Assembly (NCBI GenBank): GCA_903813345.2
Contig: CAIIXF020000006.1
Coordinates: forward strand, 14,948,348-15,012,347
Origin: Owenia fusiformis
Taxonomy: Eukaryota; Annelida; Polychaeta; Sabellida; Oweniidae
Reading direction: 5' to 3'
Length of the DNA: 64,000 nt
The translations under genes and the position numbers were made by a program. The notes below the pieces were generated by a model. That model was not told where the DNA came from, made no database searches, and saw only the letters and a list, made by a program, of their open reading frames with translations. Every line of letters starts with the position of its first letter. The stretch's first letter is position 1. Positions 1 to 64,000 of this stretch are shown here, piece by piece.

Positions 1-2240
1 CTACTTCCTCCTACATATCATTTGCAATATGTACTCTAACTGGTTCCTCTCATTACGACCTGAGAACCAGCACATCAATACTCCCCATTTTGCACATTTT
101 ATACATTGTAGTGTCGTATGCTAAATGTGATATATCAGCCTTTGAGTGTACTGGTGTAGGCCTAACTCCGGTGTGTAAACATTATTACCTGTGTTGGTAC
201 CATTTCTATTCATAAGGCCATATCGATTTGGTTTAGCTACGTTTTGGTAGTGCTTTATTTAGCTATCAATATAGTAGGTTGAATGGTCCAACACGATCGC
301 TCGTGACAAATATTATTGAAGTGCATTTTAGATACAATATATTCCATTTTGGCAATATCTTGCCCTATTTTTGAATCACTGGCTATTCTCATTAACTGCT
401 GAGCTAAAAAATGTTCTCTACACTGACTTACCTTTAAACGCATTATGCTATCTTCTTTTTAATTAGAAAGCCTCAGAAAAGCATCTTTAAACAGAAACTA
501 GTAGAAATGGTATATGTCATAAGTTTTGATTTCTGGAAATGTTCAGATCGATTGTAGAAATCAATATTCATTATTGGCGAGATTGATTAATGCAGTCACG
601 TGAAGTGATTAATGATTGACGATAAAGTGCTAAAGGAAGGTCTAAAGGTAGTACAAAGTCCGATTATGAACTAACCCGGGTGATACTTAAGTTTCGTCTT
701 CATGCAACCAATCTGAAGATGAAGCCCGATGAAGAAACCACAAGATGACACAGTGTATCTTGTTGAGTATATCCACTGGTTACATTTTCCTGGACCCCCT
801 GATCTGTAATTCTTCCACTGGGGTCTGATGTCGGTGACTTACGTAAATCACCCACCGCCTGCTAAAACCTGCATAAAAGCACGCTAAATCTCCACCACGG
901 TCCACGGCATGCTACAGCCTTGTATTACACACAGCCTTGTATTATTTGGCTCTCGTCTGCATAATTGATTGATATAAAAAAAGAATAAAAAGATTTTTTC
1001 GTTCCATCTAATATATTTTCCCAAACTAATTGTGAAGCAGGGATTCCTTACCATATGGTAAATTAAACCACAACCACATTTTGATGTAGCCTATATAACT
1101 GCTATAACAGTTTTATACATTACATATTTCAAGCCAGATAGGAACTACTATTTAAAACTACCATCAGATGCAGAATATATTCATGAATAAACTTGACTAA
1201 GTTGAGCTGAGATATGTGAAAAAACCAGGTCTGAAGCGTCAGATTCTTTTGACATTTACATTTTCAAACTTGCTATTACATCATTTTCTAACTGACTTTC
1301 TGCTTTTATAGTGGATACCTATACTTATTTTAGTGAGTACGTTTCAGATTTCTCAAGTGGGGTTGTCTTTTTGTTTACATGCGCATTTGCACCACGCTCG
1401 CTACCTAATTCTAAATACATTTCCTTCAGATAAAGAATGGATCTTATATTCCAATCTGAAATTGTTTGCAATAAACTATATGTCTTGCTAATTCTACTGC
1501 GATATTATCTTTTAATGTCAATGTGAATACTAGATGCGAGTAGAAATAATCTTGATTTTCGTCATTAAAGTATTCAAAATTTACTTAAAGTGTCTCACAT
1601 ATTCGATCAAAATTTGCCATGCAAACATGTTAGTCTACTTTACTGACCCCCCTTGCTGTAACAAGGAACCCAAAACACATTAAAACGTAAACATAAACCA
1701 ATTAGTCACTTCAATATGAAAGTGAGGGGTGTTAGTCCATGCACACAGCGTATTCCACACTACTATACCTTGCATTTGGGTTTCATGAGCAACCCATTTG
1801 GCTTATTAGTAATGATCATATATTTGTTTTTATTTTTCTGTTCCTTATTAATGGTTTATCGGTTGAAAGTTAGATGTTGATAAGGTACTTTCAAAAATAT
1901 ACTAAACAATCCAATTAGACAAACAAAGTATCTTATGCATTTCTAGGTGTTAGGTATGGTAGTGTGATTCTGCTAATACATATTTGCTAACACAATATCA
2001 GTGGTCATTTACTGTGTCAACTTAGTAACCCTTGCATATCGTGCTCACTCAAGTATTGAATATTTTTTTATGATCTAAATGTTTGTGGTTTCACAAAAAA
2101 TGTGATATATTTTAGTTAGAAATACATTTATTGATATATTCATTCAAACAGCACTAGAATGCGGGAAGAAAGAGCAATGGTGACAAAATGCAGACAGAAT
2201 TTTCTGTAAGGGTTTCAAACATTTCTGGACACAATCATAC
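1..2240. other. Intergenic, nothing supported
   Basis: AT-rich. No long frame, no troponin exon and no repeat that I can define. Confidence 0.5.
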
Positions 2241-2247
2241 ATGTACT

Positions 2248-2578
2248 CACTGGCGGATATGGGGGGGGGGGCCCAGGGGCCCGGGCCCCCCCCCCTTGGG
2301 TGGGCCCAGAAAAAAAAAATTGTGCCCAAAAAAAATTTTGAGCCTAAAAAGGCTTTAAGGCCCCAAAAAGTAGGCCTTTTTGGTCATAAATTGGCCTTGT
2401 AAGGCCTTATTTGTTAATTTTAGGCCAAATTTTGAAGTAAATGGGCCTCAAAATTTCAAAATTTGGGCCCACTTTTGGGTTAATGGGGCCCAAAAAATTT
2501 TTCCGCGCAAGCGCGGAATTTTTTTTCTCAGACCACAAGTTTGGCCCCCCCCCTTGTTGGTTCCCAGATCCGCCCTTG
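2248..2578. mobile_element. GC-rich short inverted-repeat element
   Basis: The ends CACTGGCGGATATGGG and, inverted, CAAGGGCGGATCTGGG are near copies, and GTACT flanks both sides (2243-2247 and 2579-2583). The body holds runs of G and C next to the ends and a CCGCGCAAGCGCGG hairpin. It is non-coding; the open frames here are by-products of base composition. Confidence 0.6.
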
Positions 2579-3119
2579 GTACTTCATGTGTGCTGTTATT
2601 TTTAGTGCTGTATTTATAGATATAATTTCACGTATTAAAATCATATTTTCCAGCAATGACTTCAAATTCGGAACCACACCCATATCACATTTTCTTCAAT
2701 AACTCCAAACATGTGTAAACATTGACCATGTGCATATAAATTCAGATTTCACGAGCTCTCCTATTCAAGTACCTCATACACCCCTGCATGGATTTGAGTT
2801 GGATTCGCCTTTTATACGTGAGCCGACACACTCGCAAACGCTGATTGGATAAAGATTGCGAGAATCTTTAAAGTGATGTCATATTTGAAGTCTACATGTA
2901 AAATTGTATCTAGAAATGTAGTGTAAAAAGTATTTCCCAACTTTGAAAATTTCATCTTCTTTGGGAAATGTGACTTCTAGGTCGGAGAGATTCCCCATAG
3001 ACCCCATGTTATAAGATCAAAAAAGTCAAATATCTTTCCTTGTGTTGGGCAGATAATGTTTTCTTTTAGGCTACTTGACATATTTTCATTAGTATAATTA
3101 TCAGACACATAAGGATTAT

Positions 3120-3311
3120 ATGAAAATTGATCCACTTAAACAGGTAAAATTCAAGTTTAAGCGAACTTTCTACAAGTATATACCTGCCATGTTCACTGAC
3201 CCGAATGAGCCAATTGGTGGTGGAGCTGGTTACTACCTACTCGCATCTGGGTTATTAAGTTGGTATTTATTTGCCACTAGTTTGCCCAAGGAACCAAGAG
3301 TCGCACTATAA
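3120..3311 (+). CDS. Small plus-strand reading frame, one membrane segment
   Basis: 63 codons, ATG to TAA. The N-terminus is basic (KQVKFKFKRTFYKYIPAMF), followed by DPNEPIGGGAGYY, one hydrophobic segment (LLASGLLSWYLF, about 40-52) and a short polar end (ATSLPKEPRVAL). The layout resembles small one-helix mitochondrial respiratory subunits, for example the cytochrome c oxidase 7A type, but I cannot identify the family. An acceptor-like AG lies just before codon 9 (cttaaacag), so this may be the last exon of a spliced gene or a processed copy. It is the only part of 1-6.8 kb that looks coding to me. Confidence 0.35.
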   Translation: MKIDPLKQVKFKFKRTFYKYIPAMFTDPNEPIGGGAGYYLLASGLLSWYLFATSLPKEPRVAL

Positions 3312-3442
3312 AATATTGATCATAATCGAGTATGCCGCTCCTTCATTTCTCTTTTTAATTGTAATATTTCTCATGATGGGTTAAATACCTAATTTAATTT
3401 ATCAAATTTGGGGAATTTTAAACAGGGGGTTCGCACGAGGCT

Positions 3443-3660
3443 GTGGCTTGCTGTATTGACGTGAACACTGTGGCTTGCTCTATTGATGTGAACACCGTGG
3501 CTTCCTCTATTGATGTGAACACTGTGGCTTGCTCTATTGATGTGAACACCGTGGCTTCCTCTATTTATGTGAACACTGTGTCTTGCTATATTGTCACAAG
3601 CACTGTGGTTTGCTCTATTGATTTGAACACTATGGCTTGCTCTGTTGACATGAACAATGT
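3443..3660. repeat. 27-bp minisatellite
   Basis: About eight tandem copies of a 27-bp unit, roughly GCTTGCTCTATTGATGTGAA plus CACTGTG. The unit is a multiple of 3 and lacks stops, so one plus-strand frame reads as repeats of ACSIDVNTV. Copies diverge towards the right end. Confidence 0.85.
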
Positions 3661-3699
3661 GAAGATTTACAAGGGGAAGGATAAAAAGATCTAGCCATT

Positions 3700-6600
3700 A
3701 TTTGCTCTTGAACGAAACTCGGGAGGAAGAATATCATCAATTCACTCTCCAAATCTAGGTTTAATCAAAAAGCATCGCATGAAAATATCAAAGGATATTC
3801 ATGTCATGTGTTCAACCAATCATGGAAGAAGAAACATGACATTGAGGTAATGATGGGGAATATTGTATTGTTTGACATGGAATGTATTGTTTGACACATT
3901 CAAGACATAATCCATAATAAGACTAAAATGAAGGTTCTGTATTTAGGTTGATTTATTAGGTAAATTATACCAAACTGACATAATATTCATAACATAGAAT
4001 AGATGTTTGACATTGGTCTGTTTTATATGAATTGAATTTGAATTAAAAATACTACATAATACAATTAATGTACTGTAACTCAATTCATTGAATTTCAATT
4101 CAGTTGTTTAAAGGTATTGTAACTAAAAACACTAAGCTACTAACTTAATGGTGACAAAAAACACTTCCAAGAACTGCAGTGGATTAACAGACCTTTTTGG
4201 TGGTTTTAACAAAAACACTACATAACCCTTCAGATGTTGAAACTACAAAATTGAACTTTTCAAACATTGAAGGGTTAATACTAAAATATCGCAAGTCTAA
4301 AGGGTTCAAGCTGAACCATATAAAATAGAACAATGCCAAACTTGTATCTTCAACAACAGTGTTTTCATGATTCTTTCAGCAGTTCCTTAAGCAATAGTGT
4401 TTGCCTGATGTTGTTTGCATTACTACTCAATGCCTGTCTATACGAGAGTCCAGTCCCAAGATAGATGTCTGTTACAGTGTTAAATAGTTAAATAATAGCC
4501 CCTAGCTAAGAGTCCTACAGTCCATGGCTGCCAAAGTATTTTATGATAGTAGACGAAAACCTGGAAATAAGAATGTATAATTTGAGTCATAAAAATACAC
4601 TTTACACTTAATAAGTGTAAGGTATTCATATATATTCATATCTATAAGTCTTATGGTTATGAATAATTGTATATGCCATATGTGTATACTATATAGATAT
4701 ATGCCCATTGTGGTAAATGGTTCAAACAATATAGAAAGTTCAAAATGATTTATTTAGTTTAACTAGAGCTCTCTAACTAGTTATCAGAGGCTGAAGTTGA
4801 CTATTGTGAAAACTCTAATTGTGATAGATTTTCTGTCATACTTGCATCTATACAATCAAGCCACGATATAATGAGCTATTATTGTACATGTACAGGGAAA
4901 CTGCATGCATATTACTTTTGCAAATACCACAGAGAGAGAGGTACTATTCAAACATCATGGCTATTTCATGAAAACATATACTGAACTCAATTTATCTGCA
5001 AGGGTATTGTTTCCCTAGCTGCACACATGTAATTGACATCAACTCTATATATACATTAAAATTCATGATTGTGAATATTGATGTTCAAATACACTCATAA
5101 AAACTCCATGCTAAACTGTGCTTTACACATACATTCATGAAGTACATGTACTGTAAAACATGTTCATTTCTCTTGCATGTTATTTTCTCTAAAGTTTGCT
5201 AATTTTCTGATTCATGATTAACAAATTAGACAAGATTCAGAAATTGTGAATGCATTATGATGCATAAAAATGAAAAACTTTGAATTTGTAAAAATTACAT
5301 GCATGAATCAAATTCAACATGTTTCACGGTAACTTTTTACAATTTGCAATTCACTACATTACCACAAAACATTGTTTATTTATGTGAATACAGGCAAAAT
5401 AATAAAACAAGTCATGGTAAATTCAAGCAAAATGTAATTCCAGCCAAATTCTATGTACTTATGTATAATTGATTGTTAAATCTATGAAATAAACCTTTTG
5501 GTTAGAAATGCAATCAACTGGTCATGAGAAAGAGAAGTTTTTCATATTTTAGGTTTTCCTCTTTTTATACATCTCAAAAGCTCTCTTCTCTGTAACAGAC
5601 TTAACCTCAACAATCAACTTCATCATGAAATAGAAGTGTTGAGTTTTGAGGCATTCTCTATCATCAACCATTTTTTGTTTCTCCTTCAATTTCTTTAGAT
5701 ATAGGCTTAGACTGGCCTGGATATCTCATGACACAGTTCAAATATTGCAAACTTTGAAATAAAGTTAGAGAGATAAATCGTGCATTTGCTTGAATTTTAA
5801 GGCAAAATAATAGTGTTATTACTGTACATGCAATGCAACAAAATTCTGCCAAACACTATAAACTAAAAAAGAAAAAAGTAACAAATCCTCTATATAATTA
5901 AATTACAACATAGACCTCCATTTTCTACTCTCTTTTCAAATGATCCTAATTTTTTTCAAAATTTGTTCTTCTTGAAAAAAGGTAGTGAATTGTGGCAGTC
6001 TAAGTGTAAGAAGGTAGTATGGTGCAACATGTGCAATACAATGCTATATTTGGGGTTTTCTCAAATCTTTTTTGTCCATTGGACTAATAAATAATCAAAA
6101 ACATGTGAAAATATCTAGGATGTGTTGCACTCCAATGCTTCAGTGATGGGGAGGCCAGTGGTCATGACACGATACACTTCACTTCAAATGAAAAGTAGGC
6201 AAGTGTTAAACTGTATGTGCAATTTTACAGCATTTTGACATTTACTAAAATGAAAATTATGTAACTGGTCACCAATTTAAGACCCTCCTACCAAAAATGT
6301 TTTCTCTTTTCTAAAAATGTTATTTTTATCTTTCTTATCACATATTTCGAATATATACTTTTTCCGAAAATTCTGGTTCAATGACCAGAAACTGAACTAA
6401 CGAACCAGTCCTCACCTATCACATGCAGGTATTGAATAAACCACAACATCCTGGGGCTTATTATTCAAGTGTACATGTAGTTGAGTACAGAGTGATCATG
6501 TAAGGGGACATAATTTTTTCCAAGAAATATTCTGGGCCTAAACATTGAAGAAATGTGAAAGTATTTGGTAAAAGATTAGCTTCCTCCTAGATGTCAAAGT

Positions 6601-6750
6601 TCTCCCCCTGTTGTCAGAGATCAACATGCAGATAATGTCTGCAAAGAGTATATTAACGTGGATGCAATACAGTGGTATCAGTATACAACACAAACCATGC
6701 TGAGCTGTCACAGGACAGTGTAATACTGTCTGTTAAGTATAGGGGTCAGG
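3700..6750. other. Region downstream of TnT, no gene seen
   Basis: AT-rich sequence that probably includes the TnT 3' UTR near its right end. The nearest clear minus-strand AATAAA is at 5380-5375. The small frames here look random. Confidence 0.45.
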
Positions 6751-6755
6751 ATCAT

Positions 6756-6863
6756 ACCATGCTGTCATCAGCTGTAATACAGGTCAACACAACTATAGGC
6801 GGCAGTACCATGCCATGCAGTCATCAGCTGTAATACAGTCAGGTAACTATAGATGGCAGTACC
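6756..6863. repeat. Direct repeat next to the TnT stop codon
   Basis: Two copies, about 50 bp each, of a segment with CATGC(T/A)GTCATCAGCTGTAATACAG, then AACTATAG and GGCAGTACC. The second copy ends 1-2 bp before the TnT stop, so the repeat lies in the 3' UTR. Confidence 0.6.
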
Positions 6864-6864
6864 T

Positions 6865-7068
6865 TTACTCTGCTGCAACCTCCTCAGCTGCGGGCTCTTC
6901 TTCCTCCTCTTCATCATCGCTTGGGGCATTAAATACAGGCACAGGACCAGTTGGTGTTATTCTTTCTGTAACTGGTGCCCATGTGGGGCCCTTGAATTTA
7001 TCTTTTCTTTGATCGTATGATCTTTTATCTTTTTGGCGTTCATATTTGCTAAACATAACAACTTTTGG
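6865..7068 (-). CDS. TnT: TnT last exon with Glu-rich tail
   Basis: tttttag/CCAAAAG, phase 0, 204 nt ending in TAA at 6867-6865. Encodes PKVVMFSKYERQKDKRSYDQ, a PTWAPVTERITPTGPVPVF stretch and an acidic tail SDDEEEEEEPAAEEVAAE. Glu-rich C-terminal tails are known in protostome TnT and absent from vertebrate TnT. Confidence 0.92.
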   Translation of the reverse strand, partial: PKVVMFSKYERQKDKRSYDQRKDKFKGPTWAPVTERITPTGPVPVFNAPSDDEEEEEEPAAEEVAAE

Positions 7069-10000
7069 CTAAAAATGAGAAAATTATATTCTTTAGTTGT
7101 TTTTCACAAAAATGACAGTGGGTTGAGTTAGTAACACATGTTACATGCGGGTTTATCATTGGGAATTCCATTTTGGTCACCATCCACCCTAAAATACAAT
7201 AATATTAAACTTAGAACTGTAAATTCATGGAAAGTTTCAGTAAAGTTAATTCAACAAGGGACTAAAACACAAACCTGTTGTTATAACACACAAATCATGC
7301 CAAGGTCATGCTGGTTGGTTAGAAAACATCGCCATTTTTTCTCGAACTGATCTGCGGTCAACTTTTCTTTCATATTTGCTAGCCAGTTTCACCATAGGCT
7401 GGAATAAGATAAATCATGCTACACTCTGAACTATATATCTACGTTCTACACCCAATTAGTACAATAGAAGCATGTGAAAAGAATACAAAAAGATTAGTCA
7501 AATCTGGGTTTGAAAGGGAAATTATATTTCAGTCTATAGTGAGAAAATGTCATCATGGAAATAAGCATTTCTAGACAAATACATATACTATGCAGTATGT
7601 AATATTTGATAATTATTTAAGATTGGGTCAATCAGATAACAAATATTTATTATTCAGGTATTCATGGATAAGTTATGCAATTTATCAATAATATTATTAA
7701 TCACCTAGAAGCAATTATTTCATGCAATGCAGATACACTCTTATCAGTCATGCATATATGCAATTAATGTACCATTACAATAGAACATTTAATGGTTGTT
7801 TACAATAATATGTCACATCGACATCTTACACAACATAGGTTTTATTATTACTAAGACCTTTACAAAGGAAATGTCTGTTTAGCATTGCTTCCTGGGTTAT
7901 AACCTCATTGATCAAATATTTTTGTCAAAAAATTACTGCTAAACAGAATATTACACTACAGGAGGCTGATGATTACATAATACTGTATTTTATGAATATG
8001 ACAAAGTAAAAACTTACTGGTGCGCCTGGAATTTTGCTGGCGATCTCGTCGCTGCAATTGAATAGAAATATAACATCAAATAAAAATATAATATACAGGT
8101 CGATTAAGAGTTTCATAGTGCCAGTCACTTTATTAACAAATTGTACAGAGTCAGGTAGAAGCTTTGATTCTTTTATTAAAAGATAAAACTATGTATGATT
8201 CAACATGCCATAGTACACACTTGCTGCAATATTTTTTTTAGTTGGCATTTTGAATCTAAAATGACTGCTACTTTAATGCCTTGGTCACATTTGCTCCGAT
8301 TTTCACTACGGCGCCCGGCCGATTGAGTATTTTGTTCAAAATTGAATACAATATTGAACAAAACACTCAATCGACCGGGGGCCGGCCGATGGATCGGAGC
8401 GAATGTGACCCAGGCATTAATGTGTGTAAAATATGTTTTTTAAAACACTGTTTCATATTTGAGAGCAAAATGCTTTGAACAAATATGCCCCAAGATGATT
8501 CTCAACTCTTACTTTATTTTTGATTTCACAAATTCTAAAAATTAAACCGTTTAAAATGGTTTATATCATGAGTTTCATGCATTTATCAATGTATCATGTG
8601 ATATATTTCAATCTAGCTTATTGCTTTTGAGCTGAATTTACCATGTAACCATCATCATTTATTATTTCCCACTCAGCCATTCTATTAACAGCTGAAGTGT
8701 AAAATAATGGAGAGATCATGTTGAAAACTTGCTCTAAACAAACAGCCAATAATTTTAATGATATGAATATAAGTACCTTCCTGCGGTGCTGACACTAGAT
8801 ATTCAAGTAGAAAAAGTAGAAATTAAAATACAAGCTTAATAGTTCATAGCATTTTATAAATAGCAATAACAATAGGGAATGATGGGATGCAAATGAGCTT
8901 AAATTATTATATATGATAAAATAATTTGTCTACGGAAATTACGAGCAAAGAGCAAGATGACATTAGCCACTTTACTGATTAATAACGTATCTGCATAAAA
9001 TCCAGATTGAGTCTATGACTATCATTACGACAATGAGATAAACAATTGTTATCTAACGAGATAAGTGAATTTATTCAATCTCTGAGTATGACTTAATGAT
9101 TCATTGATTTTTCCAAATCAAATGTAACCGAGCATGCCAGATGGTTTATAGTATGATCTTATTCTTACTAATAACAATGGGTCTACAGACTACAAATCCA
9201 TTCTTAAGTCTCTTTATGATGGTTTGTCATGCTGGTGAAGGGGTAAGGGGTTGACTCAGAAGATTCACTCTAAATTCACACTTAGCATCAATCATGTGTA
9301 GAATTTAGTGTGAAATATACGAGTATGTGATGGCCCATGGGATCCTCATATATATAGTATATACAGAGAAATTATATCAATCTCATAATGCATTAAATAA
9401 AGATAAACCTGGACCTCTATATAAAATTCAACATTTTGTGACAGCAATGCATTATGGTATTAGTTAACCTCTCCTGTGATATACATGTATATGATGGATC
9501 GCGGGGGGCTGGAGACCTCTTCTCATGTAGGGATACAAGGAAGGTTGTTAACATGCAGTGTACTTGCACAATCATTATAATTCAAGAAAAAATGGGAGAA
9601 AGATGAAAAAATTATATAAAGTCCCTTGATTATATTTCCTTTGCAACATTGTTCCTTGACACCGAGCTCTAATAACCCATGTTTTCCATTCTGATTTATC
9701 AGAGTATCACTATATCTAATGCTTGAGAGGGAAGACACCAATACAGGCTGTAAATCTCACATTCCACGTTCTAAAATGTGATTATTTAATATATATAACT
9801 CATAAGACACTTTATGACTTAGGTTATGGAGAGAAGATACTATATCTGTATATCAATTTGGTCAAATGTATGTTCAAAAACAGATAAAATAACTTTATCT
9901 AGGCTGCTTAAATCAATAAACGTTTCATTTCTTATTGTAATTAATAGCCAGTATTGAATCTTTGATGTGATTATAGAGGTAAATAAAAGTAAAATATAAA

Positions 10001-13000
10001 TGAGCATAGACCAGGATTCAGTTGGTTAACCAACCAATTTCAACACATGTACTTTGTATGTATTACACAGTTTCATACTCAACAATGACATTAATATATT
10101 ATTAATATATTGATGTTTGATCATATTCATTCTGTTTCACAAGGTCATAACCACATTTGAAGCAGCGAAATGCAACATGTATATAGCATGTATATAGATT
10201 AATAGTAATCATTTGAATTGCATTTACTGTAGCCATTTTAACTCCTACATTGACTATTGACACAAAATTATGATATCAGATCAATCAACCTATCAATCAA
10301 TCAATTACATTTCTATTCAAATAAATTCTCCAAGATTGATTAATAAAATTAGTTATTCAACATGCCCTTTGTTCTTAGGTTATATTGACCTCGTATCTGT
10401 TTCACAATGACATAGGAAAAACATATCCATGACAAGAAAAAAGAACAACAATATTGACAAGATTTTCTCTTTTTTATTAAATCTATCCTTACTGGGCAAA
10501 CACTAAATTAATATGCATGTATTATTGACTAGTTATGTTGTCATCTGACTGACTGGACCATAATCTGTCTTTAGTAAAAGTTTTATGACATTGAATGTAA
10601 ATCAGAAAATACAATTTACATGTTTTTATAAATTAACATAAAACATCACGGAAACTTAATTTTTACAAGATGAAAATTGACAAGAAAAATCTTAGCTAAT
10701 AATATCTTTGATTTATTATCTGGCATGAAACTGGATAACATTCAATTTGCTTCATTCTGATCTTTCTGCTATTTTATTGTAGAAAACTGAATTTAAGAGA
10801 CTAAATAGAACATTATAGCTCCAATGATAAATGCATGGTGACTAGGTTGTCACATATATATTTGATTAGCTGCAAATAATAATCACCGATTTGTTTTACG
10901 GAGTGGATAAAACATCAAGTTTATGATGTGTAAGGCTTATCCCGGAGTTGCAGTACATACTTTATTGCTTTATTATTCTATACCTGCTGGAACTAAGTGA
11001 ATTTATGAAACCGTTAATAAAGAATCAAATCATAAAATAGGAAATAAGTCGAAAATAATAAGGAGCATATTTGTACAAACATTAGTCCAATAAACATAAT
11101 CAATATTAAACACTGACAAATAAATGTACAATACAAACTCTGTAATTGTGTAAAAAATAATAATTCCAAAATTACTTATTTTATTCCTATCTAACAATTC
11201 AAAATGAGCAAACTGACAGTCAAGCAGAAATTATTAAAAAATATTTCATAGAATTTATTTGAAATATAATATATTGAAATTCTATGTCTACGAAAAAGTC
11301 AATAAAACAAATGGAATGGATGTTATAAAACAAATGGAATGGATGTTTAGATAGCAGGTACTCTACTCTGACTGACAGCTATTCATTTTATTTGTATAGA
11401 CCAGAAATAATATTTTTTATACATGTTAGCAATCTGAATGATTTCCAATATAAAAACATTTACATTACATGCACTTTGCTATAGTTCAAGACTTGGAAAT
11501 CAATTAGGTTAAGAATAGGGGCAAATGGAACATCTCAAAATTCTATTGGTACCATTTAATTAAGTTATTTTTGAGATTATCCCTTGCTTTGACAAATAAA
11601 CATTGAAATTCTTTATAAAGTATTTTTACACCATAACAAACACTGAGATTCATTTCTGTAAAGTTGTCCAAAAAAAGAGAAAAACAAGGGAAACCAAAGC
11701 AACATGTCAACATGAGATAAAGCTAACTAAATGCTTATCTCAATTCTAAAGCTGTCAACTAACAAACACTGAAGAATCAGACAGGACACATGTTAATAAA
11801 GCTGAGCCATTTCATGCTCAAACAATGATATGGCATAGGGCAACAATAAAAGCAACAAGAAATAGTATTTCCAAAACTAAAATGAGAATTTTGGACTTGG
11901 TGTCTGAAACTGTAAACATCAGGACCCTAAGATAGCCATCTATTGACAAACAGAGACTGCATGAATAATTGCAAATTAATTTATAAAACTATGTAACACA
12001 TATTAAACCAAACATCTAAGGCTTTCAGACTAGTAATGAAGTAATGAAGCAATTTTATTTTTGAATAATCAGCATAGAAAAGGTATGATATGGGTGTTCC
12101 CAATAGAGAGCAGTCAAAGCATTTACCCATCCTTTCAAGACTAAGATGTAATGTTAAAAAGCACCATCTTTTGAATAAACTCATTTTATTTTGCCTCGAG
12201 GAATCTGAACAAAACCAAATACATTGCTTTACATGATGACATAACATGCAAACAATATCTCCGACAATGCAATAGGAGAAATAGGCTTAAAATCCCATAA
12301 TGCAACGGGACTTGCAGACTGAAATTATCCATAATGCAATGACTTGTGACAAAGGGGTCTTGGGACCATCATGCATCATGCTAACTTACGTCTCTGTGAC
12401 TCTGTGGGCTTTGCCTTTTCTGAAGACAGCAAAACAAATGCAATAAAATATCATAAATACCCTAATTTTACAATAAATGGCACTTCAACCAGAGAAGCAT
12501 GAAGAAAATTGTTTGAAGCCAATTGAAAATGTTGAAACCTTCTTGAAATGTTACCTTACCTACAACAGAAAACACAGCACTCAAGAAGATAAATTTGGCA
12601 ACAAATAATATAACATGCACAATGTTTACTGTGAAAGAGTCGTCCGACCAGATCAAAACATCTACAGCCTTGATACCTACATTTGGTCTTCAAAGCATTC
12701 TTCAAGATTGTGAAAATTCAAACATCCAGTAAATTGGAGAATATATATCCCTATTCTCCATGCTTGAAGTACTTGTGGCAAGGGGGATTGGAGAAACCAT
12801 TACTTATGCTTATAAAAGGGATGTACACAAAAAGCACAGACTTGATGGATGTATCTATTGGAAAGAACCTATGCAATAAAACAGACATTTCCATTTCAGC
12901 ATTTTTCCAACTTGACAAGCACATAGAGCAAATATAGTAGCATCATGTCTTACATTATGAACTTATGGATTCTGTGTGCAATCATAATAAGTTAAGGCCA

Positions 13001-16000
13001 CAAAAAAATATGATCAGGATTATATAAAGTCCATAAACATTGAGCATGATATGGAACATTTCAGCAAGTGTAGGTAAATATAGTGACAAGTGTTTTGTAA
13101 TTCATTTTTGATGAGTACCCTAAGAACCTTTGATCCACAAAGATCACAGATCACATAAAGATCGATAAGGATCACATAAATTGTGACTAGATTGCACTTC
13201 AACGCATATCAGCGTGTGAGCAGCCACAAGTTCAGACATGATGCTAAAGATCGGAATCAGGAGCAAGACAATCTACTTAAAAGCTAATAGAGTGGACAAG
13301 ACAATTCCAAGAAATACAGAAATACGAGACAATGCTACAAACGTCTGGGTGTCCTATACTCTTACCATCCTTCATGAACATCCCTCTTGCTAAAATTGTA
13401 ATATTTGCGATTAAAACATGCACATTTAATTTATTTCTTTTACAAAAGTTTTGTGTTTCGACTTACACTACATCATCGTCGTATCCCCCTCCACTTCGTC
13501 TGTCACGACTGAAAACAAAGTAACCATAACAACCATGCCATCATGCTATATCACTTATTTTCATGCAAATTATATACTACTACATATACACTTATATGTA
13601 TAATGCACTTTTTGAATTTAAATAATTCTTATTACACATAATAAATTAAATGTTTTTTGTATTAATTTGTCTTAACTACAGAAAGGGATTGTTTTCTCAA
13701 TTTGATACAGAATCTTATGTGGTAAGAATGGACTATGTCCAAGTATCTTCAGTTGTGGAAAAACACTTATTTTTAACCCCCCCCCTAAATCTTATGATTT
13801 GATTTATCCCCAAAAATAAAATTTAAAAAATGAGATCTTTTACCCAATTCTTTCTCCTGATCATATTTCACAGGGAAAGTCAGAAGGTATAAGCATCAAA
13901 AGTTCAAATAAAATGTTTTTAGCACTTCGATTCCTGGTATTGCAAAATAAAAATGGTGTAACTTTTTCTCCCTTTCACGTATAAAATAGGCTATTACTTA
14001 ACCCTATAGGCCTAGTACTTTTTCTACAACTGTTGACATTTCACAACATTCTCTTTTAATTAAACAACTAAATCAAATATATAAAGAGGCCCAAATGTGC
14101 CAATCATTGAGAGGTCTTGACTTAAGATGGCTCAATGTGACTAACTCTTTATCCAGAGCCTTACAAAGGCTACATTTGAAACTACTGATTTTTGATTTTT
14201 TTTAGAAAACTACTGGAGATGAAAATATATCAGCACATGTTTATATAACTTACCCTCCCTTGTTCATCTGTCTTGCACGTTCAGCTAGCTCCATCATCTA
14301 AAACAGTTATATTACTCATTTATTTTTTACTAAGGTTCATGTACATCCATAAACTGGTACATGTATATAACAGATTTTGGCAGAACTCATGAATAAATCA
14401 ACGTAGAAAGTACATTATTTGATTTGGTAAAGAGTAAGTATACAATGATTTTTGAAGTGTATCAAATCATTATGTTATTCAAAGATAATTTTCATATCAA
14501 GGCCACATATAAAATATGTTCAAGGAACATCAGAAAAAGCACAAATATTCAAGATTAAATACATGTTCAAGAGTTTTCTGCAGATCATGTAGACTAATAT
14601 ACTTACGTCATACTGCTGTCTCTTGAAACGCTCTTCCAGATCGTACTTCTCAGACTCAAGTTTGTAGATTTGGTTGTAAAGATCCTTGGCCTTCTCAGTG
14701 AGTTGGTCACTTGAGAATCCATCAATGTTCAGAGCATGGATACGCTGTGTAAGGATTGCCTTCTTTTCTTCCTCAAGCTGTTCCTTGGACTTGGTCATGT
14801 CTTCCTTGGCCTTAACAACATTGCCAACCTAGAAAAACAAATCATGCTTATAGCTGAAGCTCAGAGATAGTAAGATTTTATGTTGAATACATTATATTGT
14901 TATTTATTACTTTATACTGTATATGTTGCTGTAAAATGATATTAATAAACAACAATGAATATCACATCCTTAAGTTGTACATTATAGTGCTGGCAAACAA
15001 CTGATCAGGTCTATCAAGTCTAAAGAAGTATCCCTCAAAATTCTCTGTACTAGCTAGCCATTCTAATAACTTACTGGTGTAGAGTATTCAATATGGCCAC
15101 CCAATATAACTCATTTAGACTTTCATACTAAGAAGAATTCCTGAAAATTTGAGCCGACTACAATTGAACGACAAAGGATGCCATAAAAGTCAATGTTGAA
15201 TGAAATGCTGAGTAAAATTTGTAGATTTTAAAAGATATGCTAAGCATATTGTTGGATGATATTCTGAATATGTATGATGCTATGCATTAAATGATATCGA
15301 TTTTGTATGGGAGTCAGTACTCTGGTACTCTGATATTATGGTAGTCAGCCTGCAAAGTACATATTTACTTTCCAAATGAGGACATCGTCAACAGCAATAC
15401 AAGCTATGTAGCAATAGTCACTCGTTTTGCCATGTGTTATGCAACAAAGGCACATTTTCCACACACGCAAAATCTCTGAAAGGTCAAAACAATAATAGAC
15501 ATGAACAAGCAACGCCATTAATTATGCTGAACAATCCCACGCGCCAAAATCACTCTGCGACTGCTAGATCTGGTGGCGTAAAGTCTACTATAGATGCAGC
15601 ATGTGTGGAAAGTATGACGAACAAAAAATGTAAATATATAAAATATTACATTTGCTCAAGGAGGATTGGCTCCCTGAGTGCAACATCGATAATCTGTCCC
15701 ATATATGGGCATGTTGTGATACAAAATTCGATTCCAAACAGCCGCCATTTTGTTCACTTCAACATTTGAATCATGAATTTTGGTTTTATTTCCTAACGAA
15801 ACATTCCAAACTCACAAGAAATGATCGCGATTTTGGTTCGAATCTTTTGAAGTGTTAATTTGAATTTATAGTCGGTTATTTTTCAGAAAATAACGATATT
15901 TCAACGTTTTCATTGTTGGAAAATATAGAATTTCGATCCTGGGAGCCAATCCTTGACATTTGCTTCAATGCATATTTTTGATTAATCTTTATTGCAATAT

Positions 16001-19000
16001 TAAAAAATAATAGTGTCATATTTTCCACTGTCAGAGCTCTCTAACAAAGAGATGGGTAGGCCAATGGCAAGTTAACTTGGGAGCTTTCTATCAAGGTTTA
16101 ATATATACGCATGTATACTTAGCTCAGATACTGTAAAGCATTAATTATCAACTATCAGATTTCAAATTATCAAATGTATACAGGTCTGATGTAAAGTAAA
16201 AATACCTATATACACTTTGCAACTATTCCTGTAAAGGCAATCTATAGCACCTAGTATCTGACTAGTGTTTTGTATCTATCTTTAAATATTTGAAATTTCT
16301 AATAAAAGCTCCTAGCCGCGAAATAAGTTAGCAGAATTTCCACGAATGAATTGCAATTTATTATGTGAAAACACCACTAAATGCTGTCTCCAATGCTCAT
16401 GTTTTACAAACTGCTTCAGACTTGGTTCAAGAAAAACACTTTCTTTTAGATGAATATGACATCACATCTTAACTTACTCACGTCGAGAGCTACCATGTTA
16501 GATTTTGAAAGTATAGCTCTCCATCGTGAGGATCTCCCAGCTGAAGCCGCCATATTGAATATACCTGGCCAAAACTTTTGACACGACCAATAAAATGAAG
16601 TCCCGATCGATACATAGGGCAGTGAGACGTTTCTTTGAAGTCAGGATTCTTAAGCTGTTGATTCTAGCGATAGAGAGCTATACTTTCAAAATCTAAGTAG
16701 CTCTCGACGGGAGTAAATCTTAACAACATTAAGGTATGCTAAGTCGATCGAGTGAGCAAATGGTACATGTGGTAATAGCCTATATTGTAAGGTCTGATCT
16801 GATCTTACAACAGTGGCAATTGAAATGAAAGCAGAGGACACATTGAATAATACTTCTGCAAGCAGTCACAATCGCACAAACATTTGAGACAGTTAGTTAG
16901 TGAATGCACGAATACATGTTTTGTACATGGTGTCTTGATCATACGCTTTCTGGCCAGTTCAAGGTCATGTCCATGTGTCCTATTAATCTTTAATGGAATC
17001 CCAACACAACATATATTCTTGCAAACAAATTCTTGAAACATATATTACAATGCCAAAGGAATTGTCAGAGCATCTAAAACACAACAAATATATTAATCTG
17101 AATGCACCATTCCACAGTTTCAAATTTATCTTCCTAGGCCTACTTTAAATTACAGCCTCTTAGAGTGCCTAGAGTATGCTAGAACTAATGGGTAAAATCA
17201 ATAAGACCCGAAAACATGACTTTTGACGCATGACAAAAAATTACATTTTAACTTAACCCAGACTCCCCTCTGTAACCAAAATATTCAATGTTGATTTTTT
17301 GATAAACTGTAGAAATAAATACAAGAAATTGATTCTAAAAGGAAACAAATAGTTATATTGCTAAATATTGGTAATAAACATTGGAAGCCATGTAATTTAC
17401 TTCATAATTCACCATGAAATTCATGGGAGCATATCCTTGGACACTCAAAAATATCTAAAATAAATATATATTTTTATTTTTTGATTGACATATGGAGTCT
17501 GAAACTGTGCAAAGGTGACCCTGACATTAAGAGCCATCTATAGGCAAACAGAGACTATATTAACAGCACTATGTCAAACCTCATGTGTACTTGCAAGTAC
17601 ACAATCAACGCATCACTTACATCCTAAAATATGAAATAAGAAAAAATTGGGTTAGATTACAAATCTTAATGCATACAATATCAATGGTTTGGATTGATAA
17701 AAGTACTATGACATAAACAAGAAGTGCAAAATGTGCTATTATTTCATGATGGAGTCCATTAATCTTGCTTTTTCTTAGCTTTGAACAATTTTGATGATTT
17801 TTTCAAGAACGTGAAAGTAAAAACAGTGCTAAAGACAAAAGAAAAGAGAAATTTGAACTTACAGATCCTCCTTTCTTTGAGATGATGAAATTGGGTTTGG
17901 GTGGGTTGCGGAGTCTATCAGCCTCCTTCATGGCAGCAGCGCGAGACTCCTGCTTTATTCTTAGTTCTTCTTCCTTCTTTCTCTTACGTTCTTCCTGCAG
18001 GTGGAAAGACATCAAACATTTACTCAAGACTTTCCCATTGGCTATTTGCATAAAACTGACTACATATCATCATAATTCAATTCAATTCAGATAAAATCTT
18101 GTTGAACTCATTTTCAGAATCTATTTACATGTGTTTCTGTGGAACCTAGTTAAACTAGAAAACAGCAACTCTGCGGAGTAGCTAATCCCACCGAACAAAC
18201 ATGTTTTATATAATTCTTGTGAAAAGTATCAAATATCATACAACTTAAAAGAAAATAGATGAAATAGAAAACTTTAGTAAATAAATTAAAATGTTTGTCA
18301 TGCTTAAAGTATTTTTAAAGAAAAATTTATGAAATATAATTGAAGTTGAGCTGTACCTCCTCTGCCTTGCGTCTGGCCTCTTCAACAGCTCTCTGTTCCG
18401 CTTGTTTCTTTTCTTCTTCCGCACGTTCGATCTTGCGTCTTTCCTACAATGTTATATAAATTGTTAAAGGCAAAGGAGAGGAACAATACATGACTCAGAT
18501 AGTGTGTATAAGGGGATAGTTTATTGTTCAATTCAAATGTACAGTAAATTGTACAACAATGCATCTGTTAAAGTAGATTGTGACAATTGGCTATTTATAA
18601 TTATGCCTGTATTATACTCTTAATGAAATCTGGTCAAAAACAAGTAAATGAAAAACACAAGCAGTAACAATTAGTAGGGCGTGTCATAAGAATTGGAGAG
18701 CCATTGGTCTGGCCCACCACTTGTCACACTCAGGTAACCAGAGGGATGTGTTTTCTTTTCCTGTACCTTCTTTTCTTTGAGTTTTCTGATCTCTTCTTCC
18801 TCAGCTTGTTTCTCTGCACGTCTCATCTCTTCATATTCTTTCAGCTCTTCCTGTTCCCTCTCACTACGACGCTGTTTGGCTTCTTCCATCTGACGCATGG
18901 CCTCAGTAGGCCCACTGCTCTGTCTAGAAAACATTGTATACATCTATGAATCTCCATTTTCTTCGGCATAAACAAAGTGCATTCCCCAGTAACAAAGCAA

Positions 19001-22000
19001 GTGGACACTACACCCAACTGGAATTTTGGCTACCACTTAAAAACAATTCCTGGGGACAACACTTAATCATAGTTTATCCTTATAATCAATATATACTTAT
19101 TTCATAAAAATTATATCTAGTTTACTGTGTAATCATAATTTCTTTAATTAGAACTTGTATTTAATTGTAACAGATTCATGTAAAATGGAGTTTTAATTAG
19201 ATACAAATGGAGAGAACTGAATTTTAAAGGGTAAAGTGAAAACTGTGCGAAAATGGGTCAAGGTCATATGGTGTCATGATGGGAATAAACAGGTTTTCTA
19301 CAACAGTAGGCATACATCCAAATATACTTGTAAAGCAAAATGAAGCAATCTCATTGATCACATTTTGCCACAAATCTGCAATCTAAAACAAGTAGTTTTT
19401 AAATCATAGATCATATTTGCATTATACCTCAACTCATATCACAAACTGGATCAGTTTGAGATGAGTTTTGCGGCACCATTTAACAAGTAAGCTGTAGTTG
19501 AATGTTTCACTCCACAATTTTCTGTTGAATGTTTCACACCACAATTCATTATTGAAAGAAGAAATAGTGTTTCGTTAATTTGCTTCATTATATCAAATGA
19601 TAAATATTTTAGTATGGTTAGAGAAGCATAGCATCCCATCCCCTGGAATGGACCGACCCATTCATTATCTGCCCTATCACAGAAACATGTGTGAGTTCAT
19701 AGTTTATAATATAGGTAGTAGGATAGAAACATCATCTTCGGCTTTACACAAGGGAGTTTCAAGCATATCACATGGGTTAAATGTGACATCACAAAACCTA
19801 GAAAACCTGGAGAAAAACTTTATCTGATAGGAAATTAAGATTGGGTCGAACATCCTCTAAAGGCTCAGGACTCATTTTTCGCTCGAAGTAGGAATCACAA
19901 GATGAGGTTCCCTGCATATGGAGTATTCACAGGAAACTTTATGCATTATAGGGATTTGGAGAGTAGTATGCCTGGTGCAGTATCTGATAATGGTTGAATA
20001 AGAGGGGAAGGTGTGAAGTGTTATAAATGGATAATCAACCCAATCCTACTGTTTGTTAACGTGTGCAAATATACACTGCAGGCCTCAACACATGGGTTGA
20101 TGTCCTAAGTATGATGCTTCAGACATAGATGATGTCCAAGTTTTGATGCAACAAACATGGATCATATCCAAAACTTGATGCTACAAACATGGATATGTGC
20201 CCAAGTTCTAATATTGCAAATACAGAGGATCATATCCAAGTCCTGATGCTACAAACATGGATACATGTCCATATTTGGATGTTGCAAACATGGATCATAA
20301 CCAAGTCTTGTTGGTACAAACATAAGACATGTCCATGTTTGATGTTGCAAACATGAATCATGTTCAAGCCCAGTATACAAACATGGAGACATGTCTAGTT
20401 TTGGAGTAATGCCGAGCTATAAAAACATTAAAGGTTCACACCACAGTTGCAGATACAAGTCAATATATAACTCTTACTGAAAACTTCTATGAACACTTCT
20501 AGTATATGAACACCATTACTGTGATATCAATCACTAAACTAAGTCTCTAAGTGTGAACACTTAAATGTGGGCACTCTTTTCTAATCTGATATGTTTAGAC
20601 ATGTTTTACTGCATGAAGTTGTAATATATTGAATGTATCTGACATAACGGGTCTTACACACAGCTCAAAATATACTGCAAATATGGATATTGTCCCTTGT
20701 AAATAAATGGGAAATTGCCCCAATTTGAGGCACTTTTTGTGCTGTGTATAATAGACGATTTATCGGTTCATATACTATACAGAGGTGGGGTTCAGTTAAG
20801 ATGGTTTATGGTGCATGGAATTACCAACAACCAGTCTAACATGCAACCAATGTTCTTCTTTCTAAGGAAATTCACAAGCAGGTATTGGAACCAATCAAAA
20901 TTGAGAAATTATTAACTTCTAATTTTGATAACATTCCAAACGTGATGTGTATACCCTGGTGAACCATACTCACTCTTCAGATCTGAAAACCATAATGGCA
21001 AAAATTATTTCAAAATCAAAAAAGAAGATTATGCATAATCTTCAAATGTCATCAACCTGCAAAATTAACACAGTGACTGACATTGGGGAGAATAGCTGTT
21101 ACAGTTTTAGAAACAAATGACATTCATGATAACATACATATGGGTACATGTGGTTAAAAGAGAAAGTTACATAATGAGAGGGTCAACATGAAAGCTGAAA
21201 TTGGTGTTGGAAACACTATGTTCAATACCATGTACTTAATTTTTGCACATTATTGTATATTACTGTAATATATTGATATGGAAATGCAAAGTGAAACATG
21301 CTGATTCACACACTCACAAACAATTCACCAAAAGCAACCTATAGCAATTGTAACAGTCTACACAACTGGACTTGGACAACAAACTGTGACACAAAACAAC
21401 AACTCTGACACAGCTATCACGTCTGACTGTGACACAATACAACAATAGTGGCATCAAATTGTCGAACAATACAAAAATTGTAAGTGCAACTTGCAAAATG
21501 AAATGTGTGATAACTGTTTTGTAATATCTTAATGTTGTGTATTCCATGTTTTCTTGTAAAGTGGTTTGTGGTGTTTATGTAACATAATTGGTTCTAAAAT
21601 AATATTGCTGTAAATCTTAATAAGAAAGCTGTGCAAAATCTCATAACGTACCCCAATCAGACATAACTTCAGAAATATGCTTTAGGCAAGGTTATTTGTT
21701 CAACATATTAAATGATTTTATTGAATATAAATTATGACTTGCTTTCTAATGGTATATTTTGACCATACATTTAGCATTTAACAGAAAATATGCCTGACCA
21801 AGAATTTTTAGAATCTCCCCCAGCGAGAGTGCATAAAATGAGATAATTCATTGAAACTAAAATGATCACTAACAAGACTCGTGTACATTTGACAAAATAA
21901 TTCCCATCATGCAATATTTCACACACGTAACCTTACGGTTTTGCGTCATGTTTCTCTGAGGACCCTCTACAAATGATAAACCTTGATTAGTACCAAACAT

Positions 22001-25000
22001 GACAGTAATACGAATGATGCATAAAAATGATAACATTTTGAGAATATAAAAATCAATTTTGGTTATATCCAAGTAATAAATATTTATGAAAAAAATAATT
22101 CTTGTAACTGAAACCATATTAGTTTTAGCTGCAGAATTCAAACAAATAAACTAAATCTCAAAACATTTCGAGCTCAAGTCATAATTTCAGGCAAAACTTA
22201 TCCTTCAATATTGTGTAGATACTAGTTAAACAGATGGTGCAACGTTACTATAGAGAAGACAACATGCAAATGTTAAATTGATGATAATATTGCTTCTTAT
22301 GGCAACTAATGTGTAATATATTCAATACAAGTGAATTTCAAACTATTCAAAATCATGGCATATGTCCATTTGTAGTCAAGTGAGGACTAGAGTCAGCATC
22401 ATGTATTTTCAATGTGCCTTGATTCTATCAGTCAAAACTATCAACTAACTTTATATACATGATGTGTTCAAACTAATAAATGGTCGAAAACAACCACAAA
22501 CTCTACTGATCTTGAATGAACACAAGTGTCTCTTTTTTAGTGTCGGTGAGGAATTTTCACAAATTGATGTGTTGGTTCTAATGTCAGTTCATAACATTGA
22601 ACTCTACGTCAATGACATAAAGTGTCTCTGCAACTGTGTCAACACAAAGTGTCCTACTGTGTCATCCTCAGTTTCAATCCACTCACTGTCTAACAAAAGA
22701 CTTCTTCTGTGTTGAAAATGGAGAGTCATCTCTCTCAGGGGATGGAGATATAACACGTCGTGCTGGGACACGCATCGGCTCGGGACTGGGCTCACGGACT
22801 GGCTCAGGGCTAGGTTCCTTCACTGGCGTGTCACTAGTATGTACAATTATTTGTATTTATAACAAATATTCATTTATGTTGTTTCTAGCTACTCAATACC
22901 CTGTTAACAAGCTCATGCATAAATGTAATGTTATACATGTTACACCTGATAGATTGTAATGTATGATTTGTTGTGACATATGATGATTGTGACATCATTG
23001 TAATGACTGTTGTGTTTGTTGTACATGTATTTGTGTTCAGCTTCAAAACATATTATAGTAATGACAGAATACATGAATACTGTATAACATAAAACTGACA
23101 GAAAACAAACAAAAACCACCTTCAAACAAAATGATATTTCTAAAAAACCTACACTCGAAACCGAAGACTCAGAAATGAATATGAAAACAGATGCTTAATT
23201 GTTTGAATAATTTATGGACACAACAGATCGACAGTTACATGCACAAATATGTGCTAGACTTAAAATGCCTTCAATGGCCATACAAACAATTGATACAACT
23301 TATCTTTCAAGTCACCATCAAAATTTCCTTAACATTCAGCTCGTGAATTTATAAAAGAGAAAGTTTCATGGTAACCATAACAACACATTATGATGCATCA
23401 ACATTGAACACTGCAAACATCACACACGCTTATCTGAAAATTAAAAAAATGAATAAAAATAAAAACGCCACACCATTTCTCCAAACTGAAAACAAATTCT
23501 ATATAATAGCTATACCCAATCTGTTAAACCCCTACAAGTCATACCAAATATGGTCGTATTCCTGACCCAAGTAACAATTTCAGTTCCTGCCATATCAAAA
23601 CGTTTGACTTGTTGAGGTAGAACTTTAACATACATACTATAATGTGTAGAGTATGCCCAGCGCCTGATTTTTCTTTGAACAAATAAATATTTTTGTTTCT
23701 TGTCTGTTTATTAATGCCATTAATGAACTGAATGAATGATCATTGATAAAATTCCAATTTCATTATATGTTTGTTAAGTATTCCTGCAGTCAAAAGGCAT
23801 CAACTTGACTAGCTGAGAAGGGAAAGCCTTCTTACTTGTTACCATTCCACTTGTGCAGACTATATCTGATACGAGTGCAATGGAAGGGATGAAATCTTTT
23901 CACATGATCAGCATTTTCTTTGAAAAAATTTGGTTATTTACATAATATACGAAGTAGTCTTGGGTAGAAATGATACATGTACTCAATTTTGTTTTCAAAT
24001 TCTGATCCAACTACCCTCATCTTGAAGTAGAAAAGCAATGGGCATATCTCACAGACTCACACATACAATGGCATTACACTGCACTAAACATGGATACACA
24101 ATGTCACTTGGCAACCATGGTAACTCACTTGGCAGCTTGTGGGGCTTCCTCTACTGGTGGTGCCTCCTCTTCCTCTCTAAAGCAAAGCAAGATAGCTGAT
24201 TGGTCAATTAAGTCACATGACCTTGAGGAGGATGCTTACCTAGATGCCCAAAATGATATTGGCATCTTGGTCACAAAACACCTCTAGCCAACACTGTGAA
24301 GCTAAGCATGGTGTAAGCTGTGCAATATGTTGCCACCAATATAAAGTAGACGTCTCTCACAAACTATCTGATGTCAAAGAGTGTCATAGATATAGTCTAT
24401 TTGTTCTCGAAAAACAGATTAAAACATGATCAATGATGTCCTACATCAATATACAAATACCAAGAGAATGTCAACAATAGGTCATTACATGAAAGTAAGT
24501 AAAACCTTATTAAGAATTCATCATTTTACGTTCACATCTTATACTACCACAACACAAATGAACCATTTTTTATATGAATACATCACTGACATTTCACACA
24601 AAACTACAATGACACAACCCAAAATGTCTAATGCATCAACTAAAAACCAGATTTACAAATTCAATGCATATTGTCTCTACAAAATATTTCAAAGACCTAA
24701 ATAAAAAACAGCCAAACATACAGACAACAAAACTAAAGTAAAACTGCTGTTTATATAATCAGCTAAGATATCTAACCACTTTAAATGTGAACCAGTGAAA
24801 CATTCTGAAGACAGAAGGTGACATCTTTAAATGCAAGATGAAGTAAACTGAGCATTTATTCATTTCACTACAATGAGTCCTGGTTCACATTTCCAAATCA
24901 TTCAAAATACCAACAACCATAAGACAAGAAATCATCCTCGACTGATACTCTTTATCATATGGATGAACACCATGCAAAATCATTCTGATTTTATCTAATT

Positions 25001-28000
25001 AAATGCAGGGAGGAGGTACAAATGATGTGACTGTCATTCATGCATGTGAGACTCACTGTTGTGCCTCTTCAGCAGGGGCTTCTGGCTCTTCTGATGCTGG
25101 AGCTTCCTCCTCCCTAATGTTAATTAATGATATGTCAGGCTTTAAGCAGCAGTCATTGCACTCAAAATATTTGCCGATTATGTAAATTATGTTCGTTAAT
25201 AGTTAATATGGAAGCATAAGCGAAATATGAGAATGTATAGTATGTTATTCAATTAGATTATAAATAATGTTTTCAATTGAAATAGCTTTCCAGATAAAAA
25301 TGCTTTATTATTAAAAACTCAAAATTGACTAAACAATATTTAAATAATATTCTGTCAAATAACTATTTGTGAGAAAAGTTGAAAGAAATGTTAAAGCATA
25401 CTTAATTGTAATTATACGATAGAAATCATAAACATATTAAACAATTTTAAAAGCTAGAAAAATATATAAACAAATATGACGATATAGACAAAAGATGATC
25501 AAAACAAAAGCAGGTCTAGTATTGCATAGTATCATCTATGAATAAGGGAAAGGTAAAAGTGGTTTAATACATGCATTGCTGATACCTCAGAGTATATAAG
25601 ACATGCTTTACATGAGAACATTTATAAGAAGTAATGAGTGGTGAGAAACTCCTACTGAACCATGGTCCTTTCCTTATGTAAAGATGAACCTCTTTTTCGA
25701 TGGTTTACAATGACAAATAATGACATCATTATCATTCTTAACTGGTCAGAAATCATTCATTAATGGACCACATAACTAAAAGGATGATGTAAAATTTCGT
25801 AAAAATGCTTTGAACAATATAATTTTAGTTTCTGGTGTAACTATGCCATATTGGTTGTGTCATATCGGTAGAATGAAAGATGTAAGAAATATCTTTAAGC
25901 CAATGAAAACATCTTGATGTTTAATATACAGATAGTCAATAAGTGAAAATATCAAAGAGGTGCTTAGACAAGGACATATGACCTACAGCAGAACCTCTGG
26001 TGAATCAATGGTATTTCAATGTCAATGGTTTCTATGACAACACCATGCCCCACACAACTGAGAGAAAACATTACACATCCATGCATCAATGTTCCGACTT
26101 AAAGTGTCCATTTGGATTGTTTATAAACTATATTTGTACGCTTTTTGGTTTTTTGTGTGTTTTTGTTGCAATAATTTGAGAAAGTACATGGTTCCCTTGA
26201 AAGAGTACAGTGGGGTTTTCATACATAGGGTTTGCTTATATTTGAATGTTGCTCATTAATTGTTATTCAATTTTGCTGAAAATGATGAAATATAGTTTAC
26301 AAACATCTCATACTCGAACTTATGTGTTATTTATTGACAACCAACCAAAGCTCTAACAATCCATGTTGTTGCTTTGCGACTACTACATTGCTATGACTAC
26401 CAAACAGTTATTACTGTGTTGATCCATAATGGAGGTGCTCTGCTCCTAGATCAAAGCGACAAACAAAACAGGATGAAAATTAATTCTATGGCATGCACAT
26501 AGATGGTGCTGATGGTTACTGCATGACCATGAAGATATTTTTCATGCAGTAAATTACTTACTGTACGGGCTCATCGCTAAATAATGAAAATATTGGGAAA
26601 ATTAAGTATAATTTGGACATGAATCAGAGAAACTGATGTGTAGGAGAAGCTTTGAAGAAATACTGTACATGGATTAATTTTTAGAACATACGAAATTAAA
26701 AATAAATAATAGCAGAAGTGTGTTTTTAATAATATTGAATTAAGAAGTGATGTGGGCGTTAATGAATCTACAGGCAAAGCATTAGTTTCCTGGACTTCAA
26801 AAATATCTTGTTTTTGTGATGAGGTGTCATGTGTTTTACCAAATTATTTAAGCATTTGGTTAACTTTGAGTATGCAACCACATTCAAAGACCCAAAATAT
26901 TGACTGAATATCACACAAAGTCTCAATCCTCTAGCCTACTCAACACACACATTCTTGAGGCATGTTTCACTAAGGACTGCACTAAACTGGATAAGCTCTA
27001 TCTATACATAATAAACAAGAACCTAAAATACTTTAGAAAAACAAAACTGAAAGTTGTGTCACTCAAACTATGGCATACAGGATCAGTAACATTGGTACTT
27101 CAGACACAGCACTATACTATCATACTACAACAAATACAAGCTAGGAATTCAGATTATGATTGTTGTTAAATACAATACAATACAAACATGTACAGAATAC
27201 TTCAAGCTATATAAACAGGGATACATAACAGGGATACATGTAACACGTGTACAGGGAGACACATCTCTTCACATGAATATAAAGACAATCAAGATTTAGT
27301 TCTGATTGAATAAAAAAGGTCTCATAGTCATAGTCATGAGAATGGATGTATCTGGGTAAAAAAGGATGTTCATCAATCCCATGATGCATTCAGGGAGTCT
27401 GGGGTTGATATAACTCCTGCCTCTAAAGAATAATGAACTTTATTCTGATTCTGAACCAAAAATTCAATCAGAAGCCTTGGTTCAGGTCAGGCATGGCCCT
27501 GAAAACGAACACACATGACGCAATAAAACATCACAGCATAATGGAGGTGATGCCTTTCTGACAGTTTCCTAACTAAATCTATGTTCATTTCTAACATCAA
27601 ATCAATGTATCATCAGTCAAACGATAGTAACACATATTTGCATTCAACATGTTCAAATGAGTTTAAAAGTGAGAAAACTGTTAGAAAGGTATTTGGCGTA
27701 TCAAACATATAGTGACTTTAAGGTTGATTTGCATTCAATGATTATCTGAGTCAGGATCCAAGACACATCATTTGGGGGCGCCTCTAGCAGGCTTCACATC
27801 AAGACACGTCACTGCACCCCACAGGGCATGGTATAGACATATCTATGTAAAGGCTCTTCCCATTTAACCACCAAATAAAATGCTGTATATGCTATTTGTT
27901 TGTATGTTCATAAGGTAATACTAGAGTTATGTCTTTCCCCATCCATTTCATAGCCCCCCTTTGGTTCATGTTTGTTTTTATCTTATTCCCATTAAATGAA

Positions 28001-28665
28001 AATTCATTTAAAATGCAACCCCCCCCCCTTACTCAGCAAACTGTTTTCTATATTTGATGGTTAAATGGTCTGTTATATGAATTTCTAAGGCTTGTTTCTC
28101 TACGAGTCACTCCAGGATTAACCCTTACCCTGCTTGTTCTTCTTCCTTCTCAGGACTAACAGAAAAATATAAGTATTGTGAAAGAAAGGGTTAATATGAT
28201 AACAAAGAAGATGGTTGTTAGTCAATTGTATTCCACAGATATGACATGTATAATTTTAATTTACATACATGTATTTTACATGTAATCAATTTGATTTCAT
28301 CTAGAAATAAAGGCTAATATATTTTTATTTAATTTGATTACTTAAATCAATTTGATAATTTAATTACATATAATCAATAATACAATTGTTTAATTGGAAA
28401 AGTTGCTATTATAAAGATTCTTTCATTTCTACTGGGAATTACAGGAGTACAGTTGTCCCCTCTATACTGAAGGAGGAAATCATCTTGCTATATTGTATGT
28501 GCGATTCACCTGTTTGCAAAACTGACCAATCGCAAATCATTTTGAATTCAATTCAACTTCAAAGTAATCATTTTAATCAATTAACAAGAGATGGATATTA
28601 ATATAAAGTTATGCATACCTCGCTCCCCTCTCGTCGTCAGACATCTTGAAGGTTGTGAAAAGAAC
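6865..28665 (-). CDS. TnT: Troponin T gene (14 core coding exons plus alternative exons)
   Basis: Tropomyosin-binding subunit of the muscle troponin complex on the thin filament. Core coding exons in transcript order: 28644-28619, 28155-28129, 26576-26562, 25113-25057, 24176-24129, 22833-22687, 18923-18767, 18443-18357, 17994-17863, 14828-14607, 14297-14254, 13508-13467, 8051-8018, 7068-6865. All have AG/GT borders; the joined length is 1242 nt (413 aa plus stop), with no frame break. Order in the protein: acidic Glu/Pro/Ala N-terminus (1-57), Ser-Pro-rich segment (58-107), charged helix (108-215), PNFIISKKGG near 225, the TnT signature coiled coil with EQLEEEKK and LESEKYDLEERFKRQQYD (233-306), a Gly/Asp linker, SKYER, then an acidic tail. 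This architecture and the KYDLEER/SKYER motifs identify TnT. An alternative last exon (7398-7306) gives 376 aa. It lies downstream of, and on the same strand as, two TnI genes. Inference only: exon usage has not been checked against RNA. Confidence 0.95.
7306..7398 (-). CDS. TnT: TnT alternative last exon, short C-terminus
   Basis: tattccag/CCTATGG, phase 0. Encodes 30 residues, PMVKLASKYERKVDRRSVRE then KMAMFSNQPA, and TGA at 7308-7306. It is homologous to the exon at 7068-6865 (both start Pro-x-V with SKYERxxDxRS) but has no acidic tail. Because it holds its own stop, the two exons must be alternative ends. Confidence 0.8.
   Translation of the reverse strand, partial: PMVKLASKYERKVDRRSVREKMAMFSNQPA
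8018..8051 (-). CDS. TnT: TnT exon 13 (34 nt)
   Basis: attgcag/CGACG...GCACCA/gtaagt, phase 2 to 0. Encodes DEIASKIPGAP, leading into the SKYER exons. Both last exons match its phase-0 end. Confidence 0.8.
8277..8416. mobile_element. Foldback MITE with TTAA ends (140 bp)
   Basis: Nearly full-length inverted repeat: the left arm has TGGTCACATTTGCTCCGAT, the right arm ATCGGAGCGAATGTGACCCA. It is flanked by TTAA on both sides (8273-8276, 8417-8420), as for piggyBac-type insertion. It sits in a TnT intron. Confidence 0.65.
8642..8681 (-). CDS. TnT: Candidate alternative to TnT exon 13 (40 nt, phase 2-0)
   Basis: gttaatag/AATGG...TACATG/gtaaat. The 40 nt have the same phases (2 to 0) as exon 13 and read MAEWEIINDDGYM. 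It could replace exon 13 before either last exon. The acceptor has a weak pyrimidine tract, so support is low. Confidence 0.25.
8777..8794 (-). CDS. TnT: Candidate TnT microexon (18 nt, phase 2-2)
   Basis: Pyrimidine-rich acceptor (tttttctacttgaatatctag) and AAG/gtactt donor. The 18 nt keep phase 2-2 and read VSTAG. Optional linker exon, inferred from splice signals and phase only. Confidence 0.35.
9000..12360 (-). other. TnT intron, mostly featureless
   Basis: Part of the 5.4-kb stretch between exons 12 and 13. AT-rich. Apart from the short duplication at 11.3 kb I see no convincing exon; several AG...GTAAG pairs occur by chance. Confidence 0.5.
11302..11348. repeat. Short direct duplication
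   Basis: Two adjacent copies of about 23 bp (AAAACAAATGGAATGGATGT...). Nothing else is visible. Confidence 0.6.
12390..12419 (-). CDS. TnT: Candidate TnT cassette exon (30 nt, phase 2-2)
   Basis: The acceptor has a good pyrimidine tract (ttttgctgtcttcag) and the donor is a perfect gtaagt. The 30 nt keep phase 2-2 and encode a basic KGKAHRVTE between the Gly/Asp linker and DEIASKIP. It is the best supported of the small optional exons. Confidence 0.45.
13366..13389 (-). CDS. TnT: Candidate TnT cassette microexon (24 nt, phase 2-2)
   Basis: attttag/CAAG...GGATG/gtaaga. The 24 nt keep phase 2-2 and read (V/G)KRDVHEG. The exon ends in TG, so a following exon that begins with A would create TGA; only joins to exons beginning with T or C stay open. 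Speculative. Confidence 0.3.
13467..13508 (-). CDS. TnT: TnT exon 12 (42 nt, phase 2-2)
   Basis: ttcag/TCGTG...GTAGT/gtaagt. Encodes RDRRSGGGYDDDV, a flexible Gly/Asp linker. Since it is symmetric it could be skipped. Confidence 0.75.
14254..14297 (-). CDS. TnT: TnT exon 11 (44 nt)
   Basis: tttag/ATGATGG...GGGAGG/gtaagt, phase 0 to 2. Encodes MMELAERARQMNKG directly after ...RQQYD, the place where other TnTs have a basic RQ-rich helix. Confidence 0.85.
14607..14828 (-). CDS. TnT: TnT exon 10, core coiled-coil exon
   Basis: tctag/GTTGG...TATGAC/gtaagt, 222 nt, phase 0-0. Encodes 74 residues with KSKEQLEEEKKAIL, LNIDGFSSDQL and YKLESEKYDLEERFKRQQYD. This is the most conserved TnT segment and forms the IT-arm coiled coil with TnI. 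Confidence 0.97.
15657..15955. mobile_element. TIR element with 9-bp target duplication (299 bp)
   Basis: Ends CAAGGAGGATTGGCTCCC and (inverted) CAAGGATTGGCTCCC, flanked by exact 9-bp copies of ACATTTGCT (15648-15656, 15956-15964). A 9-bp duplication is typical of Mutator-like elements. Non-autonomous; it lies in the TnT intron between exons 9 and 10. Confidence 0.75.
16474..16716. mobile_element. TIR element with 8-bp target duplication (243 bp), hAT-like
   Basis: TIRs of about 45 bp start TTACTC(A/C)CGTCGAGAGCTA and continue to TTAGATTTTGAAAGTATAGC. Exact 8-bp duplications ATCTTAAC lie at 16466-16473 and 16717-16724. The 8-bp size points to a hAT-family MITE. It lies in the same TnT intron as the element at 15.7 kb. 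Confidence 0.8.
17621..17623 (-). other. Candidate 3-nt microexon or recursive splice site
   Basis: cttatttcatattttag/GAT/gtaagt: a strong acceptor and a perfect donor separated by 3 nt, in the phase 0-0 intron after TnT exon 9. If used it would insert one Asp; it may instead be a decoy. Confidence 0.2.
17863..17994 (-). CDS. TnT: TnT exon 9, with PNFIISKKGG motif
   Basis: ctgcag/GAAG...GATCT/gtaagt, 132 nt, phase 0-0. Basic helix EERKRKKEEELRIKQ, then ADRLRNPPKPNFIISKKGGS. The N-F-x-I-x-K-K stretch just before the coiled coil is a TnT hallmark. Confidence 0.92.
18357..18443 (-). CDS. TnT: TnT exon 8, charged helix (87 nt, phase 0-0)
   Basis: attgtag/GAAAG...GAGGAG/gtacag. Encodes 29 residues starting ERRKIERAEEEKKQAEQRAV. 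It shares its donor sequence (gtacag) with exon 7. Confidence 0.85.
18767..18923 (-). CDS. TnT: TnT exon 7, charged helix
   Basis: tttctag/ACAG...AAGAAG/gtacag, 157 nt, phase 2 to 0. Encodes RQMEEAKQRRSEREQEELKE and then EYEEMRRAEKQAEEEEIRKL, the tropomyosin-binding helical part. The reading frame stays open past the donor, but the gtacag donor joins cleanly to exon 8. Confidence 0.85.
19499..19552. repeat. Short direct duplication
   Basis: Two copies of TTGAATGTTTCAC(T/A)CCACAA, 27 bp apart, in a TnT intron. Confidence 0.6.
20138..20400. repeat. Degenerate tandem repeat, unit 30-35 bp
   Basis: About eight diverged copies of a unit with TGATG(C/T)TACAAACATGGAT followed by CAT(A/G)TCCAAG. 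It lies in the TnT intron between exons 6 and 7. Confidence 0.7.
20974..20982 (-). CDS. TnT: Candidate 9-nt TnT microexon
   Basis: ggttttcag/ATCTGAAGA/gtgagt, lying in the 3.8-kb intron between exons 6 and 7. It keeps phase 2-2 and would insert Ser-Glu-Glu in the N-terminal region. Both splice sites are near consensus. Confidence 0.35.
22687..22833 (-). CDS. TnT: TnT exon 6, Ser-Pro repeat segment (147 nt)
   Basis: actag/TGACACG...AGACA/gtgagt, phase 2-2. Encodes 49 residues containing EPSPEPVREPSPEPMR, then PARRVISPSPERDDSP and a basic end (QKKSFVR). The repeated Ser-Pro dipeptides could be phosphorylated. I know of no equivalent in standard TnTs. The phase match with both neighbours is the main support. 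Confidence 0.72.
24129..24176 (-). CDS. TnT: TnT exon 5, Glu/Pro/Ala-rich (48 nt)
   Basis: ctttag/AGAGG...CCAA/gtgagt, phase 2-2. Encodes EEEEAPPVEEAPQAA. It is similar in composition to exon 4 and could be an old exon duplicate. Confidence 0.8.
25057..25113 (-). CDS. TnT: TnT exon 4, Glu/Pro/Ala-rich (57 nt)
   Basis: acattag/GGAGG...AACA/gtgagt, phase 2-2. Encodes an EEEAPASEEPEAPAEEAQ-type sequence, typical of the hypervariable acidic N-terminus of TnT. Confidence 0.8.
26562..26576 (-). CDS. TnT: TnT microexon 3 (15 nt, phase 2-2)
   Basis: tttag/CGATGAGCCCGTACA/gtaagt. Encodes GDEPV in phase 2-2 with a consensus donor. It fits between acidic exons 2 and 4. Confidence 0.65.
28129..28155 (-). 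CDS. TnT: TnT cassette exon 2 (27 nt, phase 2-2)
   Basis: ctgttag/T...GG/gtaagg. Adds SPEKEEEQA. The length is a multiple of three and both ends are phase 2, so skipping would not disturb the frame. Confidence 0.75.
28619..28665 (-). CDS. TnT: TnT exon with start codon
   Basis: Acceptor ...gtgttag at 28666-28667, 21 nt of 5' UTR, then ATG at 28644-28642 encoding MSDDERGA. The donor gtatgc begins at 28618, and the exon ends in phase 2. An acidic Met-Ser-Asp-Asp start is usual for troponin T. Confidence 0.85.
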
Positions 28666-29905
28666 CTAACACTGAAAGTAAAAAAATAAACGGTTACTTC
28701 TGCATTGCGAATAACTGATTTCATATATATAAATTTGACGATAATTCTTCTTCAGGTAATTCAAGGAAGTATATTAAAAAAAATCACATGTGCATGTTCC
28801 TTAAAGATTATAATAAATCAAAAGTTGTGAAATCTTAAATATTTCACAAAATATAGGGTAATCATAAACATGACTATGTTTACCCTGCGTGCCGAGTTAA
28901 GTTAAACTACAGACGAAGATGAAGCTCTCTTTTAAGAAGTGAAGGTGAACGAATGCAAAGGGTAGACTATGTTGGGAACTGACATTCTTCATATCTATCT
29001 ACACTACAGTATACTGTTTTTGATATAATTGTACATCATATTATGTTGCTGGTAAAAATCCTGATTTAAAGACAATATCATATGAAGGCTGACATTATAA
29101 GTTAAAAATTAATTATTATTTATATAGCAGTCTAACGTAAAGCTTAATAAGAAGATATGGCCAATAAGTCAAAGGCCCTCGTAAATGAACTGTGCAATCA
29201 CTAAATTCTTGCAACTGTGCTACAGACTGAGGTAGCTGCATAACTTGTTTAGATGGAAAACTGTTCAACAGCCATGTACCATGTTAACACTGATTCATTC
29301 TATTTTTACCTGAAGTGGTATGTAACATTGATGCAGACTTAGATATATGTTAGAAACACCCAGTCTACCCCTGGTATAAAATTTCAGGTTCTCAAGAGAA
29401 TGAAATAAGGGAACTTTTAAGAATTAACATGAACGAAGATAGTATAACTGGTCTACAAAAGTTATAGAAAGGGTTGTGATCCAAAATGACCTGAAGTTCA
29501 ATCGATAAATTCCATGAAGTTCACCATGTGTATCTTATATCAATATATGAGATTTGAGGCAGCACATTGTATCTATCTGACAAGACATACACAATATAAA
29601 TGAAGATGTGCTTATTATATACCCAAATATTACCATAATGTACCCAATTACCAGATTTTTTATGATATACTTTCATGTTCATTTCATGCTCAAGAAAAGG
29701 TTATTTTAAGAAAGTTTTTGTTGTGTAAAATCTCAAGCAATCATCAGTTCATGACTCATGTGTTAGCCTAGATTGTGTCCTTTACCCTATAACTATTCAA
29801 TGCTGGGATCTAATTTTGAGATGAATGGTCAGAATGACAGTTCTGAAGTAAAAGGGACTGTTTATTCCCTAACACACATAAAATCAGTCAATAAAACCCA
29901 AAGTA

Positions 29906-30756
29906 CACCCTATGCAGACAGAGCCTGTGGGAAATATTGGGTGCGGCGCAAATGAGCGGAGGGTGCGGAGCTAACGGTCATTTTTGAATTTAAAATTGGG
30001 ATATTTCTGAAACTAAGCCGTTTTGGGACTTCAAATATACCAAGATATGTGTATTTGACACCAAATATCAATAAAATTGTGAAAATAGTAGTGCAATTCA
30101 TTTTATAGCGACGCAGTATGCCTTAAACATTTCCCAGACCTATATATTTTGAGACTATCCTTTTAATACTGCGTCCCCAGCATTCATAAAAAATGGTGTT
30201 CAAGATACACTACCCATGCAAATTATTTTTGTATCTTGGAAGCCAGGCAGTATCTGTGTGATTTTATAAAAATTCGGAAATGTTCTTCAGATATGAGCCC
30301 CCTCTAAATATTGGGTGCGGAGGTACGTTTATGGAGCTCCTCCGCACCCAATATTTAGAGGGGGCTCATATCTGAAAAACATTTCCGAATTTTTATAAAA
30401 TCACACAGATACTGCCTGGCTTCCAAGATGCAAAAATAATTTGTATAGATAGTGTACCTTGAACACCATTTTTTATGAATGCTGGGGACTCAGTATTAAA
30501 AGGATAATTTCAAAATATATAGGTCTGGGAAAGATTTAAGGCACACTGCGTCGCTAAAGAATGAATTGCGCTACTATTTTCACAATTGTATTGATATTTG
30601 GTGTCAAATACACATATCTTGGTATATTTGAAGTCCCAAAACGGCTTAGTTTCAGAAATATCCCAAATTTAAATTCAAAAATGACCGTTAGCTCCGCACC
30701 CTCCGCTCATTTGCTCCGCACCCAATATTTCCCACAGGCTCTGTCTGCATAGGGTG
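29906..30756. mobile_element. 851-bp palindromic foldback element
   Basis: Two arms of about 400 bp are close inverted copies, centred near 30330. The outer ends are CACCCTATGCAGACAGAGCC and its complement. Exact AAAGTA flanks both sides (29900-29905, 30757-30762). Both arms give a matching 63-codon frame on opposite strands, as expected for a palindrome, not for genes. It lies upstream of the TnT ATG exon. Confidence 0.8.
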
Positions 30757-32632
30757 AAAGTATGAAGGTTTATTTTAGTCATGATCTTTTTCTAGTAACA
30801 TTGCCTGAATATCTTTATTGCATATATTTCCCCATGACTCCCTAAAGCATTTATCCAAAACCATTTGACAAAAGTACACTCTACATGCAAACATTTTTGG
30901 CAAAACATTCATACAATGTAATTAATATCACTCTGGATCCATTTGCTATTTAAACATCAATCAATGGCTTTCATCATTAATAGGGAGCTATCGATGGCAG
31001 CCATTTTTCAATATCAACAATGCCCCCCCTCCCATCTTTAGCCTCATTTGAACACAGTGTACATTCAAATTCGATATGTATTTATATTTGGCTATGATGA
31101 TGCATGTTTGCCAATGAAATAAGTCACCACAGTGATTATATTATTTATCCCATGCAAGGATATATATGATTCCTAATAGCTATACTTAAAAGAGCTTATC
31201 CTTATACACATAAATGCATAGCATATTTGTTAAGACCATATCAAAATACAAAATAGTTCTAAACCAAGACATGAACAATATACCAAATCAGATTTATGAA
31301 TATAAATGAACACATGTGTTATAAAGTTTCCGATGAAATAACCATTGAAGTAAAATAAAAAAAATATATTATAATTTCTTAATAGTTACCAAGAAAGTTT
31401 CCAATCCACTGCAGTATGAAAATGGCCACCAGAAGAAGTTGAGATGACGTAAAGAGGATCAGAGGTTAACCAAAGCCAAGTACAGATATAGCACCACATA
31501 ATTAATTAGCAGAAGATAAAACACTTGGAGGGGTATTAGGTTGGTAAGGTCCCAAGATGATTTAACTTTCCAAAAGTTATTTTTGATTTTGTAAGTTTAA
31601 GTAGAATATTCTAATAACGAAATCAATGTTTCAATCCCCCTCCCAAATTAACAATTATTAATTATCATTAGAAAGTAAACAAAAAAAATTTAAAACACAA
31701 AAATGACATAATATTACATGGAATATAATCCATACACCCCTATTGGCTCAACATGGACTAGGCCATAATCAGCTACCCAGATGTACTCTGGGAAATAGGG
31801 GTGGAGCCTAGCTGTACCGATCGAGGCCATTATCCATATATAGAGAGGTAAGTAAGCGGAGACTCATCTTTCAGTAAGATAGACAAGCGCTAATCAGATT
31901 ATCCTGGCAAGATGCTATATTTAACCTCAAGGGATATATAGTTTCCTGCAGCAGTATCTCTGTGTTATTTTTGACCTGAAGTTACTTATGTACTACAGGG
32001 GTTCTAATGATCAGATATGCACCTGATTTATCACATTATATATAGTGATGTCTAATTATACATCCCCCTCCCCACTCAAATGTTAAAGCCTCACACTCAT
32101 GTTTTTCCCACTCACACAACTTCCCCCTAATTTTGTAAAATTTAAAATTTTGGACAAAAGCTGAATGTAAAAGCCTCAACTCAATATTGACAATAATATG
32201 TAACTTATAAACAGTCAGAAATACATAATCTATCTGACCACTCTAAGTGATAAAATTAACCCTGCATGGACTGTAAAAGGTTCAACAAGTGATTTTACAA
32301 AATATACCAATTTTATTTCGAATGCATACTACAATTATTCACGAAAACAAAGTAGTTTTGAGGTATTTTTTAAGCTACACAGACATCATTTTATCTTTCA
32401 CGCCTTCAAGCTTAACAATATGTCGGTTACTTTAGCACACAAACAGCTCTGAAAATTAGGGAGAAAAACTTCTTCGAGTTTTGTTTACCATTGACATTCC
32501 ATTGGAAAATTAGTCAAAAAGTTTAGTAGGCTTTTCTTCTTGAATCTATTTGCTGATCTCCTTAATAAGCACGTCGAATTGTTCTTTATATTCTTAAATT
32601 AACCTTCTTATTAGCTTTATTTAGAAACTTAC

Positions 32633-32700
32633 CTTGAAATTGATGAAAATGATGTCGAAATGAGGCAGAACTTCCTATACGAATTCTGCTGGAAGTGAAG
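32633..32700 (-). promoter_or_regulatory. Candidate TnT 5' untranslated exon
   Basis: A perfect donor (TTTCAAG/gtaagt, boundary at 32633/32632) with no open frame of note before it, about 4 kb upstream of the TnT ATG exon, which itself begins at an acceptor. The 5' limit is a guess from the CCAAT/E-box cluster just upstream. Confidence 0.35.
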
Positions 32701-32707
32701 CTCAACC

Positions 32708-32736
32708 CACGTGATCAGCAAGCAAATGCTGATTGG
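32708..32736 (-). promoter_or_regulatory. CCAAT box and CACGTG E-box
   Basis: On the minus strand, CCAATCAG (32736-32729) is followed by CACGTG (32713-32708), about 75-100 bp upstream of the consensus splice donor at 32632. This arrangement is typical of a promoter; no TATA box is seen there. Confidence 0.35.
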
Positions 32737-33051
32737 TTCAAAGTTTGTACAACTCACACCACAGTTTGTAAAAGTTTGTAAAAGTTTGAAACTTATTTCT
32801 CTTTACTAATAGATGGAAACAGCAGTAAACACTTCCATTATAAATAAATCAATGGTCCTGGTAAACTTGATGGATTGATGGATGATAACCCGTACCCTGA
32901 TGTAATTATTCATCCCATATTAGGGGCGGTTCTTGAAATCAAGAGAGAGTGGCCCAGAAAGTGAATAATCAATTTCCGTGCCCCAATTCGTCTTCAGGAT
33001 TAGGCTAAAAAATAATCCCCAGTAACACAGGCACAATGGCATAGATATGGA

Positions 33052-33146
33052 TATGTCCCGGGCGTATGAAAATCCACCCCACACTATTCTGTGCACTAAG
33101 GTACATAGAAAGTGGGGGAGATGGATTTTCTTACGGGATAACCTAC
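33052..33146. repeat. Short inverted repeat
   Basis: TCCCGGGCGTATGAAAATCC is matched by an inverted GGATTTTCTTACGGGATA about 70 bp on. Likely a small MITE; target duplication not resolved. Confidence 0.45.
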
Positions 33147-33672
33147 TATCTGTTCAGTTGCCTAGGCACAGACAGTAACTCCTACTTGGTCGGCAACTCC
33201 CGGAGAAATGTATGTAAAAACACAAGGCTTATAAACTAGTACCAATGTCTCATCTTGTGGCAAGACAGGTATTAATATCTAGTACCCTGAGAACAGGCCT
33301 CGCAAGGTGGTGATAATGTTTATTTTCAGACCAATAGTTCAACAAATGACTGATATTTAAAAAGAACTACGTGTGAATACCTTCCAATATTAACAGCGAA
33401 TTTTATTATCTCGAAAATTAACATGAAGATAAACTAACTTGTTCTCATAATTTTATATCTAGATTTACGCAATCAGAATGTCGAATAATAAATAAAAGTA
33501 TCGTAAGATATGTAGGCATTTTAACGATACTTAATATGTATTTCAATTCCGTGATGTTCTCTAATATTGCGTCGTATTTGTTGTTATCCAATGGTTACAA
33601 GGATATATCGAATATCAGGTGAAGATATATTTGATATGTGGATCAAGATATCATATTTTGCAAAAAATCCCC

Positions 33673-33760
33673 AAACCATCGAATATCACTTCTCAAACCA
33701 TCGAATATCACTTCTCAAAAAGTGATATTCGATGGTTTCAAAAGTGATATTCGATGGTTT
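33673..33760. repeat. Nested dyad: two direct plus two inverted copies
   Basis: AAACCATCGAATATCACTT occurs twice in direct orientation and then twice inverted, giving a near-perfect cruciform of about 88 bp. AT-rich, with homopolymer runs beside it (33.76-33.95 kb). Confidence 0.75.
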
Positions 33761-33985
33761 AGATTTTTTCAATAATTTTTTGTCAAATTTTTTTCTAAAA
33801 ATTTTTTTTAGATTTTTTCCTTCAAAATTTTTTTTCAAAATTTTTGAAACCTTCAAAATCTTTTTTCAAAAATGTTTTCCTTCAAATTTTTTTTTCAAAA
33901 ACTTTTTTTGAAATCTTTTTAAAAAAAAAATTTTTTTACCATTTTTTTCGCTGGGTTAAGATTTCCCATGGGATAAACGGACAAT

Positions 33986-34116
33986 CCTATGGTTTTTCAA
34001 AAATATCAATTATATCCACTCATGGATATCAATATCTTCACTCATTCGCTGCGCTCACTCGTAAAGATATCAATATCCACTCATGGATATAAATGATATT
34101 TTTTCAAAACCATAGG
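33986..34116. repeat. 131-bp foldback with GC-rich loop
   Basis: CCTATGGTTTTTCAAAAATA and its inverted copy bracket a loop ATTCGCTGCGCTCACTCGT. Each arm also holds the small palindrome ATATCCACTCATGGATAT or part of it. Confidence 0.7.
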
Positions 34117-34899
34117 ATATTCCTATAATATCAGCGATATAAACTTTATTCTCTTTCAATAACAACATGACAACACATATGATTATCATTTTCAATATGT
34201 ATAGATGACGTTTTGATAAAAACGTTTTTGGGCGTATATAAACGCTGATTTTCTGATATTTTCGTGTTTTCCAGTTAGTTAATACAATGTGTGGGGGACC
34301 TCTGAAGCGCACTGTTTGATATTTTCTTACTTTTACTATAAAATACATTTTACTTCAAATAATATATACGATTTGTTAAAGGCCCAATGTAAAGTTTGAA
34401 AATATGTTTTATCATACATTTACTATTTTTCATGACTTTGAAAAAATTATATTTAGAAAAAAAGTTGTCAGCGTTTCATATCTCAGATATTCAAAGTTTC
34501 CGCCATCTTTCAAATAAAAGTTAAATTTTTAATCTTCAAATATTCCACTATACAGTGCAAAACACAATTATTATTTTTAACACTGATCCAGAGATTAAAC
34601 AATAAAGGACACACTAGTTCAAGAATAAAATGTAATATCTAATACCACGGGGACTTTAATGTTAATGTAAATTGTTAATGTTTTAGCATAATAAAAATCT
34701 TGTAACCTAAGTGACATCACTCAGGTGGGAAAAACCTTTAATTTTTAAATTAAAAAAATCTGCATGTATGTCAATCTTTTGCAAATATGCTAAACTTCAA
34801 AAATAAGCCAATGTTGATTGTTTAATCGGATCAAAAGGAAGAAAATATATATGTTTTAAATATTATTGCACCATCAATGAGAATTAAATTTTGATATGC

Positions 34900-35650
34900 A
34901 TTTCCGCTTACTGTATTTATGAACCAGATTTCTTAATTTTTTCGGCAAAAACACGTAATTAGAACCTCTAAAAGTTAGTTTTAAATAAAGGCGTGGTATC
35001 GATATGGAGAACTTTTTGAACGCACGTTTCTCTTAAACAAGTCATAAAAAATCTAAAAAATTAACACATCGTCAATTTAATGGTCATCTTTTGAATGGTA
35101 ACAATATAATTTGAAAAATATATATATACTTTCATCTATATTGTTTTAGAAAACACATCAAACATTTGTTTTGTTCTTGGTATCATGTTTCCAGAGTGAA
35201 ATGAAACATCTTTCCGAACCTCATTGGAATAAAACGACAAAGGAAATTTTGGTTGATTTTAAAAAAGTATCTTGTTAATGAAATAAAAGGTTTATCTTGA
35301 TTTTTATCTATTTTGGGGGGATTTTGTTTTAATTTTTTGAATACTTTTTTTAAATTAACCCAAAATTCCTTTGTGTAATAATAATATTGAGAGGTCTAAA
35401 AACATGTTGTATATGCTATTTTGTTCCAACAAGTAAGGTTCGGAAAGACATTTTATTTCATTCTCAAGAATTGGTAGAAAGGAGCGAAAACTGCACAAAA
35501 AATGTTTACAAAAACAGTTATATAAAATCTTTCTAAATAATTTTCGCATTAAATTGTTGTCAATCAGTCAACATTACGTAAAAGACCGTGTTTTTTACAG
35601 AATGTTTTCAGTGATTGGTTTAAGAGAAAAACATTGTATTAACAATCAGG
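34900..35650. mobile_element. Diverged long foldback element
   Basis: Inverted pairs include CATCTTTCCGAACCTCATTGG (left, near 35206) with its complement near 35440, CAAAGGAAATTTTGGTTGAT with AACCCAAAATTCCTTTGTG, and TTTCTCTTAAAC with GTTTAAGAGAAA. The outer limits are uncertain. Confidence 0.45.
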
Positions 35651-36349
35651 ATATTGCATTCCAACTACAATCCAACTCTTATATGTTAAATGTTTTGATT
35701 TTATGAAAAAATAATATTTAACTGAACATTAAAATTTAATGCTACTTACTGTGTTGTATTTCGAAAGTGGTTGATAGGTTTTATAACGTTGCCAATATGT
35801 AGAATATAATCCAGTTGTAAAACTCTGATACTACAAGAACATCAAATATTTACGAAACAATTTCTTTCGTTTGTAAAGTTTGGGCAGAGGAACCGATATT
35901 ATACCTCGGACTTAATGACAATAGGGGTAAATTCCCTGGTTTCTCTCAATATCTGAGTTTAAACATCCAACGCTTGCCATGTCCAATCGGGACGAGAAAA
36001 ATGTTTCGCTATCAACAATATCTGAGACTCTTCAGATATCTTGAGTTTATAGTGATATATTTCAATGCTATTTTCTGTTTAATTGCTTCTTGAAAGTCAA
36101 GTCTTTCGTTCATTTAACATTTGTATAAAATGAGAGTCATATACCACCAATCAGGACATTTAGATGTGATACTGCCTCCAAACCATATCTAGCAAAGGTG
36201 TAAGAAACTTATTCAATACTGTGTATGACCAGGATGGATTTGGTACTTACGATTTATTTACGTTTAAACTTTGTCAAAAATATTGCCAAGAAAGGTGTTA
36301 TAAACATGCAGAAATACTCAGTCCATGTTTTGCTTTTTTTGTTGGAATA

Positions 36350-37058
36350 AATCAAAGGAGCACGTAGGTTATCGCAAACAATTTCAGACGGTTATATTTT
36401 GGTTTATGACTATTTTTTGACAATGAAGACAGGTTTATCTTTTGGATCCATTCATTATCTCAAAGAAAATTATATACAGTAATAAAGCAAACATACTCGG
36501 AGATATTTAACTTGCAATCAACCCATCGACACACTTTTCAAAGATGTTAACCTCATTTTCACCGAAAATGCAACCATTTTTTTACATTGTTCAATACATT
36601 ACTATTCTTTATTTTAATGAAAGAAAAACATAATTGCTTTAAGATAAGTATTCCCCATGTTATTTCTCCATTGACAAATCTCATGCTATCCATTGGTTTC
36701 AGTTCATTTTGGTCATCCAATTTCAGTATCTTTAAAGTCCCTGGAGCAATCAACTTTTCCTCGTAAGAAATCGAACATGTCTCAAAGCACATTCTAATTA
36801 TGCATTCAACAATATAATAAAAAGTTGCATTTTTGGTGAAAATTAGGTTGTTTGTTGAAAATTATATTGATTGGTCCATTGCCCCTTCAATGCCACTTAG
36901 GGTCTGATTTATTTAATTATCATTATATATACTTTTCTTGAAGATAATGAATGGATCTAAAAGAAACACCCATGTTCATGATCAGAAAATATTCATAATT
37001 CAAGGTAGAATTATTTGAAATTGTTTGCGATAACCTATGTGCTCCTTTCTATTTATTG
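36350..37058. mobile_element. About 0.7-kb foldback element
   Basis: The ends AAAGGAGCACGTAGGTTATC and (inverted) AAAGGAGCACATAGGTTATC continue into CAAACAATTTCA. Further inverted pairs lie inside (GGATCCATTCATTATCT; ACCTCATTTTCACCGAAAAT). Arms are diverged. The 77-codon frame inside is not a gene. Confidence 0.65.
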
Positions 37059-37539
37059 TATCTGTAGCACCTGTCTGGTCATCTTAAAACCTCTCACCTT
37101 TTTGGATATTGGGAAATGAAAGTTCATTGTATAAGAATCAATCAAACTTTGTTGGTGAGTAGGTGTTTTTCTCTATGCTGTTTTCGCTTTTGGGATGATA
37201 AATCAATTAAACATATTGAAGAGGATGTTTTGAATGATGCTTATGGTCCTTGAATAAAATGGCAGCTAAGGAGAGGCAAGTTGAAAGTGATTAAAAATTA
37301 GAAAATTAAAATCGTCCTTGTCATTCTTATTTTCTAATCAACATTTCAAAAGGTCTTACCTCATTTCATGAACATGATTTACTCTGTTACTTGACAAGGT
37401 TACTTGACATGAATGGATTGTAAGGCAAATATAATATGATCCTTTCCTGCCACATTGAAACCTGGACATTGGCAATAGTAGCCTGGTTAGATGTATGAAT
37501 CATTAAAACAAACACTCAGTGCAAATCTATTCAATGTCA

Positions 37540-38290
37540 TGTCAAGAGAATGTCTCCCACACTATATGATTGTGCTTCCTCAGAAAAGCACATATATGTC
37601 CCAGCCTCAAGTCGATATAATGTTTATGTCCAGGCACACAGTGAGCCATCTTTTAAGATGTTAAAAGTCATATTCACCAGGGATTATAAATATATTCTTT
37701 CTGTTCTTAACCAAGGAGAGAGGTTTCCCAGGGATTTTTATTTTGTGATGGTCAACTTTCATAATTTTATAAATAATGGGTCATTTGGATATAAGGCTTA
37801 TCCTTCAGGAAAGTATACATATACACCCTTGTCCTATGCCAAGTAGAGTTTTAGGGAGATAAGTTAGTAAGATATATCCCGTATCCTGATTTTGAGGTTT
37901 CCATATCCAGAACCTATATCTCCCGCCATATCTCCCACTTCGGTGCATATCTTCCCGCTTCCGGTAAGTAGTGGAAATGCAATAAAATGACTTTGGATAT
38001 GAATAATTTGTTTATTTTTACTATTAAAATGGCCATATGCCCCTGAAAACTCTACTTGGTATAGGATAAAGCAGTAATGTACGGTCGGTTTGGATATTGG
38101 GTTCATTCCTCGTGAGATATGCACATCTACCTTCGGTCCCTCAGGTAGATATGCATATCTCACTCTGGATAAACTCCATATCCAAAACCTCCCAGTACAT
38201 AACCCTTATGTATATATCTTGCTCAATCTTTGGGAGATATTTACTTCCATCAGGATAAATTCTATATCTAAACCTCCCAATACATAACCC
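37540..38290. repeat. Complex inverted/direct repeat block
   Basis: Contains GGTAGATATGCATATCTCA-type hairpins, two copies of AACCTCCCA(G/A)TACATAACCC (near 38188 and 38270) and an inverted pair AAACTCTACTTGG(T/C)ATAGG. Looks like piled-up non-autonomous elements. Confidence 0.55.
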
Positions 38291-38357
38291 TTATATGTAC
38301 ACTTTATAATAACAAAACATAACAATTGTTTTTCTTTTGAACTTGACATGAACATTT

Positions 38358-38369
38358 CATTTTATTTAT
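38358..38369 (-). promoter_or_regulatory. Candidate polyadenylation signal for short TnI
   Basis: Two overlapping AATAAA hexamers on the minus strand, about 1 kb past the short TnI stop. They are the first exact copies I find downstream. Confidence 0.25.
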
Positions 38370-39370
38370 TTTTACAATGACCTCCCTTGTAACAAAATGT
38401 CTACCGTAAGCATCTGCCAAAATTTCACACGTCAACATTTCATTGAACCAACGGACATAAATACTTTTACATAAATACAAACGATTATAATACATACATG
38501 AAGTAATATTTACAAGATATTGCACTCAAGGTTCTATCTATATTTAGGATACTAAGATGCTACAAAGGTATTTGCATGTGACTAGAGCTATATATAATGG
38601 TCCGGGAGACCGGGACTATATTCACAAAAGGGACTATATTCTCTAGTGGGTTAATCCTATCAAATGCTGACAAGTAGTCGAAAAATGACAGATATGCAAG
38701 GAGGCTTAATGTAACCAAAGATGTCATAGGAATGTTGTTTCACAATGCCATACAACTCTGGGAACAAAAGTGGTCCCATTCAATTAAATTAAGCCTCCGG
38801 TGCGGTATTACTTTGTGGGGTGGAGTAATACGGCTGTAATCTGTCTTTTTTGTTATACCAGTCATTCTTGGGAGACTTACACTTCTCTCAGAAAGATGGA
38901 GGAAATAAATTAAAAATTCAAGAAACTATATTGAAATAGAAATAGTCCGTCAGCTATTCACTATTGCCAAGAAAACTATTAGTCCGAACAGTTCTACACT
39001 CATCCATGTTCCATCCAATGCGCTTTTCTGTCCTCCAATTTTTTTGGGATAACAAAATGAAATGTAATAATCCACAATTAGGGCCCCTTAGTTACGTATT
39101 AAACATTTGGAAACCTGTATTCGCACTCAAGGGTACAAGTCACTATATCATCCATCCCATAATGCAGCGGGCAGCTAAATCGGCACAATTTATATAAACC
39201 TCATTTGCATTAAGATAACAGACTGATGTAATGCTTGCTCATCCTGACGCCATGCCGCTTTGAGCGTTAATGTTGTATCCAAGGGGTCCTTTATAGTGAT
39301 TGTGAGATGAAAGCGCCACTGTTGTGCCCTATATTGTCCATAAGATGTAATCGCTGACTTAACTCCATAT

Positions 39371-39401
39371 CTATTCTTGGGCCTTCTTGAACTTCTTCAT
39401 T
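39371..39401 (-). CDS. TnI: Short TnI last exon (31 nt)
   Basis: atattccag/AATGAAG, encodes KMKKFKKAQE and TAG at 39373-39371. It aligns with the start (KLAKFEKK) of the 103-nt switch-region exon of the long TnI but stops after 10 residues. Confidence 0.88.
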
Positions 39402-42400
39402 CTGGAATATCACATGGTATATTCATTAAGGATCAGCTCATTCAAAGAAAGTGGAAATATTACTTAAAGGCTCATATCATGAATAATATCAATTTAAAGG
39501 GCTTAATCAAGAATATTGAGATGTAATAAATCCTGGTAAATAAAATTTAAAATGTTCATACATGAAAATTATTCCTGCTGTTCGTATGTTACAAGGTTAT
39601 CAACTAGATGGCCTTTCACAATACTCATTAATGCCTCATTAATGCTATATGGAACTTGAAATTGCTGTTACTAAATAGAAAATGTTCAATACTCACTTCA
39701 ATTCTGTCTTGTTGACCTTCTTGAGCATGGGCTTGATGCTGGAAAATAAATGAATGCATAAATATAACATTGTAAAAGGAAACAGAAAAGGAAATACATG
39801 TGGTAGTATACAGTAAAACCTGTGTATACTGAACATTTTTTTGCCAAGAAAAAACAAAGGGTAATTTATACAGAAGTCAGTGGAATATGTGTGGGGAAGG
39901 GTATCCACTAGGGACATGTGTTCACTAGAGAGAGGTTTCATTAAGACAGGTTTTACTGTAAATAAAACTAAAATAAACCTAAAACCTAAAATTGGAAATT
40001 ATATCTGACAGCAGCGTAAATCACATGGTCTAGGGAGAACAATAAAAATTCCTTTTTAAGTACAATTGAAATCAATGGATATATTAAGTTTCTGAGTGTA
40101 ACGAATAGAATCTTTCCCAATTGTTCAATTTCAAAAGATCCCCATGAGCTAGGAATACACATCTAGCAATATTGAAAACCTGTCTGATCCAAAGCCACTG
40201 GAACCAGCCAAGTGTTTGGATTGACAGGTGTTCACATTGAAAGATTCAAAAGTTGTCCCCAAAAAACCATTCACAATGAGAGGTGCTCAGATTAGAGAGG
40301 TGTTCTGATATACAAGTTTTACTGTACTTCAAAATAACTCATTAGACTCTGAATATACCGTAATGTGAAAGATTAAAATTCATATTTTCTCCAGTTTAGC
40401 ATACTTACAATTTTCCCTTGACTTCATATGTTTTGTTTGTTAGTTCATTCAACTGAAAAGAAAAACAATCATTAGAAAATCATTAAACTTCTTTAATGTT
40501 TTGTAACATTTCAACATAACATGAGCTTTCCCTATGTGTTTTCCCATCAAACCTCTTCAGACCATACAAAATATTAAAATGTCAACTAAATTCTGCAAGT
40601 AATACTTTAAATGGGTGTGTTTGAGTGCATGTGACCTGTTCATTAATTTTGCAATTGAGAGGGAATATTTTTTGAAAGAGAAAATTCACCATCCGAGATT
40701 AAATTGGATTAACATTGGGAAAATTTTCAAAAAGAGGGAGTTTAATATAATGAAGTTTGACAAAGATAAAGAAGCTCTCAAATCTTGATGCCAGGAGTCT
40801 CTGAGAGAATGTCTCTTTTTCTGAATTTCATGCTTCAAAACAAAAGATTATGCTTACTTCAGTTTCTCCTTTCCTGACTTTCATTTCTAGATCATATTTT
40901 TCCTCTTCAAGGGCAGCATACTTTTGTTGGAGTTCCTTGCATTTCTTCTGTAGTCCAGCTGCAAGTGAATTAGGAATACATTTAGTGTTTAAATATGGGG
41001 AACCCTGCCCATTGGCAAACACACTGCCCAACGTTTATCATTCAACCAATTAGAAAAGAGCACTGCAGTCACACTAGGCGAATGGAATTGTGACTTTGGT
41101 CCTAATCATATTACTCTTTTATATACATGTACAGTATTGTATTAAAGATAAGGAGATACTGTATATAACTGACACCCTGTACACACCTTGGTCAAGTCCG
41201 GCCAGGTCCAGTGTGCCTGCCCTCTTCTTGATGGTATCCCCTCTTTCTTTCATCTTCTTCTCTTGTTCTTCCCTGAGGGCCTGGGCAGCCTTCTGCATGA
41301 TCAGCTCCTTCAACTTCTTCTTCTTCTCTGGGGACAAGCCCCCCAAACCTCCCCTCTTCTTTGGCTTCTGTAACAGTAGGAAACATCCATTGTATAATGA
41401 TTATCAAAACAAGAATAGTATGATTTGGTTGTACATTTGGCTCCAGGGCATTAGTACAAATAAATCATACAATTAACATTGCATATGAGTAGTATTCACA
41501 TTTCGTTTTGGTTGCTATTCTCTATAATTACATGTTTTAAATGCATTTAGTGAATGATATATAAAGAAAAAATAGTATGTAGATAATAATACCGCAGATA
41601 AGGTATATGACTATATGTGCATAAAATTCTCAATGAATATACATGCAATGTATAATATACATATATTATTCTATTTATCAACATATTTCACACACTCAAA
41701 GTTTGCTCACACATCTTACTCTCTCACATTCTGCTCAAAACCATTACAGCCAACCTTTTATAACATCATTACATTTATGTATTGAAAATATCAATCTGAT
41801 GATACCTAAAATTGATATATGAGAATGGATTTTCAAGATAGCCCATGATGATATTCAAATGTATGCCTGTATATCCCTAAGTTTCTGGCAGGCATGATAA
41901 TGTCAAGTTTCCTTGATAATCATGAGTAAAACCATGCAAAAACTGTTTATTCCTTTCAGTTTGGAGTATAATCATATATAAATGGGAGGAGACTTTGAAT
42001 TTTCGGGAGTTTTTAAGACCATATGGAAATGGCCTGACAACTGAATTTATGGCACTTATATGAGCACTTGATGATATCTTACCTGTCATTGTAATTCTAC
42101 ATGTAGTAACCATGCAAAGTAATAGCAAGCACCTTTGGAGTTTGGATTGGTTGCCATAGAAACCATCATCAGCCATGACAACAGGATAACACACAGCTAA
42201 GTTGTATTATGTGTAGTACATTAATATTGACTTGTAACCAAAAAGGAACTTCTTCCATTAAATAATTGTTAAATAAACTGAAGGAAAAGCTTGGTTACCA
42301 AGGCAACTGCTTCAGTAAATTTACCAGATGGCAAGCGCTGTTGATGTTAACCTAATATAAGGCAGGAAAATGCATTCAGACAGCTAAAGAAAAACATAGT

Positions 42401-44229
42401 TTAAAAAAAAGATACCACAGCCCATCCTTCATGTAGGAGAACATCTTTTAAGTAGAAAGTGCCAGACTGCACAATTACACCCAAAGAAGAAAACATCCTG
42501 TATTTTCTAACATACAATTACCTGATTTATGAGAGATTGATTGAGTATGAAGGGAAAAATGTTACTTGGCAAGGTAAATATTAAGGCAAAAGCAGCTGCC
42601 AGAGCTGCTAGACAGTTAGGCGAAATTCCTTACATGTGAATACATGAGCTATTATTGCAATTGCCTGCTTGAGGCCATTTCCAACTTTATATATTTATAC
42701 CGAACAAAACCTACATTTTCCAACCCGACTTGACTGAATGGCATTGAACACATCCCCCTTAACCAACATCTATGAACACATATCCAAACAAACACTTATC
42801 CTACTGAAGCCATATCAAACTGAACACATATTCAACTGAACCCATATTCAAACAAACATTTATTCCACAGAACCCATATCAACTTAAACCCATATTAAGC
42901 TGAACTCATATCCCACTGAACCCATATCAAACTGAACACATATCTCGCTGAATTGTGCATATCAAGCCATATGATACCATATCTAACTAAATCTGTATCC
43001 AATTGAATTAACTCATATCCACATGAATATATATCCAACACTTAAGAAACTTATATTCAAATGAAACCATGCATAACTGAGTAAATCTGTAGCTAAGTCA
43101 GTAAAATATATTAACCCTGTAACCCCACAATTCATACCAATATTTCAATGTAAAACTGACCTTGTCCTCAAAACTTAGGCATGACCTTAAGATGGCACCA
43201 ACAAATCATTTTTACAATTTTAAATTCATTTTTTATCATTTTGGCATAAATTGTCCATAATTCTAAACCTCAATTAACATGGCAAGAGATTATTCAAAAC
43301 AGCTGCCAATCTGGCCCATGAATTCTGAGCCCCCTCCCATTTGAACAGATTCAAATTAATACTAAATGGTATTCTGATAGAACCATATTCCATTTCCCAT
43401 TATATAAGAGATGGGTGGAATCATGGGGGGGGGGGGGTGTAACATTGGGAGTTGATCCAACTTAAAAATGTTAGGATGCATTGCATCCACAATGTTAGTA
43501 ATTTAATCCACATGCTTTAATCCCATTTTATAAATTTGATCCTTATAAGGAATAGGGATGTAGAACATCTTGGTTGTTGTTATTCCTTGACATAATCCAC
43601 AAGAAATATGACCCATTTCCCATAATGTAGTTGCTATAGCAACCATTTTCCTTCAGACGTCATCCATGTTGGAATTTCAACTACATTCATACAATCACAT
43701 TCTGTGATGAATTAGCTTGTTTATACACATTCAAGTACAACATAGGTAATCCAGATTTCATCATCTTTGATCTTTTATTTAATCCATCTGTATTCATCTG
43801 AGTATATAATCATTCGGAACTTCATGATCTTGGCCAAAGGATCAACCTTCATACTGAAAATAAATAAATAAATATTTGAATGGTATTTAAATATCAGAAC
43901 ATACTAATCTAAGAATATTATAGCGTGTAAGTATGAAGGATTCATTTCATATTCAGACAAAAAAATTAATATTGTATTACATTTTGATACAAGTCATATA
44001 CAATATTACTTCATATGAATTTATTTACAATCGTAAAGGCGTTTCAATTTTTACCAGTTTACCACATGTACTTTCTTACCAATGCAACATCACATTCATT
44101 TTGATTTATAGCAATTGATGAACTTAAATCTGCTTTTAACAATGTCTTAACAATTATTACTTCATCATGAACTCTCAAAATATGTCTTACCTTACTTCAC
44201 CCATGCTGGCTGATCTTTACAGGTCTCCA
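39371..44229 (-). CDS. TnI: Short troponin I gene (135 aa, no N-extension, C-terminally truncated)
   Basis: Inhibitory subunit of troponin. Coding exons: 44204-44196 (MGE), 41367-41187, 40958-40858, 40452-40409, 39738-39697, 39401-39371. Total 408 nt = 135 aa plus stop, in frame throughout. Visible parts: a basic start (KPKKRGG), GLGGLSPEKKKKLK at about 11-23, the LIMQKA helix, the IT-arm heptads (LEEEKYDLEMKVRKGE), and the inhibitory segment KGKFIKPMLKKVNKTELK. The protein then ends after KMKKFKKAQE. The neighbouring long TnI continues for about 60 more residues (switch and mobile domain), so this one lacks the C-terminal regulatory part. The ATG exon has an alternative GT 5 nt further in (after GTAAG), but only the first GT keeps the frame of the next exon. 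A MEF2-type site lies 157 bp upstream of the ATG. It is either a second gene made by tandem duplication or, less likely, an alternative-promoter unit of the same locus. Confidence 0.9.
39697..39738 (-). CDS. TnI: Short TnI exon 5, inhibitory region (42 nt)
   Basis: ttttccag/CATCA...TTGAA/gtgagt, phase 2-2. Encodes FIKPMLKKVNKTEL, the actin/TnC-binding inhibitory peptide. Same length and phases as the long TnI exon at 53169-53128. Confidence 0.93.
39809..39960. mobile_element. ACAGTAAAACCTG-ended repeat, copy 1
   Basis: Starts ACAGTAAAACCTGTGTATAC and ends GACAGGTTTTACTGT, an imperfect TIR of about 14 bp over 152 bp. It lies in the first bases of a short TnI intron. Confidence 0.6.
40164..40325. 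mobile_element. ACAGTAAAACCTG-ended repeat, copy 2 (diverged)
   Basis: Begins with AAAACCTGTCTGATCCAAAG and ends ACAAGTTTTACTGTA. The body has GTGTTCA-type phrases like those of copy 1. Confidence 0.45.
40409..40452 (-). CDS. TnI: Short TnI exon 4 (44 nt)
   Basis: cttttcag/TTGAA...AAATT/gtaagt, phase 0 to 2. Encodes LNELTNKTYEVKGK. Exons 3 and 4 add up to 145 nt, exactly the single IT-arm exon of the long TnI. Confidence 0.9.
40858..40958 (-). CDS. TnI: Short TnI exon 3, IT-arm first part (101 nt)
   Basis: acttgcag/CTGGA...ACTGAA/gtaagc, phase 1 to 0. Encodes AGLQKKCKELQQKYAALEEE and KYDLEMKVRKGETE. Confidence 0.93.
41187..41367 (-). CDS. TnI: Short TnI exon 2 (181 nt)
   Basis: ctgttacag/AAGCC...GACCAAG/gtgtgt, phase 0 to 1. 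Encodes KPKKRGGLGGLSPEKKKKLK and the helix ELIMQKAAQALREEQEKKMK to LDLAGLDQ. The long TnI splits the same region between two exons (after LLK). Confidence 0.94.
42720..43090. repeat. Degenerate tandem repeat, about 20 bp
   Basis: Many copies of AACTGAAC(C/A)CATAT(C/T)(A/C) in the first intron of short TnI. Highly diverged. Confidence 0.65.
44196..44229 (-). CDS. TnI: Short TnI start exon (MGE)
   Basis: ttttccag/TGGAG..., 25 nt of 5' UTR, ATG at 44204-44202, then GGTGAA/gtaagg. A second possible donor (gtaaga) 5 nt further would shift the next exon out of frame. Confidence 0.7.
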
Positions 44230-44360
44230 CTGGAAAATAATCCAAAGATGTTAGTGAAAAACTGAAAATGTGAAAAGTGAGAAAAATGTTGGTGCAAATG
44301 AGAGCCCCCTGATGGAACACTGATAAGATGTGGTGAACCAGAGTGAACTATTTTGGTTGC

Positions 44361-44370
44361 CTATTTTTAG
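44361..44370. promoter_or_regulatory. MEF2-type site upstream of short TnI
   Basis: CTATTTTTAG, an exact match to the MEF2 consensus YTAWWWWTAR. It lies 157 bp upstream of the short TnI ATG. MEF2 drives many striated-muscle genes. Another match, CTATTTATAA, is at 18591-18600 inside a TnT intron. Confidence 0.4.
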
Positions 44371-47300
44371 CAGTTAGCTGTCTGAAATATTGTGGATGAT
44401 GTTTGGAGAAATATTTGCCTAACAACTGCTGTTGTTCAGAGGATTGAGGATCCCAAATGGTTTGATTTAACCCTTCAGTTAATCCATTGGTCAGTTTTGA
44501 TTCATTTCTACACTGATTCAAGTAATAAATAAAAAAGATTGCATTCATTCTTAAATAGATAAACCTAATGTACAAGTTATACATTTGTTGAATGAATAAT
44601 GGAAATGAGTAAAGGGATAAGAATTCCATGTTGAGCAATATTGTCTACACAACATGCTGTGAACATTACCATCATTACCTAAACAAACCTTAACCAATTT
44701 GAAACAGACTGAAGAACAACTTCAATATACTGCAATTTCCAAACCACACAAGTATCGGAATACCAGAGTCAGATCTTTAAGCTATAGTATTATCCATTTG
44801 AATAAAATATAAATGCTGCCTTGTTTAGCATTTCAAGAATTATTTTTTGATTTAGTAATGTTGTTAAGAAATGTTGTAATTTGTGTTTTCTCAAGATTGC
44901 AGTAAATCGAGCTAGAATAAAAGGTCTAAAAACAAAAAACCTTGGTAATATGAGCATCATGTACCGAGTGACCTTAATAATTAATTAAACCTTCCTGAGC
45001 CAAGAAATTATTTTAGGAGTGCACATGTGTCACTCTGCCATGATCCATCAGACACTAACAGAGGAAGTGAGCCAATAAGATCAAGTTTCAAAACACAAAC
45101 ATACAGAAACAGTCAAGGTTTATAACTGAGATTACCCTGAATGCCACCAGCCAGTAGCAGTTCCCTCTGGCTATTAATAATGATTTCTTAGTTTTGATGC
45201 CAGTAAGATTTTTAAAGATATACAGTTTCATACTATTTTATAAGCATCTAAATGTGATTTGTGATTATCAGCTACTTATAAGCATATAAGTAGAAAATGT
45301 AGTGTCTGATTTTCTGAATATGAAACTGAAGAGTAGTAATGCATTTGAGGTCTTGCAATGGGTAAAATGGGGTGGAACTCACTATTTCTGTACTACTCAT
45401 ACTGACATGTGCAAGTTCAACCTGGATATATACCATCAAGTCAGTGAGTGTATCAGGTAACATAGTCTCAACTGAGTATTATCAGCTGTGTGGCAAACTA
45501 TGTTATCCTCAGTTGGCCTTGTAATTGAATGTTGGACTATATAACTATTGGCTTGATTCTTGACTGTTAGTATGACAAGAATTGCAAAACTCCTAAATAA
45601 TCAACATTTTCAAAATAGCAAAACCTCAAGCTTTTCTGTACATTGATTATTGAAGTTCATAGGTTGAACAAAATCTATTCACTAGAAAATTATTTCTGAG
45701 GAAAATGATTTTATATTGTCTTACAACAAAAAACCTCTCAAACTGAAATCCAAGATGATATGAAATGATACCATTCCCAAGTGTGCCATGTTTCTGTCAT
45801 CAGATTTGGCATTTTTAAATGGATAATATGAAACATACAATATAACACAAAACATGGTTCTCTATGAATTTCTTAACTGAATTCCCATGCAGGCCTCACC
45901 CGTTAGATAGAATAAGATGATAGTAAGGTACACCCACTCTGATCTAAGGAGGACCTAATACTGTACATCTAAGGGCTTAGACAGAGATAATCTCTATTTC
46001 ATAGGGAAGCTAAACAGATAGCTATTTTGGGGATGCTACAAAGTAAGCCATGTAATTTATTTGTTCAAGTAATGACCTGAAGTTATGCCTTGTATCAAGT
46101 GACTGGTATAAATAGACAGTCAGCTGAGATATTCAAGATGAAGGGAGAGAAGAGGCAATAGACGGGGGGGGGGATCTAATTTATTCTCCTTTCTTCTTCC
46201 ATACTAATGCAAGGAATTCATTGCAATCATGTAAAAATATAATATTGGAAATTATACATCTATGGAAATGAATTCTAATTTACTTAAAAACACTGTCTCT
46301 ATATTTTCTCTCTCTAATGGATAGGATGGGGAGGGGGTTAAAGAGTGAAGGTATGACTATTTTTTCCAAATTGCAGCAGATTTAATCTAAGACTCCAACT
46401 CTCTTGACAGTTTCAAAGATATACTACAATCATATTTCAAGACTTCCGTTACCACATGATACCTGTGACGTCTTAGAAGGTAAGAAATTACCAATGGAGA
46501 GCTCATTGATGATGCTAAATGCCTAGAGAACATCTTCAACCTGCTGATACGATAACCCAAGTGTCAGAGCATCGTGACCAGACATCCCTAAAAGCAAGGG
46601 GCATGCTCATTGAATAATGCAAACCATTGAATGAAACCCTTTTCATGGGGATATGAACAGTATTTGAAAGTACATATATGATAGAGGTCTCTTATTTCCA
46701 GCACTACAATAAATTCCAAGTGCTAGGATATCCAGTAACAACACTGTCTTACATCAAGTTTTTGGCAACCCCCGCCCCCTACCCAACTCTCAAATCTATT
46801 TCTAAGTCCCATTTAAAAACAGAAGTAACATCATTTGGAAATGCTGAATGAGAATTCGAAAGATGAAATGAATTTCCATGAGTTTCATGAAAGGACGAGA
46901 TGAAACACTCTATTCTACTTCAACTTGGCTCAAGATTCTAGTTTATCCCTCAATTCATTCCACTTGAGGCAAGAAATGCCAGTCATAATGGATCTGCAAT
47001 GCCACCTGGTATAACATGTAAACCCCTAAGATAAATTCCAGAGCATCGATATTTTAAATGTGAAATACATCAGAAATGGGTAGAAAGTGAACGAAATAAA
47101 ATACATAGTCATGAACATCAAACTGTAAATTGTACTGAAATACCAAGCAATCATGAACTTCATTGAAATTTTATGGAGGTATTTATGAAATATTAGCATG
47201 AACTTTAATAGCATTGAACATGTATGCTATTCTCACCTGCCGTTGCCAATCTTTAAGGTCAGTGATATACCTTTACCTGCCTATATGCTTTTACAGAAAA

Positions 47301-49447
47301 TTATCTGTTGGGTTGAAATGGATTCAGTGGTTTCTGCTATAACCACTCAAGCCCACATATCAAACAATATCCAAAAGGTACAGGGTTACCAAATTGTTAT
47401 TTTACGATTTTAATCAGGAATTTCATGGTACAGCCATGAAGTGTTTTCCCTTTCAACCAAAATGACTTCATCTTTAATCAACCATTGATAAAACAAAGCA
47501 CAAAGGGCAACAAGTAAAAAAAACATGTTGCTAATTGAACTCATGATTATTTGATCTCTCTGGTACCAAAAATTTATGAAAGAGGGGGAGGGGTGGTTCA
47601 GGGTAGGGGAGACAAAATAGAGATCAAAATATTGGAAGAATTAAACAGCAAAGGGTACATAATGAAATACAGTGGATGATATTTAAATTATTATACATTT
47701 TCAAAACAACTAATATGCTAACATGGTCTATCGCAAGGGCTCTCATTATAACCATCATATAAAACATATACTGCAGAACATGTATACAAATAACATGTAA
47801 ATAATCACATTTACATACATTAAATGAATTCTAAATTGATTAAACTAAGCTATAAACAATACTGAAAACATTTTAGCAATTTTAACAGTCACAATTGATC
47901 AAATTCACAACAGAAAACATAAAGGGTTGAAAATAATAGTACATTACCTCAAAGCGTTTAATCCCGAAAAATGGCGTCTTCAAAAAGTAGAGTGAACGGA
48001 ACACAAAGTTTCTTGGTAGGCTGGCCTAAATTAGTAACAAATCCATCAAAAATCCCACACAGCCTATCTACCTAGGGGTGTAAGCCTATGACAATAAACA
48101 TTCATAAGGCCCTGTCTACAAGAATAGCAATGCAACTGTAAGTGGATATTCTTGAGGATGTCCCTGGAGAAGGTGAAATTGTTGAAGCAATTAATTGATA
48201 ATCTTTGAGATTTAAAGATGTTGTCTAGAGTTACTGATCACTGGTAATAATCAAAAGATGAATTGAGGATTATCTTTATCATATAATAATATGGATAGGC
48301 TAATTATACTCATAATCCAAAGATTTCCTTAATTTATCCAATTTCAATACCTTTCACATTAAACTCTTAGATATCTTATGTCATATGAAGAAAATTGGTT
48401 CTGAGGCAAACAAAAGTTTTAACATGATCTTCAAAGATTTCTTGATACAAAAATAATGCTTTCAGTCATGATTTTTGGAAGTCCATGTTTCAGTGTAATC
48501 CTAAACTTGAGTTCCCCCTCCCCGAAGGCTTCATATCTAAACACCAGTTTACAAACAAGATATTTCTTTAGTCAGAATTTATAGCTTTTAGATATGCAGC
48601 TTATCGGGGGGGGGGGATGTAACTATCTCAAAATCTTCTGAAATATTGCTTATTTTACACCCCCTTTTACAACACTCATTCAGCAGCTTTATAAAGATGA
48701 TATGAACCATAGCATCAGTTGGCGTAAAAGTTATCTGGCCCGTGTTACATGGTTCTTGTAAATAATTGAAGCATATTTATGAAACTGGTTACATAAAAAT
48801 ATTATCACTACATTTTTGGAGAGATTTTATAACTTAGATACATGCCTGACTTCAATTACAATTTTTAAGATTCCATAGAATCTAGATAAATATCATACTT
48901 TACACGGGCCTTCAATAGCAAATACATATACTCTTCAAGATATGGATAATGGTAATTTTTCAATTATTTTGATTCCTTTTAACTTCACGGTTCCGATATT
49001 TACAGGCTCAAATAGATTCACTGAAGGCATTTTCTGCATAAATATTTAGATGTTAGTTAATGAGCTTAAGTTATGCTATTTAAAAAGATCAAATGGTATG
49101 CACTTAAGCAGCCTATAGCATGTATGAGTGCTTCCCTTAATAATAGACAGCTATGCATAGAATACCACAATGTACAGTTAAACACAAGTTTACTTAGCTC
49201 AAGCCCACAACATTCTGACATGTGTTTGAACCTGTTCTGTCTGTTATAATACATCCCACAACCTAACTTAACTAGATATAAACTCCTTTTATAGACCCAT
49301 GAGGCGGCCATCTTGGAAAGATGAGCCACTAAGCCTCACTTTCATAATTCTACAAGGTTGTGTAACTAACTGTTATTAGAATGTATTGCAATTTGGTACA
49401 TGTTGTAACAGAATTCAGACAGTTCTCATATACAAGACACTGACAGG

Positions 49448-49542
49448 TAATTCAGAGTAAAAACAAGAAAAGGTTCACAGTAATTCAGAGTAAAAACAAG
49501 AAAAGGTTCACAGTAATTCAGAGTAAAAACAAGAAAAGGTTC
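49448..49542. repeat. 33-bp tandem repeat, 2.9 copies
   Basis: Unit TAATTCAGAGTAAAAACAAG plus AAAAGGTTCACAG, copies identical. Between the two TnI genes. Confidence 0.9.
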
Positions 49543-49987
49543 TTTCTTCATAAGAAAGTAGTTTAGTCAATAGGTTATATGTGAACAACCTTTTTGAATG
49601 TTATAAAGGATGGGAAGTAATAAATTATCCCAAATGAGTCTAATGAACTCTATGCCTTCACAAATAGTGTACATTATTACACATACAGTAGTGTTAACAT
49701 GTTCCCTGATAAAAAGGTTGTAATTTTCCAAATATGAAACCTAAGTTACCCGCTACCCCAAATCTAAAAACCATTTCGTGAAAAGTAAATATGATTCAGA
49801 TCAATATTATTCAAAACAAAATTATTGTTATATATTATTATAATATTAAATAAAAAACAAAATTTAGATTTATAATGGTGCAGATCCAATAACAACATGC
49901 ATTAATAGACACTCTGTGTTAAACAGGTTTGGATAAATACAAAGCATGCATGGTCGAACATGCACCTAAGCAATGCAAGTCTGTAGT

Positions 49988-50172
49988 ACAGTAAAACCTG
50001 AAATGTTGAACACCCCTTAAACAGTTGACTACCCAGAATAAAGAAGGTCTCAAATCAAATCGACATTGAATCATTTCTTTAACACATTAAGGGTTAATTT
50101 CCATTCCAAGAAGCTTAAGCTGAAAAGTTCCCATTGTACAACTGTTCGACTAAGACAAGTTATACTGTACTG
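49988..50172. mobile_element. ACAGTAAAACCTG-ended repeat, copy 3
   Basis: Starts ACAGTAAAACCTGAAATGTT and ends AAGTTATACTGTACTG. Similar ends to the copies near 39.8 and 40.2 kb. Confidence 0.45.
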
Positions 50173-52517
50173 TGACTTCTCTTATGTGACACACCCATCA
50201 TAATAAGGATAAAAGCTCACAAAATAACCAGTAAGTTAACACAATCTTTTATTCGCTTGTTATGGTTGAAAATAATATATGTATATTGCATACAATTGAC
50301 ACAGCAGTATAATAATGTGTTATGCAAAATAAAATCATTTTGAGACCAACTGTCTGCGGCTAATTTCTCCAAAAATCTTAATGTTAAGGATCCACATATC
50401 AATCATTCTTTTCCAGATTTATAGAATTATTGCAAAATAAATGGGACTGTGGATCTGCATTTATGATATTTGAAGAAATGGGCCCCTGGCTCCTAATATT
50501 TAGATTCGAGAGGGAAAATGGGCACAATCAGTATAGGTAGGGACAAAATCTTGAAAATTGTATGAATATCAATGCCTTTCACGATGAGGTTCTACAGAAA
50601 GTAGAGTGCATTAACACACCATACAGTTATTTACCCCAATAAGGTGAAAATAATTTCAACATTTTTCCACATATTTTAACTGAAATGTTTGACAAGTCTT
50701 GCATAAAGCCCTTGTGTAGTCTTCCCCTCTAACACTACATGACATATAAAGGATAGGAAGAAACAGAGACTTGATACAAGACTTGATGAGTTTTGAATTA
50801 GCTCTTATTACCGGAACCCACTGACATATCTTAAATTAAGAAAACGTATTCAATCAAGCAGGAGAGAGACGGGGGTTTATTTTTTGCCTGGTCATAGCTT
50901 ATGGTTTATTCGTATTCATAGTTCATCTAAGAACAGAAAATGGCTTTCTAGAAATTGTGACTTACAATCACAACAAAAACTGACCAAAAGGTAATACATC
51001 CAGAGGTACTGATCAAGAACAATGACACAAAATAATGAGACAGTATGCTATACATGTATACTACAACCAGTGTCTGTCAAGATTCAACATCTGTAAAGAT
51101 TCTTACAACAACGAAAAAACAGCATTTAACAAGGCTCATAGTAACATGGAAACTGGTCTGCACTTCAATTTTGAAATCTTTATGACATACCCTTGTTTCT
51201 GTTATATCACTTATCATTGTTCAATGCCAATATTACCAAAGGAGAAGGGGGTATCATGTTTTCAGATCATCTTGCTTCAAAGTTGGGCAACAAGAGAATA
51301 AAAACAACTGAATCTTGAAAATGGTAAACCTTAACACAAACAATGGAAATTGAATAGACAGCACTTGGACATCACAAGTGACATCATCTCCCCATAGCAA
51401 CCAATAATGAGCACTCAATATAAAACATGCCAAAACAACAATGGGGTTTACAAGGCAGTGCATACTCCCGACTAGACAGCCCCATTATTTAAAGCCTTAA
51501 CAAAAAACTAACAGTAAAAACTTAAAAATTACATTATATACAGAAACAAAGTACATGTAATAAAATCTATTCGGACATTGAAGACCAAATAAAGCTGTTC
51601 ATCGCTTTGTTATGTGAATTATATATATAAGCTGAACTATCCTTCTAAGTTGATAGCTAAGATATTCATAAAATACAGACAATGTATTGTATAGTTTATC
51701 TACATAAGTTAGGATTATACAATGAATAATGATACAAATAACAAATCTTTCGCATCATGACCTAGTTTTCAACTCCTCCATGAACACATACTGGTGTCTC
51801 TTTGGAAGCTTGTCATGACTCTTGGTAGCCTTAGCAACACAATATGTGTAGCTATGGCAATATACCATGGTTACTATGGTAATCTATATTAACTATTAGA
51901 CTGCTGCTAAGCCACATGTATTATACACATTTCTTACATAAATGTGATATACCTTTACATTTCTACTAAAATTTACATTCATCATGTTTTTCTCTTGGTT
52001 ACTATAATAATGTAGACATTTTTTGAAAGACAACTGTAAAAAGTCTCTGGAGCATTTAATAAGTTAATTTCAAGTCTGTAATTAAATCTCATGATTGTAA
52101 TAATATTTCATCAATTACAACATTTCTTTCCCGAAAGTGTGGGCAGTAACATTTTACAACTTTTCACGATCAATTCCTTATGAGTATATTTCCGGCTACA
52201 CAGCTTTTAAATATCTGTAGATTCATATCAAAAGTTTTATATCAAAGGCTATACAATAATATTGCATCTGTTTGCCGCTCCTTATCCTTTTCTAACACAT
52301 AACCATCAAAGGATTAGTCCACAATTGTGGGTCCTCTATTTAAGTTGACACAGAATGATTAAATACCATTTACTGGAAGACATGAGCATTTTCCAAAATT
52401 GTACGGTTTTGAAAAATGGTCACTGTATCCTAATATGGTCATGCATTTAAGTTGTTGAACTGTGTCATGTGACAATGTTGCTGCCATGGCAACAACCTAT
52501 AGATGGAGCTAATTTGC

Positions 52518-52598
52518 TCAACTCTCAGCCTCAATTGCATCATCATCCCCTGCATCTTTGTCCTTGAGCTCATTGCGCCAGTCTGGGGCTTTGTGTGA
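52518..52598 (-). CDS. TnI: Long TnI last exon (81 nt)
   Basis: ttgtag/TCACAC, phase 0. Encodes SHKAPDWRNELKDKDAGDDD and AIEAES, then TGA at 52520-52518. The PDW motif followed by an acidic end is common in invertebrate TnI. Confidence 0.92.
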   Translation of the reverse strand, partial: SHKAPDWRNELKDKDAGDDDAIEAES

Positions 52599-55500
52599 CT
52601 ACAACAAAAGATGGGAAATTAGTATAAAGTTTCACAACCATATCATATTGAACATAAGAGATATATATGAAAAGATCATCGCAAAAGCTTGAACTTTATG
52701 TATATAGGAATTATAATATGACTTATTGCTCAATGTCCTTATAAATATGAGTGAATTACTAACTCATAAATTATCTCTGAGGTCTGAATGGAGATTCATT
52801 GTACAGTGTATATCAAAGTATATCTTTGTACGTATTACCAAAATATTGATATATAAAATAGAATGAAGAAATACCTTGTCCTCTTCCTCAACTGCATATT
52901 TGCTCTGTCCCGTTGATTTTAGTGCATCACGGAAACCAGATTTTTTCACATTCATTTTCTTTTCAAACTTAGCTAATCTGCAATGGAAATTGATAATTGA
53001 TTGATTGATCATGAACTTCTATTTTACAAATATTAAATCTAATTCTAATGATAACTTGATAGCTATTGGTTTTTATTGAAAATATTATTATTGAAAAGTA
53101 AAATTAGTGATTTATTTAAGTACTTACTTGCTTTCTGTTTTTGATACTTTTTTCAACACAGGTTTCACGCTAAAAATAATAAAGCACAAAATTCAATCTT
53201 TTGACTGCATGGAAATAAATTCAGTTTAAAATGATTTAAGAATCATAAATATACAACTATTAAATCTACGAAATACTAAATAAAATTATACTTACAATTT
53301 ACCCTTTATATCATTGACTTTTATGGTAAGTTCATTAATCTCAAAGTCTTGCTTGCGTATCTTAACTTCCCAATCATATTTTTCTTCTTCGAGTCCAACT
53401 AACTTTGCATGCAGTTCCTTCACCTTGGCTTCCAGTTGGGCTGCAACAGGAACAAAAAAGATTCATGTGGTGTGTCATGGATATAGGGCTGTCATGACTT
53501 ACAAAGATAAAAACAAATAAATTCAGCAAACTCCTTATTTGTCAAGATCTCATAAAAGTTAAGTTGATACACCACTTGATGATCCTTATTGTATTATGAT
53601 AACTGATCCACTGTACATCAAAATGCCAAAGAGAAAGAAAATGAACAAAAAACATGCTTGATTTGTTCTGTTGTTGGTTAGGTAACAGTGATGTTTAGAT
53701 TTAGTTTAGTTTGGTTTAGTTGTTGATGGGACAATATGTGACTGACTGTATCATAGACTAACTAACTGACTGGCTCTATCATGCTTGGAGTCTCTTCAAA
53801 TATCATCTGTGATCAAGCTAAAAAGAAACTACATTTCTAAATAACATAAACAAGCATTCAAACATAAGTTTTCAGTGCATGCTAAATGATAATACAAAAG
53901 TATGAGTGGATAAAGTTCACATTCCGGTTAATTCTGAAGAGAATTTTGAGAGAAGTTGCATACCATGTGCATGTGCTATAAAACCACGTGCTCTTGTATA
54001 TGTATATAAATATCAGAATATGAAAATAAAGTTATTATTTAAAAAAAATATGATTTAAATAAATAATAAAAAACAAAAATGTCAAACAAGAAAGACAATG
54101 CAAAGCTGAATGCATCGAATAATATTTGAATGATTTTTTCCATTTAACATGCACTTTAACTTACACTGAGTAAAGCCATCAAGGTTGAGATCTCCCATAA
54201 GGTCTTTAATGATTCTATCTCGCTCTTTAGCTTTTAGAGTAGCTTCCTGTCTCAATGCTTCAGAAGCTTTTTGCATTATGAGTTGCTATACAAATAAAAT
54301 ATAATATAAATGGCTATTTCTAAATTGGGACATGAATATTGATGGTTAATATAGTCATGTTAGTGTTAACATCACACTCAACAAGGCAGAACATAACATT
54401 TACTATACACAAAGATTCAATTCTGTCCATTGATCTGCTCTATCACCTACTGAAAATCAATGGAAAAATGGCCCTTATTTTGACATGCTCCGGGATCTCA
54501 TTTCATAATCCCATCTAAAACAAGGACACACATCTCTTAGCTACAATCTATTGAAAGTGTTAGTTTGTATTATTGTCCAATAATTGAGGAGTCTCTCAGT
54601 ACATAGGTGCAGAAGATGTATCAGGTTGTGGGTGATTAAGTTCCTATATGTTCATAGAGCTGTGATGTTGTAGAACTCTATAGGGTCCAACAATGTAACA
54701 TTATTTCCATAACAAAATCAAACTTTTCTGAGTTGGCAATGATTTCCCATTGTGGTCTCCTACAGAGTTATTCAGCATCACAACTTTGCATTATTGATGA
54801 CTAACAATACAATACATCTTCTGCCCATGACTTGGAGTTAGTTTGCCACTTAGATCTTACCCTGGGTGTTTCCCTCAAGATCTAACCTTCCCATACGTTG
54901 TTCTAAGATTTGTTTCTTTTCATTGGCGCGTTCAACTTCCTCCTGTTTGAGGTCATCTAGAGCACGCTCCATGATTAGTTTCTGCAATGTCACAATGCAT
55001 TCATTCATGCAAGGCATTCACTTGTGTAAATTGAAAAACATGCTATTTAATAATAGTCAGTTGATTTAGTAAGTAATAATAAATAATAAATTATACAAGT
55101 GACTAGTTTTAAAAACAAGTTACGTTAAACAAGACTACGGGTTGAATAAATGCAAAACACTGTTATAATCCATAAATGTGAATCTTGTCTGGAACAATCT
55201 TTGAATTCGTCAGTTTTAAAAATCTGTTAGTAACAAAGGTAGCAAACCTTATGATTGACTGTACTAAACTGTGTATGATATGTTACATGCCATAACATTA
55301 GATTTTCTCGCATACAGACTCATCATGCAATTAGCATAAATTAATATTACATGAAACATGTAATAAATATTCACGTTTGCAAAAGTAACAAGCTGACATT
55401 TGAAAATACAAGATTAAATTATCAGTATGTTAAAAAATCAATAACTAACTTTAATTTATACAAATGTACATGACTTTTTACAAATCAATTAAATGTGACC

Positions 55501-58500
55501 CCAGCTCTTCTAACTTCGTAAATGTAAATACAGTTTTCTCATTGCATACTGATTAAAATGGATATAAATTGCAGGATGCGATCTCTGTGGCTATGTCAAG
55601 TAATGCTCAATTATAGAATGAGTTCTCTTTGAATATTATTTAACCATATGTAATCATATAGAGACATTGCCCCTGTGAGAAAATTATCAACATTTTTGGG
55701 ATTGTACAAATTCACTCACTTTGAGTAATTTCTTTTTCTCTGGTGAAAGTCCACCGAGACCTTTCCTCTTGGTACCAGGGGCGCGTTTCTTCTTTTTAGC
55801 CTCCTCATCAGCTGCACGTTTGGCCTGTAAAATACACTACACTTAGAATCTCCTAGATGCAGGTCTTTGCAATAGATTCTCCAGATTGAATTCAGGTTGA
55901 TACAATGCACATCATTTTGAACTGAGTAGTATTAGAAAGCTTGTTATAATGTCTGATTTTGATTTTACTGAATTATGAATTTGCTAGGGGGGTTTATGTG
56001 TATTGCAATCAATGCTCTTGGTGCTTTTTGATGACATAGTTGACCTTAGGTTAATTAGGTAAATTAATTTAATTCTCGGGGCAGTATTTTTGATACTCAA
56101 AGTATGTTCAAAGTTTTAGGGTTATTCTGTTCAAAATATATGAGATCTAATTAAATGTGCATTATTTCAATAATTATTAGGATAAAAGAATTATGATTAA
56201 ATATAATTTTCATATACCGAGTTAAAAAGTCAAAATCATTGCTAAGAAATGTATACTTTCAAATGAGATTGCAACACAGAAATGTGTTTATAAACTTATA
56301 GTAATGTACTTGATTATAAGACAAACATATACATGTATACATATACAAATATACAACACAAGCGAACCACTTCTATGCATGCAAATTAGAAATAAAACAC
56401 CTCTCAAGAACATGTATCACAAAAATATTTCATCGCAACATTATATATAGACATCATTTTATCTGGACTGCTACAAACTACAAATCCAAAATACTGAATA
56501 AGATTACTGCATCACTGCTATATGAGCTGGAAGGCTGAATCTGACATCTATCTTTCACCGTATTCCCAAAGTGAATAAATAGAGGTGTGAATCAGAATGT
56601 TTGAATCATTTTAGGGGATAGAATGATTATGAGGATTCACTGGAGGAATATCAAAGGAGGATGTAGTATGTAAATCCCACTCAATCTCAGATTAGACGAT
56701 GATGACATGTGAAATCGTGTAAAAGTGGTTTTGGTGAGGAGAAATGTCATAATATTGAATAGGAAGTGCGACATGAGGAAAGATGGCAGAGTTGCAAGAT
56801 GGACTCAAAATGTTACAGTTCATTAATCAAAATTCTAACAACAAATTGAAGACAAAGGTTGAAATGTCGAGATGGCAATGATCAGAAATCAACATTTTCA
56901 ACAGATATTTAACATACTGCTGTATTACACAGAACATATGTTAAATTTCTGAGCTGTTGTGATTAAGACATTATAAGTTATTGAATGATTCCGCTCAAGA
57001 AATTCTGTGTTGCTATGAGATGAAGTCGAGTGCCAATACAGAATATCCAGAGCAGAATATATCCTATATTTATTTTATTGTGTGATCTTAGGCCAATACA
57101 TTTTACTTAGGAGATAATTCCTATGAAATATTCTGTATTTTCTGTATTGCTACTGAAATTGTCCCCTCCGTACCAACATTTTCTGTGTTGCTACGGAGAT
57201 GATCAATGGGGACAATATCAGTCGCAATACAGATTGATACAGCACAAGAACTGACCAATCAGAGGGCTTCATTTTACAGATCATACGATAAATTAAAATA
57301 TAGAGAGTACATAGTAGGAGAGGTTAATCTGTGTGCGAAATATGTTAGGTTGGTATACTGCAGGATAATACACATACCTGGTTTCCACCCTAAGTATTGA
57401 AACAGAAATATAAATTAATTGACTTTTCTGTAGAACACATGACTTTTATTGTAAGTACACAATATTGCCGCATGAAATATTGCCTCACGAGATATTGCTT
57501 TGGGAAATATAGACCAGTGAGATATTGCCTTGAGATATTTTGCCTCGTGATATAATGCCCATTAATGTTATCCCATTGTCTCCATAAGGAGAAGCCCCTC
57601 AGGATGAAAAAATATTGAACTAAACACCATTATTCAAATATGTACCTTGGAATCTACAAAAGCTGTATTTCTTTAGTAATACAACTTCAAGGGTAATATT
57701 GTGTGTAACAGTAATAAAAGAATTAAAATCTACAGAACTTTTTATAAAACACATAGATGTATCATGCAAAGGGACTGGGTCCATATTTTGATATCCCAAA
57801 ATGTAATTACTATATATCTCAGAGTGACCCCCACCCCATCTAAAATAAAATTTATTGATCTCAAGTAGAGTCACTTCCAAAATGAGATGTAAGCAAACAA
57901 AATGTACTATACTTTACCCCACCCCCCCTGATTATATCTAATTATATTTTGGGTGTGAATCAATATGATGACACGGTCCCTCAACCTACTGTATGGTTGT
58001 AACCACACTCAATATGTTAATCTAACTTTAATGGTTCACTCTTATAAGCACACTCCATCCAGACACATACTATGTTACATACAAAGACATGTACATGGAC
58101 AAAAAACTCTTCTTTTCATGTCCACTAAATGAACATTTTGAAAGATCATTTTGAAGTTGACTATTCACACTTAATAACACACAAATTTGACCATGCTTTT
58201 AGTATTTTGTTTCCTACTTTCTGTTTGAATATCAAAGAACCCACGATGAGGACACTTTCTGTTATCTGATGGCAAATACAAACTGTGACATGCTCTATTT
58301 TAATATTACATGCGGGAAAATGTTTACAGCATGCGTCTTTTCAGACTTACCGATTTTCAAGTGAAATAATGTATGAAACTACGCGTTCAGCATATCATCG
58401 TTTCCTAGTCTATTTGTGGTTGGGTCATCACGGTTCATTGCAATATGCATTATTGGAAATCTTCTGCTACAACTAATGCATTATGGGATATCTTTTGTGT

Positions 58501-61500
58501 CCTAGTTTAACCATATGTATTACATAGTTCAAAAAAGAGTGAGCAATGATGGGATGTGTCTTCTGCTACAAATAATGCATTATGGGTAATCACATGTCTT
58601 AGGATCATAACACTTCACTAGTATAGGGTTCACATAGGCGCAATCAGTGTATCCGTTCCATTCCGAGCATGAGTCGATATATGAAGATCTAATATGATCA
58701 CAAAAAGGTTTTTACAATAATGGAAACTATTGAGGAATCACAGCATTTGATGCACTGACCTATAATAGTAATGACTGCCTAAACATAATTGACCATGCAT
58801 TGCATTGCAATTAAAATGTGTTAGATATTGAATGACAGATGAAACCTCTTTTTAAATAAAATATAGTAATGTTGTTACTTGATTTTCATCACCGTTTCAT
58901 GCGAGTAAAATATATGTGATTCCATGAGTATTTATGATGAAATTATAAATGTAAAACATTGCTTGCTTGAAGCATACCATATACAAGGAGGGTGGCATGT
59001 CTATTAGTGCCATGCACTTTTGTAATCCAAAATTCCTTTTTTTGTTGCAGCTTAGTGAGGACATTTGATATCTGTGTCTACAGGTTGAAAGTAACCATTA
59101 TGCACCAGCTGTATTATTTCTGTAATTTCATGCATCAACAGTTTGATGCAACTTTCTCCCTCTCTTTCATCCAGCAAGAATCATTCATTCACCCATATCA
59201 TTCATTGTCAACATATCATTCTAGTCATACAGTTACACAATACTTATTGGTCAACCAACTGTCCCACAACCTTTTAAAGCTAAACATTTGAACATGAAGA
59301 ACACATTCTACTTTAAATTGCGTAAGAGTAGAACAGTTGGTTGTGCATTAGTTTCATCTTTCTGAAATTAAATATGTGGTGTGTCATTTAAGAGGGGTGA
59401 ATAAATAATGACTCACCTCATCCTTCTTCTTCTGTCTTTCACGCTCCTCTTCCTCTTCTCTCCTACGTTGCTCTTCTTCTTCCTACAATAACATCACATG
59501 GAATAAAATATTCGAATGCAAAGTATGCAATAGTGTAGAACTCGTGAAATTTGAAAACTGACAAAAGAAAGCTGTCTGGAGTTGTTCCAAATTGTTTGAA
59601 AAAGTAGAGAACTTCAGTGGAACTTTATAATAAATTCATGTCAGATTGATCAGAAATCTAGATTTTTTGAGTCCATACAAAGGAGAGTATGATACAGTGC
59701 TACACTGATTTGACTATTTTAGTAATTGAACCCTTGACTTTTGGATTATACATATTTTGATATGCATATTATATAGTAATGTTATTATACACATATCTAT
59801 AATATTTTTAAATATCGTCAATTCATTATTTGAGAGATGAATCATTTGGTTGAATTATATCACCTCATGATCCGGATGTATTGCATTTATAAACATCTTC
59901 TTCAGATCAATACTTTGATATTTGTGGAAAAATAGCATGCACATGCAATTCAAGGATTAGCAAAGGGATCAACCAATAACATGCAAAAACAAGAGTTGAA
60001 TGTATTGTACATCGGACTCATGAGAATGTACTTCCACATGAAAATCATAACCCAACATAACTTTACCCTAGTGAAGCTTCATGTCATAATGTCAACATCC
60101 TAAATTCCTAGTGATACTGATATTATCAAAAATACTTTGAATTAGTACCCATCTCATCAAAATTAGCACTGATAAAACGATGACAACCACTGATAAGGAA
60201 AAAGTAATTTTGGAAATTGGATAACTCACTGCTCAGAGCAAAAACAAGAACGCTTTAAATTGAAAATTACAAAGATGCTCTAGATATCAATGATTGAAGT
60301 TGACGAACAAGTGATGAAACATCTGAAGCTCATATGCTATACAACACAAATTAAGGACCTTGTTCTATGGACCTGGTGAATGTGATTTGGAGCCCTGAGT
60401 TCAGATGATTGATTGCAACTTGCTCAACAATATGACCAACAAGTGTCCTGGACTTCTCAATGATTTGTACACTTACTCTCTTAGCAGCCTCACGTTTGGC
60501 TCTCTCTTCCTCACGTTTGTGTGCTCTTTCTTCCTCTTCAGCTGCTTCAGCATCCTCCTGCCATAGAGCATGCAGTAACAAACATCAATACCATGCAAAT
60601 GGGGGAGGTGAAGACGAATGGGTGGGGGGGGGAGGTTGAGGGTGTCTCACACTATACAGAGCAAGAATATTATAGTAACCCTTGTGATTGCGACGGTGGG
60701 CTCTCCCAGAACCAGATGCCATTTGAAAGAACTATGATTCAATTTTGTTCAAATGAGATTTTAATTCTAGAATTCCTAGATCATATTCTATGAGAATCTG
60801 TACATTTACTAGTAACGTAGAGCAAATTGGATAAAATATGTGGTATAAAGCTCTATCCAATTTCATCATGGTTTTTAAAAACATTTTGAGAGTATCCCCA
60901 GGAATAGTAAGACATTATCTAATGGAGGAGCTTTCCCAAGTAACCTGATCAAAAACTTGTGTGAATCCTTCCATGTTCTTAGTGAGCAATATACCCTTTG
61001 TTGAAGGAGCTGATATACTGGTATAATACATTTGAAGGAGAATCTACAGTGATAAAGGAATATATCTGAACAAATAACACAATGAAAGACCTTAACACTG
61101 TAATTTCTACTTCTTAAACTCTCTTTAATGTCTCATGTTCTCATTCAACATAGGGTGCAATTTAAGCAGGATGTAATTGTGGCAAAACACAAAACACGTG
61201 TCAATTAATATTTGCAACGGCACATTTAAATATATAAACTCAACTTGTTTATATCAAAAGCAAGGTGTTTAATCAAAACAACAATTATTATTTCATTGTG
61301 AAAAGAAATGTGAACACTCTTACACACAAGGCTTTACTAGTGAGGAAGTTAACATTATGGAATATAAAACAATGAACATAATCATTTTCATTTAAGGCAA
61401 AATCAGTATTTACAAAGCCATAAAAATTGATCATGTTCACATATCAATTTGATTAAAATCCACAACTCCATTTGCAGGGCTACATAACACAGAATGAAAA

Positions 61501-63600
61501 GTAGATGGTGACCATATTTTATAATTGAGCACAAAGTCAAGATAGGAAAATAAGAAAAATTAGTCAGAATGAAGTAAAGAGAGTATTATAACAGTGAATA
61601 TACATAAATCCATTGCTGTTACTATGGAAATAGTGATGTCATGGTCAAAGGACAATAGACTTATGAATTCATGGATTTATGAATGCTAACAGAAATGCAC
61701 CCCAGATAAATAACAAATTGTATAGAAATGGAGAGTACATACATTAATTCATATTTTACAAAAAGTATTGAAACAATGACCATCGCTGTCATTTTCTCAC
61801 ACATGGAGCCCTGCATATGGAAGATAGAAATACACTTCAAATCGGGGATTTAGTAAATGTGGGTTCACAGCAATCTGAGTGAATAAAACACAAGGGAAAC
61901 TGTAGAGTGAATACAACTTCCAACAGCTATGTGCAGTTAAAATGTATGCAATATAAACTAGAATTCCTTCATAATATTCACCTTATGAACAAATGTTTCA
62001 AAACAAGGTAGACAACATACTGTAAGCTCCAACTCACATTTGCATATAAGGAGATATTAATTAGAAGGAATGTCGTATGTCACATTGCAAACATTAGAAC
62101 TGTCCAAACCTATTGATCCATCTTCCTCTTAGTCTTATTATAATGTCAGCTCTTCTTTTATAGAATATAATAATAATATGACATACCTGTCTGCGTCTCT
62201 CAGCCTCAGCTTCTTCGGCTTCCTGTTGTTTACGAGCCTCTTCCTCAGCTTCTTCCTGTTCCTTGCGACGCTGTTCCTGGAAATTAACAATAGATGGAGT
62301 TACAAACAATTCAAGATGGCTGACCTAGTTTCATGTGCTCCACCAAAATGCAGTAGTTGCTATCTTGTCTTCCAATCTTCACGTTTACTAGAAGTCGAAG
62401 CAAATCCTTAACTGACAGTACTGAAAAAGGAATGATCATTCCAAATCAGACTTCATATATGTACAATTTTGTATAATAAGTGATCTTAAAAATATTAACA
62501 AAAAAATTAAATGGTGACGAGTTGACTGAAGGTTGGTTATGAAGGTTCTATGTACAGTCTAATAATATTCTGATATCTACATTTTATCATTCTATAAATC
62601 AAATTTTACATGTATTTATATAAGGTTTTTACATTCAGTGCAAATGTTGCATCGTGCACATCTTAAATCAAATGTGTCTTAACAATATGTGCTTTTTAAT
62701 TATAAGAGTAATATGGGTACAATGAATGTCTATGACAATTTCTCTAATGATAATCTATATCTTATAGTATAACAAAGAGTGTGATTTATACTCGTATAGT
62801 AAAATGAATTTATGATATACAACAAAATGAGAAATGATTTCTTATCTAAGAAAAAAATATCACACAGCACACCTTAGTAAATAAATATGGGTAGTTATGG
62901 GATGGCGGTGGGATGCACCTTAAGATGGCAAATGATTCACAGTAAAAACCAAAGTAGCTGGTATACATGCAACTGAAAGCCAATTAAAGCATTCAATTAT
63001 CCCGTTCATTTTAGGAAATACCTCAATGTTAATCTAGGAACACTTGTTATAGAGACCATATATGTAGTCTATAGTGTTATTACCATGTAATGTTGAATGA
63101 ACAGTCTAATTGAATCAGAACCATTAATCACTATGATTTCTGTTTGTATAACAATATTTTAGATATCTAGGTTTGTTTGTCTTAGATATCTTACAGTCTA
63201 TTGCGAAGCAGGGTGATACTATATTTAAAATTGCTACCACCCATCAAAAGGACTGAAAAAAATTCAAAGAATTCTGAGCTATGTCTAATGTGACTTTTTC
63301 ATGATTAACTTATACGACAAATATACTGGTAGATTCAATATACATGTATATAAGAAGTGTAAAAATTCAATGCAGAATGAAAAACCACCTAAGGTTACAG
63401 AATGGTTGGTCTATAAAGTGGTAGCAGTTTTAAGTATAAAGCGCAGAAAAATCACAATTAATCAATATTTGGCACAATTTTGAACGCATCATTTAGTGCT
63501 GATCTGTAACACTTGGTGGAGCTACCTCCGCTCTTTGACGTTCAGCCTCTCTTTGACGTTCTGCTTCAGCTTCAGCCTCAGCTTCCCGTTGTCTCTCTTC
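52518..63600 (-). CDS. TnI: Long troponin I gene with charged N-terminal extension (5' end outside window)
   Basis: Inhibitory subunit of troponin. Exons seen: 63600-63526, 62276-62187, 60557-60477, 59482-59417, 55824-55720, then one of 54981-54861 or 54285-54165, then 53440-53296, 53169-53128, 52977-52875, 52598-52518 (TGA). The joined part is 909 nt (302 aa plus stop) in one frame. It starts with about 104 residues of E/R/K/Q/A helix, then AKRAADEEAKKKKR, GLGGLSPEKKK, a TnT/TnC-binding helix, the IT-arm (LEEEKYDWEVKIRKQDFEINELTIKVND), the inhibitory KGKFVKPVLKKVSKTESK, the switch/mobile part (LAKFEKKMNVKKSGFRDALK) and an acidic end (DDDAIEAES). Mollusc-type troponin I is known to have a long N-terminal extension and a length near 300 aa, which fits. 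The start codon is not in the window. Regulation by mutually exclusive exons is inferred from the equal-length homologous pair. Confidence 0.94.
52875..52977 (-). CDS. TnI: Long TnI switch/mobile-domain exon (103 nt)
   Basis: attgcag/ATTAG...GACAAG/gtattt, phase 2 to 0. Encodes KLAKFEKKMNVKKSGFRDAL and KSTGQSKYAVEEEDK, covering the TnC switch helix and the actin-binding mobile part. Confidence 0.94.
53128..53169 (-). CDS. TnI: Long TnI inhibitory-region exon (42 nt)
   Basis: tttttag/CGTGA...AGCAA/gtaagt, phase 2-2. Encodes FVKPVLKKVSKTES, the protostome-type inhibitory peptide. Confidence 0.95.
53296..53440 (-). CDS. TnI: Long TnI IT-arm exon (145 nt)
   Basis: gttgcag/CCCAA...AAATT/gtaagt, phase 1 to 2. 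Encodes QLEAKVKELHAKLVGLEEEK, YDWEVKIRKQDFEINELTIK and VNDIKGK, the coiled coil that pairs with TnT. Confidence 0.96.
54165..54285 (-). CDS. TnI: Long TnI alternative helix exon B (121 nt)
   Basis: gtatag/CAACTC...CTCAGT/gtaagt, phase 0 to 1. Encodes QLIMQKASEALRQEATLKAK to LMGDLNLDGFTQ. It is closer to the short TnI exon (about 21 of 40) than to exon A. Including both A and B would also shift the frame (242 nt is not a multiple of 3), so use must be exclusive. Confidence 0.9.
54861..54981 (-). CDS. TnI: Long TnI alternative helix exon A (121 nt)
   Basis: attgcag/AAACT...CCCAGG/gtaaga, phase 0 to 1. Encodes 40 residues, KLIMERALDDLKQEEVERAN to RMGRLDLEGNTQ. Same length and phases as exon B at 54285-54165; about 17 of 40 residues match by eye. 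Confidence 0.9.
55720..55824 (-). CDS. TnI: Long TnI exon with GLSPEKKK motif (105 nt)
   Basis: ttttacag/GCCAAA...CTCAAA/gtgagt, phase 0-0. Encodes AKRAADEEAKKKKRAPGTKR and KGLGGLSPEKKKLLK. The end aligns with codons 5-20 of short TnI exon 2. Confidence 0.94.
57165..57225. repeat. Hairpin repeat
   Basis: ATTGTCCCC...CTCCGTA...TACGGAG...GGGGACAAT inverted repeat in a TnI intron. Similar phrases (TTCTGTGTTGCTA) also occur near 57000, suggesting a larger degraded element from about 57.0 kb. Confidence 0.5.
57378..57389 (-). CDS. TnI: Candidate 12-nt TnI microexon
   Basis: tttctgtttcaatacttag/GGTGGAAACCAG/gtatgt in the 3.6-kb intron before the AKRAADE exon. It keeps phase 0-0 and would add Gly-Gly-Asn-Gln. 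Splice signals only. Confidence 0.28.
57460..57560. repeat. Degenerate ATATTGCC tandem repeat
   Basis: At least six diverged copies of (G/A)(A/T)GATATTGCCT with spacing near 14-28 bp. Confidence 0.5.
58461..58600. repeat. Two direct copies about 100 bp apart
   Basis: TCTTCTGCTACAA(C/A)TAATGC followed by ATTATGGG occurs at about 58461 and 58560. Confidence 0.55.
59417..59482 (-). CDS. TnI: Long TnI N-extension exon d (66 nt)
   Basis: attgtag/GAAGAAG...GATGAG/gtgagt, phase 0-0. Encodes EEEEQRRREEEEERERQKKK then DE. Confidence 0.88.
60477..60557 (-). CDS. TnI: Long TnI N-extension exon c (81 nt)
   Basis: atggcag/GAGGA...AAGAGA/gtaagt, phase 0-0. Encodes EDAEAAEEEERAHKREEERA and KREAAKR. Confidence 0.88.
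60600..62186 (-). other. TnI intron, nothing seen
   Basis: Intron between N-extension exons b and c. AT-rich, with a G-run near 60.62 kb. No further exon found. Confidence 0.45.
62187..62276 (-). CDS. TnI: Long TnI N-extension exon b (90 nt)
   Basis: tttccag/GAACAG...AGACAG/gtatgt, phase 0-0. Encodes EQRRKEQEEAEEEARKQQEA and EEAEAERRRQ. Confidence 0.88.
63526..63600 (-). CDS. TnI: Long TnI N-extension exon a (75 nt)
   Basis: taaacag/GAAGAG...GCGGAG/gtagct, phase 0-0. Encodes EERQREAEAEAEAERQREAE plus RQRAE. The donor gtagct is weak; the frame stays open 12 codons past it, then stops. Confidence 0.75.
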
Positions 63601-63619
63601 CTGTTTAAACATTACAGTA

Positions 63620-64000
63620 CATGACAACATAAACAGGCATTCAACATACAGTAGGTATACAGGTACATTGATAATATTGAAACACACTGACAGGGGATTG
63701 GACAAAATTTAGATCCCATATACTGCTTGGAAACAACAAATCAGACACAATGTTGCTTGTGAGCAATAGATACCCTATTAAGGTAGATCTAAAATAAGTA
63801 ATATGGGTTTTACAGGCCCAAAGTTGTCCGCCTTTGCCTTCCTTAAATTAGAATGTACATAATGACTACACACTTTGTAACTTACGAAGGAAGGAGTCAA
63901 CAATGGACACTGCTTTACAAACATTTGTAGAACCATTATGCATCCATCAACTAAAATTTTCCAGACATTGTTCACAAATATCTTCAATAGTGTTATCACT
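63620..64000 (-). other. TnI intron or unresolved 5' region
   Basis: A possible 24-nt phase-0 exon (gcag/TGTCC...CCTTC/gtaagt, near 63885-63908) would read CPLLTPSF, but it is unlike the rest of the extension. No start codon of the gene is visible. Confidence 0.25.

Follow-up and report, generated by a model that had tools for sequence, protein, structure and literature searches.

Does the troponin T (TnT) gene of the annelid Owenia fusiformis choose between two ways of ending its protein, and if so, what is the tail that one of these endings would add? The question is raised by two adjacent exons on the minus strand of a 64,000-nucleotide stretch of the genome (assembly GCA_903813345.2, contig CAIIXF020000006.1, positions 14,948,348 to 15,012,347), referred to here as the window. 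A preliminary description of this DNA took them for a tandem exon duplication that lets the muscle produce or omit an acidic tail. Our analysis favors, as the probable joint reading, a TnT gene with a duplicated SKYER exon whose upstream copy acts as a stop-carrying cassette, governs the choice between a tailed and a short end, and thereby controls a tail resembling the annelid lumbricins.

The identity of the gene is clear from its core, in which two exons match PF00992 (E 1.4e-13; 51.7 bits against a cut-off of 26.2). Searching the PDB with the TnT core placed cardiac and skeletal TnT chains at the top of the list, from E 4.3e-16, with TnT chains ranking above TnI. In the 498-Mb genome, the coiled-coil core exon (Table 1) found its own locus as the sole match at E<=1, and by this search the TnT gene is single-copy. 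Three small candidate cassette exons lie between the core and the C-terminal switch, at 13508-12390 on the minus strand; joining the 24-nt to the 30-nt exon creates an in-frame stop, which excludes the two from one functional mRNA. Two nested inverted repeats, with arms of 31 nt (90%) and 36 nt (89% complementary), occupy 8270-8423 in the intron 5′ of exon 8051-8018 and look like a small mobile element.

Table 1. Features of the TnT gene, with positions in the window (ranks are among minus-strand sites of the window; a slash marks the splice point).
Feature	Position	Strand	Basis
TnT core exon, coiled-coil region	14607..14828	-	PF00992 and PDB TnT matches
TnT exon ending in phase 2 (..ARQMNKGG)	14254..14297	-	donor gg/gtaagt in top 0.2%; acceptor poor, top 56%
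Candidate cassette exon, 42 nt, phase 2/2, RDRRSGGGYDDDVV	13467..13508	-	splice-site scores and open frame (predicted)
Candidate cassette exon, 24 nt, phase 2/2, KRDVHEG	13366..13389	-	good donor; poor acceptor, top 54% (predicted)
Candidate cassette exon, 30 nt, phase 2/2, KGKAHRVTET	12390..12419	-	acceptor in top 0.9%, donor in top 1.6% (predicted)
TnT exon preceding the switch, DEIASKIPGAP, ends in phase 0 before GTAAGT	8018..8051	-	frame and splice sites
Short alternative C-terminal coding segment, PMVKLASKYERKVDRRSVREKMAMFSNQPA then stop, net charge about +5	7306..7398	-	acceptor in top 3.1%; homology; constraint
Possible remainder of the short exon, 31 nt from stop to donor CAG/GTTTGT	7275..7305	-	donor score 1.7 (putative)
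Tailed alternative C-terminal segment, PKVVMFSKYERQKDKRSYDQRKDKFKGPTWAPVTERITPTGPVPVFNAPSDDEEEEEEPAAEEVAAE then stop, net charge about -5	6865..7068	-	lumbricin homologue with SKYER motif, Pro-rich stretch and acidic end
AATAAA, candidate shared poly(A) signal	5375..5380	-	first AATAAA past the tail stop (about 1.5 kb), followed by T/G-rich DNA

Other observations concern the surroundings of the gene. Upstream of TnT, two troponin I-like core exons matching PF00992 lie 12 kb apart on the minus strand (40855-40995 and 53295-53441) and could represent alternatives within a single TnI gene or two genes beside TnT; what looks by eye like the end of a TnI frame lies at about 40450-39370. Glu/Arg/Ala-rich open frames at 62097-62324 and 63496-63708 on the same strand (e.g. 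EQRRKEQEEAEEEARKQQEAEEAEAERRRQ) could represent a long N-terminal TnI extension. The open frame at 3389-3697 (minus strand) is built from a repeated HINRxSHxVHIN unit. Elsewhere in the genome, PF16915, the annelid haemoglobin linker domain, has three matches that exceed the cut-off; they fall within 15 kb on C6, at about 27.03-27.05 Mb, and one has an internal stop. The PDB matches of the best of these loci (L001 of L001, L002 and L003) are weak, with a best E of 0.0015, and all five distinct sequences at E<=1 are linker chains. The linker matches agree with an annelid; a genome search for hemerythrin, in which split genes can escape notice, gave no match, and the assembly yielded none for COX1.

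The exon boundaries proposed in the preliminary description, 7398-7306 and 7068-6865, proved right throughout, and both exons continue exon 8051-8018 in phase 0, from the acceptors ttattccag/ and catttttag/, respectively. Each translation begins with P, contains SKYERxxDxRS and runs to a stop of its own. The short end has 30 residues, is basic and closes with SNQPA. The long end has 67 residues and carries a charge of about +6 over its first 36, and its last 31 (about -11) form an acidic C-terminal extension of the kind seen in protostome TnT.

The exon peptides align without gaps from residue 1, with 11 of 25 residues identical and a BLOSUM62 score of 53, a value that none of 20,000 shuffles reached (maximum 47). 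Of the window's 1,105 open segments of 30 or more amino acids, scored against residues 1-30 of the tail exon, the short exon ranked first after the tail exon itself (53; next 40). Chance resemblance of the two C-terminal exons is ruled out by the shuffles and by this ranking. Genome-wide, a query made of the tail and the preceding exon recovered its own locus plus one chance-level match (E 0.885), and the short exon recovered its own locus only. The copies are thus adjacent, homologous and in the same phase, as is expected of mutually exclusive duplicate exons. Neither C-terminal end matched the PDB at E<=10 or Pfam, nor did the tail exon match NCBIfam; a scan of genome-contig and viral-contig collections for relatives returned none, as expected for an animal gene.

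A duplicated exon could also be a dead one, with the upstream copy an unused relic and the tailed TnT alone being made. The two exons share 40 of 75 nucleotides, and the relic explanation can point to the fact that only the 11 residues have been retained. We mutated the tail exon in 20,000 simulated neutral copies at the same nucleotide identity, along one branch only and with the window base composition, so that the result is a rough guide. The 30-codon frame stayed open by drift in 9.8% of runs, which a relic would also allow, whereas the retained residues averaged 5.1 of 25 and reached at least 11 with P=0.00035, far short of the observed identity. The excess over the neutral mean suggests that the short copy has been kept at the protein level. 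Moreover, the retained residues include SKYER-D-RS, common to the tail exon and detected by a lumbricin profile (below), and the acceptor at 7398 is good. We consider a relic quite improbable; the tandem duplication itself is well supported by the alignment, the shuffles, the window ranking and the simulation.

How the two copies would be used depends on the splice sites around them, which were scored with a hand-written consensus matrix and ranked against all minus-strand AG or GT sites in the window. The acceptor of the short exon ranks ahead of the weaker acceptor at 7068 (top 10.5%). Within the short coding segment, the GT at 7393 scores -0.2 and would add two residues only, and the rest score below -7. 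A protein carrying both SKYER segments was considered and rejected, since no donor above 0 precedes the stop of the short exon and the segments are not easily joined; with that in-frame stop, the sequence predicts that the copies are never both coding in one mRNA.

Past the stop, the donor at 7275 belongs to the top 3.4% of 3,654 GT sites and is of moderate quality, with T at +3. Two further GT sites, 7181 (1.9) and 7188 (1.0), score near it and lie 118-125 nt past the short stop; 7275 is favored on account of its CAG and the G at +5. Nonsense-mediated decay depends on the distance of the last junction behind the stop. Use of 7181 or 7188 would place that junction 118-125 nt past the stop, and decay would be expected, whereas a last junction 31 nt past the stop should let the mRNA escape. 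Splicing at 7275 places the second copy in the 3′UTR, so that, strictly, the short exon would be a stop-carrying cassette.

The preliminary description treated the two copies as separate last exons, and held that the lack of a usable polyadenylation site after the short exon would refute the switch. The 237 nt between the exons (7305-7069) contain neither AATAAA nor ATTAAA. This absence weakens the idea of two separate last exons, yet it leaves the switch standing because donor 7275 offers a cassette instead. The arrangement in which the short exon is a genuine alternative last exon, polyadenylated at a site of its own within 7305-7069, would accord with its separate stop, with its better-scoring acceptor and with the variant hexamers GATAAA (7157), ACTAAA (7097) and AATATA (7090); two of these three, however, start no more than 30 nt from the next exon, and with the standard signals missing we regard this arrangement as unlikely. 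The first AATAAA beyond the tail exon is preceded by variant hexamers nearer that exon, e.g. AATATA 6654, GATAAA 6330 and AGTAAA 6246.

Two motifs resembling binding sites occur near the short exon, in tiny counts drawn from six motif classes and five regions: TGCATG (2 against 0.6 expected) and ACTAAY (2 against 0.4) in the intron 8017-7399, and ACTAAY (1 against 0.2) in 7305-7069. An Rfam search of 5000-15000 at gathering scores gave no match.

Under the cassette reading, splicing of 8018 to 7398 would yield a TnT with a short, basic, tail-less end, after which donor 7275 would join 7068. Skipping of 7398, with 8018 joined to 7068, would yield the longer end, with its Pro-rich segment and acidic tail. 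The last exon and the 3′UTR would be common to both mRNAs, as would a poly(A) signal further downstream, for which the AATAAA at 5380 is a candidate. The frames and splice sites permit both ends, in agreement with the tailed/tail-less switch first proposed; the joining of 8018 to each is drawn from the sequence. By analogy with proposals for the Glu-rich tail of insect TnT, the acidic end probably modulates the activation of thin filaments or the handling of calcium.

Fly TnT has a SKYER-type segment at the same place. An acidic C-terminal extension is known from arthropod TnT, and a function has been proposed for the Glu-rich insect tail (PMC7581897, PMC13322953), deletion of which is reported to impair muscle (PMC7581897). 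Insects likewise have a single TnT gene, in which exons close to the C-terminus are mutually exclusive and muscle-specific; there, however, the choice falls at exon 10 of an 11-exon gene, and the available text of that source describes no tail-removing duplicate exon (PMC13322953). In Owenia, the duplicated exon itself holds the stop and would decide whether the tail is produced. Vertebrate TNNT3 also has a pair of alternative exons under developmental regulation close to the 3′ end, exons 16/17, which unlike the Owenia pair are internal and followed by the constitutive exon 18, according to the accessible part of PMC2447309. In scallops, striated and catch muscle differ in their troponin isoforms, whose ends are not described in the portion available (PMC5963113).

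The nature of the tail came from a literature text search with the letters of its motif, which led to papers printing lumbricins and to no troponin paper. The preliminary description had missed this relationship. By sequence comparison, the tailed exon is homologous to the annelid lumbricins. We used the printed protein strings of lumbricin I of Lumbricus rubellus (PMC11477351), lumbricin-PG (PG) and the leech LBrHM1, 11, 13 and 14 (Appendix A of PMC12295236), some of which are off by one residue from their stated length. In six-frame searches of the 498-Mb genome, the TnT tail exon was the sole match at E<=10 both for lumbricin I (E 6.6e-6; 48% over 42 aa, taking in six precursor residues and the acceptor TAG) and for LBrHM14 (E 7.6e-6; 61% over 36 aa); these searches scored the best candidates only, and the short exon itself was absent from their results, which means that they could overlook a lumbricin gene elsewhere if its sequence has diverged. 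A profile of the six lumbricins, run against 2,102 window segments, retrieved the tail exon at E 1.5e-13 and the short exon at 4.5e-4, with the next segment at 1.1.

The similarity goes beyond the SKYER motif, since it persists past KDKR: with the sequence through KDKR removed, shuffles scored as well against the tail exon in 0, 37, 0, 1, 2 and 0 of 2,000 cases for lumbricin I, PG, LBrHM1, 11, 13 and 14, respectively. In the comparison with the short exon, the score of each of five lumbricins was equalled by only 0 to 3 of 2,000 shuffles, but lumbricin-PG did no better than shuffles (231 of 2,000). Lumbricin I and the leech lumbricins carry FSKYERQKDKR or close variants, then GP, ERI and P at matching places, and LBrHM14 reads MFSKYERQKDKRSY, identical to the corresponding stretch of the tail exon. 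Of the 14 invariant positions of the six lumbricins (S2, Y4, R6, D9, R11, G22, P23, Q24, F25, P28, P34, K36, W40 and P46), the tail exon keeps eight, S2, Y4, R6, D9, R11, G22, P23 and P34, and for this reason we term it a lumbricin homologue and not a lumbricin. The proline pattern P-X4-P-X5-P-X11-P reported for the family (PMC12295236) does not hold in the tail exon, where P23 and P34 are kept, P27 stands in place of P28 and D is at 46. The poly-Glu end is without counterpart in the aligned lumbricins. Three lumbricins searched against Pfam gave a single match at E<=1, a sub-threshold one (E 0.15), and NCBIfam gave one chance-level match for lumbricin I (E 0.36).

The Owenia tail shares with lumbricin I, lumbricin-PG and Hm-lumbricin a start like that of LBrHM14, followed by GP and ERI-x-P, and from its F it runs for 62 aa, a length similar to that of mature lumbricin I. 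Lumbricins differ in being described as stand-alone proline-rich antimicrobial peptides (PMC6780910, PMC11678341, in the text available), whereas the Owenia segment is the last exon of a TnT and is acidic in its distal part. Given this homology, the exon choice would decide whether a muscle protein bears a lumbricin-like C-terminus.

Are the lumbricins of other annelids, then, products of their TnT genes, or do they come from genes of their own? On the first view, the tail would be cleaved off before FSKYER or made from a short last-exon transcript, and in Owenia the duplicated stop exon would decide its presence. This is possible, although we hold it on balance doubtful. One line of evidence comes from the leech nerve cord, where an Edman-sequenced lumbricin begins FSKYERQKDKRSYGERFS.. 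and has m/z 6443 (PMC3081291, Table 2; the text and table available disagree over its peak number). For LBrHM14 lacking the initial Met, the average mass comes to 6443.2 and MH+ to 6444.2, within about 1 Da of the measured value. The fit places the N-terminus of the leech peptide at the F that follows the Met, a Met also present in the tail exon. Removal of a Met that precedes Phe is not expected of methionine aminopeptidase, which points to cleavage from a longer protein.

LBrHM1 provides another line. It reads ..RSQ-AKIEMYSKYER, to be compared with PKVVMFSKYER directly after the acceptor in the tail exon, and its Gln aligns with the acceptor CAG, an acceptor assumed from the Gln of the printed protein. 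The LBrHM1 residues that precede this point, a unique N-terminal fragment reported to be active on agar (PMC12295236), may therefore be translated intron, and the N-terminal extension of LBrHM1 may be a read-through of the intron before a TnT-type exon.

The second view gives earthworms and leeches separate short genes, which would have arisen by copying of the TnT tail exon and then taken on a role as inducible peptides with antimicrobial and neurotrophic action, the TnT exon being unrelated to immunity. In the available text, Hm-lumbricin is rapidly induced by bacteria and lumbricin-1 and lumbricin-PG carry a signal peptide (PMC6780910), and five lumbricin homologues are reported from the leech genome (PMC12295236); the 14 starting residues of the lumbricin I precursor are unlike TnT. 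Set against this, the 498-Mb Owenia genome holds no lumbricin-like match outside TnT, at the limited search depth given above, and the LBrHM1 frame continues upstream across what could be a CAG acceptor, at the position corresponding to the start of the tail exon. We give this explanation about an even chance: the induction, the signal peptides, the non-TnT start of the precursor and the five homologues make separate, TnT-seeded genes at least as likely in leeches and earthworms. Among lumbricins, the signal peptide is confined to the two named, and antimicrobial activity is relatively low, as far as the source available goes (PMC6780910); the homologues other than LBrHM1 are reported as inactive in a bacterial test (PMC12295236). 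Low activity and the rarity of signal peptides suit either view.

In the open-access literature searched, which leaves most subscription papers outside, no paper was found that joins lumbricin with troponin, and the text available there yielded no description of alternative C-terminal TnT ends; both the lumbricin-TnT link and the C-terminal switch are likely new to the literature. If the switch is real, choosing one exon over the other changes the TnT end from basic to acidic and tailed, which provides a natural experiment on the function of the protostome TnT tail. Lumbricin has reportedly been described since 1998 as a stand-alone antimicrobial and nerve-repair factor. Should the link hold for annelids, an antimicrobial family used in studies of immunity and nerve repair would need re-reading, as lumbricin expression and antibody studies may have tracked TnT or its copies, and a sarcomere protein would join the known sources of cryptic antimicrobial peptides.
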